Below are positions 1-64,000 of a stretch of DNA of 64,000 bases, in pieces. Positions within the stretch are counted from its first letter, which is position 1. Every line of letters starts with the position of its first letter. The stretch comes from Eubacteriaceae bacterium (GTDB lineage: Bacteria > Bacillota > Clostridia > Lachnospirales > Lachnospiraceae). The position numbers and the translations under genes were made by a program. A model generated the notes under the pieces. That model did not search any database. It was not told where the DNA came from and saw only the letters and a program-made list of their open reading frames with translations. The stretch is from the NCBI GenBank assembly GCA_910575665.1, contig CAJTFB010000020.1:1-64000 (forward strand). The letters are read 5' to 3'.

Positions 1-260
1 TTCGACAGTCCCAAAAACATAAAACCGACAAAAACCTCTTACATATCTAATTCTTATCAGGAAAGTCTAAAATCCATAGACACAAGATTTTTTACAGCCT
101 CATCTTTCGACTTTTTTTGTCCAAAGTATTGACATAGGTCCACTGTCTCATATAAGTACTCCCGCAGGACTTTTATTCATCTCGTTTTTCAGTAAGACTA
201 ATTCTTTTTTATACTACCTGCCTTTTCACCTCCTTTGCCGCCCCTTTTCTTATCTGAAGC
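1..260. other. Gene-poor left edge, leader of an off-window gene?
   Basis: No convincing gene is visible. On the minus strand a strong Shine-Dalgarno sequence (AAAGGAGGTG near 228-238) lies downstream of the regulatory boxes at 283-322 but leads only into a stop. Two tiny minus-strand frames (10 and 19 codons, starts at 180 and 151) overlap by ATGA. A leftward transcript from about position 254 would run out of the window, so this may be the leader of a gene beyond position 1. Confidence 0.3.
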
Positions 261-322
261 ATCATAAGAATACGAAAAAAAGGTGGAGTCTGGGTGGAGT
301 TGAGAAGTATTTTAGGTGGAGT
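261..322 (-). promoter_or_regulatory. Three in-phase GTGGAGT boxes and -10, response-regulator promoter
   Basis: The heptamer GTGGAGT occurs at 283-289, 294-300 and 316-322, that is with spacings of exactly 11 and 22 bp. OmpR/PhoB-family regulators bind such 11-bp direct repeats. Read leftward, a TATGAT -10 (261-266) follows at the distance expected if the boxes replace the -35 element. The same box pair lies upstream of the response-regulator gene (2446-2463), so the neighbouring regulator is the probable ligand. The target gene would lie left of the window. Confidence 0.5.
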
Positions 323-341
323 TGCCGTTTTAGTGCAAAGA

Positions 342-376
342 AAAAGGCAGACGGCATCATTGCCAATCTGCCTTAC
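342..376 (-). terminator. Rho-independent terminator of the two-component operon
   Basis: On the minus strand AAGGCAGA and TCTGCCTT arms, with an inner TTGGCAATGATGCCG stem, are followed by TTTTTCTTT. It lies 18 bp after the kinase stop codon. Confidence 0.75.
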
Positions 377-393
377 AATTATGTTGATTTGTT

Positions 394-1755
394 TTAGAAA
401 CCGACTGTAAACTTCACCCCTTTTTCTGTGTTTTCCAGTTTGTATGAAATGCGGTGGTGGTCGAAAATCGTCTTGACAATATACAGACCTAAGCCGCTCC
501 CTCCCGTATTGCGGTTGCGTGATTTATCTACACGAAAAAAGGGAATAAATAGCTGTTCCAAATCTTCATCCTTAATGTGGACGCCCGTATTATGGACGGT
601 CAGCATGGCATCCGATAATTCTACCTCTACCTCTGCCTGCTCTGGAGAATAGATGACCGCATTATTTATAATATTGGAAACAGCCTGCTGTAAAAGCCGC
701 TCGTCACCATGATAAAAAACATTTTGCTGTAGGTGGGAGAGCATCTTCATTTTCTTATCTTCGGCAATGCCCTTGACCTTTCTGCAACACCTCTCTACCA
801 GACGGGTCATATCCACTTTTTCACGCAAAAGCTGAAAATCTGAACCTCCCATTCTCGCCGCAGAAAGAATATCCTTTACGAGTATTTCCATATCTGTGGC
901 AGTCTTTAAGGCGTGTTTCAGATAAGCATCCCTGTCTTTATACTCGCCAACCTTATATATCATGCCCTCTAATTCACCTTTGATAATAGTAATCGGCGTT
1001 TTCAGTTCATGGGAAACGGAAGTAAAAAAATCTATCCGTTGTCTTTCCTGCCTGCGTTGCTTTTCAATATCCGACTGTAACTGTTCGTTGGCACTTTGCA
1101 GACTTTCAAGGGCTTGCGAGAGCTGTGCGGACATTTCATTCAGACTTCCCGCAAGCTGCCCGATTTCATCACTTCTGGATTCATCGCATTTCCAAGTCAT
1201 GTCAAGCCGTGTCATCCGTTTTGCCACGCCGCATATATCAATCAACGGCTTTGAAAAATAACGGGAGCAGACATATGCGGCAATAACGGAAATCATCAAT
1301 ATCATTCCTGCGATAAACGGGATAAGCTTTACCAGAATATCATAGGATTGTGCTACCGCAATAAGGCTCGCCGTTGCAAGCAGGCGGTAGTTTTTTCCTT
1401 TATATGTGAAACTGCCAGAACTGCTCAATGTCTTGGCAGCATTATTCTTTTTTTCGTCGTTGCTAATATTAACGGCAATCATTTCATTTCCCGCTTCGTC
1501 CTCAATTCGCACAAACGCATTGTTCCGTATAGAAAATGCGAGGATATCCTGCGATATATCTTCCCATCCGCTTTTTTCAAGACTTTCGGTCAGCTTATAT
1601 AAATCCGTCGTAAACTGGTTTTGAAGCTCCACTTGATAATTTTTCGGAAGAAAGACCATGACCATTCCATAAATAAGGATGCAACATACGGTCAGCAATA
1701 GGAACATAGTCAAAAATGTCTTTGCCCCGATACTTTCTTTAATTTTCTTTCTCAA
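394..1755 (-). CDS. VanS-like membrane sensor histidine kinase
   Basis: A 453-residue sensor kinase. It has a transmembrane segment at about 13-36, an extracellular sensor region to about 138, a second segment at about 140-165, a HAMP linker, then HisKA with SHELKTP (phospho-acceptor His249) and a HATPase domain with an N box (NIINNA, 361-366) and a GGSGLGL G2 box (418-424). It should autophosphorylate and pass phosphate to the response regulator whose 3' end overlaps its start by 17 bp. The signal is unknown; such pairs in mobile elements often answer cell-wall antibiotics or peptides. No vancomycin-resistance gene is in view, so the van symbol is not used. Confidence 0.9.
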   Translation of the reverse strand: MRKKIKESIGAKTFLTMFLLLTVCCILIYGMVMVFLPKNYQVELQNQFTTDLYKLTESLEKSGWEDISQDILAFSIRNNAFVRIEDEAGNEMIAVNISNDEKKNNAAKTLSSSGSFTYKGKNYRLLATASLIAVAQSYDILVKLIPFIAGMILMISVIAAYVCSRYFSKPLIDICGVAKRMTRLDMTWKCDESRSDEIGQLAGSLNEMSAQLSQALESLQSANEQLQSDIEKQRRQERQRIDFFTSVSHELKTPITIIKGELEGMIYKVGEYKDRDAYLKHALKTATDMEILVKDILSAARMGGSDFQLLREKVDMTRLVERCCRKVKGIAEDKKMKMLSHLQQNVFYHGDERLLQQAVSNIINNAVIYSPEQAEVEVELSDAMLTVHNTGVHIKDEDLEQLFIPFFRVDKSRNRNTGGSGLGLYIVKTIFDHHRISYKLENTEKGVKFTVGF

Positions 1756-2410
1756 TTTTATATCCCACCCCTCTTATGGTTTCTATGTAATCCACGCCTA
1801 ATTTCCTGCGGATATTTTTGATATGGGTATTTACAATCTTTTCATCGCCAAAATAATCATATCCCCATATACTGTTCAGCAGATTATCCCGTGTAAATAC
1901 ACGCCCTTGATTTTCCAGAAACAATTTTAGAATTGCAAACTCACGGGCAGTAAGCGTTATGCCTGTTTCTCCAACAGATACCTCGTAGCTTTCTGCATTT
2001 AGGCAAATATCTTTATAGTGGATAACCGTAGATGTTTCATTTTTTCTGTCTGTTCTTCTTAGGACTGCTTCAATTCTCCGCACAACAAGCGGCATGGAAA
2101 AGGGCTTTGTGATATAGTCATCTGCCACCAAATCAAAGCCTTTCATCTGGCTGTCCTCATCATCCAATGCGGTCAACATAATGATAGGCGTGTCGCTTTC
2201 TTTCCGTATCTGCTCGCAGACAGCAAAACCGTCCATCTTCGGCAGCATTAAGTCAAGCAGCACTAAATCTGGATGATATGTCTGAAATTTTTCGATACCG
2301 TCCATGCCGTCTTCTGCCAATATTGTCTTATATCCTGCATCTTCCAAAAATGCCTTAATAATGTTCTGGATAGCCTGCTCGTCCTCTATAATTAAAATCG
2401 TCTTTGACAA
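1739..2410 (-). CDS. OmpR/PhoB-family response regulator (VanR-like)
   Basis: A 223-residue regulator: receiver domain with Asp53 as phospho-acceptor (LLDLMLP) and Lys102 (ITKPF), followed by a winged-helix DNA-binding domain containing LTAREFAILKLF and the VNTHIKNIRRKL recognition region. I place the start at a TTG codon (2410) because GGAGGTG sits 7 nt upstream; the longer open frame has no such site. It is transcribed first, ahead of the kinase. Two 11-bp-phased boxes in its own leader suggest autoregulation. The regulon is not known. Confidence 0.9.
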   Translation of the reverse strand: MSKTILIIEDEQAIQNIIKAFLEDAGYKTILAEDGMDGIEKFQTYHPDLVLLDLMLPKMDGFAVCEQIRKESDTPIIMLTALDDEDSQMKGFDLVADDYITKPFSMPLVVRRIEAVLRRTDRKNETSTVIHYKDICLNAESYEVSVGETGITLTAREFAILKLFLENQGRVFTRDNLLNSIWGYDYFGDEKIVNTHIKNIRRKLGVDYIETIRGVGYKIEKEN

Positions 2411-2445
2411 TAGAAACACCTCCATAAAAAGGGTAACACATAATT

Positions 2446-2517
2446 GTGGAGTTTCGGTGGAGTTACACATAAAATCTTTTCTCTTACCTATTATAGCCGC
2501 TATATATTCAAAATCAA
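2446..2517 (-). promoter_or_regulatory. Promoter and paired GTGGAGT boxes of the response-regulator gene
   Basis: Reading leftward: -35 TTGATT (2512-2517), 16 bp, -10 TATAAT (2490-2495). Two GTGGAGT boxes at 2457-2463 and 2446-2452 are 11 bp apart and fall downstream of the predicted start point, which would suit repression from this promoter or activation of a weaker downstream one. Confidence 0.5.
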
Positions 2518-2653
2518 ATGTGCAAATAAGATTTCTTACCTCCGATAATAGGAGATTAAATCTCTTATTACCAGAGATTTCACATCGTTTTATAGGATAC
2601 CACATCTCTGTAAAATAAAAAGGTAAAAATTCAGAGTACAGGTGGTGGAACTT

Positions 2654-2767
2654 ATGGACAAAAGGAACAATGATTTTGACTTTGATTTCAGACCGCTAGG
2701 ACTGGCAATCAAAAAAGCCCGTAAAGCCCAAGGCGTAACCAGAGAACAGCTTGCAAAAATCATTGCT
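2654..2767 (+). pseudogene. 5' fragment of an XRE-family HTH regulator
   Basis: The first 38 or so codons encode the start of an XRE helix-turn-helix domain (PLGLAIKKARKAQGVTREQL), typical of regulators carried on Firmicute integrative elements. Family resemblance stops abruptly after AKII at about 2767, where the sequence becomes the reverse complement of a mobC gene. The remaining frame to 2923 is antisense mobC and is not a protein. Remnant of a rearranged mobile element. Confidence 0.7.
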
Positions 2768-2860
2768 TGTGGGGACGAGCTTCATTTTTTCCTCAATCAG
2801 TTTCCTTTCTTCCTCTGTCACATAGAATTTGACCTGTATTGTCCTTTTGCGTCCGTTCAT
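2768..2860 (-). pseudogene. 5' fragment of mobC (relaxosome accessory protein)
   Basis: Codons 1-31 begin MNGRKRTIQVKFYVTEEER, the usual start of MobC-like relaxosome proteins of conjugative and mobilisable transposons. AAAGGAG lies 10 nt upstream of the ATG. The gene is cut at codon 31 by the junction with the opposing XRE fragment, so the helical DNA-binding remainder and the relaxase that normally follows are missing. Confidence 0.7.
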
Positions 2861-2996
2861 GGGTTTTCGCTCCTTTCCGTTCTCATAGAGGGTTTGGGAC
2901 ACTTCCCAACAAGCCATTTCTGACCGACCGGGCGGGCAGAAATACGGAAAAGGGTACTCTTTTCCTATGCTTGCTAAGAAACTTTCTTCTCACTAC

Positions 2997-3308
2997 CTAC
3001 AACACCGGGAACCTCTGATTTGACGGATTTTTGCAAAAGAAAAACGCCGCTATTTGCGACGCTCCCCATAGCAGCACATCCACATTTGGGAAAAAGAATT
3101 GGTCTACCGATACATCTAAAAAGGTGACAAGTTCATAAAAGATTTGTAGGCTTAGGTGCTGCCCGCTGTTCTCAATGGACGCGATATAGCGCGGCGCAAT
3201 GTTCAGCTTGTCTGCTAACTGGTTGCGCGATATGCCCTTTGCCTTTCTTGCTTCTTTAATGGCTTGCCCGAAAGCCTTAAAATCATACTTCACTTTATCC
3301 TGCTTCAT
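2997..3308 (-). CDS. XRE-family transcriptional regulator with an unusual C-terminus
   Basis: A 103-residue protein. Residues 8-70 form an XRE helix-turn-helix domain (AFGQAIKEARKAKGISRNQL, then RYIASIENSG) of the kind found beside mob genes of integrative elements. The start is the ATG at 3308, preceded by AGGGTG. After QFFFP the family's usual charged tail is replaced by about 30 residues rich in Phe and Ala, so the reading frame probably runs into rearranged or non-coding sequence. The segment from here to the mobC start keeps the normal gene order of such elements. It may be functional, since the DNA-binding domain is whole. Confidence 0.65.
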   Translation of the reverse strand: MKQDKVKYDFKAFGQAIKEARKAKGISRNQLADKLNIAPRYIASIENSGQHLSLQIFYELVTFLDVSVDQFFFPNVDVLLWGASQIAAFFFCKNPSNQRFPVL

Positions 3309-3428
3309 ATTTTTCACCCTATTACATTTTACCGTTCACCTTTCTATCTTGGATATGATTACACATATCACAGTATTGACAGCAATAGAGCATATATACC
3401 TTTCTTTGTAAACTTTCGTGGTGAGATA

Positions 3429-3457
3429 TTGACATCATAATCTTGATTGTTTATAAT
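3429..3457 (+). promoter_or_regulatory. Consensus sigma-A promoter for the leader ORF and MATE gene
   Basis: TTGACA (3429-3434), 17 bp, TATAAT (3452-3457): a perfect consensus match. Transcription should start near 3464, about 27 nt before the 40-codon ORF. A promoter this strong in front of tandem terminators fits control by attenuation. Confidence 0.8.
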
Positions 3458-3490
3458 AAGGCTGTAAAATTAAATGAAAGGGTGAGCACA

Positions 3491-3613
3491 ATGAAGTTAT
3501 ACGGAAAATTTTGTATTGGACGTGGCTCCGAACAACTGTATATTACAAAACATTGTGCGGAGCCTAATATGAAAACATTTTATGAAAAGGCGTATTCCAA
3601 AACAGATAAGTAG
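3491..3613 (+). CDS. 40-residue leader peptide or small protein
   Basis: ATG to TAG, 40 codons, beginning MKLYGKFCIGRGSEQLY. AAAGGGTGAG lies upstream. I recognise no family. It is the only ORF between a consensus promoter and two strong terminators, and a MATE exporter gene follows. This layout matches resistance genes whose leader peptide translation senses ribosome-targeting drugs and prevents termination. That role is inference; it could also be a stand-alone small protein. Confidence 0.55.
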   Translation: MKLYGKFCIGRGSEQLYITKHCAEPNMKTFYEKAYSKTDK

Positions 3614-3664
3614 TTTTGGATTTGTTCTTATGCTTTTTCATAGATAATCTTATTATGCTAATCG

Positions 3665-3700
3665 GGTCGTAGACAATGTTTTGTCTGCGACCTTTTGTTT
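3665..3700 (+). terminator. First terminator or attenuator before the MATE gene
   Basis: GGTCGTAGACAA pairs with TTGTCTGCGACC (one G-T wobble) and is followed by TTTTGTTT. A CTACGA at about 3708-3713 can pair with TCGTAG in the left arm and could form a competing structure. Confidence 0.75.
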
Positions 3701-3718
3701 ATAACGACTACGATTTAT

Positions 3719-3760
3719 AAGCAGAGGGCGCACATGATCGTGCTTACCCTCTGCTTTTTT
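3719..3760 (+). terminator. Second terminator or attenuator before the MATE gene
   Basis: AAGCAGAGGG pairs with CCCTCTGCTT and is followed by six T residues. The loop contains an inner GCAC/GTGC stem. It ends about 24 nt before the MATE start codon. Confidence 0.8.
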
Positions 3761-3783
3761 GCGTTAAGAAAGGAAATTGTCTA

Positions 3784-5154
3784 ATGAAAGAAGAACAAGA
3801 TTTAACCACAGGAAGTGTATCAAAAAAGCTAATCATATTTGCACTTCCTTTGCTGTTTGCTAATCTATTACAAGCCTTTTACAGTATTGTCGATATGTTG
3901 GTTGTTGGTAGAATTGTAGGAGAAACGGGACTTGCCGCAATCAGTAATGCGTCTATGATAAGTTTTATCATCAATTCAATTTGTATCGGCGTTACAATGG
4001 GCGGCACTGTATTAGTCGCTCAATTTAAAGGGGCTAATGACGAACAAGGACAAAGTGAAACAGTAGGAACACTATTTTCAATATCTTTAATTGCTTCGCT
4101 TATCGTTACAGTTTTAGGATTGCTTGTATATAAACCTCTTTTCAGGTTACTAAATGTGCCCGCAGTTTCCATGCAGGACGCTTGCGAGTACATGGAAATC
4201 ATCTGCTATGGCACGGTATTTGTGTTTGGTTATAATGCTGTTTGCTCTATTATGAAAGGTTTTGGGGATTCCAAAAGTCCACTCTATTTTATAGCAATAG
4301 CAACGGTCGTAAACATTGTGTTGGACATAACTTTAGTTGGTGTTTTGGGTATGGGAACAAAAGGGGCTGCATATGCTACCATTTTCTCACAGGGAGCTTC
4401 CCTTTTGATTTCAATCATTCACTTGAAAAGAAACAACTTTGTCTTTGATTTTAAGGCACGGCACTTTGCGATTAAACGGGAAAAGTTGGTAGTTATTTTG
4501 AAAGTCGGATTGCCTACGGCTATTCAAATGGTGGTTGTCAACATTTCTTATCTTTTGATTACCGGAATGCTCAATTATTTTGGCGTGTCGGTTGCTGCCG
4601 CATCTGGCGTTGGTCTAAAAGTCAATACATTTGCAGGTATGCCCTGTTGGGCAATCGGTCAAGCCGTAACAGCTATGGTAGGGCAGAATATAGGCGCAAA
4701 TAATGTAGAACGTGTTAAGAATACAACAAAAACAGGACTGCGCCTAAATATTATGATGACGCTAATCGTAATAATATTTGTTCAAATATTTGCAAGACAA
4801 ATCATAATGCTGTTTAACCCGGCAAACCCGGAAGTGATTGAGGACGGAATACGATATTTAAGAATATGTTGTGGAATGAACAGCTTGGTTTATGCGGTCA
4901 TGTATACATTTGACTCTTTTGCTATTGGAATTGGCTCTGCTAATGTTGCTATGACAAATGCACTTTTAGACGCAGTAATCGTCCGGCTTCCTGTAAGCTG
5001 GCTGTTAGCTTTCACAGTAAATATGGGATTTCCCGGCATATATATCGGGCAAGCTGTTTCCCCACTTTTACCCGCAATCGTTGGTTTGCTCTATTTCAAA
5101 AGCAAGGTTTGGGAAAGTAAAAGGCTGATAAACCGTACAGGAAGTGAGGGGTAG
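3784..5154 (+). CDS. MATE family multidrug exporter
   Basis: A 456-residue inner-membrane protein with twelve predicted hydrophobic segments in two MATE repeats, the usual family length. MATE transporters expel cationic drugs, dyes or metabolites in exchange for Na+ or H+. AAAGGA precedes the ATG by 9 nt. It lies in mobile-element debris behind a leader ORF and two terminators, and a cysteine-rich KTR protein gene follows after 2 bp; this pairing is seen in other integrative elements. It is separate from the chromosomal-type MATE gene at 13.7-15.1 kb. The substrate cannot be read from sequence. Confidence 0.9.
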   Translation: MKEEQDLTTGSVSKKLIIFALPLLFANLLQAFYSIVDMLVVGRIVGETGLAAISNASMISFIINSICIGVTMGGTVLVAQFKGANDEQGQSETVGTLFSISLIASLIVTVLGLLVYKPLFRLLNVPAVSMQDACEYMEIICYGTVFVFGYNAVCSIMKGFGDSKSPLYFIAIATVVNIVLDITLVGVLGMGTKGAAYATIFSQGASLLISIIHLKRNNFVFDFKARHFAIKREKLVVILKVGLPTAIQMVVVNISYLLITGMLNYFGVSVAAASGVGLKVNTFAGMPCWAIGQAVTAMVGQNIGANNVERVKNTTKTGLRLNIMMTLIVIIFVQIFARQIIMLFNPANPEVIEDGIRYLRICCGMNSLVYAVMYTFDSFAIGIGSANVAMTNALLDAVIVRLPVSWLLAFTVNMGFPGIYIGQAVSPLLPAIVGLLYFKSKVWESKRLINRTGSEG

Positions 5155-5156
5155 CT

Positions 5157-5498
5157 ATGGAAAACGTAGAATGGCTACTATGCCCCGTGTGCAAAGGTAA
5201 AACTCGTATCAAAGTAAGGGAAGATACAGAATTAAAGAATTTCCCGTTATTTTGTCCAAAGTGTAAACAAGAAACTCTAATCAACGTAACACAACTAAAA
5301 AAGTTACTTTTTCCGATTTATCGCCACAGGAAGAAAATCAACTCTACGTTTGCGACCAGTATTTTGCAGATGATGAAGCGGAACAGTCTTTCGTTGTCGG
5401 CGGCAAGGAAATTACCGCGAAGCTGCTTGCCGAAGCCCTGCACAGTTTGCCGGAAGAAAAACGCGAAGCGGTATTGCTGTACTATTTCTTTGATATGA
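5157..5498 (+). pseudogene. Cysteine-rich KTR protein with a rearranged C-terminus
   Basis: The first 45 or so residues are a small zinc-ribbon-like protein: CPVCKGKTRIKVREDTELKN then CPKCKQET, giving two CPxC pairs. Intact relatives are about 60 residues and are found beside resistance genes in mobile elements. From about 5300 the frame runs out of frame through a sigma-factor gene, so the last 60 or so residues are artefactual. It starts 2 bp after the MATE stop codon with GAGGGG as ribosome binding site, and so is probably translated with it. Confidence 0.6.
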
Positions 5499-5623
5499 GC
5501 GAACGGGAAATTGCGAAGTTCTGCAACATATCAAGGACAACCGTACAGTACCGCCGGACAAGCTCTATCGAGCTGTTAAAACGCTATTTGGAGGAACGCG
5601 CCTATGACTGCACAGATTGGTAA
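5303..5623 (+). pseudogene. Tn916 Orf7-like sigma-70 factor, N-terminus missing
   Basis: In a frame different from the KTR gene, a 106-codon stretch without stops encodes VTFSDLSPQEENQL and later LHSLPEEKREAVLLYYFF, EREIAKFCNISRTTVQYRR and a C-terminal helix. This is sigma region 4 with its helix-turn-helix, closely like the regulatory sigma factor Orf7 of Tn916-type elements. About the first 45-50 residues are missing and there is no start codon; the left boundary coincides with the break in the KTR gene. Confidence 0.7.
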
Positions 5624-5720
5624 CACCGATAACGACGAACGCGGCTTGTTGCCATACCCGGTAATCATAGCCGCAACAAAGGGCGACCCGGAAGCTATGA
5701 ACCTTGTCGTGGAGCATTGT
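5604..5720 (+). pseudogene. Tn916 Orf8-like HTH protein, 5' fragment
   Basis: Begins MTAQIGNTDNDERGLLPYPV and overlaps the sigma gene end by 20 bp, the normal arrangement of orf7 and orf8 in Tn916-like elements. Resemblance ends near codon 38 (after VVEH), where the DNA becomes antisense parB. The rest of the frame to 5891 is not meaningful. Confidence 0.65.
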
Positions 5721-5721
5721 T

Positions 5722-5859
5722 TTGGTCTGGGAACTCGTCAATCTCGGAAATGGGTATCTCCCTTATCTTGCTTAGATTCGCTTCTGCTCGGCTCTCGTCT
5801 GTTTCAAAGAGGTCATCGTATGCGGTCAGCTCGATTTCTGTTCTTTTGTTTCTCGCCAA
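5722..5859 (-). pseudogene. parB: parB 5' fragment (Spo0J-like partition protein)
   Basis: A TTG start at 5859 with AGGAGGTG 7-9 nt upstream begins an ARNKRTEIELTAYDD frame that continues to the conserved ParB stretch KIREIPISEIDEFPD. It is cut after about 45 codons at the junction with the Orf8-like fragment, losing the arginine-rich CTP-binding region and HTH. It overlaps the parA 3' end by 47 bp, as in an intact parAB operon. Confidence 0.7.
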
Positions 5860-6640
5860 TCTCTGCCACCTCCTTTGCAAACTGTTCATAGGCTGCGGCT
5901 ACTTTGCCGCCTTTGTCGTAGGCAAAAATGCTCTTTCCCTCTGCGGTGGCTTCTACCGCACGGATGGAATGGGGTATCTGGGCATCAAAAACTTTAATCC
6001 TCTGCCCGTAGGCACTCTTTACCGTTGCGGTAATCTCTTTAGAGATGTTCGTGCGTGGCATTACCATCGTCATTAAGATACCGTCAATCCGCAGATGGGG
6101 ATTGATTTGCCGCTTGACTTTAGACACGGAGCGAAGCAACAGCTCTAAACCCTTTGCAGAAAGATAATGGGGTTGTGTCGGGATAACCACGCTGTCAGCC
6201 GCCGCAAGTGCATTGATTGTGAGCATACCCAAACTCGGCATACAGTCAATAAGGACAGTATCGTAATTCTTTTTTACTTCATTGATGCAGGTTTTCAGCA
6301 CGCTTTCACGGCTTATGGCGTTAATCAGCCTTACTTCCAGTCCCGACAGTTCAATGTTGGATGGGAGCAGGTCAACGCCCTCATCATGGTGCAGGATAGC
6401 TTTCTGGACATTGGCAGGCTCATCGTCTATCACGTCCTGCATGATGCTTGAGAGCGTATCAGACAAATCATCTGGTCTGCCATAGCCAAGCGACATCGTT
6501 AAATTTGCCTGTGCATCGGCATCAATCAGCAGGACTTTTTTACCCTGCTGTGCCAGACTGACCCCCAGATTCACCGCCGTGGTGGTCTTGCCGACACCGC
6601 CTTTCTGGTTCGTCAGAGCGATTACTTTGCAATTTGACAT
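5813..6640 (-). CDS. parA: ParA/Soj-family partition ATPase
   Basis: A 275-residue ATPase with the deviant Walker A motif NQKGGVGKTTTA (signature Lys13, Lys18), VLIDADAQ and VLIDCMP. Such proteins form nucleotide-dependent DNA-bound gradients that position plasmids, integrative elements or chromosomes. The start at 6640 is fixed by AAAGGAGG 8 nt upstream. With its partner parB cut to 45 codons the partition system is probably non-functional. The family and context fit an integrative element backbone rather than the chromosomal soj locus. Confidence 0.85.
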   Translation of the reverse strand: MSNCKVIALTNQKGGVGKTTTAVNLGVSLAQQGKKVLLIDADAQANLTMSLGYGRPDDLSDTLSSIMQDVIDDEPANVQKAILHHDEGVDLLPSNIELSGLEVRLINAISRESVLKTCINEVKKNYDTVLIDCMPSLGMLTINALAAADSVVIPTQPHYLSAKGLELLLRSVSKVKRQINPHLRIDGILMTMVMPRTNISKEITATVKSAYGQRIKVFDAQIPHSIRAVEATAEGKSIFAYDKGGKVAAAYEQFAKEVAEIGEKQKNRNRADRIR

Positions 6641-6719
6641 AGGTGTGTCCTCCTTTCGCATAAATTTAGCCACTTTGTCAAGGCGGCTATGTAAGAGTAG
6701 CAGAGAATGACAGAACACA

Positions 6720-6764
6720 AAAAAACCGCTTACTCTTAAAAATCAATAAGAATAAGCGGCTTCA
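6720..6764 (-). terminator. Terminator after the 60-codon ORF
   Basis: On the minus strand CCGCTTATTCTTA pairs with TAAGAGTAAGCGG around a short loop and is followed by TTTTTTT. Confidence 0.75.
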
Positions 6765-6776
6765 TAATGATGTGCC

Positions 6777-6959
6777 TTAGACATATTCAATTTTCATTCT
6801 CTTGACGGGTGCGTTTACGACCTTGAATATCAACTCGTCAACGCAGTCCGTATATCTGCCCTGCTGTATGAGCTGATTTTTCAGTTCCACAAGGCTATGT
6901 AATAAAATACTCCGTTCTTGCTGTCTACATATAAATGGTTTTTCTTTTCTCTCATTCAT
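6777..6959 (-). CDS. Small conserved mobile-element protein
   Basis: A 60-residue protein starting MNERKEKPFICRQQER and ending in a basic, hydrophobic stretch. AAAGGA lies about 10 nt before the ATG and a good terminator follows the stop, which supports a real gene. No known domain was recognised. It lies between parA and the AAA+/DUF6414 pair and is probably part of the integrative-element remnant. Confidence 0.55.
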   Translation of the reverse strand: MNERKEKPFICRQQERSILLHSLVELKNQLIQQGRYTDCVDELIFKVVNAPVKRMKIEYV

Positions 6960-7061
6960 ATATCACCATCCTTTATACTTTTATCATATTCTATCATAAT
7001 ATAATAATATTCTATCCTACAACGGTATAAACATTATACAGCAAAAATAACACGTTCATCA

Positions 7062-8174
7062 TCATTCTATAATCATCTTATCAACTAATAAATCATTTAT
7101 GGCTTTTTCCACTCTACTTTTTATAATTCTTACGTTTTTAAAACGATGCAAATTCTCTTTATGCCACTGATATATATTAGTGTCTCCTACTATCTGTTTC
7201 TCCTCATCCGAAAAATTCTGTAAGTAAGAATTGTAAATATTATCTAAAATAATTTCTTTTTCAGAAATTGAAAGATATTCAAACATTATGGTATCATCAA
7301 AGCGTGAGAAAATCGGCATCCCCATGCTCTTAATTACTTCTGTTTCTGACATAAAATTTGATGTACATATAATAATACATCTAGTTAAATCTACTTCATA
7401 GTTCGTATCAATATATACTCCTTCATCAAACATTTGATAAAAAGCATTATAAAAATTAGGATTGACCTTATCAAATTCATCTATAAGCACAACATTGGAT
7501 TCACGAGACATTAAATCTTTTGCCAAACTACTCTTTGAATGTTCTGAACCAAAAACATAATTATATCCTTCCATAGTCTGCATCATAGAAAACTGAACCC
7601 TAAGCAATCTTCCTCCTAAAACCCGACTTATTACTTTTGCTGTTTCTGTCTTTCCAATTCCAGAATCTCCCAGAAACATAATAACAACGGGTTTCTTCTG
7701 TGATGGATTGCATAACCGAAACAGATTTGAAACTACCGATTTTTTTGCCTTTTCCTGCCCGATAATATATGTACTAATATTTCGCCATATTTCTTTTAAA
7801 ACATCTCTATCAATATTGCGATATTTTGTATATTCATATTCAATATTTTCAGCATACGACGCTTGCAAAGATTCTATTATCCTCTTTGGCGGATTATGCA
7901 AAAAAGTAGTGTCAACATCATGATTAGTTGTCACAATAGAAATAAAATTTTGAATCACATGTTCAAATACCGAAGCATAGTCATCTGCATGGACAATGAG
8001 ATTTTTTACATCAATTATCCCATGCAAATATGCATGTTGCTGACGAAGATTTGCATTGTAATCTTTTATCAAGTCCATAAAATATGTTATATCCTCATCC
8101 GCAGTAATCTTCTCATCAAGAAAATTCTCAAAATCTTTTTTAGAACCAATAAAAACATAAATTTTATTATTCAT
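7062..8174 (-). CDS. AAA+ ATPase of the ClpB/Torsin-like type, candidate defence protein
   Basis: A 370-residue protein. Residues 1-125 match no family I know. Residues 130-360 are a single AAA+ module: Walker A GDSGIGKT (169-176), a possible pore loop with YNYVFG (205-210), Walker B VVLIDEFDK (228-236), sensor-1 Asn273, an SRF arginine finger (Arg291) and a sensor-2-like Arg354. It is closest in style to the second ATPase domain of ClpA/ClpB and to Torsins, but has no ClpP-binding loop. The start (AGGAG, 9 nt) lies inside the end of the DUF6414 gene, so the two are translationally coupled. Substrate remodelling in an immunity system is inference. Confidence 0.8.
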   Translation of the reverse strand: MNNKIYVFIGSKKDFENFLDEKITADEDITYFMDLIKDYNANLRQQHAYLHGIIDVKNLIVHADDYASVFEHVIQNFISIVTTNHDVDTTFLHNPPKRIIESLQASYAENIEYEYTKYRNIDRDVLKEIWRNISTYIIGQEKAKKSVVSNLFRLCNPSQKKPVVIMFLGDSGIGKTETAKVISRVLGGRLLRVQFSMMQTMEGYNYVFGSEHSKSSLAKDLMSRESNVVLIDEFDKVNPNFYNAFYQMFDEGVYIDTNYEVDLTRCIIICTSNFMSETEVIKSMGMPIFSRFDDTIMFEYLSISEKEIILDNIYNSYLQNFSDEEKQIVGDTNIYQWHKENLHRFKNVRIIKSRVEKAINDLLVDKMIIE

Positions 8175-8976
8175 GCTGTGCCACTCCTGCTAAAAGTACA
8201 TCGTAAACCGTTAACAAATCCCTAGAAATAACTTCTTCATCTTCACCATATGTTGGATTATCATAAGAAACTTCTTCTGCAGTAACAGCATTTATTTCAG
8301 AAACAATAGAAATATTTTTCCGCTCAACCTTTCCTACTGGTACTGCATAAATGGACAAATCCATTTTTAGCAAATCCGATATTTTGTAATTATTTTTAAA
8401 ACTCTCTATATTAAATCGGAGTATTATAGAATCATTTTCAACAATTCCTTCAAATTCAAAATACCCTTTTGCAAGTTTTATACTGTCGTCCATATTAACA
8501 ATATCAATACTTAAATCTAAATCTGTATTGAGATTTAAACCTTCTCCTTTAAACATCTTCATATATGGAGCAATCATAATAACATAACTAAGAGAGTCCT
8601 TTATCACTTTTATTTTAATATCATCAAATACCACAATATGAGATTCTTCATTTTCAACTATATCCAAAAAATCAGTCAAAATTGTATTCTGCAATATTGT
8701 TTTTATTAATTCTTCGCTTTTAAAAGATGTTTCTAAATTTGATTCCATTTGAGCTTTTGCTCCAAGTCCAATTAAATTCTTAAATAAACTACTTATCCCA
8801 ATAGATGCTTCCGCACTTACTTTAGCTTCTCCACTATCTGTATCTCCACTTAATAATTCCGTGGTTTTGATAAGTTGTCCCCCTTCAATAATCTGAATAT
8901 AGTCAGTGACTGAACTTTCATCAAAATATATTACTTTTGTAAGTTTATTTGCGTTTTTATTTTCCCTATTTCCCAT
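8167..8976 (-). CDS. DUF6414 family protein
   Basis: A 269-residue protein. The N-terminal TKVIYFDESSVTDYIQIIEG motif is typical of DUF6414. A glycine/alanine-rich amphipathic stretch (about 50-75) follows, then a mostly beta-strand C-terminal half. I chose the ATG at 8976 rather than 8994 because GGAAAGGA lies 8 nt before it. It overlaps the downstream AAA+ ATPase gene by 8 bp, and the pair appears to be the whole operon. Function is unknown; the N-terminal region resembles membrane- or toxin-associated segments only in composition. Confidence 0.7.
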   Translation of the reverse strand: MGNRENKNANKLTKVIYFDESSVTDYIQIIEGGQLIKTTELLSGDTDSGEAKVSAEASIGISSLFKNLIGLGAKAQMESNLETSFKSEELIKTILQNTILTDFLDIVENEESHIVVFDDIKIKVIKDSLSYVIMIAPYMKMFKGEGLNLNTDLDLSIDIVNMDDSIKLAKGYFEFEGIVENDSIILRFNIESFKNNYKISDLLKMDLSIYAVPVGKVERKNISIVSEINAVTAEEVSYDNPTYGEDEEVISRDLLTVYDVLLAGVAQHE

Positions 8977-9089
8977 GCCGTAAATCCTTTCCATTTTTCT
9001 TCGCTCACAATCGCCTTATATACAAATTCAAATAGTCTCTGTATTTCTGAAATAACAATCGAACGTACAGCATCCTACCATTGATATCA

Positions 9090-9410
9090 TTAAATCATCC
9101 GAAAATGTTCCAATGCTTCCCTTATAGCCATTTCTTTCTCTGGCGGGCATTTCGGCTGTCTGGAATTTTCCGATTTCGGCAGATTATAATTTGCCCTCTC
9201 AATAATACCACATTTCTGTTTTATCTGTGCGATATACAAACTGCTGACTTTCAATCCCGTATGCTCCAACACATAATCCTTGATTTCCTCATAGGTGGCT
9301 TTACTCTCCGCAGCCGTCAAATCAAGCTCGTCCATCTGAAGCTCAACCTCGATATGTTGGTCTGCATGAAGTTTGGACAATAAACATACCGTCTCAACGG
9401 TATTACCCCT
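9090..9410 (-). pseudogene. Displaced 3' tail of an rlmD (23S rRNA methyltransferase) gene
   Basis: About 105 codons encode VETVCLLSKL and a C-terminal extension (LDLTAAESKATYEEI, GLKVSSLYIAQIKQK, CPPEKEMAIREALEHF) that I know from the C-terminus of RlmD/RumA proteins in Lachnospiraceae. It has no catalytic domain and no ribosome binding site. It begins at the residues where the intact RlmD at 12297-13664 ends (VETVVMLSRK), and both ends share ACCGTCTCMAC. It looks like the old 3' end of a target gene pushed away by insertion. Confidence 0.65.
9388..9398. repeat. att-like core, left copy
   Basis: ACCGTCTCAAC within the displaced rlmD tail. It matches 10 of 11 bases at 12319-12329 in the 3' end of intact rlmD. 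Short enough to reflect shared codons alone (V-E-T-V). Confidence 0.35.
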
Positions 9411-11144
9411 TTCCCACAAGTTTTTCAGGAATCCATCTATCCAAGCAGTATTTAATATAATATCCCATATTTTCTTGGCGACTACTATGCTTTCTGATAT
9501 TTACAACAAGTTCATGATATATCTTTTCTACCAAACTCACTAATCGCTTTGTAGATTGATGTATCTCTGGACAAATCTCCAATATTATATTTGACATATC
9601 TTCATATATCTCATAATATAGTTCAAAATAGTTTAACTTCTCCTTTAATTTTTTTCGAACTTCTTCAAAATATATTCCACACTCTTCTTCATCAAATGTG
9701 ACAACATATGTAACAAATTTTATATTTCTATTACCATGATTCAACGCTTCACCATTCAATGTCTGCGAATATTGTAATGAACTCAAATCAAAATATTTTT
9801 CCTTTTGTAAATATTTATCAAAAATCATTTCCTTTTCTTTTGGTTCTAATGGATTTCCAAATGGAACTTGTTCTAAAAATTCCTCTGTTTCAAATTCTAA
9901 CTCATCCCAGTCTTTCCATGTAACAACCCCAGGTAAAAAAGTTCCTACATTTGTTATATCAAATAGTTTATGTGTAATTGCAATTTTATTTTTATCATTA
10001 CTAAGTTCAACAAATCTATAATCTCTTTCTCTACACCATTCTGCAATTAGCTCAACTTCTTTAATGGAACATTGAGAAATGTCTATAATGCAAAAAGATT
10101 TATTTCTCATAGCTGATACTAATTCTATATCCGTTTTCCTAGTATAAAAAGAAAAACCTGCAGAAAAGATTTCCACTGCAAAGTCAACACTATCATGTAC
10201 AAAAAGTTCCTGTTCATCAGACCATGAACGTACTTTTTCACTATAAATATAACTCTCATCCAAATCAAATGTAAAATGATAGTCTGTAATGATACTATTT
10301 TCAATTCGAGAAAAACTTGTCCATTCTGTCAAATTAGATATTCTTCTTTCATCTAATTCAGATATTATTTCGACAGGGCTCATTATAAATGCAATCCATC
10401 CATTATTCTGTAACTCTGACTTTACCTGTATAATAACTTCATAAATTCCATCCCAAAATTGTTCCATCGGCTGGGCATCAGCAATATATTCAACACCTGT
10501 AATATATCCACCAAGTTCACAATGATGATATGAGGCCAAATAAGCTGGTAACATATTAGGTAAGCTCGATATAGCTTTCATATTGCCAGATTCTCGAATC
10601 GGAAAATTGTTATAAATTTCCATTGAAGTAAAAATTCTATATTGCGGCATCCATATTGGATAAATATTACATTTATATTTAGAATTATGAATTTTATATA
10701 CTTTCGTCAAATAATAGGACTCAACCTGACTTTTAATCCTTTGAACTCCCTCATCGTCAAAAACATGAGTGTATTTCACAGAAACACTCACGGTATCATT
10801 TTCTGGTTTTTCTATATCAGTTTCTTCTGTAGGAAAACACCAGTAACCAATGTTTTTTGAACATTCCCAAACAATAAGCACAACAGGGTAATAACTATGT
10901 TTCCATAATTTTAATAGACCAGTTGACAATGATACTGACAATCCTTTTTTTGTCCTTCTAATATATCCCTATATGTATTGCAATCCTTAGATCCAGAAAA
11001 AATATCACAAAACAAATCTTCTCCAAAATCCGACTTCCCCAATGAAGTACATACAATATGATTTCTTTGATATATTAAATTCGTTGATAATTCTCCTATA
11101 TTTCCCGTAAAATAACTATTAGGCGCTTTTATGTCTTTCCTCAA
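9403..11144 (-). pseudogene. DUF4365-domain protein gene, frameshifted
   Basis: The first 77-codon frame (TTG start at 11144, GAGGTGG upstream) encodes NIGELSTNLIYQRNHIVCTS and LGKSDFGEDLFCDIFSG, the start of a DUF4365 nuclease-like domain. It stops at 10911. A second frame, open from about 10970 to 9403, encodes GYIRRTKKGLSVSLSTGLLK and the long remainder (about 510 residues) of the same kind of protein. Between them the central DUF4365 segment, usually with a QVK motif, seems shortened. This indicates a frameshift plus small deletion; programmed shifting is less likely. The last 17 bp overlap the rlmD tail. Confidence 0.65.
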
Positions 11145-11216
11145 TTTTCCACCTCATTTTCATATAAACCGTCTTCTAAAAAATCTTTTAGCTTTTTAAC
11201 TTTTCTGTAAATCCAC

Positions 11217-12050
11217 TCATAATTTCGGCAAATTATTCACGCTTACTGTTTCCAAAGTCTGCAACTGCTGTACCGCTAACTGCCGAAGCAACTCCATTCT
11301 CTCTTTCTGTTTCTTTCCCTGATTAATCAAAACAGCATTATAACTTTCCAGATTCGCAAGCACTAATAACTGGTTCAGTGTTGCCACATCCCGCATATTT
11401 CCTTTAACTTCTGGATTTTCATCTTTCCATTGCTTAGCTGTTTTTCCAAACAAGACTACATTCAACATATCTGCTTCACTGGCGTATGTATAAGATACCT
11501 GTGCAGGGGTTAATTCTGACGGTATCAAACTATCCTTAATGGCATTTGTATGTATCCTGTAATTCAACTTAGAAATTTCTCTGTTCAAATTCCAGTTCAA
11601 AGACAATCTACTGTTTTCATCTGTCTTTAATCTTCTGTAATCCTTCATAATATATAACTGAAACTCAGGCGAAATCCAAGTTGCGAAAGACATAGCAATA
11701 TCACTATGAGCATATGTTCCGCCATAACGTCCCGCTTTTGAAACAATGCCAATGGCATTCGTTGTTTCTAGCCACTTCTTTGGCGACATTGTAAAAGCAT
11801 TCGCTCCGGCCTGCTTTTTAAACCCCTCGAATTCGAGGGGTTTAAAATCTGGATTATGAAGTCTTTCCCATAATCCCAGAAATTCTATAACATCCCGATT
11901 TCTCATCCAGTTTTGAATAACCGCCGTTGGATCATCGCTCTTATATCGGGCAATATCCGTCAATGAAATAAATTCATTTTCAAAATCCTGTGTATAAATA
12001 CCAATATCTATCCCATTCGCATGAATTGTATCCTTAATTATTTTTCCCAT
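11217..12050 (-). CDS. KilA-N domain protein
   Basis: A 277-residue protein. Residues 8-140 form a KilA-N DNA-binding domain (FISLTDIARYK, WMRNRDVIEFLGLWERLHN, GGTYAHSDIAMSFATWISPEF); a coiled-coil-like C-terminal half follows. Such proteins are common in phages and genomic islands, and their exact role is mostly unknown. The ATG at 12050 has AGGAGG just upstream and is preferred over 12089. A perfect 32-bp palindrome lies inside the coding region. It is in the island between the displaced rlmD tail and the intact gene. Confidence 0.8.
   Translation of the reverse strand: MGKIIKDTIHANGIDIGIYTQDFENEFISLTDIARYKSDDPTAVIQNWMRNRDVIEFLGLWERLHNPDFKPLEFEGFKKQAGANAFTMSPKKWLETTNAIGIVSKAGRYGGTYAHSDIAMSFATWISPEFQLYIMKDYRRLKTDENSRLSLNWNLNREISKLNYRIHTNAIKDSLIPSELTPAQVSYTYASEADMLNVVLFGKTAKQWKDENPEVKGNMRDVATLNQLLVLANLESYNAVLINQGKKQKERMELLRQLAVQQLQTLETVSVNNLPKL
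11816..11847. repeat. Perfect 32-bp palindrome inside the KilA-N gene
   Basis: Arms of 16 bp meet at 11831/11832 around CGAATTCG; the core is ACCCCTCGAATTCGAGGGGT and the ends are TTTTAA/TTAAAA. It encodes the conserved FKPLEFEGFK stretch. Confidence 0.85.
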
Positions 12051-12296
12051 TGCTCCTCCTGTAATATTATCACAAACTTTCTCAAGCATTGTAACTGTTA
12101 CTTCTCTTAGATATATTCTACCAAATAGTCATTTGTTTTCATCTTCCCACAATTCCCAATACGCTTCAATATAAAATTTAATGCACCTCGGATATACATA
12201 TAAATATTTTCTGCACACCTTTTTATACAACCTTGTATCTAAAGGCACTTTGCCCACCCTTACCAAACTCCACTTTTACATTAATCACACGCTCTA

Positions 12297-13664
12297 TTAC
12301 TTACGCGAAAGCATTACAACCGTCTCCACTCCCCTGGTCCACGGAAACATATCCACACACTCCGCCCGCTCCGGCGCGTACCCATGTTCCAGAAACATCT
12401 CCATATCTCTAGCGAGGCTGGTAGGCTTGCAGGAAATGTACAAGATCTGCTCCACACCATACTCCAGAATCTTTTTCAGTGCCTTGGGATGCACTCCTTC
12501 TCTCGGAGGGTCCAGCACGATAACATCCGGTTTTTCCTGAATTTCATCGATGACTTTCAGCACATCCCCGGCGATAAATTCACAGTTCTCCAGATGGTTC
12601 TGCGACGCATTTTCTCTAGCCGCCTCTACGGCCTCTTCCACTATCTCCACTCCGATCACCTTTTTGGCCACCGGCGCCAGTACCTGGGCTATGGTGCCCG
12701 TGCCACTATAAAGATCGAAGACCACCTTTCCCTCTACATCCCCGATGTACTCACGGGCTTTTTCATACAGCACTTCTGCACCGAGCGAATTGGTTTGGAA
12801 AAAAGAAAAAGGAGAGATCTTAAATTTAAGTCCCAGAATATCTTCATAAAAATAATCCCGCCCATAAAGGATTTCGGTGGAATCTGCCCGGACCACATCG
12901 GACAATCCATCGTTCACCATATGGAGAATGCCGGCGATCTTTCCCTCATACTCTCCGGCCAGCAGCAAGTCACGGTACTCCGTAAGATCCATGGAAAGCT
13001 GGGACGTCGTCACCAGGCAGACAAGGATTTCCCCCGTCTTTGCCGCTCCTCGCACCAGCAGATGGCGCAGATATCCCTCGTGGGTGATCTTATGGAAAAA
13101 AGAAATTTCCTTGGATGCAAAGTAGTCTACCGTTGTAGACAAAATCTTTCGGATATCCGAGTTCACGATCTGGCAGTTTTTTACGGGGACGATATCATAA
13201 AAACTCCCTCGTTTATGTAATCCCAGTGTCAGATCCCCTCCCTTGCACTCATCGCCAAAGGAAAACTCCATTTTATTGCGGTACTCCCAGACTGCCGGGC
13301 TTGCCTCACAAGAGGTCAGAGGAATCTCTGGACAGATCTGGTCAAACAAGGCCCTGACCTGTTCCAGCTTCAGGTTCTTCTGCCCTTCATAACTGAGCAT
13401 CTGATAGGAGCAGCCACCACAAAGATCAAAATGGGGGCATGGGGGAACCTCTGTCTCCATCCCCGATTTCTCTAGTACTTCCTGAAGCCTTCCCTCTTTG
13501 CGGTTCTGGCGGTTTTTTGTCAGACAGAAGGAGATCTTCTGCTCCGGAAGGACATTTTTTACCTGAACCTGTACCTCTCCCTCTTCTGTTTCCACTTTTA
13601 CGATTCCTTTATTGGGAAATTTCAAAAAAGAAACTTCCCCCTCATATATTTCATTCTTTTTCAT
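12297..13664 (-). CDS. rlmD: 23S rRNA (uracil-1939-C5)-methyltransferase RlmD
   Basis: A 455-residue methyltransferase. It has an N-terminal TRAM domain (about 1-65), a [4Fe-4S] cysteine set Cys76, Cys82, Cys85 and Cys164 (CPHFDLCGGC), a SAM-binding fold with DLYSGTGTIAQ, the DPPREG motif and the catalytic-cysteine motif ISCKPTSLARD. It makes m5U in 23S rRNA using SAM. The length is normal for the family, but it ends at VETVVMLSRK without the long tail seen in many relatives; such a tail lies alone at 9090-9410. The 3' end of rumA/rlmD is a known integration site for streptococcal integrative elements. Confidence 0.92.
   Translation of the reverse strand: MKKNEIYEGEVSFLKFPNKGIVKVETEEGEVQVQVKNVLPEQKISFCLTKNRQNRKEGRLQEVLEKSGMETEVPPCPHFDLCGGCSYQMLSYEGQKNLKLEQVRALFDQICPEIPLTSCEASPAVWEYRNKMEFSFGDECKGGDLTLGLHKRGSFYDIVPVKNCQIVNSDIRKILSTTVDYFASKEISFFHKITHEGYLRHLLVRGAAKTGEILVCLVTTSQLSMDLTEYRDLLLAGEYEGKIAGILHMVNDGLSDVVRADSTEILYGRDYFYEDILGLKFKISPFSFFQTNSLGAEVLYEKAREYIGDVEGKVVFDLYSGTGTIAQVLAPVAKKVIGVEIVEEAVEAARENASQNHLENCEFIAGDVLKVIDEIQEKPDVIVLDPPREGVHPKALKKILEYGVEQILYISCKPTSLARDMEMFLEHGYAPERAECVDMFPWTRGVETVVMLSRK
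12319..12329. repeat. att-like core, right copy
   Basis: ACCGTCTCCAC in the last codons of rlmD, one mismatch from the copy at 9388-9398. Together they bracket the KilA-N/DUF4365 island of about 2.9 kb. Confidence 0.35.
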
Positions 13665-13685
13665 TTTTTAACCCTTTCATGATAT

Positions 13686-15050
13686 TTATACCTGTTTATT
13701 CTGGGTTTTTTCGGATAATTCTTTCCACACCACACAGATCATCGTCAGGAAACAGGCGAGACCTCCCACCGCATTAGAAACCGGCTCTGCCAGATAGACG
13801 CCATCCACTCCCAGTCCCCACAGTTTTGGCAGAAGAAGCGTCAATGGCACCACAATGATCACCTTGCGGAACAGGGAGAAAAAAACGGAATATCTGGATT
13901 TTCCCAGCGCCACAAAGGTAGACTGTCCAGCAAATTGAAATGCCATAAAGAAAAAGCCGAAGAAATACAATTTCAATGCTTCCTTACCTGGGGCCTCCAT
14001 GGCGGGACTGTCACTAAACATCCGGATAAATACCCCTGGCTCCACCATAACAAATATCCACACAGCCGTGGTATAAAAAAAACCGATAAAAGATGTAAAC
14101 AAGATCGCCTGCTTCACCCTTTTATATTCTCCAGCGCCATAATTAAATCCAAGCACCGGTTGCGCCCCGCTGGTAACGCCAACTATAGCAATATTAGCGA
14201 TCTCCCGTACTGAATTTAAAATGGTCATAACACCAATATATAGATCTCCACCATAGGACTTCAAAGTCACATTGCAGATGATCTGTACGAAACTGTTCGT
14301 CACCGCCATGATAAAACCGGAAGTTCCGAGCCCAACTATCTTTTTGACCAGCGGAAACTCCAGGCGCATACCGGCGGGAACTAGCCGAAACAGCGTCCTC
14401 TTTCCCACAAAAAACCTCAGTACCAGAAAGGCAGAGACAAACTGTGAAATAACAGTAGCCACTGCTGCCCCCCGTATTCCCATCCCAAAGACAAAGATAA
14501 ACAGGGGATCCAGGGCAATGTTCAAGATGGCGCCGCTCATCACCACCATCATTCCTGTCTTCGGAAATCCCTGGGCATTAATAAACTGATTCATTCCCGT
14601 TCCCACCATTAAAAAAACCGTACCTAGCAGATAGATCATGAGATATTCCCTGGCATAAGGATATGTCGCCTCGCTGGCCCCGAATAAATACAGGATTTCC
14701 CTTTGAAATAAATAGCCGATGCCCATTAGGATCACTGCCATCAGAACCAATAAGAAAAAAGTATTATTTAAGATCCGGGAAGCCTTCTTTTCCTCCCCGG
14801 CGCCCCTGGCGATAGAGAATAGAGGCGCGCCTCCCATAGCGAACAGATTTGTAAACGCAGCAATAATCGATATGATGGGAAATATCAACCCGATGCCTGT
14901 CAGAGCTTGTCCGTGAGTTCCCGGAAGGTGACCGATATAGATCCGGTCCACTACATTATAAAGCAGCTGGATCAGCTGCGCGATCGTAAGGGGAACTGCT
15001 TGCATTAAAATATGGCGGCATACATTTCCCTTGGAAAAATCATTTTTCAC
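13686..15050 (-). CDS. MATE family exporter (DinF/NorM type)
   Basis: A 454-residue membrane protein with twelve hydrophobic segments and the MATE landmarks PLTIAQLIQLLYNVVDRIYI near the N-terminus and VTSGAQPVLGFNYGAGEY in the second half. It starts at GTG with GGGG shortly upstream. It is probably chromosomal and lies directly upstream of rlmD with a 21-bp gap, so the two may be co-transcribed. Substrate unknown; drug or metabolite export coupled to cation influx is the family role. Confidence 0.88.
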   Translation of the reverse strand: MKNDFSKGNVCRHILMQAVPLTIAQLIQLLYNVVDRIYIGHLPGTHGQALTGIGLIFPIISIIAAFTNLFAMGGAPLFSIARGAGEEKKASRILNNTFFLLVLMAVILMGIGYLFQREILYLFGASEATYPYAREYLMIYLLGTVFLMVGTGMNQFINAQGFPKTGMMVVMSGAILNIALDPLFIFVFGMGIRGAAVATVISQFVSAFLVLRFFVGKRTLFRLVPAGMRLEFPLVKKIVGLGTSGFIMAVTNSFVQIICNVTLKSYGGDLYIGVMTILNSVREIANIAIVGVTSGAQPVLGFNYGAGEYKRVKQAILFTSFIGFFYTTAVWIFVMVEPGVFIRMFSDSPAMEAPGKEALKLYFFGFFFMAFQFAGQSTFVALGKSRYSVFFSLFRKVIIVVPLTLLLPKLWGLGVDGVYLAEPVSNAVGGLACFLTMICVVWKELSEKTQNKQV

Positions 15051-15151
15051 ATATACCCCGGCTTTCTAACATAATGTCGGGGGCAAAAAGTGTTTGCCCC
15101 CTATGAGACACAAATTGCGCCGTCGAATAAATTTGTCACTGCAAAATGCCA

Positions 15152-15496
15152 CTATAGGTTGGATCCATTCCATCCCCAATTCGGAATCTCCTGATATTTC
15201 ACATAGATCCGGTTTTTCGGGATCGACAGCTCACTTTCAAAGATATCACAGATCACCCCAGTCAGTGAGTTGAACGCAGAGGGAGAAGCCTTCCCATAAA
15301 TGCTCACCTCAATAAAAGCACTTTCCTCTGATCTATTTCCCTGAAAAAACAAGTCATAGCTGTCCTCAAAGCCCACCATCAGCCAATTTTCAGACTTTCC
15401 AATAGTCGAAGCCACTGCCTCGCCTAACTTGGATTTGATGGCTTCTTTTTTCTCTTCTGACATCTTAACAGTAACCTTAGAATTAATAAATGGCAT
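15152..15496 (-). CDS. MIF-like phenylpyruvate tautomerase
   Basis: A 114-residue protein of the macrophage migration inhibitory factor family. It keeps Pro2, which becomes the N-terminal catalytic base after Met removal, the IGKSENWLMV segment with the conserved Lys, and the C-terminal NWGWNG stretch. The family forms trimers that tautomerise phenylpyruvate or dopachrome analogues; bacterial roles are poorly defined. It stands alone with its own leader and points the same way as the MATE gene. Confidence 0.85.
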   Translation of the reverse strand: MPFINSKVTVKMSEEKKEAIKSKLGEAVASTIGKSENWLMVGFEDSYDLFFQGNRSEESAFIEVSIYGKASPSAFNSLTGVICDIFESELSIPKNRIYVKYQEIPNWGWNGSNL

Positions 15497-15661
15497 AATA
15501 TAACTCCTTCCTTAATACATCCAAAATATGATTTGACCCTAGCATCATAACTTTTGCCTTCACTCACAAATTATTATAGACAATATTCACGGGAAGTGCA
15601 ACCATTTCACACGTTTTTCAAATAAAGTAAATAGATGCAAAAACAAATACCTTGAAGATAT

Positions 15662-15690
15662 TTGCTTTTTTTCTAAAAATAAGTTATACT
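15662..15690 (+). promoter_or_regulatory. Promoter for the DUF1836 gene
   Basis: TTGCTT (15662-15667), 17 bp, TATACT (15685-15690). The gene starts 56 bp downstream. Confidence 0.55.
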
Positions 15691-15745
15691 GTTCTATACG
15701 ACTATTGAGTACACAGAAGCAAAAACTGTGAGAAATGGAGTTGTC

Positions 15746-16339
15746 ATGAAAAAGAGCAACGAAGAAAGTATTATGGATATTATCAAGAAACTGAGAGAAA
15801 TCGATTATATTTCTCCATCCGACATTCCAAACATTGATCTATATATGGATCAGGTTACAACTTTTATGGACGCACATCTGGAAGCCTGTAAAAGAACTGA
15901 TGAGGATAAGATCCTAACCAAGACCATGATCAACAATTACACAAAAAACAATCTTCTGCCGCCACCGGACAAGAAAAAATACTCCAAAGAACATATGTAT
16001 CTGCTAATCTTTCTCTACTATTTTAAAAATGTTCTTTCCATCAGCGACATTCAGAAAATATTTGCCCCTTTGACGCGTATGTTTTTTAATCATGCCTCGA
16101 AGGATATTTCTCTGGAAAAAATATACGAAGAAATTTTTAAATTAGAAAAGGAACAGACCAACAATCTGACCAAAGATGTGGTACGCCGGTTTAAGAGCTC
16201 TCAGGAGATCTTTTCAGACGCCACAGACGAGGCCGAATCGGATTATCTATCCCGGTTTGCTTACATCTGTATGCTTAGCTTTGACGTCTATATGAAAAAG
16301 CAGATCATTGAACGCATCATTGACGAGACACTGCATTAA
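15746..16339 (+). CDS. DUF1836 domain protein, probable regulator
   Basis: A 197-residue protein. It has an N-terminal MerR/HTH-like region with TMINNYTKNNLLPPPDKKKY, which is the DUF1836 signature and resembles the winged-helix segment of MerR proteins, followed by a helical C-terminal half. Proteins of this family are common in Clostridia and Bacilli, and no function is established. I chose the ATG at 15746, preceded by GGAG, over the in-frame start 18 nt earlier. Its 3' end faces the PHP phosphatase gene with only 6 bp between stops. Confidence 0.8.
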   Translation: MKKSNEESIMDIIKKLREIDYISPSDIPNIDLYMDQVTTFMDAHLEACKRTDEDKILTKTMINNYTKNNLLPPPDKKKYSKEHMYLLIFLYYFKNVLSISDIQKIFAPLTRMFFNHASKDISLEKIYEEIFKLEKEQTNNLTKDVVRRFKSSQEIFSDATDEAESDYLSRFAYICMLSFDVYMKKQIIERIIDETLH

Positions 16340-16345
16340 ATAACG

Positions 16346-17059
16346 CTATTCCAGCAGAGCTTTTAATTTTTCCACGGAGGTATTGGCGATCAGTTCTACG
16401 GGAAAATCCACCTCCTGGAGCAGTTCATCTGCATATTCAAAATTCAGAATATCTTCCTCTGTATGCGCGTCGCTTCCAACGATAATCGGAACTTCATATT
16501 TTTTACATAGTTTCAAGATCTGTCGGTCTGCCTCCCTGGCATTTTTCCGAAAACTCGTGGGCGCCAGGGAGGAATTGTTCAATTCTATCAATTTTCCATA
16601 TTTTTTTGCTTCCCGAACCATAATTTCTTGATCAAACTCATACCGGATATCATCTGGATGTCCGATGATATCCACGTGAGGATTCCGTATGGCACCAAGA
16701 TATGCCCTAGTATTTTCCTCCGGACTGCCCGGCTCAATGCAACGCACATGCAAACTTGCGATCACCACATCCATCTCCGCCAGCACCCGGTCTGGCAGAT
16801 CCAGCTTTCCGTCATGATCCACCACGTTCACTTCTGTCCCAAGCAGCAAGGGAAGCCCGTATTTTTCCCGTCTTGCCACCTTCAGATTCAAAAAATACAG
16901 TAGCCCCATCGTTCCTGGCATAGAAGGGGCATGGTCCGTAATGCCCAAAAGCTGCAGCCCTTTTTCCTTCGCTGCCAGCGCCATCTCATTCATCGTATTA
17001 TAAGCATGCCCGCTGGCATAGGTGTGGGTATGCAGATCCAGTACATAGATATCTCTCAT
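16346..17059 (-). CDS. PHP-family phosphatase (YcdX-like)
   Basis: A 237-residue metal-dependent phosphoesterase. Metal ligands are visible as DLHTHTYASGH (His10, His12, His18), GITDHAP, GTEVNV, ASLH, GHPDD and the C-terminal GSDAHT. The order matches YcdX-type trinuclear zinc phosphatases. The physiological substrate is unknown. AAAGGAG precedes the ATG. It is divergent from pcrA. Confidence 0.88.
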   Translation of the reverse strand: MRDIYVLDLHTHTYASGHAYNTMNEMALAAKEKGLQLLGITDHAPSMPGTMGLLYFLNLKVARREKYGLPLLLGTEVNVVDHDGKLDLPDRVLAEMDVVIASLHVRCIEPGSPEENTRAYLGAIRNPHVDIIGHPDDIRYEFDQEIMVREAKKYGKLIELNNSSLAPTSFRKNAREADRQILKLCKKYEVPIIVGSDAHTEEDILNFEYADELLQEVDFPVELIANTSVEKLKALLE

Positions 17060-17123
17060 GACTTTCTCCTTTTTTTCTTTCTCTAATCACAATACCATCT
17101 TCGCCAAAAAATTTCAATAGTTA

Positions 17124-17152
17124 TTGTCTTTTATCCCTAACTATGGTATAAT
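17124..17152 (+). promoter_or_regulatory. pcrA promoter
   Basis: TTGTCT (17124-17129), 17 bp, TATAAT (17147-17152). The start codon at 17190 lies 37 bp downstream. Confidence 0.65.
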
Positions 17153-17189
17153 GAACGTATGTTTGTCACAGTATGAAGGAGGAAATGAT

Positions 17190-19457
17190 ATGTCGGCTAT
17201 TTTAGACCATTTAAATGATAAACAGGAGGAAGCAGTCCTTCACTTTGAGGGCCCTCTTCTGATCCTTGCAGGAGCAGGTTCTGGCAAGACCCGGGTTCTC
17301 ACCCACCGCATTGCCTATCTGATCGAAGAACATCAGGTCAATCCCTGGCAGATCCTGGCGCTGACCTTTACCAACAAGGCAGCTAGCGAGATGCGAGAAC
17401 GAGTGGATCATATTGTCTCCTACGGCGCCGAAAGTATCTGGGTCAGCACCTTTCACTCCACCTGTGTGCGAATCCTGCGCCGGTACATAGATCTTATTGG
17501 GTATAGCCGCAGTTTTACCATCTATGATACCGACGACCAGAAAAGCCTAATGAAGGATATTTGCAAACACTTGAATATAGACACAAAAAAATATAAGGAA
17601 AAGACCTTTCTAAATACGATCTCCAACGCAAAAAACGAGCTCAAAACGCCAGAACAGTTTGCCGAAGAGACAGAGAAAGAATATAACCGCAAGATCTTTG
17701 GCACGGTGTACAAAGAATACCAGAAACGTCTCAAACAGAACAATGCCCTGGATTTTGATGACTTGATCATGAAAACTGTGGAACTTTTCAAAGACCAGCC
17801 ACAAGCGCTGGAACACTACCAGAACCGTTTCCGTTTTATTCTGGTGGACGAGTACCAGGATACCAACACCGCCCAGTTTATGCTTCTCAGCCTTCTTGCC
17901 TCACGCTACCGGAATCTCTGTGTGGTGGGGGATGATGACCAGTCCATCTATAAATTTCGGGGAGCCAATATTTATAACATTTTAAACTTTGAAGAAATAT
18001 TTCCAGAGGCAAAGACCATCCGTCTGGAGCAGAATTACCGCTCTACGAAACGGATCCTGGAAGCTGCCAACGAGGTGATTCGCCATAACACCGCCAGAAA
18101 AGAAAAAGCTCTGTGGACCAAGGCAGAAGAAGGCGATCCGATCCGTTATGTGCAATACATGAATGAATATGAGGAAGCGGCCGGCATCGCCGGGGACATC
18201 CATAACGACATCCAGGAAAAGGGAAGCAATTATTCAGATTTCGCCGTACTCTACCGCACCAATGCCCAGTCCCGGGTCTTTGAGGAGAAATTGGTACAGG
18301 AAAATATTCCCTACCGGATTGTAGGCGCCATCAACTTCTATTCCCGAAAGGAGATCAAAGATCTTCTCTGCTATCTAAAGACAATCCATAATCCAGAGGA
18401 TGATATCGCTGTCCGAAGGATCATAAATGTTCCTCGCAGGGGCATCGGCGCCACAACGATCCAACGGGTGATGGACTACAGTCTAGACCGGGGCATCAGC
18501 TTTTTTGCCGCCCTGCGAGAAGCCGATTACATCGATGGGTGCAGCCGCGCCGCTTCTCGGATCCATGATTTTGTCAGCTTTATCGATCTGCTGAAAAGCC
18601 GTCAGGATGAGCCGGACTTTTCCCTTCGCGGACTGATGGATGAAATTCTTGAATGCACAGGCTATGTCAAAGATCTGGAGGCAGAAGATACCGTGGAGGC
18701 AAACGCCCGCCTGGAAAATATCGACTCTCTTATCAATAAGATCATCCAATATGAGACGGATGCCTCCAGCGAACCGGCCACACTGGGCGGTCTTTTGGAA
18801 AACATCGCCCTGGTAGCCGATATCGATACAGTGGATCCCGACACGGAACAAGTTCTATTGATGACGCTACACAGCGCCAAGGGACTGGAATTTCCCAAGG
18901 TATACATATGCGGTATGGAAGAAAATATTTTTCCTGGTTCCATCGCTGTGTACGATCCTTCTGATGATGAGATGGAAGAAGAACGCCGCCTGTGCTATGT
19001 GGGGATCACCCGGGCCCAAAAACAGCTGACACTGACCTGTGCCAGACAGCGTATGCGAAACGGAGAACCGAATTTTAATTTTCCATCCCGCTTTATCAGC
19101 GAGATCCCCCGTTATCTCATACAGCAGACTGAGGGTGAAAAACCGCGTCGTTCTTCCTCCGCATACGACAGGGTGGCGGGACTGGACGACATCTTCTCCC
19201 CGGCTAAAAAATACAACAAACACTCCAAAAATCCTTTTGCCGACAATCCCTATATAAAAAAGGGGGCTTCCTCTCTTTCTACCCCTGCTGGCAGACCGGA
19301 ATACGGCGAGGGAGATACTGTTTATCATATCAAATTCGGTACGGGGACAGTGCTGTCTTTGACAAAGTTGAGTACGGATTATGAGGTTGTGGTGGAGTTT
19401 AAAGATTTTGGTCAGAGAAAGCTTCGCAGTTCCTTCGCAAAACTTTCCAAAATTTAA
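17190..19457 (+). CDS. pcrA: DNA helicase PcrA (UvrD/Rep family)
   Basis: A 755-residue SF1A 3'-5' helicase. The start at 17190 has AAGGAGG 7 nt upstream; an upstream in-frame start lacks this. Motifs in order: AGAGSGKT (Walker A, Lys33), LTFTNKAASEMRERV (Ia), VDEYQDTN (II), GDDDQSIYKFRGA (III), LEQNYRS (IV), TLHSAKGLEFP (V) and YVGITRAQ (VI). The C-terminal Tudor-like fold (GEGDTVYHIKFGTGTV) binds RNA polymerase in relatives. PcrA acts in nucleotide excision repair, removal of RecA filaments and rolling-circle replication. Confidence 0.95.
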   Translation: MSAILDHLNDKQEEAVLHFEGPLLILAGAGSGKTRVLTHRIAYLIEEHQVNPWQILALTFTNKAASEMRERVDHIVSYGAESIWVSTFHSTCVRILRRYIDLIGYSRSFTIYDTDDQKSLMKDICKHLNIDTKKYKEKTFLNTISNAKNELKTPEQFAEETEKEYNRKIFGTVYKEYQKRLKQNNALDFDDLIMKTVELFKDQPQALEHYQNRFRFILVDEYQDTNTAQFMLLSLLASRYRNLCVVGDDDQSIYKFRGANIYNILNFEEIFPEAKTIRLEQNYRSTKRILEAANEVIRHNTARKEKALWTKAEEGDPIRYVQYMNEYEEAAGIAGDIHNDIQEKGSNYSDFAVLYRTNAQSRVFEEKLVQENIPYRIVGAINFYSRKEIKDLLCYLKTIHNPEDDIAVRRIINVPRRGIGATTIQRVMDYSLDRGISFFAALREADYIDGCSRAASRIHDFVSFIDLLKSRQDEPDFSLRGLMDEILECTGYVKDLEAEDTVEANARLENIDSLINKIIQYETDASSEPATLGGLLENIALVADIDTVDPDTEQVLLMTLHSAKGLEFPKVYICGMEENIFPGSIAVYDPSDDEMEEERRLCYVGITRAQKQLTLTCARQRMRNGEPNFNFPSRFISEIPRYLIQQTEGEKPRRSSSAYDRVAGLDDIFSPAKKYNKHSKNPFADNPYIKKGASSLSTPAGRPEYGEGDTVYHIKFGTGTVLSLTKLSTDYEVVVEFKDFGQRKLRSSFAKLSKI

Positions 19458-19537
19458 AAAATTAGCTAGTATATTTTACATAGATATGTTATACTATTAA
19501 TAGATATCGAACATGAAGGAAAGGATGGTAGTGATAT

Positions 19538-19819
19538 ATGTGCGGAAAGATTGATGATCTTGTTAACAGCGCTAAAATCAACCAGCTGTTAAACAAAAAA
19601 AATGCGGATGAGGAAAGAAAAAATTGTCTGTTATGGGTTCTTGCGATCATTGGTGTTGTTGCTTCTGTGGCAGCGATTGCTTACGCGGTATACCGTCATG
19701 TAACCCCCCGTTATCTGGATGATTTTGACGGTGATTTTGATTATGATGAATTTGACGATGACTTTGATGACGACGACGAAGATGTCGATGTTTATGTAAA
19801 GCCATCTGAAAGCAAATAA
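19538..19819 (+). CDS. Small single-pass membrane protein with an acidic tail
   Basis: A 93-residue protein: an N-terminal helix starting MCGKIDDLVNSAKINQLL, one transmembrane helix at about 30-50, and a C-terminal tail made almost only of Asp, Glu, Phe and Tyr (about 58-85). Homologues of this form are familiar from Lachnospiraceae, but no function is known. GAAAGGA lies upstream and a strong terminator follows, which supports a monocistronic gene. Confidence 0.7.
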   Translation: MCGKIDDLVNSAKINQLLNKKNADEERKNCLLWVLAIIGVVASVAAIAYAVYRHVTPRYLDDFDGDFDYDEFDDDFDDDDEDVDVYVKPSESK

Positions 19820-19859
19820 TGAATAGCTTATAAGTAGTTTTTGTTTTCCTCTTTTTCTA

Positions 19860-19904
19860 CAAAACCGGCAGTAAATGGATCTTCCACTTACTGCCGGTTT
19901 TAGT
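19860..19904. terminator. Bidirectional terminator between convergent genes
   Basis: AAAACCGGCAGTAA pairs with TTACTGCCGGTTTT; it has A and T runs on either side, so it can serve the small membrane protein gene and degV. Confidence 0.85.
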
Positions 19905-19928
19905 TCGATAGCGCAGCGATATAAGCAA

Positions 19929-20813
19929 TTAATGCACTGCCGCTAATTCTTTTGGTTCATTGGATAATGTCACTGCCAGTGCCCCAGGTCCGATATGACA
20001 GGAAACACTGAGAGACAGCGGATCAATATGGATATCATGTCTTGGGAAAAGCAAATTTAGCTCCTCCCTGAATTTCTCCGCCTCTTCCCGGTTCTGGGTA
20101 TGGGCAATGTCTATATACATGTTTCCCGAATCTGCAAAACGATGTTCCAGATCCGAAGAGATGGCCTTGATCATGGTCTGCTTTGCCTGCTTTAACGTCT
20201 TAACTTTTGCATAGGAATCCAGCTTGTCTCCCTGGATCTGCAGCACAGGCTTGATGCGCAGCACCGTTCCGATGGCCGCCACAGCCGGCGTCAACCTGCC
20301 ACCCTTTTTCAGATATTTTAATGTATCTACCATAATATAAATACTGCTCTCAAGCTTATCTCTGGTCAAAATATCAAAGATCTCCTTTCCTGAGAACCCT
20401 CTATCTGCTAATTCCTTTGCCTGAAGTACCGACCTTCTCTGAGTCACGGAGATCCTCTGGTTGTCTACCACATAGACCCTGCCCTCAAACTCATCTTCCT
20501 GAGCCAACATCATTGCTGTGGCACAGGAGCTGCTGATGCCGCTAGACATAGGAATATGTACGATCTCATCGTACTCCTTCAATCCCTGTGTCCAAATCTC
20601 CATAATGGTCTCCGGTGACGGCTGAGAAGTAGATACCTCTGCCCTGTCATCCTGAAGCGCTCGGTAAAAATCCTCTTGGGTCATCGTTATATCTTCGAGA
20701 TATTGAGTCTCATTGATAAAAAACGGCATCGGCACCACCTCAATACCCATTTCCTCGCCCTGCCGCTGCGTGATCCCACTATTGCTATCCGTAATGATCT
20801 TTACCCTACTCAT
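19929..20813 (-). CDS. DegV family fatty-acid-binding protein
   Basis: A 294-residue DegV protein. It has the N-terminal KIITDSNSGI segment, the SQPSPE stretch and the IPMSSGISSSCATA serine cluster that contacts the fatty-acid carboxylate. Family members act as FakB, presenting exogenous fatty acids to the kinase FakA; some have other lipid ligands. Its ATG overlaps the EcfS stop codon (ATGA), so it is translationally coupled as the last gene of the ECF operon. Why a lipid-binding protein sits there is not clear. Confidence 0.88.
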   Translation of the reverse strand: MSRVKIITDSNSGITQRQGEEMGIEVVPMPFFINETQYLEDITMTQEDFYRALQDDRAEVSTSQPSPETIMEIWTQGLKEYDEIVHIPMSSGISSSCATAMMLAQEDEFEGRVYVVDNQRISVTQRRSVLQAKELADRGFSGKEIFDILTRDKLESSIYIMVDTLKYLKKGGRLTPAVAAIGTVLRIKPVLQIQGDKLDSYAKVKTLKQAKQTMIKAISSDLEHRFADSGNMYIDIAHTQNREEAEKFREELNLLFPRHDIHIDPLSLSVSCHIGPGALAVTLSNEPKELAAVH

Positions 20814-21520
20814 AACCTGCTCTCCTTTTTCTGTTCAATCAAATGATATTTTATTTTAACCCTCGTCAGCCTACTTAACACTGGTTTGTGAAGCAGTACA
20901 AGGAATATAACCGTTGATACGCCGAACATAAGATTCATTGGCAAACCTGTTCCGTATACCCACAGGATGGAATTCCATGTATTTTCTCCCATGGAATAAA
21001 ATAGTGTATTGATATCCACAATACCTCCATAGACTACAACAACGGATATCAACCCATAGACTGAGATTGTAAACCGATTCACCGGCACCTTTCGGAACAC
21101 AATCCCAGCAAAAAAGCCCACCATGCCCAATGCAAACATCTGAAAGGGTGTCCAGGAACCTTGTCCAAAATAAAAATTGGATACAAAAGCACTGACAGCT
21201 CCTGTGATAAATCCTGACTCTGCCCCCAGTGAAATTCCTGTGATGATGACCACAGCCGCCAGCGGCTTGATCTGGGGAAGAATGAAAAAAGAAACCCGCG
21301 AAACCACTCCGATGGCACACATCACAGCAATGATCGTCAGCTCAGCCACAGAAGGCCTTCGGTTCTCAAACCCAAGAACGAACAATATCACTCCTGCTAA
21401 CATGATTGCCAGACTGACATAATAATATTCTCTGCCCTTCAATACCAAAAGACTATAAACTAGAAGTGCGATGCAAAAGATCAACGCCACCATGTATCCC
21501 CACACTCTTTTATTCTTCAT
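20810..21520 (-). CDS. ECF transporter substrate-binding S component
   Basis: A 236-residue membrane protein with six or seven hydrophobic segments and the S-component-like stretch SNFYFGQGSWTPFQMFA. S components bind a vitamin or its precursor in the membrane and dock on the EcfT/EcfA module. The start at 21520 has GAAAGG 8 nt upstream and overlaps the ATPase gene by 11 bp. The ligand is inferred to be a corrinoid from the nearby cobalamin riboswitch and the two DUF4430 proteins; sequence alone does not prove it. Confidence 0.75.
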   Translation of the reverse strand: MKNKRVWGYMVALIFCIALLVYSLLVLKGREYYYVSLAIMLAGVILFVLGFENRRPSVAELTIIAVMCAIGVVSRVSFFILPQIKPLAAVVIITGISLGAESGFITGAVSAFVSNFYFGQGSWTPFQMFALGMVGFFAGIVFRKVPVNRFTISVYGLISVVVVYGGIVDINTLFYSMGENTWNSILWVYGTGLPMNLMFGVSTVIFLVLLHKPVLSRLTRVKIKYHLIEQKKESRL

Positions 21521-23000
21521 AAATAAACCTTTCTGCCACGATCTGCGGATACCTGTCTCCCACAATCCGTTGAATTGCTGTTGTATAAAAAAGCCCTCCC
21601 CGGAAAAAATCCTGTGTCTTCATCGGCGGTGAAATCTCCGCGTCAAAACTCATCGACATATATTCGCAGGTATTGGCGGCAAATTCCACATCGTGAGATA
21701 CCACGATCACGGTCTTTCCCGCCTCTGCCAATTCTACCAGCCATAAGCCAAACTGTTTTTTCCAAAAGGGATCCAGTCCTTTCGTCGGTTCGTCAAACAA
21801 AAAGATGTCCCCGTCCTGCTCATATAAATACGCCATGGCGGTCCGCTGCATCTGACCACCGCTCACATCATAGGGATGCCTGGCAAGAATCGAATGCAGA
21901 CCAAATTTTTCCATCGCCGCTTCCGTTTTTATTATATCACAGATCCGGTCTCCGATAAACATGTATTTTGGCTCCTGAGGCAGATAAGAAATCCTACCCT
22001 GAATTTTCATTTTTCCGTGATAACATTTTTCTGCTCCCGCAAGCACTTTTAAAAAAGTAGATTTTCCGGTGCCATTTCCGCCGGCGATGCCATAAATCCT
22101 GCCGGGCACTGCCTCAAAACAAACCTCCCTAAGCACATCTTTTCCCTTTTTCTCATAGCGAAAAAACAAGTTGCGGCATTCAATAGACGGGATTCTCCCC
22201 GTTTCTTCCAGAGATCGTTCCGAATCCACGACCGAGCACTGAATATCATTTCCATAAAACCAGTTCCGGCATTCTTTCACACTGGAAGGACAGGCACTTC
22301 TTTCCTCCGAAAATCGATGATAGAACCGGACAAAAGAGGGCATATAATCCAAAAATTCCTCCGATAATTCAGAATGGCATATTTTTTCATATACCTGATC
22401 CAGCCGCCCCCAGGCAGCGATCTGTCCCTCGTGGAGCACCATCATTTTATCACAAAGCGCCAGCACTTCTTCCAGCCGCTGTTCCACGAGAATAACCGTG
22501 ATCCCCAGTTGGGAATTCAGCCGCCGCAAGATATCCAGAAAAGCAGATGCTGCCATGGGATCCAATTGTGCGGTGGGCTCATCCAGCAGGATCACCTCCG
22601 GATCTGTCACCAATACTGAGGCAAGATTCAAAAGCTGTTTTTCCCCTCCCGACAGAGAATAGGTATCTCTCTCCATCCAGTCTTCCATACCAAAATACGT
22701 AGCGGTACCGGCGATGGCGTGCCGCATCTTCTCTGTCTGAATTCCCATATTCTCCATCCCAAAAGCCAGCTCATGCCGTACCTTATCCGTCACGATCTGA
22801 TTGGAAGGATTCTGAGATACATAACCAAACTCCTGATGTGCTTCCTTGATACAGCGCAGGAGCGTCGTCTTACCAGATCCCGAAGCTCCGCAGACCACGA
22901 CAAACTCTCCTCTCAACACATCAAAGGAAACGTTTTTTAACACGACTTCTGTACTCCCGCCGTATGTATAGCTTATATTTTTGAAACAATATGTCTCCAT
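21510..23000 (-). CDS. Double-ATPase of an ECF transporter (EcfA-EcfA' fusion)
   Basis: A 496-residue protein with two ABC ATPase domains in tandem. Domain 1 (about 1-225) has GASGSGKTT, LSGGEKQLL and VILLDEPTAQLDP. Domain 2 (about 275-485) has GGNGTGKST, DVSGGQMQR and IFLFDEPTKGLDP. Most ECF systems use two separate ATPase genes; fused forms occur in dedicated (group I-like) systems. It overlaps ecfT by 28 bp and the S-component gene by 11 bp, consistent with one tightly coupled operon. Confidence 0.9.
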   Translation of the reverse strand: METYCFKNISYTYGGSTEVVLKNVSFDVLRGEFVVVCGASGSGKTTLLRCIKEAHQEFGYVSQNPSNQIVTDKVRHELAFGMENMGIQTEKMRHAIAGTATYFGMEDWMERDTYSLSGGEKQLLNLASVLVTDPEVILLDEPTAQLDPMAASAFLDILRRLNSQLGITVILVEQRLEEVLALCDKMMVLHEGQIAAWGRLDQVYEKICHSELSEEFLDYMPSFVRFYHRFSEERSACPSSVKECRNWFYGNDIQCSVVDSERSLEETGRIPSIECRNLFFRYEKKGKDVLREVCFEAVPGRIYGIAGGNGTGKSTFLKVLAGAEKCYHGKMKIQGRISYLPQEPKYMFIGDRICDIIKTEAAMEKFGLHSILARHPYDVSGGQMQRTAMAYLYEQDGDIFLFDEPTKGLDPFWKKQFGLWLVELAEAGKTVIVVSHDVEFAANTCEYMSMSFDAEISPPMKTQDFFRGGLFYTTAIQRIVGDRYPQIVAERFIYEE

Positions 23001-23818
23001 CTAAGTTCCTCCCTGATATTTATCCCAAAAGGAATAAAAAACAATAGAATAAATAAAAGGTACGCTCCTGTCCCCATTCCATCCCTGTTGTAATCTATAT
23101 AAGGAAAGGCAAGAAATCTAGTCTGGGAGCAGGCATACATACCCATCCCTACCGAAACTGTAAAAAACAGATATACAATTAATGCCAGATCTCTTCCTTT
23201 AAACCCTCGGGCATAAATGCTGGTCCGTCTCTTTCTCTCTGGCTGTGTTCCGTACCCACGGTCTCTCATAGCAGTGCCCATTTCCAATGAATCTTCCAAG
23301 GCAAGTCCCACCAGCGTTGTGAGAATGCCCGATTGCAGTTTATGGTTCTCCCGAATTTTTTTATAATCCCGTCGAATTTTTGGCATCATCCGTAATGCCA
23401 TAGAAAATAAAAGGGAAGCATGGGGTAGCCGATTTCCGAAAAGACACAAGATCTTTTCCGAAGTCATCATCTGGCTACAGCACCCAAACATCAGAAGCGA
23501 AGCTGCCAAAAGAGTCCCTGTCATACAGCCGTAGAATAAACATTCCACTGTCACAGGAAGTTCACCCATCCAGCACAGTACCGTGACTCCCCGGTGGTTG
23601 ACCAGGGCATTGATTCCACCGCAGATAACAACCATCCCTAGACATTTTACCACAAAACCCATTCCCGCAGACATACCTTTCAGATACAGGTAAAAAGCGC
23701 TCTGACTGAGGAGGGCAATCCCCAGGAGCACCGGATCAAAAACAAAAATCGTAATAACTGTCACCGCCACAAAATACATGAAGATCACCGTGGGATGAAA
23801 CTTACTGAAACCATTCAC
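22973..23818 (-). CDS. ECF transporter transmembrane T component
   Basis: A 281-residue membrane protein of the EcfT/CbiQ family with five or so hydrophobic segments and the coupling-helix arginine motif AMRDRGYGTQPERKRR. It links the ATPases to the S component. The GTG at 23818, with AAAGGAGG 7 nt upstream, is a better start than the longer frame from 23881, which would overlap the DUF4430 gene. Confidence 0.85.
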   Translation of the reverse strand: MNGFSKFHPTVIFMYFVAVTVITIFVFDPVLLGIALLSQSAFYLYLKGMSAGMGFVVKCLGMVVICGGINALVNHRGVTVLCWMGELPVTVECLFYGCMTGTLLAASLLMFGCCSQMMTSEKILCLFGNRLPHASLLFSMALRMMPKIRRDYKKIRENHKLQSGILTTLVGLALEDSLEMGTAMRDRGYGTQPERKRRTSIYARGFKGRDLALIVYLFFTVSVGMGMYACSQTRFLAFPYIDYNRDGMGTGAYLLFILLFFIPFGINIREELRWRHIVSKI

Positions 23819-23870
23819 AGGCACTCCTCCTTTCCATTCAACGACGCCAATTAACTCGAACTGCCCCGAC

Positions 23871-24758
23871 TTAATATTCACAGGTATAATTGAATATCAC
23901 CTGATCTCCTTTTTCCAATTTGTATTTATTGCAGCCATTGCCCGGATCTTTTCCATTGACGGAATACATCCACCCGCTCTCATCTCCGCAATCAAACTCA
24001 TACAGGTTATGTATGCCCTTGATATAATAAGTAGAATATAACGGAGTAAACACATAGTCCAAATGGATCTCTCTCTCTTTACACACCCGTTTCAGCACGT
24101 CAAAGACTGTCTCTCCTTCCTCAAAAATAAAGGTTCCCTTCAGAATCATTCCATCTTTCGGTATCACTTTTTTGGCGCTTTCACTCAGCTTGTCCATATG
24201 GGAAAAAACTTCCTGGCAGGTGATGGTAAGACTGCATTCCTTCTTCTCCTGTGCCGTCGCACTCGATGCAACCGGGGGCTGTGTCGATGCCGGAGTAGCG
24301 GCTTGAGTACTTTTTTTCGGACTCTTCGTGCTCTGGGACTTTGGTTCGTATCCAGTGGTCTTTTTTGGAGATTTTGTTTTAGCCGATGACTGATCCGCGG
24401 TCTTCTTCCCTGTCTTTTTGTCTGTTTTATTATCTGCTTTTTTATCTGGTTCTATGGATCTCTTCGGTTCTTTCTTATGGTCGTTATTCTTTTTGGAAGA
24501 CACTTTCTCTTTGGTGTCTTCTTTTTTCCGGAGGGCGGCAGAACTCACCGCTGCTTCTCTGAGATCGCTGGAAGTAATGGCTGATCTGGTCTCTTCCTTC
24601 TGAACCGCAGAAACAGTTTCTCCATGGGATATTACTTCGCTCTCTATTACACCAGTAGGTTTTTTTTCACTTCCCCCGTTTCCTTTTATAACCAACACTG
24701 TGCTCAATACAGTGATGGCCAGTAGGCAGCCTAAAATTATTTTTTTATTGCCATTCAA
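23871..24758 (-). CDS. Membrane-anchored DUF4430 (transcobalamin-like) protein
   Basis: A 295-residue protein: an N-terminal membrane anchor (about 5-24), a long Lys/Ser/Thr-rich linker (about 30-165), and a C-terminal DUF4430 domain (about 175-295) with GETVFDVLKRVC, YIKGIHNLYEFDCG, GWMYSVNGKDP and KLEKGDQVIFNYT. DUF4430 resembles the C-terminal beta domain of transcobalamin and intrinsic factor. It is the first gene of the ECF operon, so it probably hands ligand to the importer from the cell-wall side. The start is TTG with GGGG about 11 nt upstream, so the 5' end is less certain. Confidence 0.8.
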   Translation of the reverse strand: MNGNKKIILGCLLAITVLSTVLVIKGNGGSEKKPTGVIESEVISHGETVSAVQKEETRSAITSSDLREAAVSSAALRKKEDTKEKVSSKKNNDHKKEPKRSIEPDKKADNKTDKKTGKKTADQSSAKTKSPKKTTGYEPKSQSTKSPKKSTQAATPASTQPPVASSATAQEKKECSLTITCQEVFSHMDKLSESAKKVIPKDGMILKGTFIFEEGETVFDVLKRVCKEREIHLDYVFTPLYSTYYIKGIHNLYEFDCGDESGWMYSVNGKDPGNGCNKYKLEKGDQVIFNYTCEY

Positions 24759-24935
24759 ATGTGTTTCATCCCCTTTTGCCTTCTATGTATTATGACTATA
24801 AATTCTCTGACAAAATGTCCATTAAGTTTTATTTTATCATATTATTTTCTTTTCTGCCATTGAATTTTTGTGCATATTCTTTGCACCAAAAATACAAAAA
24901 TTATTTCTTTAACCCCCTATCTTTTTTCTCAAATC

Positions 24936-24946
24936 CATGTTATAAT
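24936..24946 (+). promoter_or_regulatory. Extended -10 promoter before the cobalamin riboswitch
   Basis: TGTTATAAT is a TGn-extended -10 (hexamer 24941-24946). No good -35 is visible, which extended -10 promoters tolerate. The riboswitch begins about 30 nt downstream. Confidence 0.5.
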
Positions 24947-24975
24947 AATGCAAATTTATTTTAATATAAGTAGCT

Positions 24976-25212
24976 GTATTGGTTTCTGGTGACACACTGC
25001 TGTCACATTTACATGCACAGGCATGTGAGCAGAATTAATAGGGAAGCCGGTTCGATTCCGGCACAGCCCCCGCTGCCGTATTTGAGGATGCCGATAACAG
25101 GATCGGAATGCTAGTCTTGCATTCCGTCAGCCACTGGAACAGCCCGACGGGCTATTATCTGGGAAGGCGTTATCAGCAATTGATGCATAAGTCGGAAGAC
25201 CTGCCATACAGT
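24976..25212 (+). ncRNA. Cobalamin riboswitch (AdoCbl/B12 element)
   Basis: It contains the landmarks GGGAAGCCGGTTCGATTCCG, GCACAGCCCCCGCTGCCGT, the B12 box core GCCACTG and the closing AAGTCGGAAGACCTGCC. A perfect CCGGTTCGATTCCGG hairpin and the ATTCCG/CGGAAT arm are visible. It reads toward the secreted DUF4430 and PQQ-like genes, with a terminator about 120 nt downstream. Ligand binding should favour that terminator and shut the genes off when corrinoid is plentiful. Confidence 0.93.
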
Positions 25213-25242
25213 CTGAAATATAACCTTTCGGAGGGAGAGGAA

Positions 25243-25251
25243 ATGTTTTGA
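25243..25251 (+). other. Two-codon ORF (AUG UUU UGA) behind a strong ribosome binding site
   Basis: GGAGGGAGAGGAA sits directly in front of ATG TTT TGA, 30 nt after the riboswitch. Either the start of a deleted gene or a minimal ORF that places a ribosome on the leader near the terminator. Confidence 0.4.
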
Positions 25252-25328
25252 CAACGTTAGGCTAAGAACTTATCCAATGATGTGATCACGATTGGTCTAT
25301 TTTTGTAGTACAAATAATGTCATTACTG

Positions 25329-25366
25329 CCCTTTATACCCTTTTCCGGATATAAAGGGATTTTTTA
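25329..25366 (+). terminator. Riboswitch expression-platform terminator
   Basis: CCCTTTATA pairs with TATAAAGGG, followed by ATTTTTTATTT. It separates the riboswitch from the 67-bp repeat and the first structural gene. A GC-rich dyad (GAACCCGAG/CTCGGGGGGTTC) follows at about 25378-25422. Confidence 0.8.
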
Positions 25367-25446
25367 TTTACACCCGCGAACCCGAGCGGTCTCGCGAATC
25401 GTGACACTCGGGGGGTTCTACTTATATTAAGATCAAAGAAATCAAC

Positions 25447-25513
25447 GATGAGAAACACGCTTTGCGAGTTTCTCACCTTCGCGGGCGGCGCCATGGCTTG
25501 TGCCTTCCGCGCA
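25447..25513 (+). repeat. 67-bp structured repeat, copy 1
   Basis: Identical at 66 of 67 bases to 26763-26829. It starts with a TGAGAAAC/GTTTCTCA hairpin containing an inner CGCTTTGCG stem, then a GC-rich stem (CGCGG/CCGCG). It lies just before the gene for the secreted DUF4430 protein. It is in frame with that gene but ahead of the signal peptide, so it is unlikely to be coding. Confidence 0.85.
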
Positions 25514-25555
25514 AACTACACAACAAGCGCTGACTGCGCAGAAATGAGGATGAGT

Positions 25556-26764
25556 ATGAAAACAAAAAAACGATTCATTGCCCTACTTCTCACTCTTGCC
25601 ATGATCTTTTCTGTTTCTGTGGTAGATGGGGAAATTTCGGCAAACACAAAAGCAGCCAATGACACGATCACGGTTACATTACGGGTTGAAGATTCCAACA
25701 AAACCCTGATTCCGCCCACGAAGATCACTCTGGACAAAGATACCGTGGCCACGATCAACGACACCTTTAACGCCTCCGTGGAGACACCAGTGCTTGAGAC
25801 TGCTCATGTGACCGCTGCCCACGCCCTGGCAAAATACATATCAGACCAATCCAAAACACCGGCTTCTGACCTGACCTTTGCTTACGGTAATCCTGCTAGC
25901 ATACTTGGGCAAGACACTCTGGACAGCTCCTACTTCTGGTCCTTCCGGGTAAACAATACCTCTCTGGTCATGGACGACGGTTTTACCCAGTACAACTTTA
26001 CCAGCTGCCCGATTCAGGATGGTGACAGTATCGTCGTATTCCGCCAATATTATAACTACACCACCAGCGAGTCCAGCTCCTATTCTTATTTTGATAAGGA
26101 ATTCTATGAGACGAAAGTGAACGAAAAAGTTTCTGTCACACTAAAGAAGGAAATTTTTGATGAGAACTGGAATACAGTAACTGTCCCGATAGCAGATCAA
26201 AATATCATCATCGCCATCGACAATACAGCTGGTTCTGGTCCAGTTCCTGACATCGCACAGGTGGCAACCACGGACAAAAACGGCATGGTAGATCTCACCT
26301 TTAACAAAGTGGGTACCTATGCCCTGTATTCCAGCAGTATGAATGCAGATGGTACTCCGGCAACATCCCGCGCTTACGCGAAAATCACCGTAAAAGATGA
26401 ACAGCCTACTGCCTCTGGCACACCGGCACCGCCAGCGCCTACTGTCACCCCGCCACCAACGAAACCACAACATCACAGCTGTGTGATAAAAAAACCCCTC
26501 GCACCCAAAAAAATAAAAGCCAAAGTAAAAAAGAAAAAAGTCACAATATCCTGGGAAAAAACGAATAACATAAAAGGATATGAAGTATTTTATTCAAAGA
26601 AAAATAAAAAGAACTTCAAAAGACTTTCCGTTACAAAAAAGACAAAAATAACAAAAAAATTAAAAAAAGGAAAGTACTTTGTAAAATGTCGCTGCTATAG
26701 GCTGTCAGGCGAAAGAAAGGTTTACAGTAACTATAGCAAGATTATTTCTTTTAAAGTAAAATGA
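25556..26764 (+). CDS. Secreted DUF4430 protein with a lysine-rich C-terminal domain
   Basis: A 402-residue protein. It has a signal peptide (MKTKKRFIALLLTLAMIF), a DUF4430 domain at about 35-180 (with AKYISDQSKTPASDLTF, YFWSFRVNN and IQDGDSIVVFRQYYN), an Ig-like region to about 285, a Pro/Thr linker, and a Lys-rich fibronectin-type-III-like domain (PKKIKAKVKKKKVTISWEK, GYEVFYSKK). DUF4430 points to binding of a corrinoid or related ligand. The basic domain may attach to wall polymers. The start at 25556 is chosen for its signal peptide and GAGGA upstream. Controlled by the cobalamin riboswitch. Confidence 0.8.
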   Translation: MKTKKRFIALLLTLAMIFSVSVVDGEISANTKAANDTITVTLRVEDSNKTLIPPTKITLDKDTVATINDTFNASVETPVLETAHVTAAHALAKYISDQSKTPASDLTFAYGNPASILGQDTLDSSYFWSFRVNNTSLVMDDGFTQYNFTSCPIQDGDSIVVFRQYYNYTTSESSSYSYFDKEFYETKVNEKVSVTLKKEIFDENWNTVTVPIADQNIIIAIDNTAGSGPVPDIAQVATTDKNGMVDLTFNKVGTYALYSSSMNADGTPATSRAYAKITVKDEQPTASGTPAPPAPTVTPPPTKPQHHSCVIKKPLAPKKIKAKVKKKKVTISWEKTNNIKGYEVFYSKKNKKNFKRLSVTKKTKITKKLKKGKYFVKCRCYRLSGERKVYSNYSKIISFKVK

Positions 26765-26829
26765 TGAGAAACACGCTTTGCGAGTTTCTCACCTTCGCGG
26801 GCGGCGCCATAGCTTGTGCCTTCCGCGCA
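26763..26829 (+). repeat. 67-bp structured repeat, copy 2
   Basis: Second copy, with one base different from copy 1. It begins inside the stop codon of the DUF4430 gene and ends 18 bp before the next ATG, so both riboswitch-controlled genes carry the same structured leader. Its hairpins are the same as in copy 1. Confidence 0.85.
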
Positions 26830-26847
26830 CAGCAAAGGAGACCAACC

Positions 26848-28548
26848 ATGAAACGAATATTATGCTTTCTGCTGATCGTCACTCTCTTTCTAATTCCCTG
26901 TTCCAGTGCCTATGCCTGGACTTCTTTTCGAAATGAAGAGGGGCGATCCGGAGCCAATACTATCCACGCCGCCACGCCAATTGATGCAAACACCACTGGT
27001 CCCAGATGGAAAAAGAAATTTACCCAAAGCATAGGATCTGCCATGAATTCTACTCCAATTATAACAGAAAAAAACATCTATATAGTAAATAAGGATATTT
27101 TGTATAAGACAGACAAAGAGGGAACGATCCTTACAACCCTCCGTCTTTGTGCCTCCATGAATTCCATGTGCCACATGGCTTCCGACGGAACGTATCTATA
27201 TATCCCCCTGGGAGGTGGTCTTCTGCAGTGCGTCGATATGGACGCCATGGCTGCTGTCTGGACCAGCGAATCTTTCGGCGGACAGTCATTGACCACCGTA
27301 TACGTTTATAACGGTTTGGTCTACGCAGGCACCACCAACGGAGACGGATCCGAGGGATGTTTTTACTGTGTAGAGGCAAAAGATGGAAAAACCAGGTGGA
27401 GCTATCAAAATAAGGAGTTACCCTGCGGATATTACTGGAGCGGTGCTGTTTCAGCCACATTATTCTCTACTGATTGCCTTTTATTTGGCGGGGACAATGG
27501 TGTCCTGGTCTCTCACAGCCTTACGGAAGACCAGGTATACGACACTCTGGATCTCACTTCCATCACCGGCTCCAGGGGGAAGATCCGTGCAGGAATCACA
27601 TACGATGCCGCATCCGATGCCTTCTATACCACCTCCAATAACGGATATCTGTACCAGATCCGCATGAACCAAAATGGAAACTTTGATACGGTAAATTCTG
27701 TTTTTTTAGGAGATTTTACCGATAAAACAGTCAACTGCACTAGTACTCCCACGATTTACAACGGCAGGGTCTATGTCTGCAGTTATTATGACAATGCCGG
27801 TCGTATCAGTGTCATCGATGCTGACACCATGCACACCATCTATGCTGCCACCACCGCCGGTACAGCAGATATAAAATCCTCTCCTCTCGTATCCACCGGA
27901 TATGCCACGGAAGAAAACCACCACCAGGTCTATGTATATTTTACCCAGAATACCGTGCCGGGAGGCATATATTATATCGAGGACAGTGCCATCTCTGACT
28001 CAGCAGATATAAAAACCTTATACGAGCCAAAAAACAATCCCCAGTTCTGTCTACAAAGCCTGGCGGCAGACACAGAGGGAACCCTGTACTATTCCAATGA
28101 TTCTGGTACCTTTTTTGCGGTTCACGAAGGCTTTGCTGCCAATGATCTCCTGCCATCGCCCTCTCCCACCGTCTCTCCCGAGACGCCAGCTATTTCCACA
28201 GAAAAACCGGCAGCCTCTGCAATTTTTTCTCCATCTCCGACGCCAGCCAACCAGCAGACGACTTCTGGTACCGCGCCAAAGAAAAAACTGCGTCCTGGTA
28301 AACCTTCCAGAATCAAAGTGAAAGCAAAGAAAAAATACCGCGGTAAATACAAGATAACCCTTTCCTGGAAAAAGGGGAACCATACCAAAAAGACACAGAT
28401 CAAAATAAAAGGCAAAAAGATGAAAATCGTCTCCGGCAGCAAATACACGCTGTCACTGAAAAAGGGAGTCTATACCATCCTTCTTTATGGATATATCTCC
28501 CCTTCACAAAAGAGCTCTGGCGCCAGAATACGCTTCCGCGTATCCTGA
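26848..28548 (+). CDS. Secreted PQQ-like beta-propeller protein with a lysine-rich C-terminus
   Basis: A 566-residue protein: signal peptide ending near AYA (about residue 23), a PQQ-like repeat propeller (about 40-430) with blades such as IITEKNIYIVNKDILYKTDK and VYNGLVYAGTTNGDG, a Pro/Ser/Thr linker, and a Lys-rich beta domain (about 480-566) like that of its neighbour. The start has AAAGGAG 7 nt upstream. Such propellers often act as binding scaffolds outside the cell. Co-transcribed with the DUF4430 gene, so it may share in ligand capture. No PQQ synthesis genes are present. Confidence 0.75.
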   Translation: MKRILCFLLIVTLFLIPCSSAYAWTSFRNEEGRSGANTIHAATPIDANTTGPRWKKKFTQSIGSAMNSTPIITEKNIYIVNKDILYKTDKEGTILTTLRLCASMNSMCHMASDGTYLYIPLGGGLLQCVDMDAMAAVWTSESFGGQSLTTVYVYNGLVYAGTTNGDGSEGCFYCVEAKDGKTRWSYQNKELPCGYYWSGAVSATLFSTDCLLFGGDNGVLVSHSLTEDQVYDTLDLTSITGSRGKIRAGITYDAASDAFYTTSNNGYLYQIRMNQNGNFDTVNSVFLGDFTDKTVNCTSTPTIYNGRVYVCSYYDNAGRISVIDADTMHTIYAATTAGTADIKSSPLVSTGYATEENHHQVYVYFTQNTVPGGIYYIEDSAISDSADIKTLYEPKNNPQFCLQSLAADTEGTLYYSNDSGTFFAVHEGFAANDLLPSPSPTVSPETPAISTEKPAASAIFSPSPTPANQQTTSGTAPKKKLRPGKPSRIKVKAKKKYRGKYKITLSWKKGNHTKKTQIKIKGKKMKIVSGSKYTLSLKKGVYTILLYGYISPSQKSSGARIRFRVS

Positions 28549-28556
28549 CGCCAGAG
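28515..28556 (-). terminator. Long hairpin between convergent genes
   Basis: CTCTGGCG pairs with CGCCAGAG and the inner ATACGC with GCGTAT. On the minus strand it is followed by CTCTTTTG, so it probably terminates the 28564-29109 gene. It overlaps the end of the propeller gene. Confidence 0.6.
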
Positions 28557-28563
28557 ATGAACA

Positions 28564-29109
28564 TCATTCTTCTGTTTCTTCACTGTCTGAGCCCTCTGAG
28601 GAATCCCCTGATCCTTCGCTGGAGGACTGATGAGAGGAGATGGATACACTGACTCCGTCCTCCTCCTGCATCTTCTCCAGCAAGCTCTTATGCTTTTTCG
28701 GTTTGACATTCTGTGCGGCCATCATCTTGGCTTTCAGATAAAGATCGCTGTTAAAACGGAACAAAAAATTCTCATCCTTTGGCGGTACCTTCTCCCCTTT
28801 CATGATACGTCTCGCGATAGCGAGGGCCCGTGCAAGGGCGCCATAGGATTTTTTCTTTTTCTTTTGAGTCTTTTGCGTCTTCTGTGCCATCTGTTTCCTT
28901 TTCTCATTCATCTTCTGAAACGCCCGAGCAAGAGCCTTCCCTTCCTCCGACAGCTCCGCCACATCTGTATATTTCTTAGAAACTCCCTTTCTACTCTGGC
29001 TTCCCTGAATCGACGGCTTCTTTTTTGTATTCCCATGCCTTTGACTCCGATCATCTACGTTCAACATACCAGGGTGCTCTGAGTAGTCCGTCCGATCTGT
29101 AACATTCAT
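28564..29109 (-). CDS. Hypothetical charged protein
   Basis: A 181-residue, soluble, highly charged protein. A basic Lys/Gln stretch (QKTQKTQKKKKKS, about 75-90) precedes a conserved-looking core (ALARALAIARRIMKGEKVPP, DENFLFRFNSDLYLKAKMMA) and a Ser/Glu/Asp-rich tail. I know similar cores from Lachnospiraceae genomes but no function. AAGGATG lies upstream of the ATG. It stands alone between convergent and co-directional neighbours. Confidence 0.65.
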   Translation of the reverse strand: MNVTDRTDYSEHPGMLNVDDRSQRHGNTKKKPSIQGSQSRKGVSKKYTDVAELSEEGKALARAFQKMNEKRKQMAQKTQKTQKKKKKSYGALARALAIARRIMKGEKVPPKDENFLFRFNSDLYLKAKMMAAQNVKPKKHKSLLEKMQEEDGVSVSISSHQSSSEGSGDSSEGSDSEETEE

Positions 29110-29231
29110 CTTTTATCACATCCTTGTTCTGATACCGGTTATCCAAAACAATTCCCCGGTAACAAATTTTCAGGGCAATTCCATTTACCCATGTAAATTA
29201 TCTCAATATATATATCGGACGATCCAAAAAA

Positions 29232-30233
29232 TTATTTAGTCTTCGGTGCTTTACTGGCAAATTCCGTATTCACCAGTTCCTCATAGGAAACCCGGTTGCT
29301 GAGTTCTCCACCAGATTCCAGAATATCCTGCAAAAGTTCAAAACTCTCCTTTTCAAAAACAAGATTGTCTTTCCAGGTCCCCTGGTCATAATATCGTTCT
29401 ACGATAGTAGTCAACGTTTCCCGCTCTGTCTCTTTGAACTGGGGCTGTATCACCTCTGCGATTTCCTGCGGCGTGTGGCTTTTTACAAAATCCATTCCCT
29501 TCTGGAGAGCGTTGGTAAACTTCTGAATGGTATCCGCATTTTTCTTGATATAACTTTCCTTGGCAGAATAAGCAGTATAGGGAACCATTCCGCTATCTAC
29601 TCCGAGAGAAGCTACCACCACACCTTTCTTTTCCTTTTCTAGTGAGGCCGCAAAGGGTTCAAATTCCACCGAGTAATCCCCCTGTCCTGAAGCAAAAGCT
29701 TCTGCGGTAAGTCCAAAATCGATATTCTGTACCATCTTCAGATCCTTCTTGGGATCCATGTTATTCTTCTTTAGTATGTATTCAAATACCATCTGCGGCA
29801 TACCGCCTTTCCTTCCTGCCAATACTGTCTTCCCTTTCAGTTTATCCCAGGTAAATTCTTCATCAGCTTTCCTTGCCACCAGAAAATTACCGGCGCGCTG
29901 TGTCAGCTGGGCAAAGTTGATAATTTTTTCTCCCGATCCCTCGTTAAATACATAGATCGATGCCTCCGATCCCATAAATCCAATGTCTGCCTCCCCTGAT
30001 AACACCGCTGTCATCACATTGTCGGCGCCAGAACCATTGACCAGTTTTACATCCAATCCTTCCTCTTTGAAATACCCTTTCTCAATCGCTACATACTGGG
30101 GAGCATAGAAAATGGAATGCGCCACTTCATTCAGTGTAATGGACGTCATCCCTTCCTCCTCCTTTTTTGCACAGCTGCACAAAGAAAGTACTAGTAGAGA
30201 AAAAATCAGCGCCAGAACCACGATTTTTTTCAT
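29232..30233 (-). CDS. Lipoprotein ABC substrate-binding protein, NMT1/THI5 type
   Basis: A 333-residue lipoprotein: the signal peptide ends at lipobox LCS-Cys21, followed by an NMT1/THI5-like (SsuA/ThiY) periplasmic-binding fold with APQYVAIEKGYFKEEGLDV, GEADIGFMGSE and LAGRKGGMPQMVFEYIL. Relatives bind thiamine pyrimidine precursors, sulfonates, nitrate or bicarbonate. No permease or ATPase gene is adjacent. The thi cluster lies 2 kb away, which makes a thiamine precursor possible but unproven. Confidence 0.85.
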   Translation of the reverse strand: MKKIVVLALIFSLLVLSLCSCAKKEEEGMTSITLNEVAHSIFYAPQYVAIEKGYFKEEGLDVKLVNGSGADNVMTAVLSGEADIGFMGSEASIYVFNEGSGEKIINFAQLTQRAGNFLVARKADEEFTWDKLKGKTVLAGRKGGMPQMVFEYILKKNNMDPKKDLKMVQNIDFGLTAEAFASGQGDYSVEFEPFAASLEKEKKGVVVASLGVDSGMVPYTAYSAKESYIKKNADTIQKFTNALQKGMDFVKSHTPQEIAEVIQPQFKETERETLTTIVERYYDQGTWKDNLVFEKESFELLQDILESGGELSNRVSYEELVNTEFASKAPKTK

Positions 30234-30359
30234 GCTCTTCCTCCTAGCCCGATGGCGAGCTATTTCCTTTTTCTATGAATATATGACAAAAAATATGTGT
30301 GGTGCAGGTCTTTTTGTGTTAAAATAGAATCAAAAGATGAATTGAGGGAGGGTACTTTG

Positions 30360-31076
30360 ATGAATGAAATTGAACAATTGAAACAATGGATCGATGAAAG
30401 TGATAATATCGTATTTTTTGGTGGCGCTGGCGTCTCCACAGAGAGTCATATTCCAGATTTTCGCAGTGTGGATGGATTGTATAACCAGAAGTATAATTTT
30501 CCACCCGAGACGATTTTAAGTCATCATTTTTTTATACAGAATACGGAGGAATTTTATCGTTTTTACTGGGATAAAATGATTTTTAAAGATGCGGAGCCAA
30601 ATCCTGCCCACAAAGCCCTGGCAAATCTTGAAAAAAAGGGTAAACTCAAAGCTGTTATTACCCAAAATATCGATGGTCTGCACCAAAAAGCAGGGAGCAA
30701 GGAAGTTCTGGAACTTCACGGATCTGTCCTGAACAATTACTGCATGAACTGCAAAAAATTTTACGGATTAAAAGATATTCTCCCACAAAAAGGAATTCCC
30801 AAGTGCAGTTGTGGCGGCACCATCAAGCCGGATGTGGTGCTCTATGAAGAGGGGTTGGATTCTGATATTTTGAAAAAATCCATCACCTATATCAGAAATG
30901 CAGATGTTTTGATCATAGGAGGCACTTCTCTAGCCGTCTATCCCGCCGCTGGTCTAATCGACTACTATCGGGGGAATAGACTGGTTCTAATCAACAAATC
31001 CAGAACCAACCGCGATGCCCACGCGAACTTAGAGATCCATGGGGCGATCGGTGAAACTTTAGGCTTTTACGCTTGA
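30360..31076 (+). CDS. cobB: Sirtuin NAD-dependent protein deacylase
   Basis: A 238-residue sirtuin. NAD-binding GGAGVSTESHIPDFRS (21-36), TQNIDGLHQKAG (101-112), catalytic His120 in LHGS and four zinc-ligand cysteines Cys128, Cys131, Cys149, Cys151 are all present. It removes acetyl or other acyl groups from lysines, giving nicotinamide and O-acyl-ADP-ribose. The ATG at 30360 is preferred to 30297 because GAGGGAGGG precedes it and the protein then has normal family length. Confidence 0.92.
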   Translation: MNEIEQLKQWIDESDNIVFFGGAGVSTESHIPDFRSVDGLYNQKYNFPPETILSHHFFIQNTEEFYRFYWDKMIFKDAEPNPAHKALANLEKKGKLKAVITQNIDGLHQKAGSKEVLELHGSVLNNYCMNCKKFYGLKDILPQKGIPKCSCGGTIKPDVVLYEEGLDSDILKKSITYIRNADVLIIGGTSLAVYPAAGLIDYYRGNRLVLINKSRTNRDAHANLEIHGAIGETLGFYA

Positions 31077-31196
31077 AAGTATATTTTATTTGTGATAGAC
31101 TTACTCATGAAAGTTTGTTTATAAAAATGCCTTCAAAATGAGATGCATGACAGAGCAAAGAAAAATATCGTTACCTTTACAGAAATGAGGAAAAAT

Positions 31197-32111
31197 ATGC
31201 CGATCAAGATCCCCAACTCTCTACCAGCGACAGAGATACTGGAAAATGAAAATATATTTGTGATGACGGAACATCGTGCTATGCATCAGGATATCCGTCC
31301 ATTAAGTGTACTCATCCTAAATCTGATGCCCACCAAGATCGTGACAGAAACCCAACTGCTGCGCAAGCTGTCGAACACCCCGCTGCAGATTGAAGTGGAA
31401 TTTTTAAAGACCGCCAGTTATATTCCGCAGCACACAGATCCAACTCATCTGGATACCTTCTACACGACCTTTGATGAAGTTAAGGACCGTAAATTTGACG
31501 GTATGATCATCACCGGAGCGCCACTGGATTACATCGCCTTTGAGGATGTGGGATATTGGAAGGAAGTGTGCCGGATCATGGAGTGGTGCAAAACTCATGT
31601 CCATTCCACCCTTCATCTTTGTTGGGGAGCCTTTGCCGCCCTGTATTATTACTATGGCATTGAAAAAATAGATCTTCCGAAGAAATTTTCAGGTGTTTAT
31701 GAACACTCTGTTGTAAAGAAAAATTCCCCCCTATTCCGTGGCTTTGATGATATCTTCTATGCACCACAATCCCGCGCTACCAGCGTGAATTCGGAGGACA
31801 TTTTGGCAGTGGATGAACTTGAGCTGATGGCTGTCTCGGAAGAAGCCGGTGCCACGATCATAAAAACTACGGACAGCCGGCATTTCTTCATGACCTGTCA
31901 CCCAGAATACGACGCCGACACCCTGGCCAAAGAATATTATAGAGATGTGGAAAAGGGGCTGAATCCAAACATTCCATGCAACTACTTTCCCGATGATGAT
32001 CCGTCCCAGTTACCGATCGTGCGCTGGCGCTCCACTGGGCAGCTAATCTTTTCTAACTGGCTGAATTATTACGTATACCAAAGTACACCTTACGATATTA
32101 CTGACGTATAG
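31197..32111 (+). CDS. metA: Homoserine O-acyltransferase MetA
   Basis: A 304-residue enzyme of the MetA (HTS) family, first committed step of methionine synthesis: acyl-CoA plus homoserine gives O-acylhomoserine. With the start MPIKIPNSLPA the catalytic residues fall at the family positions: Cys142 (LCWGAFAALY), His235 and Glu237 (CHPEYD). Position 111, which sets acyl-CoA choice (Glu for acetyl-CoA, Gly for succinyl-CoA), is Asp here (TGAPLDYIAF), so the donor is not certain; acetyl-CoA seems more likely. Its 3' end overlaps thiE tail to tail by 14 bp. Confidence 0.92.
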   Translation: MPIKIPNSLPATEILENENIFVMTEHRAMHQDIRPLSVLILNLMPTKIVTETQLLRKLSNTPLQIEVEFLKTASYIPQHTDPTHLDTFYTTFDEVKDRKFDGMIITGAPLDYIAFEDVGYWKEVCRIMEWCKTHVHSTLHLCWGAFAALYYYYGIEKIDLPKKFSGVYEHSVVKKNSPLFRGFDDIFYAPQSRATSVNSEDILAVDELELMAVSEEAGATIIKTTDSRHFFMTCHPEYDADTLAKEYYRDVEKGLNPNIPCNYFPDDDPSQLPIVRWRSTGQLIFSNWLNYYVYQSTPYDITDV

Positions 32112-32688
32112 TCATAAACCCAGACATCACACAGACTCCAGCCGCGCCTGCCCGGAAAACGGCTTCTGCATTTTTATGACAGATGCCGCCGATGCCATAG
32201 ACAGGGATGTGTACACCCCCAGACACCTTTTGGATAAAATCCAGGCCCCGTCCTGGTATCCCTTTTTTGCAGTCAGTTTCGAACACATGACCGGCGATCA
32301 CATAATCCGCCCCCAAATCCTCTGCTCTCTTAGCCTGTTCGATCGAATGTACAGAAGATCCAATCTTGTGAAAATAATTCCTCTCCTCTTCGGGCAGTGT
32401 TTCAAGAACCCCTAGGGGAAGATGGATGTTCTGGCAGTGCAATTTCCTGGCACTTTCCCAGAAACTATGAAGAATACACATCATATCTGCCTCCTGGCAG
32501 ATCCTCAGTACATTTTCCGCTACCTTCTCATATTCACTCTGGGAAAGATCTTTTTCTCTCAAAAGAATGGCGTCCACTTCCTTCTTCTGAGCGATCTGCC
32601 AGATTCTCTCATAAAAATCTCCCTGACACAGTTTCCTATTGGTGACACATAGACATGGGATTCCATCACCGCTGCTTGTCTTATACAT
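32098..32688 (-). CDS. thiE: Thiamine phosphate synthase ThiE/TenI family
   Basis: A 196-residue (beta-alpha)8 barrel protein with CVTNRKLC near the N-terminus, AILLREKDLS, HLPLGVL, GSSVHSIEQAKRAEDLGADY and the phosphate-binding IPVYGIGGI. ThiE joins hydroxymethylpyrimidine diphosphate to thiazole phosphate; TenI relatives aromatise the thiazole. Length and HSFW in place of the usual INDR-type loop leave TenI possible. It is the last gene of the thi cluster and overlaps thiH by 8 bp. Confidence 0.8.
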   Translation of the reverse strand: MYKTSSGDGIPCLCVTNRKLCQGDFYERIWQIAQKKEVDAILLREKDLSQSEYEKVAENVLRICQEADMMCILHSFWESARKLHCQNIHLPLGVLETLPEEERNYFHKIGSSVHSIEQAKRAEDLGADYVIAGHVFETDCKKGIPGRGLDFIQKVSGGVHIPVYGIGGICHKNAEAVFRAGAAGVCVMSGFMTIRQ

Positions 32689-33886
32689 AAATATAATCGC
32701 TCATTACCGGCTGCAGCCCATGATCCCGGATCGCCTGGAACACCTCATCTACCGTCCTCGTGTCGTCGATCTCAAACTGTTCATCTCCCTTTTCCTCTCC
32801 ACCCCGGCCTCCAATACCAACATTTACCCCAGCAGAAATCTTGGTAGCAGCGATCTGAATCAAATGATCTCTCACCCTCTCACACTCTCTAGTGGAAACA
32901 GTTATATTGGAAAATGGCAGGAACAGCCGGTAGGCGCACACGACCTGAAGCAGCTGCGCCTCACGAACATCCATGGGATTGATCTTGTCATTGTTAATGA
33001 TGGGACGCAGCCTAGGACAGGAAAATGCAATCTCTGCATGAGGATATTTTCGCTGGATATACCACGCATGCATGCCTGTGGCAAAGGCATCCCGTCTGAA
33101 ATCATCCAGTCCCAGCAACGCCGCAAATCCTACCCCCCTCATTCCTCCCCTGACTGCCCTTTCCTGGGCATTTAGGCGATAGGGGAAGATCCGTTTTCTT
33201 CCCGCTAGATGAAGCGTCTCATACTTATCGGAATGATAGGTCTCCTGAAATACCGTGACATAATCGGCGCCACACTCATGAAGATATTCATACTCCTCAG
33301 AATTCACCGGATATATCTCCAGACCGATCACCTTAAAGTATTTCCGGGCGATCTTACATGCCTCCCCGATATATCTGACATCCGACATCTTCGGGCTCTC
33401 TCCCGTCAGGATCAAAACCTCCTGGAGACCCGTTTTAGCAATCTCCTGCATCTCCTTCTCAATCTCTCCCATATTCAGTCTGGCACGTTTGATGTTATTG
33501 TGGCAGTTAAAGCCACAGTAAATGCAATAGTTCTCACAATGATTTGCTATGTAGAGGGGTGTAAACATAGCGATAGAATTTCCAAAATGTTTTCTTGTCT
33601 CCACCTGTGCTGCCTGGGCAATCTCCTCCAAAAGAGGAAGAGCCGCCGGAGAAAGCAGCGCCGCAAAGTCTTCTGGTCCTTTCCTGTCACGGTTAAGGGC
33701 ATTTTTAACATCCGCCGCCGTGTAACGCTCACAATCAAATGCTTCTGCCGCTCTAATTACCAGCTTATCAATCTCCGAATCTAGAACCTCCATGCCTTCT
33801 AGATAGGTCATATGATCTGTCCTGTTTTCTTTTAGATGTTCTTTGATCTCTTCGTTCAAAATACTTTCATTGATTCTCTCTGTCAT
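32681..33886 (-). CDS. thiH: 2-iminoacetate synthase ThiH
   Basis: A 401-residue radical-SAM enzyme that splits tyrosine to dehydroglycine for thiazole formation in anaerobes. The iron-sulfur cluster motif is CENYCIYC (Cys117, Cys121, Cys124), with SAM-binding stretches LILTGESP and GLEIYPVN. The C-terminal BATS domain is complete. The ATG at 33886 has AAAGG just upstream. It lies between thiG and thiE as in many Clostridia. Confidence 0.92.
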   Translation of the reverse strand: MTERINESILNEEIKEHLKENRTDHMTYLEGMEVLDSEIDKLVIRAAEAFDCERYTAADVKNALNRDRKGPEDFAALLSPAALPLLEEIAQAAQVETRKHFGNSIAMFTPLYIANHCENYCIYCGFNCHNNIKRARLNMGEIEKEMQEIAKTGLQEVLILTGESPKMSDVRYIGEACKIARKYFKVIGLEIYPVNSEEYEYLHECGADYVTVFQETYHSDKYETLHLAGRKRIFPYRLNAQERAVRGGMRGVGFAALLGLDDFRRDAFATGMHAWYIQRKYPHAEIAFSCPRLRPIINNDKINPMDVREAQLLQVVCAYRLFLPFSNITVSTRECERVRDHLIQIAATKISAGVNVGIGGRGGEEKGDEQFEIDDTRTVDEVFQAIRDHGLQPVMSDYIYV

Positions 33887-33938
33887 TTTTCCTTTTCTCC
33901 ATTTTATCGTTCCGAAATGTTCCAATAAAGAGGTAAAT

Positions 33939-33956
33939 TAATGTGCTAGCACATTA
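33939..33956. promoter_or_regulatory. Perfect 18-bp palindrome between thiG and thiH
   Basis: TAATGTGCTAGCACATTA, with no T-run after it. It has the size and symmetry of a dimeric repressor site, or it may be an mRNA processing hairpin. It lies 12 bp after the thiG stop. Confidence 0.5.
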
Positions 33957-33968
33957 GTGTAACAAATA

Positions 33969-34751
33969 TTATGTGTTGCTGCCATCCTGGATATATCCTG
34001 TCAGCGGAGATGAGGCACTTCCTCCTCGTTCCAGCACTCTTCCTGTACCAGCAAGATAGGCGGTCCGCCCGGCCTCGATCGCCTTACGAAATGCCTCTGC
34101 CATGGCTGGGATATCTCCTGCTGTGGCAATTCCCGTATTTGCCATCACGGCAGCCGCTCCCATCTCCATCGCCTCACATGCCTGAGAGGGACATCCAATC
34201 CCCGCATCCACGATAATGGGAAGATCGATCTCATCAATCAATATCTGAATAAATTCTCTTGTGCACAATCCCTTGTTCGAACCAATGGGCGCAGCCAGAG
34301 GCATTACCGAAGCAGCTCCCGCATTGTAGAGATCTCTTGCTATATTCAAATCGGGATACATATAGGGCATCACCACAAACCCTTCTCTGGCAAGAATTTC
34401 CGTCGCTTTCACCGTCTCCTGATTGTCTGGCAGAAGATATTTGCTGTCTCTCATGATCTCAATTTTCACAAAATCACCACAGCCTATCTCCCTGGACAGC
34501 CTGGCGATCCGGACAGCCTCTTCCGCATTTCTGGCACCTGAAGTATTGGGAAGCAATGTTACCCCCTTTGGTATATAATCCATAATATTTGCCGTTCCCC
34601 CGGCATTTGCCCGTCTCAGGGCAAGAGTGATGATCTGCGCTCCTGCCTGTTCAACGGCAGCCTGGATCAGATCCAGCGAATATTTTCCAGAGCCAAGTAT
34701 AAACCGGGAAGTAAATTCATGCCCTCCCAAAACCAACATATCCTTATCCAT
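33969..34751 (-). CDS. thiG: Thiazole synthase ThiG
   Basis: A 260-residue thiazole synthase. It forms thiazole phosphate from deoxyxylulose phosphate, dehydroglycine and ThiS-thiocarboxylate. Lys96 in VKIEIM matches the Schiff-base lysine position of the family, and the phosphate-binding region [20 protein letters not shown] and NTGIATA are intact. It follows thiS after 136 bp that contain an AAGGTGAA/TTCACCTT hairpin but no gene. Confidence 0.94.
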
Positions 34752-34887
34752 TTTTATCCTCCCTTCGCAAGGTGAATGTAGTTCACCTTTGCCTTATTGC
34801 ACCTAAAGAGCTAAAATTTCTTACCAAGTTTGGGCGTGCGTATACAAACTTGACAGGTTGCAACATTCATGTTCCAATGACAAAATG

Positions 34888-35085
34888 TCAGCCTCCTCCT
34901 ACAAAACTCACCACCTCGACTTTGTCTCCACTTTTCACCCTTGTTTCATTATAAATTGATTTGGAAATGATCTCCCCATTGATCTCTACCGCAATCTTAC
35001 GACTATCATAGCCTTCCCGCTCTAAAAGTTCCGTTAAAGAAAGATCTAAATACTGCTCTTTTTCTTTTCCATTTAGTATAATCAT
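34888..35085 (-). CDS. thiS: Sulfur carrier protein ThiS
   Basis: A 65-residue ubiquitin-like protein ending in VSFVGGG; the C-terminal Gly-Gly becomes the thiocarboxylate. The start at 35085 is fixed by AAAGGAGG 6 nt upstream, although the open frame runs much further. It is the first gene of the thi cluster, after a leader of about 280 nt. ThiF, which activates ThiS, is not in the window. Confidence 0.9.
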   Translation of the reverse strand: MIILNGKEKEQYLDLSLTELLEREGYDSRKIAVEINGEIISKSIYNETRVKSGDKVEVVSFVGGG

Positions 35086-35105
35086 GGTGTCCTCCTTTCT
35101 TGCGT

Positions 35106-35145
35106 CGCTCCGCTTCTGTGACCGGTCGCGGCATTCGCCGCATAC
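35106..35145. repeat. 40-bp direct repeat in the thi leader, copy 1
   Basis: Identical over 40 bp to 35177-35216 with a period of 71 bp. It contains a GCGGC-ATTC-GCCGC hairpin and GACCGGTC. Confidence 0.85.
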
Positions 35146-35176
35146 CTTGTTCCCTTTCGCCTCGCACCAGTCACAG

Positions 35177-35216
35177 CGCTCCGCTTCTGTGACCGGTCGC
35201 GGCATTCGCCGCATAC
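35177..35216. repeat. 40-bp direct repeat in the thi leader, copy 2
   Basis: Identical to copy 1. The spacer between copies also pairs with the repeat (GTCACAG/CTGTGAC), so the RNA can fold in more than one way. Confidence 0.85.
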
Positions 35217-35273
35217 TCTGAAAAACATACCGGTCACATCGTGCAAGCACATGTGACCATATGTTTTCAGAGT
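35215..35273 (-). promoter_or_regulatory. Long palindromic hairpin in the thi leader
   Basis: ACTCTGAAAA, GGTCACAT and GTGC arms pair in order with GCAC, ATGTGACC and TTTCAGAGT to form one near-perfect 59-nt hairpin. No T-run follows. Confidence 0.7.
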
Positions 35274-35280
35274 GCGAGGC

Positions 35281-35357
35281 TCAAAGCAAACGCGCAAAAA
35301 GAGGATAGCACATGAAAGCTACACCCGTGGTGGTGTACCCCTTCATGAGATATCCTC
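35281..35357 (-). promoter_or_regulatory. Attenuator-like hairpin overlapping a 21-codon leader ORF
   Basis: On the minus strand GAGGATA/TATCCTC, CATGAA/TTCATG and TACACC/GGTGTA stems form one hairpin followed by TTTTTG, right at the 5' end of the thi transcript. The same stretch holds a 21-codon ORF (ATG at 35346, TGA at 35281) beginning MKGYTTTGVAFM with GAGG 7 nt upstream. It looks like transcriptional attenuation linked to translation. No TPP-riboswitch landmark was seen. Confidence 0.5.
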
Positions 35358-35368
35358 AATCTTTTATT

Positions 35369-35397
35369 ATCTTATCATAAATATCTGAGATTGTCAA
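35369..35397 (-). promoter_or_regulatory. thi operon promoter
   Basis: Minus strand: TTGACA (35392-35397), 17 bp, TAAGAT (35369-35374). The predicted start point near 35362 lies just before the attenuator hairpin. Confidence 0.7.
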
Positions 35398-35461
35398 TTC
35401 AACACAACATAAATTAAACTATTTTATGTCAAACACAATCTAATCGTTTATTTATTATGTA

Positions 35462-36545
35462 CTATATTCCATATTCCTCCATTAACTTTCCCTGCAAAAG
35501 AAGATCCTTTGCCGCCATTAAGATTTCTTCTGTTCTGCCGTCCTCAGCCAGTCGAACATTTAAATAATTTATTCGTTCTGCTGCTTCTTCTCTTCCTTCT
35601 GCCAGCAGCTCTTCTGCAAATTCACACATATGCCTCACACCTTTCTCTTCTTCTTTTAAATAAGCCACTCTTTTTCTTAGCTCGACGGTGCCAATTTGAA
35701 CCCTGCTTCGTACTGCGCTAGCAACAAAATAGCATTGTTGCTTTCATTCGATGATGCCACCACATCACCTCATTCAAGCGCCTTGCTATTTTGCTGCTAT
35801 CACAATCCGAAATCTTCGACCTCCGCTTGTGATTTTCCAATTTACAAGGAAATGGAATGAAACGTACTGGAGGTACGTTGATTGACGTTGACGTAGCAAA
35901 TTGGAAAATCACAAGTCGGAGGCAGAGTTCAAATTAGCGCCATCGAGCTAAATTCACAAATTTTTCTTTATATGGCGCATAATCTGTTGTTGTATTTTTT
36001 ATGTATTTTAACAGTGCAGTCTGCTCCGATTTCGACGCAGGAAAAGTTAAATTTGCGTAAATCTCATGAACTCCATTTGATATCTCCCGATTTGTCCCCT
36101 TTATTATACGCACAATCTCAGAACATCCCGACTGTGTATTCAAAAAATCCTTTTCTGTGATAAAAATTAGATACAAGTCTGGCAAGTCCGCATAACTGGC
36201 ACCCGTTCCTAGCACCCGGCTGTCGATCCGACTCTGGATAAATCGTGAACGTTTCAGATGATCCTCGTCCTCCGCTATCTGAAGTTCAATATTATATTGT
36301 CTCTCTTGAGAGTCCTCTGCCCAGACATCAAGTATCGAGCTATGACCATATAAATTCCGGTAACTTCGTTGGGGTTCCGAGCGCAACACCCGCAAATCAG
36401 AGATTCCTGTTAAAATCCGCAGTACATCCTGCACAGCCAAATGATCCTCAAACACTATGGAGGAAAACAAATCACTGGTCAGGTTCAGTTCCCGTATCTT
36501 TGCCAGACGATCTTTGTAGTTTTTTATTCCCACCCGTTTTGTCAA
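35462..36545 (-). pseudogene. Rpn-family PD-(D/E)XK nuclease gene split by a MITE
   Basis: The upstream part (36545 to about 35950) encodes the Rpn/PD-(D/E)XK transposase-like core: DLFSSIVFEDHLAVQDVLRI, ILDVWAEDS, YNIELQIAEDED (D and ExQ catalytic motif) and DLYLIFITEKDF. The downstream part (to 35462) encodes the usual charged C-terminal tail (AYLKEEEKGVRHMCEFAEE). Between them lies a 269-bp element. Deleting it with one TA copy joins EKFVNL to RKRVAYLK in frame, giving about 270 residues, the normal family length. Rpn proteins are recombination-promoting nucleases. Confidence 0.85.
35680..35948. mobile_element. 269-bp MITE-like element inserted at TA
   Basis: Terminal inverted repeats GCTCGAYGGYGCYAATTTGA match at all but three positions, and TA is duplicated on both sides (35678-35679 and 35949-35950). 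Inside, CTTGTGATTTTCCAATTT (within 35820-35843) pairs with its complement at 35898-35922 around a CGTAC/GTACG hairpin. There is no coding capacity. TA duplication points to an IS630/Tc1-mariner type transposase acting in trans. Confidence 0.82.
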
Positions 36546-36798
36546 TCACTTTCCCCCTTACCTGGCAGGAAACACTCGATGAGCATACTACAGAAAATAA
36601 AATCCTTCTATATACATAAAATTTATCATCGGCACCTTCAATTTTACTAAACTCCTGCCTATTCTATTCATATTGGAATTGATAAGCAAGAGTATTTCTG
36701 AAATCATTACTGAAGCGCAGATTTGCAAGTACGATAGAATTCCTTTTGCTTTTATTATATTTAGTTTAACACTATATACTAACAATTTCAAGTTCTTT

Positions 36799-37083
36799 TT
36801 AACGTTTATCCAATTTTTTCTGGATTTTTTCCATCCCATCTACATAGATAAGAATTTCTGCCACTATACCATATAATTCAGGAGGGATATATTCCCCAAC
36901 ATCCAGAATTGACAGACTTTTTGCCAGTTTTTCATCTTTATGAACCGGAATATCAGCTTTTTCTGCCTCTGTAATGATTCTGTCTGCGATATGTCCTCTA
37001 CCGGTAGCAATTACCTTCGGCGCCTGCTCCCCTGGCTCATATTCAAGGGCAACTGCTGTCTTTTTAGGATTAAATTCTGCCAT
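36799..37083 (-). CDS. FlhB C-terminal domain-like protein (YlqH type)
   Basis: A 94-residue soluble protein equivalent to the cytoplasmic C-terminal domain of FlhB/EscU, without the membrane part: AVALEYEPGEQAPKVIATG, then ADIPVHKDEKLAKSLSILDV and GEYIPPELYGIVAEIL. The NPTH autocleavage motif of true FlhB is replaced by FNPKK. Stand-alone copies such as Bacillus YlqH lie beside rnhB, as here (7 bp gap). Function unknown. Confidence 0.85.
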   Translation of the reverse strand: MAEFNPKKTAVALEYEPGEQAPKVIATGRGHIADRIITEAEKADIPVHKDEKLAKSLSILDVGEYIPPELYGIVAEILIYVDGMEKIQKKLDKR

Positions 37084-37090
37084 TACGATA

Positions 37091-37855
37091 TCACCTCATA
37101 AAATTTTTTATAAATGTCCTCCTGTGGATCGGACATGGTCCATATTTCTTTAACGCTTCTATGTGTGCAGAGGAACCGTAACCTTTATGTCCCTTAAAAC
37201 CGTACTCCGGGTACATTTCGGCAAATTCTGTCATCAGTCGGTCCCTGGTTACCTTTGCCATAATACTTGCCGCCGCGATCGAGACACTTTTTCCATCTCC
37301 CTTGATGATTCCCAGCTGCTTTATCGGAAGCTGGGGGATCGTCACCGCATCATTCAAAAGCAAATCCGGCACCACCTGTAAATCCTGAACCGCATGGGTC
37401 ATCGCCTCATAGGTAGCCTGCAAAATATTGATCTGGTCGATTCTCTCTGGTGAACTCATGCCTATTCCATAGGATACCGCTTTTTCTTTAATTTCATCAA
37501 ATAATTCTTCTCTTCTTTTTGCACTGAGCTTTTTGGAATCATTGAGATACAAAATTTTGCAATCCTTGGGAAGCACAACGGCCCCAGCCACAACGGGGCC
37601 AGCCAAAGGACCGCGCCCAGCTTCATCAATTCCGCAGATACAGGTAAAATCATTTCCATATTTTCTTTCAAATTCTTGCATCACTTCCAGACGTCTGCAT
37701 TCATCTTCATAGGCTTTCTGCCGTTTCTGATACGTCAATATCAATTTTGCTACACCTGATCTTCCATCTTCTCTATATTGATCAAATAACAAATTCCAAT
37801 CTTTCATTGCAGCATGTTCAAACTCATATTTTATATCGGCTATTTTCTTTGGCAT
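37091..37855 (-). CDS. rnhB: Ribonuclease HII
   Basis: A 254-residue RNase HII that removes ribonucleotides from DNA and RNA primers. Active-site motifs GIDEAGRGPLAGPVVAGAV, LNDSKKLS and the later acidic residues (LLNDAV, GDGKSVSIAAASIMAKVTRD) are intact. An N-terminal extension of about 75 residues precedes the catalytic core, as in Bacillus. GGAGG precedes the ATG. Confidence 0.94.
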   Translation of the reverse strand: MPKKIADIKYEFEHAAMKDWNLLFDQYREDGRSGVAKLILTYQKRQKAYEDECRRLEVMQEFERKYGNDFTCICGIDEAGRGPLAGPVVAGAVVLPKDCKILYLNDSKKLSAKRREELFDEIKEKAVSYGIGMSSPERIDQINILQATYEAMTHAVQDLQVVPDLLLNDAVTIPQLPIKQLGIIKGDGKSVSIAAASIMAKVTRDRLMTEFAEMYPEYGFKGHKGYGSSAHIEALKKYGPCPIHRRTFIKNFMR

Positions 37856-37892
37856 AATAATCCTCCATTTTTATTCTCACCTTACCTTCGCG

Positions 37893-37931
37893 TAAAAAGA
37901 TACCTGCGCCCAAAACCAGACACAGGTATCT
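37893..37931 (-). terminator. Terminator of the pilus operon
   Basis: On the minus strand AGATACCTG and CAGGTATCT arms are followed by TTTTTACG. It lies about 20 bp after the DUF5057 gene stop and 38 bp before rnhB. Confidence 0.8.
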
Positions 37932-37952
37932 GAAATGTTCCTACATACTAAT

Positions 37953-40900
37953 TTATTGAAGAGCAAATAATCCTCTTTCTCCTATTGTAATCTCAGCAAA
38001 CTGCTTCGATGTCTCAACCTGTTCTGCATTATCGGGATCTAAAGGATTCTGTGTAGGTGTATACTTAGCCCCTGATTCCTTAGATGACCTCGCCACCCAC
38101 TCCAAACGAACCTTAGTATAACCTTCCTGCCATTTCGATCTTAAAAATGGCAGCCGGAAATTCAGCGTCTGTTTCTCTGGAACAGGATATCCATTGATCT
38201 TTTCAAACAAATTCTGCTTCTTGTCAAAATCGATCAGCTTCATCTCAAATGGATTCCCCTCCAGATTTTCTGGTTTCAGCTTGATCGGTGCTTTGGATGA
38301 GTCATTTTCATTGATCAGCGTAGCCGATTTGAGAATGGATGTCTCTTCATTGTCAGAATTGTTCAAACTGCAGAAAAGGTACATTGTCTTATCGCTTTTA
38401 TACTCTGCCGACTGACTATAATCAATCAACACACAATCATTTGAAATCCTCTGATAGTATTTTCTCGTTTCCTTATTATTGTGAAGGGAAAATCCCATGG
38501 AAGGAGTTAGTACATTTCCATTACTCAGGATCTGTTCTGTTAGATCCATCAGAAAATCAGCTATACCGCCAGCAAATATTGAAAAGTTTCCATTGGCTGG
38601 CTGCCCTTCTTTATGAATTACCACGACGTTCTGATAATCATTGGAAGGATCTACCGTTCCTGTAATACCACCCATTGCCGTACCCGTCGGGTCTTTATAA
38701 TACCCCTGAAGATACGCAGACACTGTACTCTCTACGGAGGTCTTCAAGAAGCCATATTTTACAAAATTATCTGAAATAATACCTGTATGGTTCCCGTTAT
38801 AAAGAGAATCCTCAGGAGGCTCTGTTGCCACCTCCGGCAGGAAAGTAAGTATATTCCAAAGATAGTAACACTTCTGTTTTAGCTTTTCATCGGTGTGCCC
38901 TACATCCTGACACAGTTTTCTCATATAAAATCCTGTATACTTTGCCGAATCTGGATCTCTGTTACTGTCTTCTGTCAATGGCACCTGCCTTATGTTATCG
39001 TATACATCATCCATAAAAGTCTGGACATACTCTACCTGATTGTTGGGTTTATCCTTATCTGCCGAAAGATCAAACTGCGTAGAAATCAGGTACAGCTTTG
39101 CAATATTATTCAAGCTTCCCGAACGCTGCGAACACGGAATCTTATCATCCATATACATGTGGATATCCGTATCCCCTGTTCTTTTTACCCCCTCGTCGAG
39201 CAGCATTCCCATCTGCCTTGAATAAAGCATTGGCAGGGAGCAATCTCCACTAAGCCGCTTGATGATCTTCATACAGTCCACCCACTCCAGATCATTCTCA
39301 TGAAAAGAAGCAAGTTCCCCATTGTAAGAATTCCATTGATTCTTATTTCTTACTGGGTTGGAAAAATTATGATAGGAATCCATCAGCGCAGTTAAATCGT
39401 CCGTATTGTTGTCATAAGTAGCAATATAAAACATATCTGCCCGTTCCACGATATCCAATGTCTCTGGCGTATCTCCCTGATCCATCTGGTTGATCATCGA
39501 AGGAGTCAGTGTCATCACCTTAACATGAGTATCCTCGTACTGCTCATCCGCTGTTTTGATAACATTCCCATCACTGTCCTTCTGATCCTCAAAATAAAAC
39601 AGGGATCGCTTTAAAATATCATTGAACTTAACACCAATTAATTCAAAACGGAAAATGTATCCTTCGTACTTGTACTTAAATGTATATACTGTGCTGACCT
39701 TTAATTTCTGGTCGGAATTTTGTATGGACGTCACTTCTTTTAACACCGCTGGGAATCCATCCCCCACCTTTAAATTATTAAACGCATCCTGTACCTCCCA
39801 GCCCTGCTTGCCCTCAGACCAGATCTCATTGTATGTCATGTCAGCGGGTATATCGCTGAGTTTTTCGTAATACTTCCACCTATTCTGTGACAAATCCTCC
39901 CACTGCTGCACTTTCTTGTTCGGAGCCTCATAGGGACCAACGGAAAAGTCCCCCTTTCCGTCGCCTACGTATACAAAATATCCAATCACCTCGGATTTAC
40001 TTTCATGCTTCCAGCTGTCTGTGCGTTCAATTTCCTTGTCTAAAACTTCATCACCCTTTGTTGTCCTGGCAAAAAGTTCCCGATGAGCCTTGGCAAACTG
40101 GGTCACAGTCATCTGTCCATTTGTCAGCTTTTCATAATCGGTTTTGACTTCGTCAGAATCATCCTCGAATTTTACTGTATACTCCTTCGTATCCTCTGAA
40201 TCTTTTTCATACGTCCATTTCCACTGTGCATCATTTTTAAAGTATTTGAAAGGAATCTCTTTTCCATCTTTGTCCACAAAGTCCTCTGGATAAGCGGACT
40301 GAATCTCCCCAATTGACCTTTTCGACATGCCATTGGAAAGCTCAGAAGCAAAATTTTTATCTTTTCTCATTTCTACCGTATAATAGGTACTTAAATAGAA
40401 AAGTGGAGCCTTAGAACGATGATTCCGTCCATAACCACTGGTTTTAGCAGCTCCTACTACCGTGCCATTGGGATTATAGATTTCAAATCCATGGTTATTA
40501 TTATTAAACCAGCCATTAAAATTCTTAATATTGGTATTATTAAACAAATCCCCATTGGCTCCGTCACCAGGTTTCCATCCCTCTCCTATCAATGTATCAT
40601 AATAGGCATATAGATTATTGTCGATCTGGTCCTTCCGACAGGCACCATGATCCCAAAATCCTATATTCTCTCCTTTTCTCAATGCCTCGTAACTAAATTC
40701 CAGCGGATCAAAAGGCAGTCCCTCCTCCTGTGAAGATACAAGAAGGGAATACGCCTGCTGCGACATCTCCGGTACAATCTCCACAAGAATAAAAGGATTC
40801 TCTTTCGTTCCCTTCTGTGTCGAGCCATTGGTCTTGGGTACCTCAGGCAATGCCTTATAGCCGCGGATCACAACCTCTGTCTCCTCTTCCGACTCCACTA

Positions 40901-41612
40901 CAACTTTTAAATAACGAAACCCTTTTAGATCCACAGCTTCTTTTTTTACACCGTCTACATAAAAACGCATTCCTCCGTTTTTATCTGGATTTTCTGTCGT
41001 AAAGCTTACGCTGGAATCCGCATTCCAGCTCGCATCTGTTCTGCATTCTTCATTGTCTTTTGTCACAATAGATTCGTTAGCTGAAAATAGTGTAAGAACC
41101 CTCTTCTCAGAATCTTCTTTTCTTGTCTTTGTAAATTCAGCAGAATACACTTTCAATCTCTGGCCACTTTTTTTTGCCATAATAGATATAGAAGTATAAA
41201 GATCCCCAATACTTAGTTTATTCTCCAGATCAAACAGAATGGTACGTTTTCCTGTGAGCTTTGAAGTCCCAGTATCCTTCTCCCTCTCCTGAAATCCCAG
41301 ATATTCAATCACTTTTGTTCCAGAATCGGTCTGTACAAGAGGAGCAGTCTTTTTCAAAGATTTATAAGAATTTTTTGCGGTTACCGTCAAATCTGGATTT
41401 GCCTCTGCCTCTGACTGCGCCAGCCCCGGATCATCTATATATTTCTTCGCTATATAGGGTTCATCCGCGATATATTTACCAAAAATAACGCCATTTGATA
41501 TCAAATAATAAGCGATAACAATCACACAGGTTAGCAGCACAGTAAAACCGCCATACATCATTCCCCGCCTCAAAGGGCTCTTTCTACTATGCACATTTCT
41601 TTTTCCCTTCAT
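37953..41612 (-). CDS. Very large DUF5057 surface protein
   Basis: A 1219-residue protein with one N-terminal transmembrane segment (about 15-42) and the rest predicted outside the cell. The stretch NPFILVEIVPEMSQQAYSLL (about 275-295) marks DUF5057; Asn, Asp and Tyr are frequent and there is no sortase motif or C-terminal anchor. It is the last gene of the pilin operon, 15 bp after a prepilin gene, so it may be a pilus-associated adhesin or tip-like protein. This role is inferred only from position. AAAGGAGCG precedes the ATG. Confidence 0.75.
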   Translation of the reverse strand: MKGKRNVHSRKSPLRRGMMYGGFTVLLTCVIVIAYYLISNGVIFGKYIADEPYIAKKYIDDPGLAQSEAEANPDLTVTAKNSYKSLKKTAPLVQTDSGTKVIEYLGFQEREKDTGTSKLTGKRTILFDLENKLSIGDLYTSISIMAKKSGQRLKVYSAEFTKTRKEDSEKRVLTLFSANESIVTKDNEECRTDASWNADSSVSFTTENPDKNGGMRFYVDGVKKEAVDLKGFRYLKVVVESEEETEVVIRGYKALPEVPKTNGSTQKGTKENPFILVEIVPEMSQQAYSLLVSSQEEGLPFDPLEFSYEALRKGENIGFWDHGACRKDQIDNNLYAYYDTLIGEGWKPGDGANGDLFNNTNIKNFNGWFNNNNHGFEIYNPNGTVVGAAKTSGYGRNHRSKAPLFYLSTYYTVEMRKDKNFASELSNGMSKRSIGEIQSAYPEDFVDKDGKEIPFKYFKNDAQWKWTYEKDSEDTKEYTVKFEDDSDEVKTDYEKLTNGQMTVTQFAKAHRELFARTTKGDEVLDKEIERTDSWKHESKSEVIGYFVYVGDGKGDFSVGPYEAPNKKVQQWEDLSQNRWKYYEKLSDIPADMTYNEIWSEGKQGWEVQDAFNNLKVGDGFPAVLKEVTSIQNSDQKLKVSTVYTFKYKYEGYIFRFELIGVKFNDILKRSLFYFEDQKDSDGNVIKTADEQYEDTHVKVMTLTPSMINQMDQGDTPETLDIVERADMFYIATYDNNTDDLTALMDSYHNFSNPVRNKNQWNSYNGELASFHENDLEWVDCMKIIKRLSGDCSLPMLYSRQMGMLLDEGVKRTGDTDIHMYMDDKIPCSQRSGSLNNIAKLYLISTQFDLSADKDKPNNQVEYVQTFMDDVYDNIRQVPLTEDSNRDPDSAKYTGFYMRKLCQDVGHTDEKLKQKCYYLWNILTFLPEVATEPPEDSLYNGNHTGIISDNFVKYGFLKTSVESTVSAYLQGYYKDPTGTAMGGITGTVDPSNDYQNVVVIHKEGQPANGNFSIFAGGIADFLMDLTEQILSNGNVLTPSMGFSLHNNKETRKYYQRISNDCVLIDYSQSAEYKSDKTMYLFCSLNNSDNEETSILKSATLINENDSSKAPIKLKPENLEGNPFEMKLIDFDKKQNLFEKINGYPVPEKQTLNFRLPFLRSKWQEGYTKVRLEWVARSSKESGAKYTPTQNPLDPDNAEQVETSKQFAEITIGERGLFALQ

Positions 41613-41627
41613 AATCCGCGCTCCTTT

Positions 41628-42341
41628 CTACTGATTTCTCATATAAATCCTTTTTCCACAACTATATTCTGGTACTACACTATCATCAAAGACCATATTT
41701 ACATCCAAAACATATTTTTTCGAGGCACCATTCTCCAGAATCTTACAGTCAAATTCTTTCACCTCATCTGCCAGAAGATAATTTTTCAGTAAATCCTCCT
41801 GGCTATTGATCGCAGTGATCTGTGATACGTCTACAATACTTGGCATGGATACACCCGGCGGTGCTGGTGTAGGTGTTGCCCCCGGTATCAGTGTCGGTGC
41901 TGGTCCTGGGGTAGGCGCTGGTGTCGATGCGGGAGAACATTTTCCAAAATACACGCTATAGTCTCCGCCAATATCGGCAATTCCATCATTGTTCTTAAAC
42001 CAGTACACATACGAATCTGATCGCATATCTTTGATATCATCCAATGTTTTATCCCCATTTTCCAAATCTTTGATCATCTGGCTGCCTTCTTTTTCGTCAT
42101 AAAACAAGATAAGAATACGATTCAATTGGTCCCAGTACGCCCGTTCTGCTTCCAAACTGTAGCTCTCGATATGATTCAATGCGTCCTTTGCCTGATTTTG
42201 GAGTTCCACTCTCGCATTGGTATCCCGCATGCTTCTGGAAGAAAAGGCGATAAGTGCTGTAATTGCCCCAAAAACAACGGTAGAAATAACAACCGCTAAC
42301 AATAATTCAACCAGGGAAAAACCTTTATTATTCAATTTCAT
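41628..42341 (-). CDS. Prepilin-like protein, PilW/minor pilin type
   Basis: A 237-residue prepilin with a type III leader: MKLNNKG then FSLVELLLAVVISTVVFGA, with peptidase cleavage before Phe and Glu at +5. The globular part includes a Pro/Thr/Ala-rich repeat stretch (about 140-175). Position among other minor pilins suggests a PilW or GspJ-like role in pilus priming. Confidence 0.82.
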   Translation of the reverse strand: MKLNNKGFSLVELLLAVVISTVVFGAITALIAFSSRSMRDTNARVELQNQAKDALNHIESYSLEAERAYWDQLNRILILFYDEKEGSQMIKDLENGDKTLDDIKDMRSDSYVYWFKNNDGIADIGGDYSVYFGKCSPASTPAPTPGPAPTLIPGATPTPAPPGVSMPSIVDVSQITAINSQEDLLKNYLLADEVKEFDCKILENGASKKYVLDVNMVFDDSVVPEYSCGKRIYMRNQ

Positions 42342-42378
42342 CGTTCCTTTCCCTCCTCTTCTCTATCTGTCATCGTGA

Positions 42379-42885
42379 TCAATCAATAAAATGCTTGCCT
42401 GTGCTGGTTACCAGCGTGACCTCATGTGCTGTACTGCTATCGGAGGTTCGGACCACTTTGATAGTGCTTGTAGGTGTAGCCGTATTGGTAAAAGCTCCGT
42501 CTTTTCTCCTCACGCCGACAGAAACACATTTGGTAGGAATCGTAGAAAGATCCTGATTATCAAAATAGACTCTAAGTTTCTCATTTCCAACAACTTCACC
42601 CTCTGAATAATTTGCTGCCGAAGGAGTAAAAGAACTTGAATCGTTATATAAAATATAATAATCGTTATCGTAATAGTATAAGTGCATATAAACAGATGAT
42701 GTTTTTGACATGTTCTGAGATTTTAGTTTTGTCAATCCTGTGTCGATCTTCGCAGAACATTTCGAGGCACTGGCAAGATCCAGAAAACTAAATCCAGATA
42801 TGCCCCCTACGACCATAATCGCAACGATAGCAATAACTATGATTGCCTCAATCAATGTAAAGCCTGAATTCCCTAATTTTTTCAT
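42379..42885 (-). CDS. Prepilin-like protein, GspH/FimT type
   Basis: A 168-residue prepilin starting MKKLGNSG then FTLIEAIIVIAIVAIMVVGG, with Glu at +5. The start at 42885 is preferred because AAGGTGA lies 5 nt upstream; starts further upstream overlap the previous gene. The C-terminal domain is Ser/Thr-rich beta structure. Confidence 0.8.
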   Translation of the reverse strand: MKKLGNSGFTLIEAIIVIAIVAIMVVGGISGFSFLDLASASKCSAKIDTGLTKLKSQNMSKTSSVYMHLYYYDNDYYILYNDSSSFTPSAANYSEGEVVGNEKLRVYFDNQDLSTIPTKCVSVGVRRKDGAFTNTATPTSTIKVVRTSDSSTAHEVTLVTSTGKHFID

Positions 42886-42907
42886 CCACATCACCTTCTT
42901 TTCTTCA

Positions 42908-45328
42908 TCAATCAGAGTTTCTCTCCCATTCCTCATAACTGATACATTCTGCCACATTCGCAGGACGTTTTTCCCTGTCATCCAGACAACGGAAATATTT
43001 CCACCAGTCTTTGTCCTTGTGATTTTTAATGATATCTAAAATATCTCCCACGACAGCCGGATTCGCCTTGTAGCTTCCAGCAGCAGTGACAGAGACCTTT
43101 CCTCCGGCAATAATCAACCCTTCAAAATTACTGCTGACCGTCACATTCTTAGCACAGAGAACGATTCCCTTTTCAATGCCAGGATCGATCATATAATCAT
43201 CATTCTGGCAAATGATTTTCCAGTCACCATATCCCGGAACGTTATCGATACGATTCGGCAATGAAGCACCGTCCTTCTCAAATTTATTATCTTCTTCTGA
43301 TGGATTTCCGTTTGTATCTATGATATTCAGTACTACATTTTTAACCAACTCATCCTTGCTCTTATCATCCAGCATTCCACGGACATCTGCCACACTTTCA
43401 CTTCCAGAAGAAAGCAGTGCCATCTGCAGCCCAAGATAATTTCTCATCTTTGACTGCCCGTCGTCCAGAAGGCTCTTAACCGGTTTATTCGTCCCATCAA
43501 AATAATTCGGAGACTGTTGCTTCGCACCCGTATTGCTATAATAATCATGTACGATATTACCAGCGATCAGATAAAGTGCTGGCGAAATCTTCATACTTCC
43601 GTCTAACGTAGCGATATAAGACTGTGCCCGGTCATCCAGATATTCCTTATTCGGCTTGGAATTATTCGGTGACGATCCCTCTTCCTGGTTATAATAACAG
43701 GAAAAGTATTCATTTGCTGCCACTTCACTCTTAAAATTCAGATAGAGGTATACATACTGACCACTATTATTGTAGTTCGCTGTAATTTCCTCGCCAGGCT
43801 TTAGGAAATCCGCCATCGTCTTCCCTTCGTTTCCAACAGCAAGACTTTTCAGCGCCGCAATATTTACTTTATTCCTTGCATCTGTATCATCCCCCACCTC
43901 GGCCCCCACTAGAGGATTGTGTCCATCTAGGATGAACTCTTCAGGGACAAGATATGCGATCTGGTTACTTCTCACTGCCAGCGATTCACCCATCATAATA
44001 TCGTCCACAGACTCCTGATAAGTTCCGTCAGTCAGTTTTTCATTTCTTTGAACAAATGTTCTTCCCGCTAATATCAATTTTGTCAAGCCATTGGAGGTAA
44101 GTGTGGTATTTCTTCCATTGATCAGTATGGCACTGCTGTAATCAGAGCGCAGAGAGGCATTCCCCTCCGTCGTATCTGAATTATCTCGGTTATAACTATA
44201 GCCGTAATAATTTCCACCAAGATTCACCGTCGCATTATCATCCTCAATACTCGTATCATCCAGAATATAAGCATTGTCATTAATATTTACATTGGAAGTC
44301 ATAGCTCCCCCCACCGCTGGCGATGGCTTCCGAACCACGATATTTTTTAACCACAGTTCCCCAAGGCTGGCGGGGCCACTTAATCCGCTCATCTTTACAT
44401 CGGCGCCGGAAAATATATTTAGATTTCCACGGCTGATGATCCGTTTGCTATGAAATACAGCTTTTGTCCTTGGATGGATCTGAATCCCAGAGCCCTCATC
44501 ATCGTTTGGACTCTCCATTTTTTTAGCAGTTCCAGAATAAACATTTCCGGAAACCGCTGCATCCGACGAATGATTGTCGGTATCAACACGCAATATATCA
44601 TCACTAATCGAAATATAATGTTTCAATTCCTCATAGGTTCGGTTTCCCTCAAAAGCATAGTCCGGCACACCAATTCTAATATCCGTTTTCACACTGGAAC
44701 GATAACCAGTTTCATCGGTGTACTTGATAATGAGACCACGAATCACCAGATACAATTCTTTCTCATCCTTATCATATTCAAAACGATAACGAAGATCATT
44801 GGTGCCATAAGTTGATCCTAATGTCCCCGGATTGGTGGACATCTTTTTAATCAGATCCATGCTTAACTGCTCCCAATCCGTAGTCACGGTTGAATCCGCC
44901 GCCGGCTTTGATTCAATGTCCTTGATCTCGGCAGAGGTTTCCGTGGGAACCAGAGCATCGTGGTTGAGTTTTCTGACAATTCCTGTCAGATATTTCTTCC
45001 CATATATTGTCTTCATCTGGCTGGTCATCTTCGGTGACGTATAGTGTTCAACCACTTCCAGATAAGCCTTCTCATTAGCTTTTCCAGCAATTTCCTCAAT
45101 TCCGCTTCTTATCTCCGACAAATACCCCTCTGTCTGGTAAAAATTGTCTGTCGAATAATGATCCACAATTACAGTCGTTACATAGTTTGTAGCCACAGAC
45201 AAAACTGTGGCTCCTACAATTGATACAAACATAACACCGATCACAACAAAGATAAAGGCAGAACCGCTGTCATCCTTCCTGATCTTATCCAGTTTTTCTT
45301 TCAGTAGGCTTCTTAATTTCTGAAACAT
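42908..45328 (-). CDS. Large PilX/GspK-like pilus protein
   Basis: An 806-residue protein. An N-terminal basic region precedes DDSGSAFIFVVIGVMFVSIV (about 19-38), a pilin-like hydrophobic helix that lacks the Glu at +5, as in GspK/PilX-type proteins that cap the pseudopilus. The large extracellular part is Asn/Asp/Ser-rich with beta-helix-like stretches (VNINDNAYILDDTSIED, NVTVSSNFEGLIIAGGKV), similar in style to polymer-forming or bactofilin-like repeats. Far longer than usual PilX. It lies between two prepilin genes. Confidence 0.7.
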   Translation of the reverse strand: MFQKLRSLLKEKLDKIRKDDSGSAFIFVVIGVMFVSIVGATVLSVATNYVTTVIVDHYSTDNFYQTEGYLSEIRSGIEEIAGKANEKAYLEVVEHYTSPKMTSQMKTIYGKKYLTGIVRKLNHDALVPTETSAEIKDIESKPAADSTVTTDWEQLSMDLIKKMSTNPGTLGSTYGTNDLRYRFEYDKDEKELYLVIRGLIIKYTDETGYRSSVKTDIRIGVPDYAFEGNRTYEELKHYISISDDILRVDTDNHSSDAAVSGNVYSGTAKKMESPNDDEGSGIQIHPRTKAVFHSKRIISRGNLNIFSGADVKMSGLSGPASLGELWLKNIVVRKPSPAVGGAMTSNVNINDNAYILDDTSIEDDNATVNLGGNYYGYSYNRDNSDTTEGNASLRSDYSSAILINGRNTTLTSNGLTKLILAGRTFVQRNEKLTDGTYQESVDDIMMGESLAVRSNQIAYLVPEEFILDGHNPLVGAEVGDDTDARNKVNIAALKSLAVGNEGKTMADFLKPGEEITANYNNSGQYVYLYLNFKSEVAANEYFSCYYNQEEGSSPNNSKPNKEYLDDRAQSYIATLDGSMKISPALYLIAGNIVHDYYSNTGAKQQSPNYFDGTNKPVKSLLDDGQSKMRNYLGLQMALLSSGSESVADVRGMLDDKSKDELVKNVVLNIIDTNGNPSEEDNKFEKDGASLPNRIDNVPGYGDWKIICQNDDYMIDPGIEKGIVLCAKNVTVSSNFEGLIIAGGKVSVTAAGSYKANPAVVGDILDIIKNHKDKDWWKYFRCLDDREKRPANVAECISYEEWERNSD

Positions 45329-45379
45329 CGAAAAACCCCCTATTCATCTTTTCCGTATCCGGCACCCCTCCATTGACTG

Positions 45380-46708
45380 TTACTCCGCATAGGCAGACTC
45401 TATATGAGCCAGCACATTTTCTTTGGTAAACTCCTGCTCATTTTCTGCAAATATATCTACATACATCTTCCCGATCCGTCGCTTTTTGACCTTGGAAACA
45501 TAGGAATCATACTTATTCAATGAATTTTTTTGCAACGTAAAATTAGCATTAATACTATTATCTGGATAATCCGGCCGGTTTAAGTTGGAATAATACTTTG
45601 CATGAACGGCTTTATTTATATCACTGCTATCCATCAGCAAAGTATAAGTGCCAATGTCTGTCACCCCTGGCGCCGGAGACACAGATGGATCTGGCGTCTC
45701 TCCTGGTGCTGGCACCGACAAATCCTGATAGGTAAAATAAATATTTATCTTTTTCATCTCATCTTCGGTAAATCCTGGATCACTGATCACTTTAAAATGT
45801 TCCTGCCTGGAGCTGTCCCATGCTGGCTTATAGAAAATAAAGATGTTTTTTAGCTTGGATTTACTGATCTCCGTCTGCTCCAAAGTTACTTCTTTCTGGA
45901 TCACCTGCCCTGGTGTAGAAGCCGCCATGACATCCGTGTAGATCTCACTCACTGCCGAATCTACTTCATCATCCTCAGAAGCTACCACATTCATATCCCC
46001 ATACACTTCACTGGGACTGGGAATATGATAATCGTTATATTGAGAATCAATATCCAAACCGTCTTTTGTCTTGGTTTCACTGCCATATGTATCAAAATCA
46101 AAATGAACCTTAGCTTTATATTTGGTATTATTCACCACTACATTACGCGTAATATCCAAAGGAAGAGGGTCTGCATCCGGCTCCACCGTATACTCCGGCA
46201 ATGGGGATGGGTCTACGGACCATGCTTCTGTGCTGTCTGGAGTCGCAATCGGAGAAGCACCCGGTGTTGGGGATGGCGTCCCCGCACCTGCAAGCTCATT
46301 TGTTCCCCCTTGAATATCCAAACAGATCACACGACTCAAACCTTGTTTGATCATTCCCGGATTCACTGCCGATATATTCGCCGGAACCGTATAGGAATAC
46401 TTGTAAAACACTCTAACCAAATAGGTGGAATTCGTGGCAGGTGGTACAGCCGTTGCTCCTGGCGCCGGCGTCGCCACCAGTGCTTCAATCTGTTCCACAT
46501 TAGAACATGATTTTAATTCTTCTGCGACATCTTCTGCCGCCATCGTAGCCGTCTGCCGTTCTCGCCCATCAATGGTCTTCACCGATGAATAGGTAAAATA
46601 ATTGATAACCGGCAGTGTTACCAGTGCCAATATAGTAAGTGCCAGTATAACCTCCACCAGCGAAAAACCACTATCCTCTTTTAACCATTCCTTACAACGC
46701 ACGTTCAC
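45380..46708 (-). CDS. Large prepilin-like protein, PilV type
   Basis: A 442-residue prepilin: leader ending KEDSG, then FSLVEVILALTILALVTLPV with Glu at +5. The extracellular part has several Pro/Thr/Ala/Gly linkers (such as TPSPTPGASPIATPDS), which is unusual for minor pilins of about 150-200 residues and suggests a multi-domain adhesive or spacer protein. Confidence 0.78.
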   Translation of the reverse strand: MNVRCKEWLKEDSGFSLVEVILALTILALVTLPVINYFTYSSVKTIDGRERQTATMAAEDVAEELKSCSNVEQIEALVATPAPGATAVPPATNSTYLVRVFYKYSYTVPANISAVNPGMIKQGLSRVICLDIQGGTNELAGAGTPSPTPGASPIATPDSTEAWSVDPSPLPEYTVEPDADPLPLDITRNVVVNNTKYKAKVHFDFDTYGSETKTKDGLDIDSQYNDYHIPSPSEVYGDMNVVASEDDEVDSAVSEIYTDVMAASTPGQVIQKEVTLEQTEISKSKLKNIFIFYKPAWDSSRQEHFKVISDPGFTEDEMKKINIYFTYQDLSVPAPGETPDPSVSPAPGVTDIGTYTLLMDSSDINKAVHAKYYSNLNRPDYPDNSINANFTLQKNSLNKYDSYVSKVKKRRIGKMYVDIFAENEQEFTKENVLAHIESAYAE

Positions 46709-46732
46709 ACCGCCCCTCTCTGCTTCCGAAAA

Positions 46733-47452
46733 TTACTCTTTATCCTTGCTGAAATCACCAAACACGTTATCCACTCCAAACGTAAACTCAGATACATCCA
46801 GTTCTTTATAGGGTACACCATTTCCAAGCATGGAGTAAAAATGGATGCCAATACTGCCTGCCAGCTTCCCGCTGCTTCTGTCAAATGCCAAATTTACATC
46901 TCCCACAGAAAGCTTTTCTTTGTTTTCAGTAATCCAATCCAATGCTTTATAAACCTGTTTGGTAGTTCCAGAAAAGTTAATGGTATAGGTAGCTGTCGAA
47001 CCAATCATCTGATCCATATCAACTACTGTGATCTCCGACATGGTCTCCTCTTCATTTTCTTCTGGTGCCGTATTTCCATCGGTAATCTGCCCTTTATAAT
47101 AGAACGGCTGCTGTTCTCCTGGCGTAATGCTCTCGATATCAATTCCTGTATTGATCATAAGACGATAGATCAGATATACCGACTTCTGCTGGGTAATTTT
47201 AACCGGAAACGACTGAATAAAATCCTCAATATCATCTGTATACAAAGAGGTAAACACCTCAAGATCTGTCACTTTTGGCTGCAGACTCTCCAAATACGCA
47301 ATCCGTTCATTGGTATCCGCAGTTCTTTTGTCAAAATCAGCTGCTTTATCCATATTGGTCTGGTAAACAAGGAAGTAAGTAGCAACGATTAACATAACTG
47401 CTACCAGTATAAGAATAACCCGAATCTGTGCCAGTGTAAGTTTTCCCTTCAT
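46733..47452 (-). CDS. PilO-like pilus alignment protein
   Basis: A 239-residue protein with one N-terminal transmembrane helix (about 8-30), a coiled coil (about 31-60) and a ferredoxin-like C-terminal fold, the layout of PilO. An acidic loop (EENEEET) interrupts the fold. It follows the PilM-PilN gene by 2 bp, as expected for pilMNO. PilO links PilN to the outer parts of the machine in other bacteria. Confidence 0.75.
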   Translation of the reverse strand: MKGKLTLAQIRVILILVAVMLIVATYFLVYQTNMDKAADFDKRTADTNERIAYLESLQPKVTDLEVFTSLYTDDIEDFIQSFPVKITQQKSVYLIYRLMINTGIDIESITPGEQQPFYYKGQITDGNTAPEENEEETMSEITVVDMDQMIGSTATYTINFSGTTKQVYKALDWITENKEKLSVGDVNLAFDRSSGKLAGSIGIHFYSMLGNGVPYKELDVSEFTFGVDNVFGDFSKDKE

Positions 47453-47454
47453 AA

Positions 47455-49281
47455 TTATTTCGCCTCCTCATTTGCCATAAGTATATCCCCCAGATATTCA
47501 AGTTCTACTGTATCCATCAACTCCAGATCTGAGATATATTTAAAAGAAATCGTATATTTATACTGTCTCTTCTTCGTGACATCATCCTCTGTCTTGGCAA
47601 TAGAACTCGACATGGTAACATCTTTAATTCCCTGAAGCAGATTCAAACGAACTACAATCGCTGAAACAGAAGAAAGCTTATCTTTCGATGTACAGCTTAT
47701 CGTACCCCCTTCATCCGTAGTAGAAATTGAATTGATGCAGAGAGAATCCGGACATCCTTCTTTAATATCATCCAGCACCTTATGCAGCTGGTTATTGCTG
47801 GTATTTACCCTGTTCTCGATCAGACGGTATGTTCCAACCTTTTTTCTCGTTTCTTCCAATTCTTTATACTTCGCCTCCACCGGCAGGAGCGACAATTCCT
47901 TCGCATGTGCGGCATCATACCTGCTGGCAGCTGAATTGAGTTCAATCATAGAAAAAAGAGAGACCCCAATACAAAGAACTATGGCTGCCACAAAAACTGC
48001 CGCAATGCTCATGACCGAATCCTTCGTAGCTACTTTGTTTTTTATCTCATCGGGGATAAAATTAACTGGACTGTAGACAGCACCAAAGCATCCTACATAC
48101 TGGAGAATATTTGCATTCACTTCTATCTGACGGTTAAATGAGACGCCGACCAGTTCGTTCGGAGTCCGTGCCGGAATCCCAAGTTCATTGTTCATCAATT
48201 CATGAATACCTGCAATATTAGCTCCATTTCCAGTTACAATAATAGACTGGATCCGTTCCTCTCTATACCTTGAATTATAATACTCCATAACACGATATAT
48301 GTTACCAATCAATGACGAAGCACTCTGGGTCAATTCAATACGTTTCTGCATGGATAAATCTCCCTGTGGATTCGCTTGATTTAACGTGTGAAGAAGTACT
48401 CTCTGGGAAGCCAGAAGACGAACTGCCTTATCATAATCTGAAACCTGAAATGCCGGCTCCGACATTGCCGCTTCTATAATATTAATAGCTCCATATGGAA
48501 TGACACGCTGTAAAAGCAGCTTTTCTTTGCTCATGATGTTGATCAAGGTATTTTCACGGTTAATCTGAACAGCCATTTCTACGCCTTCTGTCACCTGACG
48601 TTTCATGATCTGGAAAATACCATTTCCATCAACCTCGATACCTGCGACTCTAAAATCACATCCCTCTGCCAAAGCATAATAGGATCGGACCAAATCAATC
48701 GGTGCAGCGTATACGAGAAGGTCGATCACCCGCTCTGTCTGCTTTTCACCCTCTTTTCCTTTTTTGTCTTCCTCAGGATTCTTACTCTTTTTCTTTTTCT
48801 CTTTCTTCTTTTTCTTGGTATCATCCGTTATCTCTGGATTCTCCGCCTTTTCTCTCTCCTTTTCCTTCTCACTGCCATCCGTCACTTCTTCATTTTCGCC
48901 AATATCTCGTCCGTTTCCCTGCTTCACATAAGAAAAAATATATCGTTCTTTATCCACAGGAAACATATCTCCGACTTTCGCATCTACAATGGACTGAATC
49001 TTACTGTCCTTCACATATGGAATCGTCGTCTCACGATTGGCAATTTTGGAAGAACTTAGAGAAAATATAACATCCTTTGTGGTTATTCCCTTTTCCTGGC
49101 ATGCCTGCTTGATTCGTCGGCTCACATCTATAATATTTTTAACTTCTCCATCTACCACGGATCCCTGGGGAGTCGGTACGCGAACACAGCCATAAACCGT
49201 AGGATTTACCGCTGAATTGTCCATATGTACGATTCTTATCGTCTTTGTCCCCACACGAACTACTACAACCTTTTTAGCCAT
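47455..49281 (-). CDS. PilM-PilN fusion protein
   Basis: A 608-residue protein. Residues 1-425 or so are an actin-like PilM ATPase (VVVRVGTKTIRIVHMD, IIVTGNGANIAGIHELM), with a Lys/Glu-rich insertion (about 150-200) not seen in usual PilM. A transmembrane helix (SVMSIAAVFVAAIVLCIGV, about 450-472), coiled coil and a PilN-like C-terminal fold follow. Normally PilM and PilN are separate and bind through the PilN N-terminus; fusion makes the contact permanent. The start at 49281 has AAAGGAGG 7 nt upstream. Confidence 0.82.
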   Translation of the reverse strand: MAKKVVVVRVGTKTIRIVHMDNSAVNPTVYGCVRVPTPQGSVVDGEVKNIIDVSRRIKQACQEKGITTKDVIFSLSSSKIANRETTIPYVKDSKIQSIVDAKVGDMFPVDKERYIFSYVKQGNGRDIGENEEVTDGSEKEKEREKAENPEITDDTKKKKKEKKKKSKNPEEDKKGKEGEKQTERVIDLLVYAAPIDLVRSYYALAEGCDFRVAGIEVDGNGIFQIMKRQVTEGVEMAVQINRENTLINIMSKEKLLLQRVIPYGAINIIEAAMSEPAFQVSDYDKAVRLLASQRVLLHTLNQANPQGDLSMQKRIELTQSASSLIGNIYRVMEYYNSRYREERIQSIIVTGNGANIAGIHELMNNELGIPARTPNELVGVSFNRQIEVNANILQYVGCFGAVYSPVNFIPDEIKNKVATKDSVMSIAAVFVAAIVLCIGVSLFSMIELNSAASRYDAAHAKELSLLPVEAKYKELEETRKKVGTYRLIENRVNTSNNQLHKVLDDIKEGCPDSLCINSISTTDEGGTISCTSKDKLSSVSAIVVRLNLLQGIKDVTMSSSIAKTEDDVTKKRQYKYTISFKYISDLELMDTVELEYLGDILMANEEAK

Positions 49282-49473
49282 AATAACCTCCTTTGTAATG
49301 CACCACACGTTCCTAAATTTACTTGTATACAATCCGTGCAGCGCTATTACCCTCCTCATTCCTCATTTTATGGATTTTACTGCCTTTTCTATCTTTATCA
49401 ATAAGATTTTGACCAGGTTAAATAAAAGAAAAAGCACTAAAATCCACAAAACCACATAACAGAAATACTACCC

Positions 49474-50232
49474 CTATACGACGCATAGACTGATATACCA
49501 GTCAATAAACCTGTCACCCCAGAGCATAGCGACAAATATCCCTACCGAAAGGTAAGGTCCCATAGCAAACTTTGTTTTGTTTTTTGTCACTGCAATAATG
49601 ATACACTGAATCACCGATCCAATGATACATCCAGCCGCCAAGGCGAGCATGATATTCTGCCATCCCAGACATAATCCTGCCACCGCCATCAGTTTGATAT
49701 CTCCTCCTCCAATCCCCTTCCCCCGTGTAATAATAAGGCACAAGAACAGAAAAAGGCTTGCTGAAAAGAAGCCAATCAAATAATGAATCCAATTTTCAAG
49801 ATCAAATATAATATGTACGATTCCGATTCCCAGAATAACAGCATTAATACGAACAGGGATCTCCAACGTCCGATAATCAATCACACTTAATGTAAGAAGG
49901 GCAGAAACCAAAAGTGCAAACAATACACTCTCGACATTCATGCCATTCACTCTGAATACAACAAGATATAGAATCCCGTTCAACAGTTCGATCAAGACGT
50001 ACTGGTAAGACAATTTGCTCCCGCAGTAACGGCACCTCCCTTTCAAAAAGAGGTAACTGAACAACGGGAACAAATCATACCAGACCAACTTATGGCCGCA
50101 ACTCATGCAATGGGAATTCACCATGACAACACTTTCTTTATTTGGAATCCGATATATGCATACATTTAAAAAACTACCGATCACGATGCCATATATGAAA
50201 ATGATTATGTAAAGAAAATTTTCTATTGCCAT
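49474..50232 (-). CDS. pilD: Prepilin peptidase
   Basis: A 252-residue polytopic membrane aspartic protease that cleaves and N-methylates prepilins. It has the zinc-binding cysteines Cys42, Cys45, Cys67 and Cys70, and the two catalytic aspartates in SVIDYRTLEIP and GKGIGGGDIKL. The N-terminal methylase domain and eight or so hydrophobic segments are complete. It would process the five prepilin-type proteins of this cluster. Confidence 0.92.
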   Translation of the reverse strand: MAIENFLYIIIFIYGIVIGSFLNVCIYRIPNKESVVMVNSHCMSCGHKLVWYDLFPLFSYLFLKGRCRYCGSKLSYQYVLIELLNGILYLVVFRVNGMNVESVLFALLVSALLTLSVIDYRTLEIPVRINAVILGIGIVHIIFDLENWIHYLIGFFSASLFLFLCLIITRGKGIGGGDIKLMAVAGLCLGWQNIMLALAAGCIIGSVIQCIIIAVTKNKTKFAMGPYLSVGIFVAMLWGDRFIDWYISLCVV

Positions 50233-50274
50233 GATTGTTCTCCCATTTGCATCTGTTAACTTAAGTAAAATCCA

Positions 50275-50793
50275 TTAATTGCTAACCATCAGAGGCGCAT
50301 TGTCATTATATTGACAATTCTGTACCGTAATAGTCGTACTACCCAGGCTGAACGAATTAGATACACCACCAGAAGCTGTATCATGCTGTTTAACATAACA
50401 TACCACTTTGTTGTTAGCCGTATCATAGCAGCATACAATAGGCTGTCCTGCACCGTACTGAGAACTTAATGTAAGGGTTGCTTCACCAAGAGTCTGGCTC
50501 ATAGCGTTCCAAACCTTACTTTCAGAACCAGTTGCAGTTACACTTCCACTGGCATCGATCGAAAATGATCCGGTTCCAGTAGCTTTGGTATCTGCCACCG
50601 CAGTAGTAAGCGCGCTGCAGATCGTATCCAATGCCTGCAGATCTTTGGACTCACGGCTCTTCTCCAGATATGGGATAACTGCCAGAGCAACTACTCCAAT
50701 CAGAATAGCCATAATGGCGATAACGATGATCAACTCAACAAGAGAAAAACCTTCGTTAGAACCGCTTAAGTACTTCTGAAATCTTTTCTTCAT
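50275..50793 (-). CDS. Major type IV pilin or pseudopilin (PilA/GspG type)
   Basis: A 172-residue prepilin with a 15-residue leader ending in Gly15, then FSLVELIIVIAIMAILIGVV with Glu at +5. The C-terminal part has a Cys pair region (IVCCYDTANNKVVCYV) and a Ser/Thr-rich end. It has its own promoter and is the first gene of the pilin operon, so it is the likely major subunit. The start at 50793 has GGAG upstream. Confidence 0.85.
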   Translation of the reverse strand: MKKRFQKYLSGSNEGFSLVELIIVIAIMAILIGVVALAVIPYLEKSRESKDLQALDTICSALTTAVADTKATGTGSFSIDASGSVTATGSESKVWNAMSQTLGEATLTLSSQYGAGQPIVCCYDTANNKVVCYVKQHDTASGGVSNSFSLGSTTITVQNCQYNDNAPLMVSN

Positions 50794-50849
50794 AACCTCA
50801 TTCTCCTTTTTTCTTTTTTTCATCACATAATTATGATGTATTTTATATC

Positions 50850-50878
50850 ATTGTATCATATACTCTACCCATTTACAA
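50850..50878 (-). promoter_or_regulatory. Promoter of the pilin operon
   Basis: Minus strand: TTGTAA (50873-50878), 17 bp, TACAAT (50850-50855). About 57 bp before the pilin start codon. Confidence 0.6.
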
Positions 50879-51028
50879 GAAAATTTTGGATATTTTTATA
50901 CCAAATTTATAATTATGAAATATTTTTCATAATTTCCCCAAACTTTTACTTTATTTATTGAAAAAAAGCGGTTTAAATGATAAACTACTTTATATACACA
51001 AATAATGAAAGGATTACTTAAAATCATG

Positions 51029-52819
51029 AAAGCACCTACTTTTTTTCTCAATCATAAAAAATATTTTTTCCTTTTTATTATAATTACGCTGCAACTTGCT
51101 CATTTTACTTATGTTTTTGCCTGTCAGAGAGAAGGCGTCCACTCCGACGAAAACTGGAGCTATGGATTCGCAAATGCCTATTATCAAAAGCAGCTGTACT
51201 GTGATGAAAAAGGAAACCGAACAAATTTTGATACCTGGACGGATACCAAAGTTTTCCATGATTATACAGAGGTATCTGACGATCAACGATTTTCCTACGG
51301 TTCTGTCTGGTTCAATATGGAGGAAGATTTTAGTCCACCACTTCACAGCGCCTTGTTACATACGATTTGTTCCTTTTTTCCAAACAGTTTTTCCTGGTGG
51401 TACGCATACATTATCAACATTCCTTCTTTCATCATAGCCATGATCTGCCTGTATCTGTTAGGAAAACAACTTACTCATTCCGAAAACACAGCCTTATTTA
51501 TCTGCTTTTTTTACAGCTCGTTATCCGGGGCATTAAATACATTTATCTATCTACGCACCTATGCTCTGCTGACAGCGCTGGCACTTTTGTATTCACTTTT
51601 ACACTGCCGTATGTACAATCAGTCATTTCAAAAACCATCCAAATACTTAGCAGGCATTTTGTTCCTTAACGTGATCGGCGGACTTAGCCACTACTATTTC
51701 CTTGCTCTCGTATTCTGTTTTGCTGTAATATTTTCATTATACCTTCTAATTACCAGGCACATCAAAACAGCACTTCTATATATGGGCACAATGCTGCTTT
51801 CAGCAGGTATTTATCTCTTAATCTGGCCCCATGCCATCCATCTGATTTTTAGCAGTTCAGAAATGTATGCCCAGCATATGAAATTTATATGGGAAATTAA
51901 AGCATGCCTTCAATTCCTGATCGGTGAATCCACAGGCATCCTGATCCTTTACCCAAACCCTTATACCATAGCAGTTTTTAACGTCTGTCTCATCTTTTTG
52001 GCAATTATTATCGCCGGCGTTTCCTTTCTTTGCAGAAATGAATCCTGGTTCCGCCACCTGGTTCGACGGAGCCATCTCGGTATTAAGCATTTTTTCCGAA
52101 GAGCGCCTAAACGGTTTAAGAAAGCAAATAAAATGTATCTGTTTTTGTTTCTCGCCTGCTTTTTCACTTTAGTTATTATTGCAAAAGTAAGCAACATTTA
52201 TAGCATGGGGATATATTTCGACCGCTACATATTTTTCTTAATGCCTTTGGCTACCCTTATAATAGTGGGACTGCTTTCCAAAATTCTTTTCCGGCTTGTT
52301 CGAAAAGCAAGGAAGGGATTTCGCGCAGCGTTCATCTTGACATTGATATGTTGCTGTTTTATGATCAATCAGATTTATTTCCCCTGTCACTATTTATTCC
52401 CAAGAAACAATGATAAAATCCGCACCGAAGAACTCATAAAAGGCGCTAATGTAATTGTCGCAGTAAGCAACGACTGGCAAATCGTATGCTACAGCACATT
52501 ATTAAGGGACAGTAAGCAGTTTTACATGCTGAATATCGGTTCCCTGGAAGAATCTTTAGACTCTATAGAAGATCTAAACGGTCCATCCGACACCCCTGTA
52601 TATTTAATCGTTGAAAAAAATAAACTCCGCTCAAAAGACTGGAAAAAGGACGAAAATGCCCCTGAGGGTCTGGTTCCTATCCAGGACGTTCTTACCTTTG
52701 AATACACACTAGATGATATCGTCAACAAGATCTCCTCTTTTAACTTCACCACTACGACAAAATACATCGCTACTGAAAGTGGTTTTGTTGGAGAATATGA
52801 TATTTACCAGCTAAGATAG
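51029..52819 (+). CDS. GT-C family membrane glycosyltransferase
   Basis: A 596-residue protein with about eleven transmembrane segments and an early extracytoplasmic loop carrying HSDENWSYG, the acidic motif position of GT39/GT83-like (PMT, ArnT) enzymes. These transfer sugars from polyprenyl-phosphate donors to proteins or glycans outside the membrane. The start is uncertain: AAAGGA is 12 nt before the ATG at 51029, and an alternative ATG is at 51005. It is the only plus-strand gene in the pilus cluster, so pilin or surface glycosylation is a reasonable guess but unproven. Confidence 0.78.
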   Translation, partial: KAPTFFLNHKKYFFLFIIITLQLAHFTYVFACQREGVHSDENWSYGFANAYYQKQLYCDEKGNRTNFDTWTDTKVFHDYTEVSDDQRFSYGSVWFNMEEDFSPPLHSALLHTICSFFPNSFSWWYAYIINIPSFIIAMICLYLLGKQLTHSENTALFICFFYSSLSGALNTFIYLRTYALLTALALLYSLLHCRMYNQSFQKPSKYLAGILFLNVIGGLSHYYFLALVFCFAVIFSLYLLITRHIKTALLYMGTMLLSAGIYLLIWPHAIHLIFSSSEMYAQHMKFIWEIKACLQFLIGESTGILILYPNPYTIAVFNVCLIFLAIIIAGVSFLCRNESWFRHLVRRSHLGIKHFFRRAPKRFKKANKMYLFLFLACFFTLVIIAKVSNIYSMGIYFDRYIFFLMPLATLIIVGLLSKILFRLVRKARKGFRAAFILTLICCCFMINQIYFPCHYLFPRNNDKIRTEELIKGANVIVAVSNDWQIVCYSTLLRDSKQFYMLNIGSLEESLDSIEDLNGPSDTPVYLIVEKNKLRSKDWKKDENAPEGLVPIQDVLTFEYTLDDIVNKISSFNFTTTTKYIATESGFVGEYDIYQLR

Positions 52820-52855
52820 GCAAATCACATCCTATCCACTCTTCTCCCATCAAGC

Positions 52856-52908
52856 AAAATATCCCTGCAAATTGGTGATACAAAGCACCAGATATGCAGG
52901 GATATTTT
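52856..52908. terminator. Bidirectional terminator between the glycosyltransferase and pilC genes
   Basis: AAAATATCCCTGCA pairs with TGCAGGGATATTTT; A and T runs on both sides let it serve both convergent genes. Confidence 0.88.
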
Positions 52909-52946
52909 AACTTTCTCTTTTTTCTCTGTATGTAAACAATATATTA

Positions 52947-54158
52947 TCAGCCTGCCATAGAGTAGATCTGCATCATAGGCATAACGATAGCTCCCACTAC
53001 GCCGCCAACTACAACTGCCAGGAGTATAATTACCGCCGGCTCCATCGCCGTCGTCAGGTTCTTTGTAGCTGCCTCTACTTCCTGCTCATAGTACTCTGCC
53101 ACCTTATCCAACATCGCCTCCGTGTTACCGGTTTCTTCCCCGATACGCAGCATATGATACACCATCTGGGGAAATACCTCAGAGGCTTCTATCGGCTCCG
53201 ACATCGGTATCCCCTGCATAACCTCTTCCCTGGAGTCATTCAATACTTTACGCACAACCCGGTTCTCCACAACATTTGCCACAATGCCCAGCGCCTCCAC
53301 CAAGGGTACACCGGACATAACCAATGTGGACATGGTCATACTAAATTTTGCCGACGCATTTTTAATAGAAAAATCTTTGATAATCGGAATTTTCAGGCAC
53401 ACCCGGCTAGTAATCTGCTTACCTGTCTCTGTATTCTTTGCATATATAATCAAACCAACGAATCCAATGATTCCACCGATTACCCAGATCAGATTTGACT
53501 TCATAAATTCACTGACCCCAATAACGATGCGGGTCGGCAGCGGAAGCTGCTCTCCCATCATATCAAAGACTTGCTGAAACTGCGGTATCACCACCACCAT
53601 CAGTACTATGACAACGATAATGGCCACCACAAGTACTACCACCGGATAGATCATCGCACCGACCAATATAGAACGCAACTTCTGATCTTTCTCAAACTGG
53701 GTACAGATTCGCTCAAAGGCGACACTCAGGTTACCGGTCGCCTCTCCAGCTGCCACCATGTTGATCAGCAGATCTGGAAACACCTTACCTTCCAAGGCCA
53801 TGGCGTTAGCCAGCGTCTCTCCCTTTTCTACATTTACCTGTACATTATAGATGGACTTGCGCAGTATCTTGTTTTCTGTGGAGTCCTCTAACATTTTCAG
53901 ACCGTCCACTACGGTCACACCAGCATTCAAAATGCTGTAGAACTGACGGCAGAAAAGTGTGATATCCTTGAGCTTCACCGGATTGCCAATGGTTATATTC
54001 CACGCGGCATCGTCTACACTCTTCGTCTCTTTTATAAAGTGTACGATGGCGCCCTCACCCTTCAGCTTGGCTGTTGCCGCTTCTTCCGAGTTTGCTTCCA
54101 CAGTACCTTTTTTATCTTTTCCGTACCGATCTGTGATCCTGTACTTAAATGTTGCCAT
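52947..54158 (-). CDS. pilC: Type IV pilus inner-membrane platform protein PilC
   Basis: A 403-residue GspF/PilC protein with two duplicated T2SSF domains (about 65-190 and 270-395), with FCRQFYSILNAGVTVVDGL and FSMTMSTLVMSGVPLVEAL at matching places, and three transmembrane helices. It forms the platform on which PilB and PilT act. It follows pilT by 15 bp. Confidence 0.92.
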   Translation of the reverse strand: MATFKYRITDRYGKDKKGTVEANSEEAATAKLKGEGAIVHFIKETKSVDDAAWNITIGNPVKLKDITLFCRQFYSILNAGVTVVDGLKMLEDSTENKILRKSIYNVQVNVEKGETLANAMALEGKVFPDLLINMVAAGEATGNLSVAFERICTQFEKDQKLRSILVGAMIYPVVVLVVAIIVVIVLMVVVIPQFQQVFDMMGEQLPLPTRIVIGVSEFMKSNLIWVIGGIIGFVGLIIYAKNTETGKQITSRVCLKIPIIKDFSIKNASAKFSMTMSTLVMSGVPLVEALGIVANVVENRVVRKVLNDSREEVMQGIPMSEPIEASEVFPQMVYHMLRIGEETGNTEAMLDKVAEYYEQEVEAATKNLTTAMEPAVIILLAVVVGGVVGAIVMPMMQIYSMAG

Positions 54159-54173
54159 ATAGTCCCTCCTTCC

Positions 54174-55226
54174 TTAGTAAAGCCTTTTCGTCAATGCTGT
54201 TTTATCCTGGGCAAAGGTGATCGCCTCATCCCGACTGACCCTACCTGCCGTATATAGATCAAAAATCGAATCGTCCATCGTAATCATGCCACTCTTCCGG
54301 CTAGTCTGAATGACTGACGGAATCTGATGGCTCTTCCCCTCACGGATCAGCGCACGAATCGCGCTGTTGGCATGAAGAATCTCAAATGCCGCCACCCGTC
54401 CTTTGCCATCTGCGGTCTTCATCAACTGCTGAGAAATAATGGCCTCTAAAAGAGTCGCCAGCTGCAAACGGATCTGCGGCTGTTGATGGGGCGGAAACAC
54501 GTCAATGATACGGTCAATGGTAGCTGCTGCTCCAATGGTGTGCAGTGTAGAAAACACAAGATGTCCGGTCTCTGCCGCAGTTATCGCCGTGGATATCGTC
54601 TCTAAATCTCGCATCTCTCCCACCAGAATAACGTCAGGGTCTTCACGAAGGGCAGCCCTAAGGGATGCTGCGTAGCTTTCTGTATCCATGCCGATCTCTC
54701 TCTGATTGACAATGGACTTTTTATGTACATGCAAATACTCAATGGGATCTTCCAATGTTATTATATGATGGCTATAATTTTCATTGATCCTATTGATCAA
54801 TGCCGCCAAAGTTGTAGATTTTCCACTTCCTGTAGGTCCTGTCACCAAGACGAGACCTCGCTTTTTATTTGTCAGATCTATGACTGACTGGGTCAGACCA
54901 AGCCCCTCTGGCTGTGGTATCTCCATATTGATCAGTCGTATAACGAATGCCATGGACCCTCTCTGTTTAAATACATTTACACGAAATCGTCCCTGGCCGA
55001 TTATCGCATAAGAAAAATCTGCTTCCCCAGTGGCATTAAATCCTGCGATAAGACGCTTTGGTATCATCTGTTCGACCAGAGCTTTGGTATCCGCCCCCGT
55101 AAGCGGTGTCGATGTCAGATCCTTTAACGTTCCATTAATCCTGCATTTGATCGGCACCCCAACCGATACATGCACATCCGAAGCCCCCACCTTTCGCGCC
55201 TGCAATAGTATGTCGTCAAGAGCCAT
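54174..55226 (-). CDS. pilT: Pilus retraction ATPase PilT
   Basis: A 350-residue ATPase with Walker A GPTGSGKST, Asp box (ITLEDPIEY), Walker B (DVILVGEMRD), His box (GHLVFSTLHT) and the retraction-specific AIRALIREGKSHQIPSVIQT motif. Its presence argues for retractile pili (twitching, DNA uptake) rather than a plain secretion pseudopilus. Confidence 0.93.
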   Translation of the reverse strand: MALDDILLQARKVGASDVHVSVGVPIKCRINGTLKDLTSTPLTGADTKALVEQMIPKRLIAGFNATGEADFSYAIIGQGRFRVNVFKQRGSMAFVIRLINMEIPQPEGLGLTQSVIDLTNKKRGLVLVTGPTGSGKSTTLAALINRINENYSHHIITLEDPIEYLHVHKKSIVNQREIGMDTESYAASLRAALREDPDVILVGEMRDLETISTAITAAETGHLVFSTLHTIGAAATIDRIIDVFPPHQQPQIRLQLATLLEAIISQQLMKTADGKGRVAAFEILHANSAIRALIREGKSHQIPSVIQTSRKSGMITMDDSIFDLYTAGRVSRDEAITFAQDKTALTKRLY

Positions 55227-55268
55227 AACCCCTTTTCCTCCTTCTCATCGTTTCTACTTATCAACTTG

Positions 55269-56969
55269 TCACTCCGCCGCGATTCTTTCTACCTCTGAAA
55301 TCGAAGTAACCCCCTTTAAAACCAGCTTTGCAGCACCAAGCCGAAGTGTCGTCAACCCCTCCTTCAACGCTACTTTTTGAATCTCCTCCGCACCGCCGCC
55401 CCGGCTGATCACTTCCCGCAGCGCCGGCGTGATCGGCATAATTTCATAGACGCCAATTCGCCCCCGGTAACCAGAGTTATTACAATAGGCACACCCCGAT
55501 TCCGATGGCTCATAGATCATCGGATTGGAGTCCCCCCGCAGACGAAGTCTGAATTTATCGGTATCCGTCATCTGTTTTTGCACATGGCATTTAGGACAGA
55601 TACGGCGTACCAGACGCTGAGCTATGATACCCACCACAGAATCCGCCACCATGTACGGCTCTATTCCCATATCCTCAAGACGGGTTACTGTACTGGCAGC
55701 ACTGTTTGTATGAAGTGTACTTACCACAAGATGCCCCGTGATCGCCGCCTTTACGGCTATACTCGCCGTCTCCTCATCTCGGATCTCTCCAATCATAATG
55801 ATATCCGGATCCTGACGAAGGATGGAACGAAGTGCCGATGCAAAAGTAAGTCCCGCCTTTTCATTGACCTGAACCTGATTGATGCCATCCACATCTGCCT
55901 CAACCGGATCCTCTACGGTAATGATATTTACATCACCGCCGTTCAATTCGTTCAAAACTGTGTAAAGAGTGGTAGATTTACCACTTCCGGTAGGTCCTGT
56001 TACCAATATAATCCCATGAGGATTTTTGAGAATACCATCAAAACGTTTCAGTTCTTCTTCCTGAAAACCTAACTCACTCTTTTCTTTGTTCAGTCCGGAT
56101 TTGGATGCGATACGCATAACAACCTTTTCCCCAAAAGTAGTCGGAAGCGAAGATACACGAAGATCATACTCAACCCGATTGAAGATCAGGGTCATACGGC
56201 CATCCTGAGGGGCACGTTTTTCAGAAATGTTCATTCCACTTACAATTTTTATACGAGCCACGATAGCACTCTGAAGATCCTTGGGATACCTCATAACCTC
56301 CTGCATGGCGCCGTCAATACGATACCTGACTCGAACCTGGTCTTCTAAAGCTTCGATGTGAATATCACTGGCGCGTTCGTTGACTGCCTGCTCAATGATC
56401 TTATTGACAAGAAGCACAATAGGTGAGTTATCCACCTCATCATTGCCATCTTCCTCTTTTTTGAGCTTCTGGTTTTTGTCCATACGCTCCTGAGCAAAAC
56501 TCTCCGCCAGTTTGGCAGACTGTTCATTTCCATAATACTTTTCTATGGCATAAGTGATATCCGATGGCGTCGCCACCATAATATCAATCTGCATATTGGT
56601 AATAATGGAAATATCATCTACCGCAATAATATCCAGAGGATCCGCCATAGCGATCCGAAGGATGTTGGGATTGTTTTCATCCAGTTCAAAGGGAATCACA
56701 TTGTTTTTACGCACAATGTTTTCCGGCAGCAACTCGATGATCTCTGGTGCCAGCTTCGCTTCACGGATCTTGGCAAGAGGAATCTTCATCTGTTGTGACA
56801 TTGCCTCTGCGATCTCAGTCTCATCGGTGTATTTCAATTCGACCAGCACCTCACCAAGACGCCTGCCGGTTTTTCTCTGCTCTTCTAATGCCGTCATCAA
56901 CTGTTCCTGAGTAATGATATTGGCATCGATCAAGACGTCACCGATTCTCTTACGAGTTTGACTTATCAT
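55269..56969 (-). CDS. pilB: Pilus assembly ATPase PilB (GspE family)
   Basis: A 566-residue extension ATPase: an N-terminal T2SSE-N domain (about 10-150), then the ATPase with Walker A GPTGSGKST, ITVEDPVEAD, DIIMIGEIRDEETA and GHLVVSTLHTNSAAST, and a zinc site CPKC...CAYC. It is the first pil gene of this half and is preceded by a 44-codon membrane protein gene with 6 bp between them. Confidence 0.93.
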   Translation of the reverse strand: MISQTRKRIGDVLIDANIITQEQLMTALEEQRKTGRRLGEVLVELKYTDETEIAEAMSQQMKIPLAKIREAKLAPEIIELLPENIVRKNNVIPFELDENNPNILRIAMADPLDIIAVDDISIITNMQIDIMVATPSDITYAIEKYYGNEQSAKLAESFAQERMDKNQKLKKEEDGNDEVDNSPIVLLVNKIIEQAVNERASDIHIEALEDQVRVRYRIDGAMQEVMRYPKDLQSAIVARIKIVSGMNISEKRAPQDGRMTLIFNRVEYDLRVSSLPTTFGEKVVMRIASKSGLNKEKSELGFQEEELKRFDGILKNPHGIILVTGPTGSGKSTTLYTVLNELNGGDVNIITVEDPVEADVDGINQVQVNEKAGLTFASALRSILRQDPDIIMIGEIRDEETASIAVKAAITGHLVVSTLHTNSAASTVTRLEDMGIEPYMVADSVVGIIAQRLVRRICPKCHVQKQMTDTDKFRLRLRGDSNPMIYEPSESGCAYCNNSGYRGRIGVYEIMPITPALREVISRGGGAEEIQKVALKEGLTTLRLGAAKLVLKGVTSISEVERIAAE

Positions 56970-56975
56970 AATCTA

Positions 56976-57110
56976 TCACCTATTCTCCGTTGTTGATTTT
57001 GCATTTTTTGCTTTCCGTAACTTTATGCCTGACCAGATGCCGATACCGGCAACAATTGAAAATAGGATAAATTTTACCCCATAACTTATAAATGCTCCAC
57101 CTAAAGACAT
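56976..57110 (-). CDS. 44-residue membrane protein upstream of pilB
   Basis: ATG at 57110 with AGGAGG 7 nt upstream, TGA at 56976. It encodes MSLGGAFISYGVKFILFSIV, a single transmembrane helix, followed by a basic tail (KLRKAKNAK). It lies 17 bp after hisIE and 6 bp before pilB. Small proteins of this form are known ahead of other genes in Lachnospiraceae and are often left unannotated. A role in the pilus machine or as a translation coupler is only a guess. Confidence 0.65.
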   Translation of the reverse strand: MSLGGAFISYGVKFILFSIVAGIGIWSGIKLRKAKNAKSTTENR

Positions 57111-57127
57111 ACAATACCTCCTATCTA

Positions 57128-58369
57128 TCAATGCCTATTGGCAAGTTCTTTTACTACATCATCCCAATTTAAACCACATTCCGCCATTAGTACCATCATG
57201 TGGTACAAAAAATCGGCTATTTCATACTTTAATTCCTCTGCATCCGGATTTTTGGCGGCGATCACGATCTCTGTCGCCTCTTCCCCGCACTTTTTCAGTA
57301 TTTTATCAATCCCCTTTTCAAAAAGATAATTTGTATAAGAACCTTCTTTCGGGTGTGCTTTTCGTTCTTCGATGGTAGCAAACACCTCATTTAGTATCGT
57401 AAGCGGATTGGTATTATTATATTCCTTTTTTGCCAGTTCATTAAAGAAGCAGCTTCTCGCTCCTGTGTGGCAGGCCGCCCCAACCTGATGAACCTTGGCT
57501 AAAACCGTATCATGGTCACAATCCAGACGCAGTTCTTTCACATACTGATAATGTCCAGAGGTCTCTCCCTTACACCACAACTCCTGTCTGCTCCTGCTAA
57601 AATACGTCATTTTCCCAGTAGAGCAGGTCGCCTCATAGGACTGCTGGTTCATGTAGGCAAGCTGAAGCACTTCCCCCGTCTTATAATCCTGGGTAATGCA
57701 GGGGATCAGCCCCTTTTCATCCGTCTTAAACTCAGAAAAGTCCATGGCAGATTCAAAGGTATTCATTTCGATTCCCGCCTGCTTCATGTTCATTTTTATC
57801 TTGAAAATTTCTTTGTCCAGAAAATAATTGGTAGATACCCCGCACACATTTGGAAGACGAAGGAGACTCTCCAGATCATTTCTCAGCAAACTATCCCGGA
57901 TGATAATTTGCTTGCCGGCATTGCTGCACTTGCGTTCCAGGCCAGCGTCCATATCCACATGCTTGATGAGCAATGTATCCACAGGGAAAGGCACCTTATC
58001 GAAGTCGATATCCCCATCTATTTCTACGACAATCTTGTCAGCACCAAACCGTCCTGTAACTTCTTTCAACACTGCCTCAGCCGGGCAAATCTCATATTTT
58101 ACCACTACTTGTTCGGCGCCGGTATAAAATGCCTTCTTGGCATCTTCGAAACGCCCTACATACATCCCTGTGATAAATGGTATGTCAATCTTTGCCGCGA
58201 TCTGCTTCAATGCCGCCAAAAATTCTTCCCGCTCTTTCTCCATCTTCGAATAGTTATAGATAAATAGAGCGTCTGCCCCAGCAAAGCAATACTGCTCCGC
58301 CTGCATAATGATATTTGCTGGTAGTTCATTTTCTCCGTTTATGTATGGAATTATCTTTTTATAAGCCAA
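57128..58369 (-). CDS. hisIE: HisIE with an N-terminal HisA-like domain
   Basis: A 413-residue protein. Residues 1-215 resemble a HisA/HisF-type barrel ([52 protein letters not shown]) but the catalytic aspartates are not where HisA has them. Residues 220-320 are HisI, phosphoribosyl-AMP cyclohydrolase, with zinc ligands in [20 protein letters not shown] and ARSCFF. Residues 325-413 are HisE, phosphoribosyl-ATP pyrophosphatase ([14 protein letters not shown]). These catalyse steps 2 and 3 of histidine synthesis. The extra domain may bind the ProFAR product or be structural. Confidence 0.9.
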
Positions 58370-58383
58370 AATGTATTTCCTCC

Positions 58384-58971
58384 CTATAAGGTGCCTTTTG
58401 TGGAAAGGACTCCCTCAATTCTTTCATCCTTTTTTACCGCCAGATCCATCGCCTTAGCAACCGCTTTAAACATTGCCTCCACAATATGATGTGTATTGAT
58501 TCCGGCAAGCTGGCGAATATGAAGATTCATCCCCAGTCCCGATGCAAATCCCATAAAGAATTCCCGCACGGTCTCTGTCTCCATAGTACCTAACTTCCCT
58601 GCTGGAAGTTCTGCTTCAAATGCGAAATATGTACGTCCAGATATATCCAGTGCCGCGAGAACTAACGCGTCATCCATCGGAAGAATAAAATTGCCAAAAC
58701 GGCTGATTCCTTCTTTGTCACCCAGAGCCTTGGCAAAAGCCTGCCCCAGCACAATGCCAGTGTCTTCAACGGTGTGGTGCGCATCTACATGCACATCTCC
58801 TTTTACCTGGATCTCCAGATCAAAGAAACCATGTTTTGCAAATCCTTCCAGCATATGATCAAAAAAACCAATCCCTGTATCTATGCTAAATTTTCCTGTG
58901 CCATCCAGGTTTAACTGCACGCTGATATCTGTCTCTTTTGTACAGCGCCTGCACTCTGCCATCCGTTCCAC
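58384..58971 (-). CDS. hisB: Imidazoleglycerol-phosphate dehydratase
   Basis: A 195-residue HisB, manganese-dependent, step 6 of histidine synthesis. Metal-binding motifs [25 protein letters not shown] and [14 protein letters not shown] are intact. The start is GTG with AGGAGG 6 nt upstream. It has its own promoter and lies 14 bp ahead of hisIE. Confidence 0.94.
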
Positions 58972-59019
58972 GTATTTCCTCCTGTCGCGATGGTATAGTA
59001 TGCCATCATTTATCTATTT

Positions 59020-59048
59020 ATTCTACCACGGTCTTACAAAAAATGCAA
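59020..59048 (-). promoter_or_regulatory. Promoter for hisB-hisIE (and probably pilBTC)
   Basis: Minus strand: TTGCAT (59043-59048), 17 bp, TAGAAT (59020-59025). A GATGG/CCATC dyad lies between the -10 and the hisB ribosome binding site. Confidence 0.65.
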
Positions 59049-59051
59049 GTT

Positions 59052-59753
59052 TTATTCCTGTTTTTCTTTCCAGCGCTGGTAGAGATCCGGCCGGAATTCT
59101 CTGGTGCGTTCCAGTGATTTTTCCCGCCTCCATGCCTCTATCTTTTCATGGTGTCCAGACAAAAGTACCTCTGGCACTTTTCTCCCAAGAATCTCTGCCG
59201 GTCTCGTGTATTGGGGATACTCCAGCAGACCGTCAGAAAAGCTCTCCGTATCCGCAGAATCCCCATTTCCCAGAACTCCTGGCACCAGACGGGAAACCGC
59301 ATCCATCATCACCATCGCCGGCAGCTCACCTCCGGTAAGAACATAGTCTCCCAAGGAAATCGGATCTGTCACGATCTCTTCTAAAACTCTCTCATCGATG
59401 CCCTCATAATGACCACACAAGAACACCAATTCTTCTTCTCTGGCAAACTCCTGCGCGACAGACTGATCAAACACCTTTCCCTGCGGCGTCAGATAGATCA
59501 CCCGCTTCGGTTTTCTTCCAGTTTTGTCACATATGGCCTGATAACAACGGTGCACCGGCTCCGCCTGCATCACCATGCCGGCGCCGCCGCCATAAGGGTA
59601 GTCGTCCACCTTGCTGTGTTTGTCCAGCGTATAGTCCCGTATATTAAATGTCTCCCAGCAGATCAGTCCCTTCTCTCCCCCTCTGCCAAGGATACTGGCA
59701 TCCATGATCCCCGGAAACATCTCCGGAAATAATGTCATAATATAATAATTCAT
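59052..59753 (-). CDS. trmD: tRNA (guanine37-N1)-methyltransferase
   Basis: A 233-residue SPOUT methyltransferase that makes m1G37 with SAM and prevents frameshifting. Knot motifs [21 protein letters not shown] and [15 protein letters not shown] are intact. The ATG at 59753 has GGAGG 5 nt upstream and gives normal family length. Last gene of the rpsP operon. Confidence 0.95.
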
Positions 59754-59793
59754 CCGTCCCTCCACCGCCGGAATCCCCGGCATTTACACGTTT

Positions 59794-60306
59794 CTATAAA
59801 TCCAGCAGGCCCGGCATCACATGTGCCACCACCTGTTTATTTTCTGTGTCCACTTTCTTTATACATTCAGGAATAGAAGGAAATAACAATTCTCTACCTT
59901 CCTGGGATGTGATCACAAACACCTGATTGGCGCCCGTATCCATCACATCCTTAACAGTTCCCAGCAGCGTGCCGTCTTCCTCCACCACCTCTGCACCAAT
60001 GATATCACAGATAAAATATTCTCCCTCTTCCAAAGGCACTGCATTTTCTCTGGTCACCATGATATCGCATTTGCGAAACTGCTCCACCTGATTGATATTA
60101 TTGTATTCCTTGAACTTCAAAATCACTAGGTTCTTAAAGTATTTTACTTTTTCCACATGCAGAGGAATCTGCTCCTTTTTCGTGACAAGGATCACCTCTT
60201 TGCAGTGGTCAAAACGTTTTGGATCATCCGTGGTGGGAAATACCTTTACCTCTCCGCGGATACCATGTGTTGTTGTGATTACACCGATTCTAAGTAAATC
60301 TTCCAT
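59794..60306 (-). CDS. rimM: 16S rRNA maturation protein RimM
   Basis: A 170-residue RimM with N-terminal RimM domain (IGVITTTHGIRGEVKVFPTT) and C-terminal PRC barrel (YFICDIIGAEV, LLFPSIPECI). It binds S19 and helps 30S head maturation. The ATG at 60306 matches the family start. Confidence 0.93.
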   Translation of the reverse strand: MEDLLRIGVITTTHGIRGEVKVFPTTDDPKRFDHCKEVILVTKKEQIPLHVEKVKYFKNLVILKFKEYNNINQVEQFRKCDIMVTRENAVPLEEGEYFICDIIGAEVVEEDGTLLGTVKDVMDTGANQVFVITSQEGRELLFPSIPECIKKVDTENKQVVAHVMPGLLDL

Positions 60307-60371
60307 CTCTTCCTCTTTTCTAAACATAACAGTGCCTGTGGCAGCACACACTGCAACACAGGCACAAATGT

Positions 60372-60599
60372 TTATTGAATTTCGACCAGTATTTTCTTGT
60401 CGCTCTTCGATGCGGAAGCACGCACCACAGTGCGGATCGCTTTCGCAGTCTTTCCCTGTTTGCCGATCACTTTTCCCATATCATCTGGAGCAACCTTCAA
60501 ACTCAGGACAATTTCTTTTTCATTTTCTGTCTCAGTTACGACAACTTCGTCAGGTTTGTCCACTAAAGCACTAGCAATTACTTCAACCAATTCTTTCAT
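60372..60599 (-). CDS. khpA: KH-domain RNA-binding protein KhpA
   Basis: A 75-residue single KH domain protein with the GKVIGKQGKTAKAIRTVVRA loop. KhpA pairs with KhpB/Jag to bind RNA and affects cell size in Firmicutes. AAGGAGG precedes the ATG at 60599. Usual position between rpsP and rimM. Confidence 0.93.
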   Translation of the reverse strand: MKELVEVIASALVDKPDEVVVTETENEKEIVLSLKVAPDDMGKVIGKQGKTAKAIRTVVRASASKSDKKILVEIQ

Positions 60600-60628
60600 A
60601 CTGCCAACCTCCTTAGACTCAGGACGCA

Positions 60629-60874
60629 TTATTTTGCAATACCTGCCTGTTTAAACAAACGAGCTACTACATCCGTAGGCTTCGCACCGTTTGCAATCCA
60701 TTTTTTAGCTGCCTCTTCGTCAATCTTAACAGCTGCAGGTTCCTGATTTGGGTCATAAGTACCAATCTCGTCGATATTTCTGCCATCTCTAGGAGATCTC
60801 TCGTCAGCTACAACAATTCTATAAAATGGTGCTTTTTTCTGCCCTAATCTCTTCAGTCTGATCTTTACTGCCAC
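60629..60874 (-). CDS. rpsP: 30S ribosomal protein S16
   Basis: An 81-residue S16 ([34 protein letters not shown]). The GTG at 60874 with AAAGGAGG upstream gives the family's normal start; the frame is open further upstream without support. Confidence 0.95.
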
Positions 60875-60937
60875 GTCTTTCACCTCCTTTGATTCTCTCT
60901 TCATCTATTCAAAAAGTAAATACTAATTGAATCATCG

Positions 60938-62287
60938 CTAAAATCCGCCAAATGGAAATTTGAATTTCCCACCGCGCTTCATCTTTTTGCCAGACATCAT
61001 TCCCGACATCTGCTTCATCATCTTCCGGCTCTGCTCAAACTGCTTGATCAACCGGTTTACTTCACTGATATCCACGCCGGCCCCTGCCGCAATCCTGCGC
61101 TTGCGGGACGGATTGATAATCGAAGGCTTCGTTCTCTCCTCTAAGGTCATAGAGTAGATAATCGCCTCTGTTCCCTTGAGTGCATCGTCATCGATCTCCA
61201 GATCAGAGGGAAGTCCCATACCCGGAAGCATACTAAGAATACTAGAAAGTCCTCCCATTTTCTTCATCTGCTGCATTTGATCCAGAAAATCATTAAAATC
61301 AAATTCATTGTTCTTAAACTTCTTGGAGAGCTCAGCTGCCTTGTCCTGATCGATCTGAGCCTCTGCTTTTTCGATGAGTGTCATGACATCTCCCATACCA
61401 AGAATACGGGATGCCATACGGTCTGGATAAAACTGCTCAAGATCCGAGAGCTTTTCGCCCATACCGACATAATAGATCGGTTTTCCTGTGATAGCACGGA
61501 TCGAAAGCGCCGCACCACCCCTGGTATCACTGTCTAACTTCGTCAGGATCACACCGTCGATATCCAAGGCTTCGTCAAAGGTGGAAGCCACATTCACTGC
61601 ATCCTGTCCAGTCATGGAGTCCACCGTCAGAATCGTCTGATGCACATCTACTTCTGCTTTTATATTTTTCAATTCCTGCATCAACTCTTCATCAATATGA
61701 AGACGCCCTGCAGTATCGAGAAATACCATATTATTTTTGTTCGTCTTCGCATGCTCCATCGCCGCTTTCGCAATATCCACCGGATTATGGCTGGTCCCCA
61801 TAGAAAACACTGGAACCCCCACTTTTTCTCCATTGGTCTGCAGCTGTTCGATCGCCGCAGGACGGTATATATCGCATGCCACAAGCAGAGGGCGCCTGCC
61901 CTTCTCCTTGAACTTTGCCGCTAACTTCGCCACGGTAGTGGTCTTACCAGCACCTTGAAGACCGCACATCATAACCACTGTGATCTCATCTCCAGGCAAA
62001 AGAGAGATCTCCGTTGTAGTCTCTCCCATCATTTTGACCAGTTCTTCATTTACATATTTGATCACCGTCTGTCCCGGGGTCAGGCTGTTTAGTACATCCT
62101 CTCCTGTCGCTCTCTCTTGAACGGATTTAACAAAATTTTTAACCACTTTAAAATTTACATCCGCTTCCAGAAGTGCCATCTTAACTTCCTTTAGAGCAGT
62201 TTTCACATCCGCTTCTGTCAGTCTGCCTTTGCTTCGGAGTCCCTTAAAAACATTTTGAAGTTTTTCACTCAAGCTATTAAATGCCAC
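60938..62287 (-). CDS. ffh: Signal recognition particle protein Ffh
   Basis: A 449-residue SRP54 GTPase: N domain (1-90), G domain with GLQGAGKTTTVAKLA, DTAGRL and TKLDSDTRGGA, and a methionine-rich M domain (about 325-449) ending MSGMMSGKKMKRGGKF, which binds signal peptides and 4.5S RNA. Follows ylxM by 11 bp. Confidence 0.96.
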   Translation of the reverse strand: MAFNSLSEKLQNVFKGLRSKGRLTEADVKTALKEVKMALLEADVNFKVVKNFVKSVQERATGEDVLNSLTPGQTVIKYVNEELVKMMGETTTEISLLPGDEITVVMMCGLQGAGKTTTVAKLAAKFKEKGRRPLLVACDIYRPAAIEQLQTNGEKVGVPVFSMGTSHNPVDIAKAAMEHAKTNKNNMVFLDTAGRLHIDEELMQELKNIKAEVDVHQTILTVDSMTGQDAVNVASTFDEALDIDGVILTKLDSDTRGGAALSIRAITGKPIYYVGMGEKLSDLEQFYPDRMASRILGMGDVMTLIEKAEAQIDQDKAAELSKKFKNNEFDFNDFLDQMQQMKKMGGLSSILSMLPGMGLPSDLEIDDDALKGTEAIIYSMTLEERTKPSIINPSRKRRIAAGAGVDISEVNRLIKQFEQSRKMMKQMSGMMSGKKMKRGGKFKFPFGGF

Positions 62288-62298
62288 GATGCCACCTC

Positions 62299-62658
62299 CT
62301 ATAGGATTTCATAGATCTCACGAGCCAATGCAAGTAGCTCTTCCTTTTCTGTCTCCTGGTCTGTCTTAACCAGTTCTTCGATCTTCCCCAACCGTTCTTT
62401 TGCCATCTGGAATCTCTGAAAAAGCTGTAATTTTTCTTCATACTCTTCCAGCTTCCTGCTTCCCCGCTTTACAATATCGTAAACTCCCTGTCTGGTAATA
62501 TCATATTTTTGTGCAATCTCGCTGAGAGAAAGGTCATTCAATATATATTGTTCAAAAATCTCACGATGTCTGTCTTTTAATAACGGCCCATAGAAATCAT
62601 ACAAATACGATAATCTGACGATCTCTTTTATATCCGTCAGAGAACTCTTCTGTGTCAT
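62299..62658 (-). CDS. ylxM: YlxM/p13-like SRP-associated HTH protein
   Basis: A 119-residue sigma-region-4-like helix-turn-helix protein (LNDLSLSEIAQKYDITRQGV) with a coiled C-terminal half. YlxM stimulates SRP GTPase activity in Gram-positive bacteria and usually precedes ffh. The ATG at 62658 has GGAGG 8 nt upstream. Confidence 0.9.
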   Translation of the reverse strand: MTQKSSLTDIKEIVRLSYLYDFYGPLLKDRHREIFEQYILNDLSLSEIAQKYDITRQGVYDIVKRGSRKLEEYEEKLQLFQRFQMAKERLGKIEELVKTDQETEKEELLALAREIYEIL

Positions 62659-62704
62659 CTGTACAACCTCCACTTCCATAGCCGTAAAGCAAATTACTTT
62701 ACAG

Positions 62705-62733
62705 AGTATAGCTTATTTTTTAGAAATTGTCAA
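62705..62733 (-). promoter_or_regulatory. Promoter of the ylxM-ffh-rpsP-khpA-rimM-trmD operon
   Basis: Minus strand: TTGACA (62728-62733), 17 bp, TATACT (62705-62710). Near-consensus, 46 bp before the ylxM start. Between here and 62887 only a GTGAATG/CATTCAC dyad (about 62839-62865) is visible. Confidence 0.85.
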
Positions 62734-62887
62734 GGAAAAATGAGATTTTAGCTCAATATCTTCCTTATTTTCTTCCCATACACGCAGAAAAGCCGCCTCA
62801 CGAAATACTCTGTAAGACGACCCCCCTGAACCGAGCAGTGTGAATGTAACTCATCCATTCACCCTTCCTTTCGTAGTTTTTCCGGAT

Positions 62888-63115
62888 TCAGCACTTATAG
62901 TCTGTTTCTGAACTCATAACGAAAAAGATTTCTCTTGCATTTCTATCATACTGATTCAGACCGCCCATCCTCGCAAGGACTTCACTGGGAACTGCGTTTC
63001 CGTGATTCTCCTTTGCTGTCCGCTTTGCCCTTGCCGATTCAAGCGCCTGCTGGAAATCTCTTCCGCCCTCCTGTGGCTCATTTCCATCATACCGAATCTT
63101 CGACGTATGCTTCAC
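62888..63115 (-). CDS. Small hypothetical protein with an unresolved start
   Basis: The frame encodes KHTSKIRYDGNEPQEGGRDF, then AKRTAKENHGNAVPSEVLAR, and ends ETDYKC. The GTG at 63115 has no ribosome binding site. The frame stays open upstream to AAGGAGGAG ATC AAA GCA (about 63160-63175), where an ATG would be expected but ATC is found, so the start codon may have mutated or the gene may be a pseudogene. No function is recognised. Confidence 0.4.
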   Translation of the reverse strand: MKHTSKIRYDGNEPQEGGRDFQQALESARAKRTAKENHGNAVPSEVLARMGGLNQYDRNAREIFFVMSSETDYKC

Positions 63116-63283
63116 CGGATGAATCTCTTGAATTCTGTAGATTTTTTGAATTGTGTTTGCTTTGATCTCCTCCTTGAGCTTATTTCTGCAAATACATGAT
63201 AGAAAAATCTTTTCTTATAATACATATCGGTAAAAGTATGCAAAAAATTAACACCGCAGGGTTGTCCATACGGTATTATTTTT

Positions 63284-64000
63284 CTAAATTCTTTTATTTT
63301 TCAAAGGTTCCAAAAGTTGTTCCAACGTGCCGTGACTGTTCAAGGCGTCACAAAGCTGATTGTAATGCTCCTGACGGATACCGCGCTTTGCTCCATTCTG
63401 GTGATTGAGGGAAGCCTCTGCCTTTTTCTTTTTCACCGCCCGGATCAAAAGGTTTTTGGGCGTATGTTCCATATCAATAAACTCCAGGATCTGGACCTCA
63501 TATCCCATTTGCTCCAGCAGTTCCGCCCGCAAAGCATCCGTCAAAAGCGCAGCAAAACGTTCCTTGAGTATCCCATACTTCAGCACAGGCGCCAGTAGTT
63601 CACTCCGAATCTGTCCATTCAGCTCATGCTGACAACATGGCACAGACAGAATGACCTGTGCACCCCAGCGCACCGCCTTATCCATAGCAAAATCTGTCGC
63701 TGTGTCACAGGCATGAAGAGTAATCACCAAATCCACTTGATCAGCCCCCTCATAGGAACCAATATCTCCCTGCGAAAAATTCAGACCTTCATAACCATAT
63801 TTTTCTGCCAAGGCATTGCAGTGGGCAATCACATCCTGTTTCAGATCCAGTCCGGTCATCTCCACCTCTATCCCCTGCATGATCTTCAGATAATAGTAAA
63901 CGGCAAAGGTGAGGTAAGATTTCCCACATCCAAAATCAATGATTTTCAGCGGCTTTCCTGATGACTGCCCCTGTCTGAGTTCTGGAAGCACGTCCCTTAT
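63284..64000 (-). CDS. Class I SAM-dependent methyltransferase, 5' end off the window
   Basis: At least 238 codons, open to the window edge, so the N-terminus is missing. SAM-binding motif IDFGCGKSYLTFAVYYYL, then MTGLDLK, DLVITLHACDTATDFAM and the SVPCCQHELN motif. This fits the methyltransferase_32-type family of cytosolic proteins with unknown substrate (RNA modification is possible). The ending includes a Lys-rich stretch and a helical tail. Confidence 0.8.
   Translation of the reverse strand: MRDVLPELRQGQSSGKPLKIIDFGCGKSYLTFAVYYYLKIMQGIEVEMTGLDLKQDVIAHCNALAEKYGYEGLNFSQGDIGSYEGADQVDLVITLHACDTATDFAMDKAVRWGAQVILSVPCCQHELNGQIRSELLAPVLKYGILKERFAALLTDALRAELLEQMGYEVQILEFIDMEHTPKNLLIRAVKKKKAEASLNHQNGAKRGIRQEHYNQLCDALNSHGTLEQLLEPLKNKRI

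Follow-up and report, generated by a model that had tools for sequence, protein, structure and literature searches.

Known systems for corrinoid capture and import

Two kinds of system that resemble the locus described here are already known, namely ECF-CbrT and the BtuG/BtuH capture proteins of Bacteroidetes. ECF-CbrT of Lactobacillus delbrueckii (PDB 6FNP) imports both cobalamin and cobinamide (PMC5997447) and represents a class of B12 importer that works without BtuF. In Bacteroides, BtuG and BtuH are surface capture proteins with propeller and Ig-like modules that occur in riboswitch-bearing corrinoid loci, BtuG being a B12-binding beta-propeller that pairs with BtuB. The paper on BtuH mentions a Firmicute in which a homolog is encoded close to an ECF-like transporter, and in the same passages cobamide acquisition in Firmicutes is said to be less known (PMC8941943); finding which transporters serve B12 and its precursors has likewise been called an open problem for many human gut genomes (PMC6593275). 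One accessory protein has been anticipated, since "additional lipoprotein component of putative cobalamin ECF transporter" exists as an annotation name (PMC9963975). Among animal carriers (transcobalamin, haptocorrin, intrinsic factor), TCN proteins have been noted to carry a C-terminal DUF4430 (PMC4350170). The open PMC full text that was searched returned no description of a corrinoid-capturing role for DUF4430 or transcobalamin-like proteins in bacteria.

Organization of the locus

The window, i.e. the whole stretch of 64,000 nucleotides that was analysed, contains a locus (19929-28548) in which a riboswitch, a hairpin, P0001 and P0002 follow one another on the plus strand, and P0003, T, AA', S and DegV are encoded divergently on the minus strand. 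Its features are as follows:

24963..25222, plus strand: cobalamin riboswitch aptamer (RF00174), 84.8 bits, E 1.9e-19
25329..25358, plus strand: terminator-like hairpin with a U run after it, probably the expression platform, fold z -4.29
25550..26764, plus strand: P0001, transcobalamin-beta-domain-like (DUF4430-like) domain, second Ig/PKD-like domain and Lys-rich C-terminal domain, predicted to be secreted
26848..28548, plus strand: P0002, PQQ/BamB-like beta-propeller (PQQ_2, 43.7 bits) with Lys-rich C-terminal domain, predicted to be secreted
23871..24758, minus strand: P0003, predicted N-terminal membrane anchor, long Ser/Thr/Lys-rich linker and C-terminal DUF4430 (PF14478, 66.2 bits), TTG start
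22973..23881, minus strand: ECF T component, putatively of a divergent CbiQ type (from the identity of relatives and PF02361)
21510..23000, minus strand: fused AA', duplicated ECF ATPase (two ABC_tran stretches)
20810..21565, minus strand: P0004, ECF S component of CbrT type (PDB 6fnp_A, E 4e-10)
19929..20813, minus strand: DegV family protein at the end of the operon (PF02645, 215 bits)

The ORF starts listed for P0001 and P0002 (25448 and 26761) were rejected as inflated because a 70-nt dispersed repeat adds a false shared N-terminus; the likely starts are 25550 or 25556 for the former and 26848 for the latter. This repeat (window 25444-25513 and 26760-26829) lies directly 5' of both putatively secreted genes, folds into two hairpins (z -3.55 and -3.42) and has 13 dispersed copies in the genome, whole or partial, with 87-100% identity. 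Past a small Lys-rich ORF adjoining the locus, positions 29232-30233 (minus strand) encode an NMT1/SsuA-type substrate-binding protein for which no link to B12 was seen.

The cobalamin riboswitch in the original prediction was recovered with the RF00174 covariance model well past its gathering score of 31.5, and it is the only such match in the host genome (4.19 Mb, completeness rated at 97.98%). None of 200 shuffles folded as well as the hairpin that follows it. The riboswitch heads the P0001-P0002 unit; the divergent ECF operon is not headed by a riboswitch.

The ECF operon

An anchored DUF4430 protein had been proposed at the head of this operon. P0003 agrees with this, with a PF14478 score far above the cut-off of 23.8 that is also the sole match of the genome at E<=0.01, an N-terminal segment that we read as a membrane anchor and a linker of roughly 150 residues rich in Ser, Thr and Lys by composition. 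The ATPase, S and DegV assignments stood as well, but the T protein of the window had no Pfam match: it shares 30-34% identity with 12 aligned relatives, and three of the six relatives scanned pass the CbiQ cut-off (PF02361). The two ABC stretches of the AA' protein (496 aa) correspond to two ECF-type ATPase domains, the best NCBIfam models being ECF ATPases with scores below their equivalog cut-offs. CbrU and CbrV are names for such T/ATPase modules.

The S component, P0004, passes the cut-off of a riboflavin-type ECF S family (PF07155, 34.4 bits, cut-off 26.7) and has a folate-type NCBIfam match below cut-off, as might be expected if its substrate were some other vitamin and the adjacency of the B12 riboswitch were due to chance. 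We regard this as extremely unlikely. In a single-sequence search of the PDB, 6fnp_A, a chain which we take from its length to be CbrT itself, was the only match at E<=1, and with a 28-sequence profile it reached 4.7e-21, with 4hzu_S at 7.2e-4 and 3p5n, a riboflavin uptake protein, at 3e-3; CbrT therefore outscores the other PDB matches by many orders of magnitude. Furthermore, in L092-L096, four of which have S relatives that are weaker and different and some of which are short, the sequence examined contains neither DUF4430 nor toroid nor riboswitch. At the level of sequence comparison, P0004 is thus shown to be kin to CbrT rather than to the other S components. Clustering of S with non-corrinoid transporters had been put forward as an outcome that would refute the initial reading, and the result was the opposite, CbrT being far ahead of the other solved S components.

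As in ECF-CbrT, to whose S component P0004 is homologous over the membrane domain, there is a separate T and ATPase module; unlike it, the window has a T of its own and a dedicated fused AA', and beside them lie a riboswitch and the genes of predicted extracellular DUF4430 and propeller proteins. By analogy, ATP-driven transport of cobalamin and cobinamide is predicted for the window system.

The nearest named S relatives, among the matches listed, occur in Lachnospiraceae and other Clostridia. Among the mapped loci, the arrangement with DegV after S is confined to the window, its genus and the near relatives L046, L097, L098, L099 and L103; in L132 a DegV gene lies on the other strand. The S genes of L085, L087, L089 and L090 (312-337 aa) each contain two overlapping partial S matches, as if extended or partly duplicated. 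A single frame of ~800-1000 aa spans AA' and S in L048, L049, L055 and L056 as well as in many named loci, which would suggest an ATPase-S protein of one chain.

Putative surface proteins encoded at the locus

The riboswitch was originally described as reading into a secreted DUF4430 protein. It does lead P0001, for which what we read as a signal peptide suggests secretion, but the Pfam scan did not recognise DUF4430 in this protein, the domain being DUF4430-like by profile-profile comparison (hhalign of the P0001 family against the DUF4430 profile, 96.7%, E 3.9e-10) and by predicted fold. In the family alignment, 3 of 13 members reach E<=0.1 for DUF4430. When an AF2 model of P0001 residues 36-310 (pLDDT 83.1) was used in a structure search, the top 7 matches were haptocorrin/transcobalamin, and among the best 50 listed, cobalamin carriers were the only ones to match the N-domain by itself. 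The region matched by the N-domain model is the C-terminal beta domain of transcobalamin, which contacts cobalamin in the carriers, so that at the level of the model the N-domain is shown to have a transcobalamin-beta-domain-like fold. Similarity in sequence to transcobalamin is weak (E 0.1 with the DUF4430 profile; E 0.35, rank 5, with the P0001-family profile), and a shared fold does not by itself establish ligand binding. The resemblance of DUF4430 to the cobalamin domain of transcobalamin, claimed at the outset, is upheld by the predicted structure of P0001, by PF14478 in P0003 together with the remark in PMC4350170, and by a relative combining a toroid with DUF4430. The DUF4430-type domains of P0001 and P0003 would accordingly be candidates for corrinoid binding.

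Some relatives indeed resemble the animal carriers in having an alpha/alpha toroid plus DUF4430 in one protein. For one of these (L134), the best Foldseek matches of the model are transcobalamin, haptocorrin and intrinsic factor, but the modelled domains are placed differently (rmsd about 22 A, TM-scores 0.32-0.49). The window proteins further differ from the carriers in being bacterial, in their predicted wall or membrane anchors, in their apparent lack of a toroid and in their weak sequence similarity. The alpha6/alpha6 toroid present in relatives is not among the Pfam matches of the window proteins, and a single query against the genome gave no match, an empty result that is uninformative. 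With respect to BtuG/BtuH, no outer membrane partner is expected for the window system, and the B12 domain of BtuH, described in PMC8941943 as without known structural homologs, differs from the transcobalamin-type domain of P0001.

P0002 likewise begins with a stretch resembling a signal peptide, which suggests secretion; its propeller passes the PQQ_2 cut-off of 27.6 (Pfam) and its PDB matches are to BamB, which is not a B12 binder. It may serve as a second capture or docking element, with a BtuG-like mode of working. Both proteins end in Lys-rich domains (P0001 residues ~281-404, pI 10.5; P0002 residues ~475-566, pI 11.2), matches to which recur on other proteins of the host genome and of the genus. 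This domain is a candidate lineage-specific wall-association domain, through which P0001 and P0002 may be associated with the wall.

Conservation within the genus

RF00174 was found in 17 of 39 genus genomes, that of the window included, and in 12 of them a P0001 homolog (partial in G219, at a contig end) comes directly after it on the same strand. Fifteen genus regions were fetched (L208-L222). The block of the window, i.e. DegV-S-AA'-T-DUF4430 divergent from a riboswitch followed by a P0001 homolog (and a propeller), occurs in seven (L208-L211, L213, L216, L219), that of L219 ending at the contig edge. Four others (L212, L214, L215, L218) have the riboswitch and P0001 homolog with no ECF cassette adjoining, which is uninformative for L212 and L214 because both begin at a contig start; L215 keeps the riboswitch, the surface genes and DegV, the ECF cassette being absent beside them. 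In L217 the riboswitch is close to the contig end. The P0001 homolog of L220 is accompanied by neither riboswitch nor propeller nor cassette, and in L221 the block is present except for the riboswitch. In the genome of L222 (G108 C10), the only RF00174 match precedes a 1327-aa DUF4430 protein elsewhere, the ECF locus having no riboswitch. The near relatives L046, L097 and L098, which have P0001/P0002 homologs (fused in L098), gave no RF00174 match even at E<=5.

Conservation in the family and beyond

A P0004 relative (E<=1e-5) occurs in 54 of 200 family genomes, the host's own included, and RF00174 (E<=0.001) in 42 of the 53 others that have one. For the family set, 51 stretches were fetched, places in G124, G144 and G195 being left out, and 46 were used after exclusion of the five weakest (L092-L096). 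These five, which comprise one additional stretch besides four S relatives that are weaker and of a different kind, contained no DUF4430, toroid or riboswitch in the sequence examined; two are short and no S gene was picked in L094. For the named set, a scan of genome contigs confirmed at least 589 relatives; 80 loci were retained from these and 76 used, since ORF picking found no S gene in L111, L112, L139 and L168. L048 and L138 are the same DNA in both sets and their riboswitch was counted once. Riboswitches were sought with a profile trained on 26 riboswitches, at a threshold of E 1e-3 below which shuffled sequence gave no match; family loci match it partly by construction because the training riboswitches came from them, which does not apply to the 80 named loci.

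All counts that follow for named loci are among the matches listed. An upstream riboswitch on the same strand was found in 25/46 family and 35/76 named loci, and none upstream in the sequence examined, often cut by contig ends, in 21/46 and 41/76. It lies on the opposite strand in 1/46 and 0/76, and downstream on the same strand in 0/46 and 5/76. Thus, unlike in the window, the riboswitch stands upstream of the ECF genes and on their strand in 60 relative loci among those listed; L064 is intermediate, with two riboswitches, one per direction. In 40/46 and 54/76 loci, DUF4430 is encoded on the same strand at a distance of at most 6 kb. Counting only ORFs of 150 aa or more, the first one 3' of the riboswitch encodes DUF4430, a P0001-type domain, a toroid or a propeller in 22/25 and 27/35 cases, the other 11 being T (six), AA'-S (one) or unlabelled (four). 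Propellers are infrequent (7/46 and 6/76), with fusions to a DUF4430-type domain in 4/46 and 3/76. The co-occurrence of DUF4430, propeller, ECF genes and B12 riboswitch, suggested as a check on the original prediction, is therefore positive across genus, family and named loci.

These loci also bear on whether the window might hold an ordinary ECF-CbrT importer with unrelated neighbours, in which riboswitch-led adhesins or wall proteins would track B12 status with no hand-over of B12. The recurrence of the Lys-rich C-terminal domains of P0001 and P0002 on other proteins of the genome would fit such a situation, as would the surface genes of L215 without an adjoining ECF cassette and the P0001 homolog standing alone in L220. 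We nevertheless find it improbable, since in many loci DUF4430, toroid and propeller proteins sit between the riboswitch and the CbrT-type genes, propellers are fused to DUF4430-type domains in the loci counted above, and among the best 50 structural matches listed only cobalamin carriers match the P0001 N-domain by itself.

Probable requirement of the host for B12

Two B12-binding proteins were found in the host genome, which we read from their sequences as a cobalamin-dependent methionine synthase (MetH-like, with the B12 motif DIHDIG, in L177) and a radical-SAM B12-binding protein. No match was obtained in this genome for CbiD (anaerobic B12 synthesis), CobS (nucleotide-loop assembly) or Peripla_BP_2 (the BtuF family), for each of which the control genomes were positive. 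The MetH-like gene together with the undetected CbiD, CobS and Peripla_BP_2 fits a B12 auxotroph for which the locus would be the only recognised uptake route, among the types searched and in a genome 97.98% complete.

The main substrate might be another corrinoid, such as cobinamide or other cobamides, with DUF4430 domains tuned accordingly; CbrT takes cobinamide as well as cobalamin (PMC5997447). The riboswitch, for its part, tells only of a response to a cobalamin-type coenzyme. The known route for completing cobinamide needs CobS, and since CobS was not found, imported cobinamide could not be completed by that route in this host. We hold a main substrate other than B12 to be rather unlikely.

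Proposed mechanism and significance

Overall, the initial reading is supported, and the locus is likely to serve a Gram-positive bacterium that requires B12 as its system for acquiring corrinoids. With little corrinoid in the cell, the riboswitch would let transcription proceed past the terminator, and P0001 and P0002 would be exported and retained at the wall by their very basic C-terminal domains. P0001 would hold cobalamin or a related corrinoid against its transcobalamin-beta-type domain, with P0002 as second capture or docking element. P0003, with a one-helix membrane tether, a wall-spanning linker of ~150 residues and a DUF4430 tip, would take over the corrinoid and present it to the CbrT-type S component, import being powered by the T/AA' module and supplying MetH and other users. 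The order of this relay and the hand-over to the ECF complex are what we infer from the arrangement. Against this scheme stand the window ECF operon not being under the riboswitch, L046, L097, L098 and L221 without a riboswitch, L215 without the cassette, the weak sequence similarity to transcobalamin and the BamB matches of the propeller.

On a wider scale, Clostridia and Paenibacillus-type bacteria may use riboswitch-controlled bacterial transcobalamins, i.e. wall- or membrane-anchored proteins that, like the animal carriers, combine an alpha/alpha toroid with a DUF4430 beta domain and would capture corrinoids for a CbrT ECF importer. The window would then be a derived form, in which a propeller has taken the place of the toroid and the domains of beta type occur by themselves, and the animal carriers would share ancestry with these proteins as corrinoid binders; to us the arguments for and against this proposal are evenly poised. 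The locus supplies named candidate proteins for surface B12 capture and ties DUF4430, a domain of unknown function, to corrinoid import across many loci. It would thereby offer a bacterial counterpart of animal transcobalamin that can be directly expressed and tested, of relevance to the competition between microbes and host for B12 and to the origin of the animal carriers.
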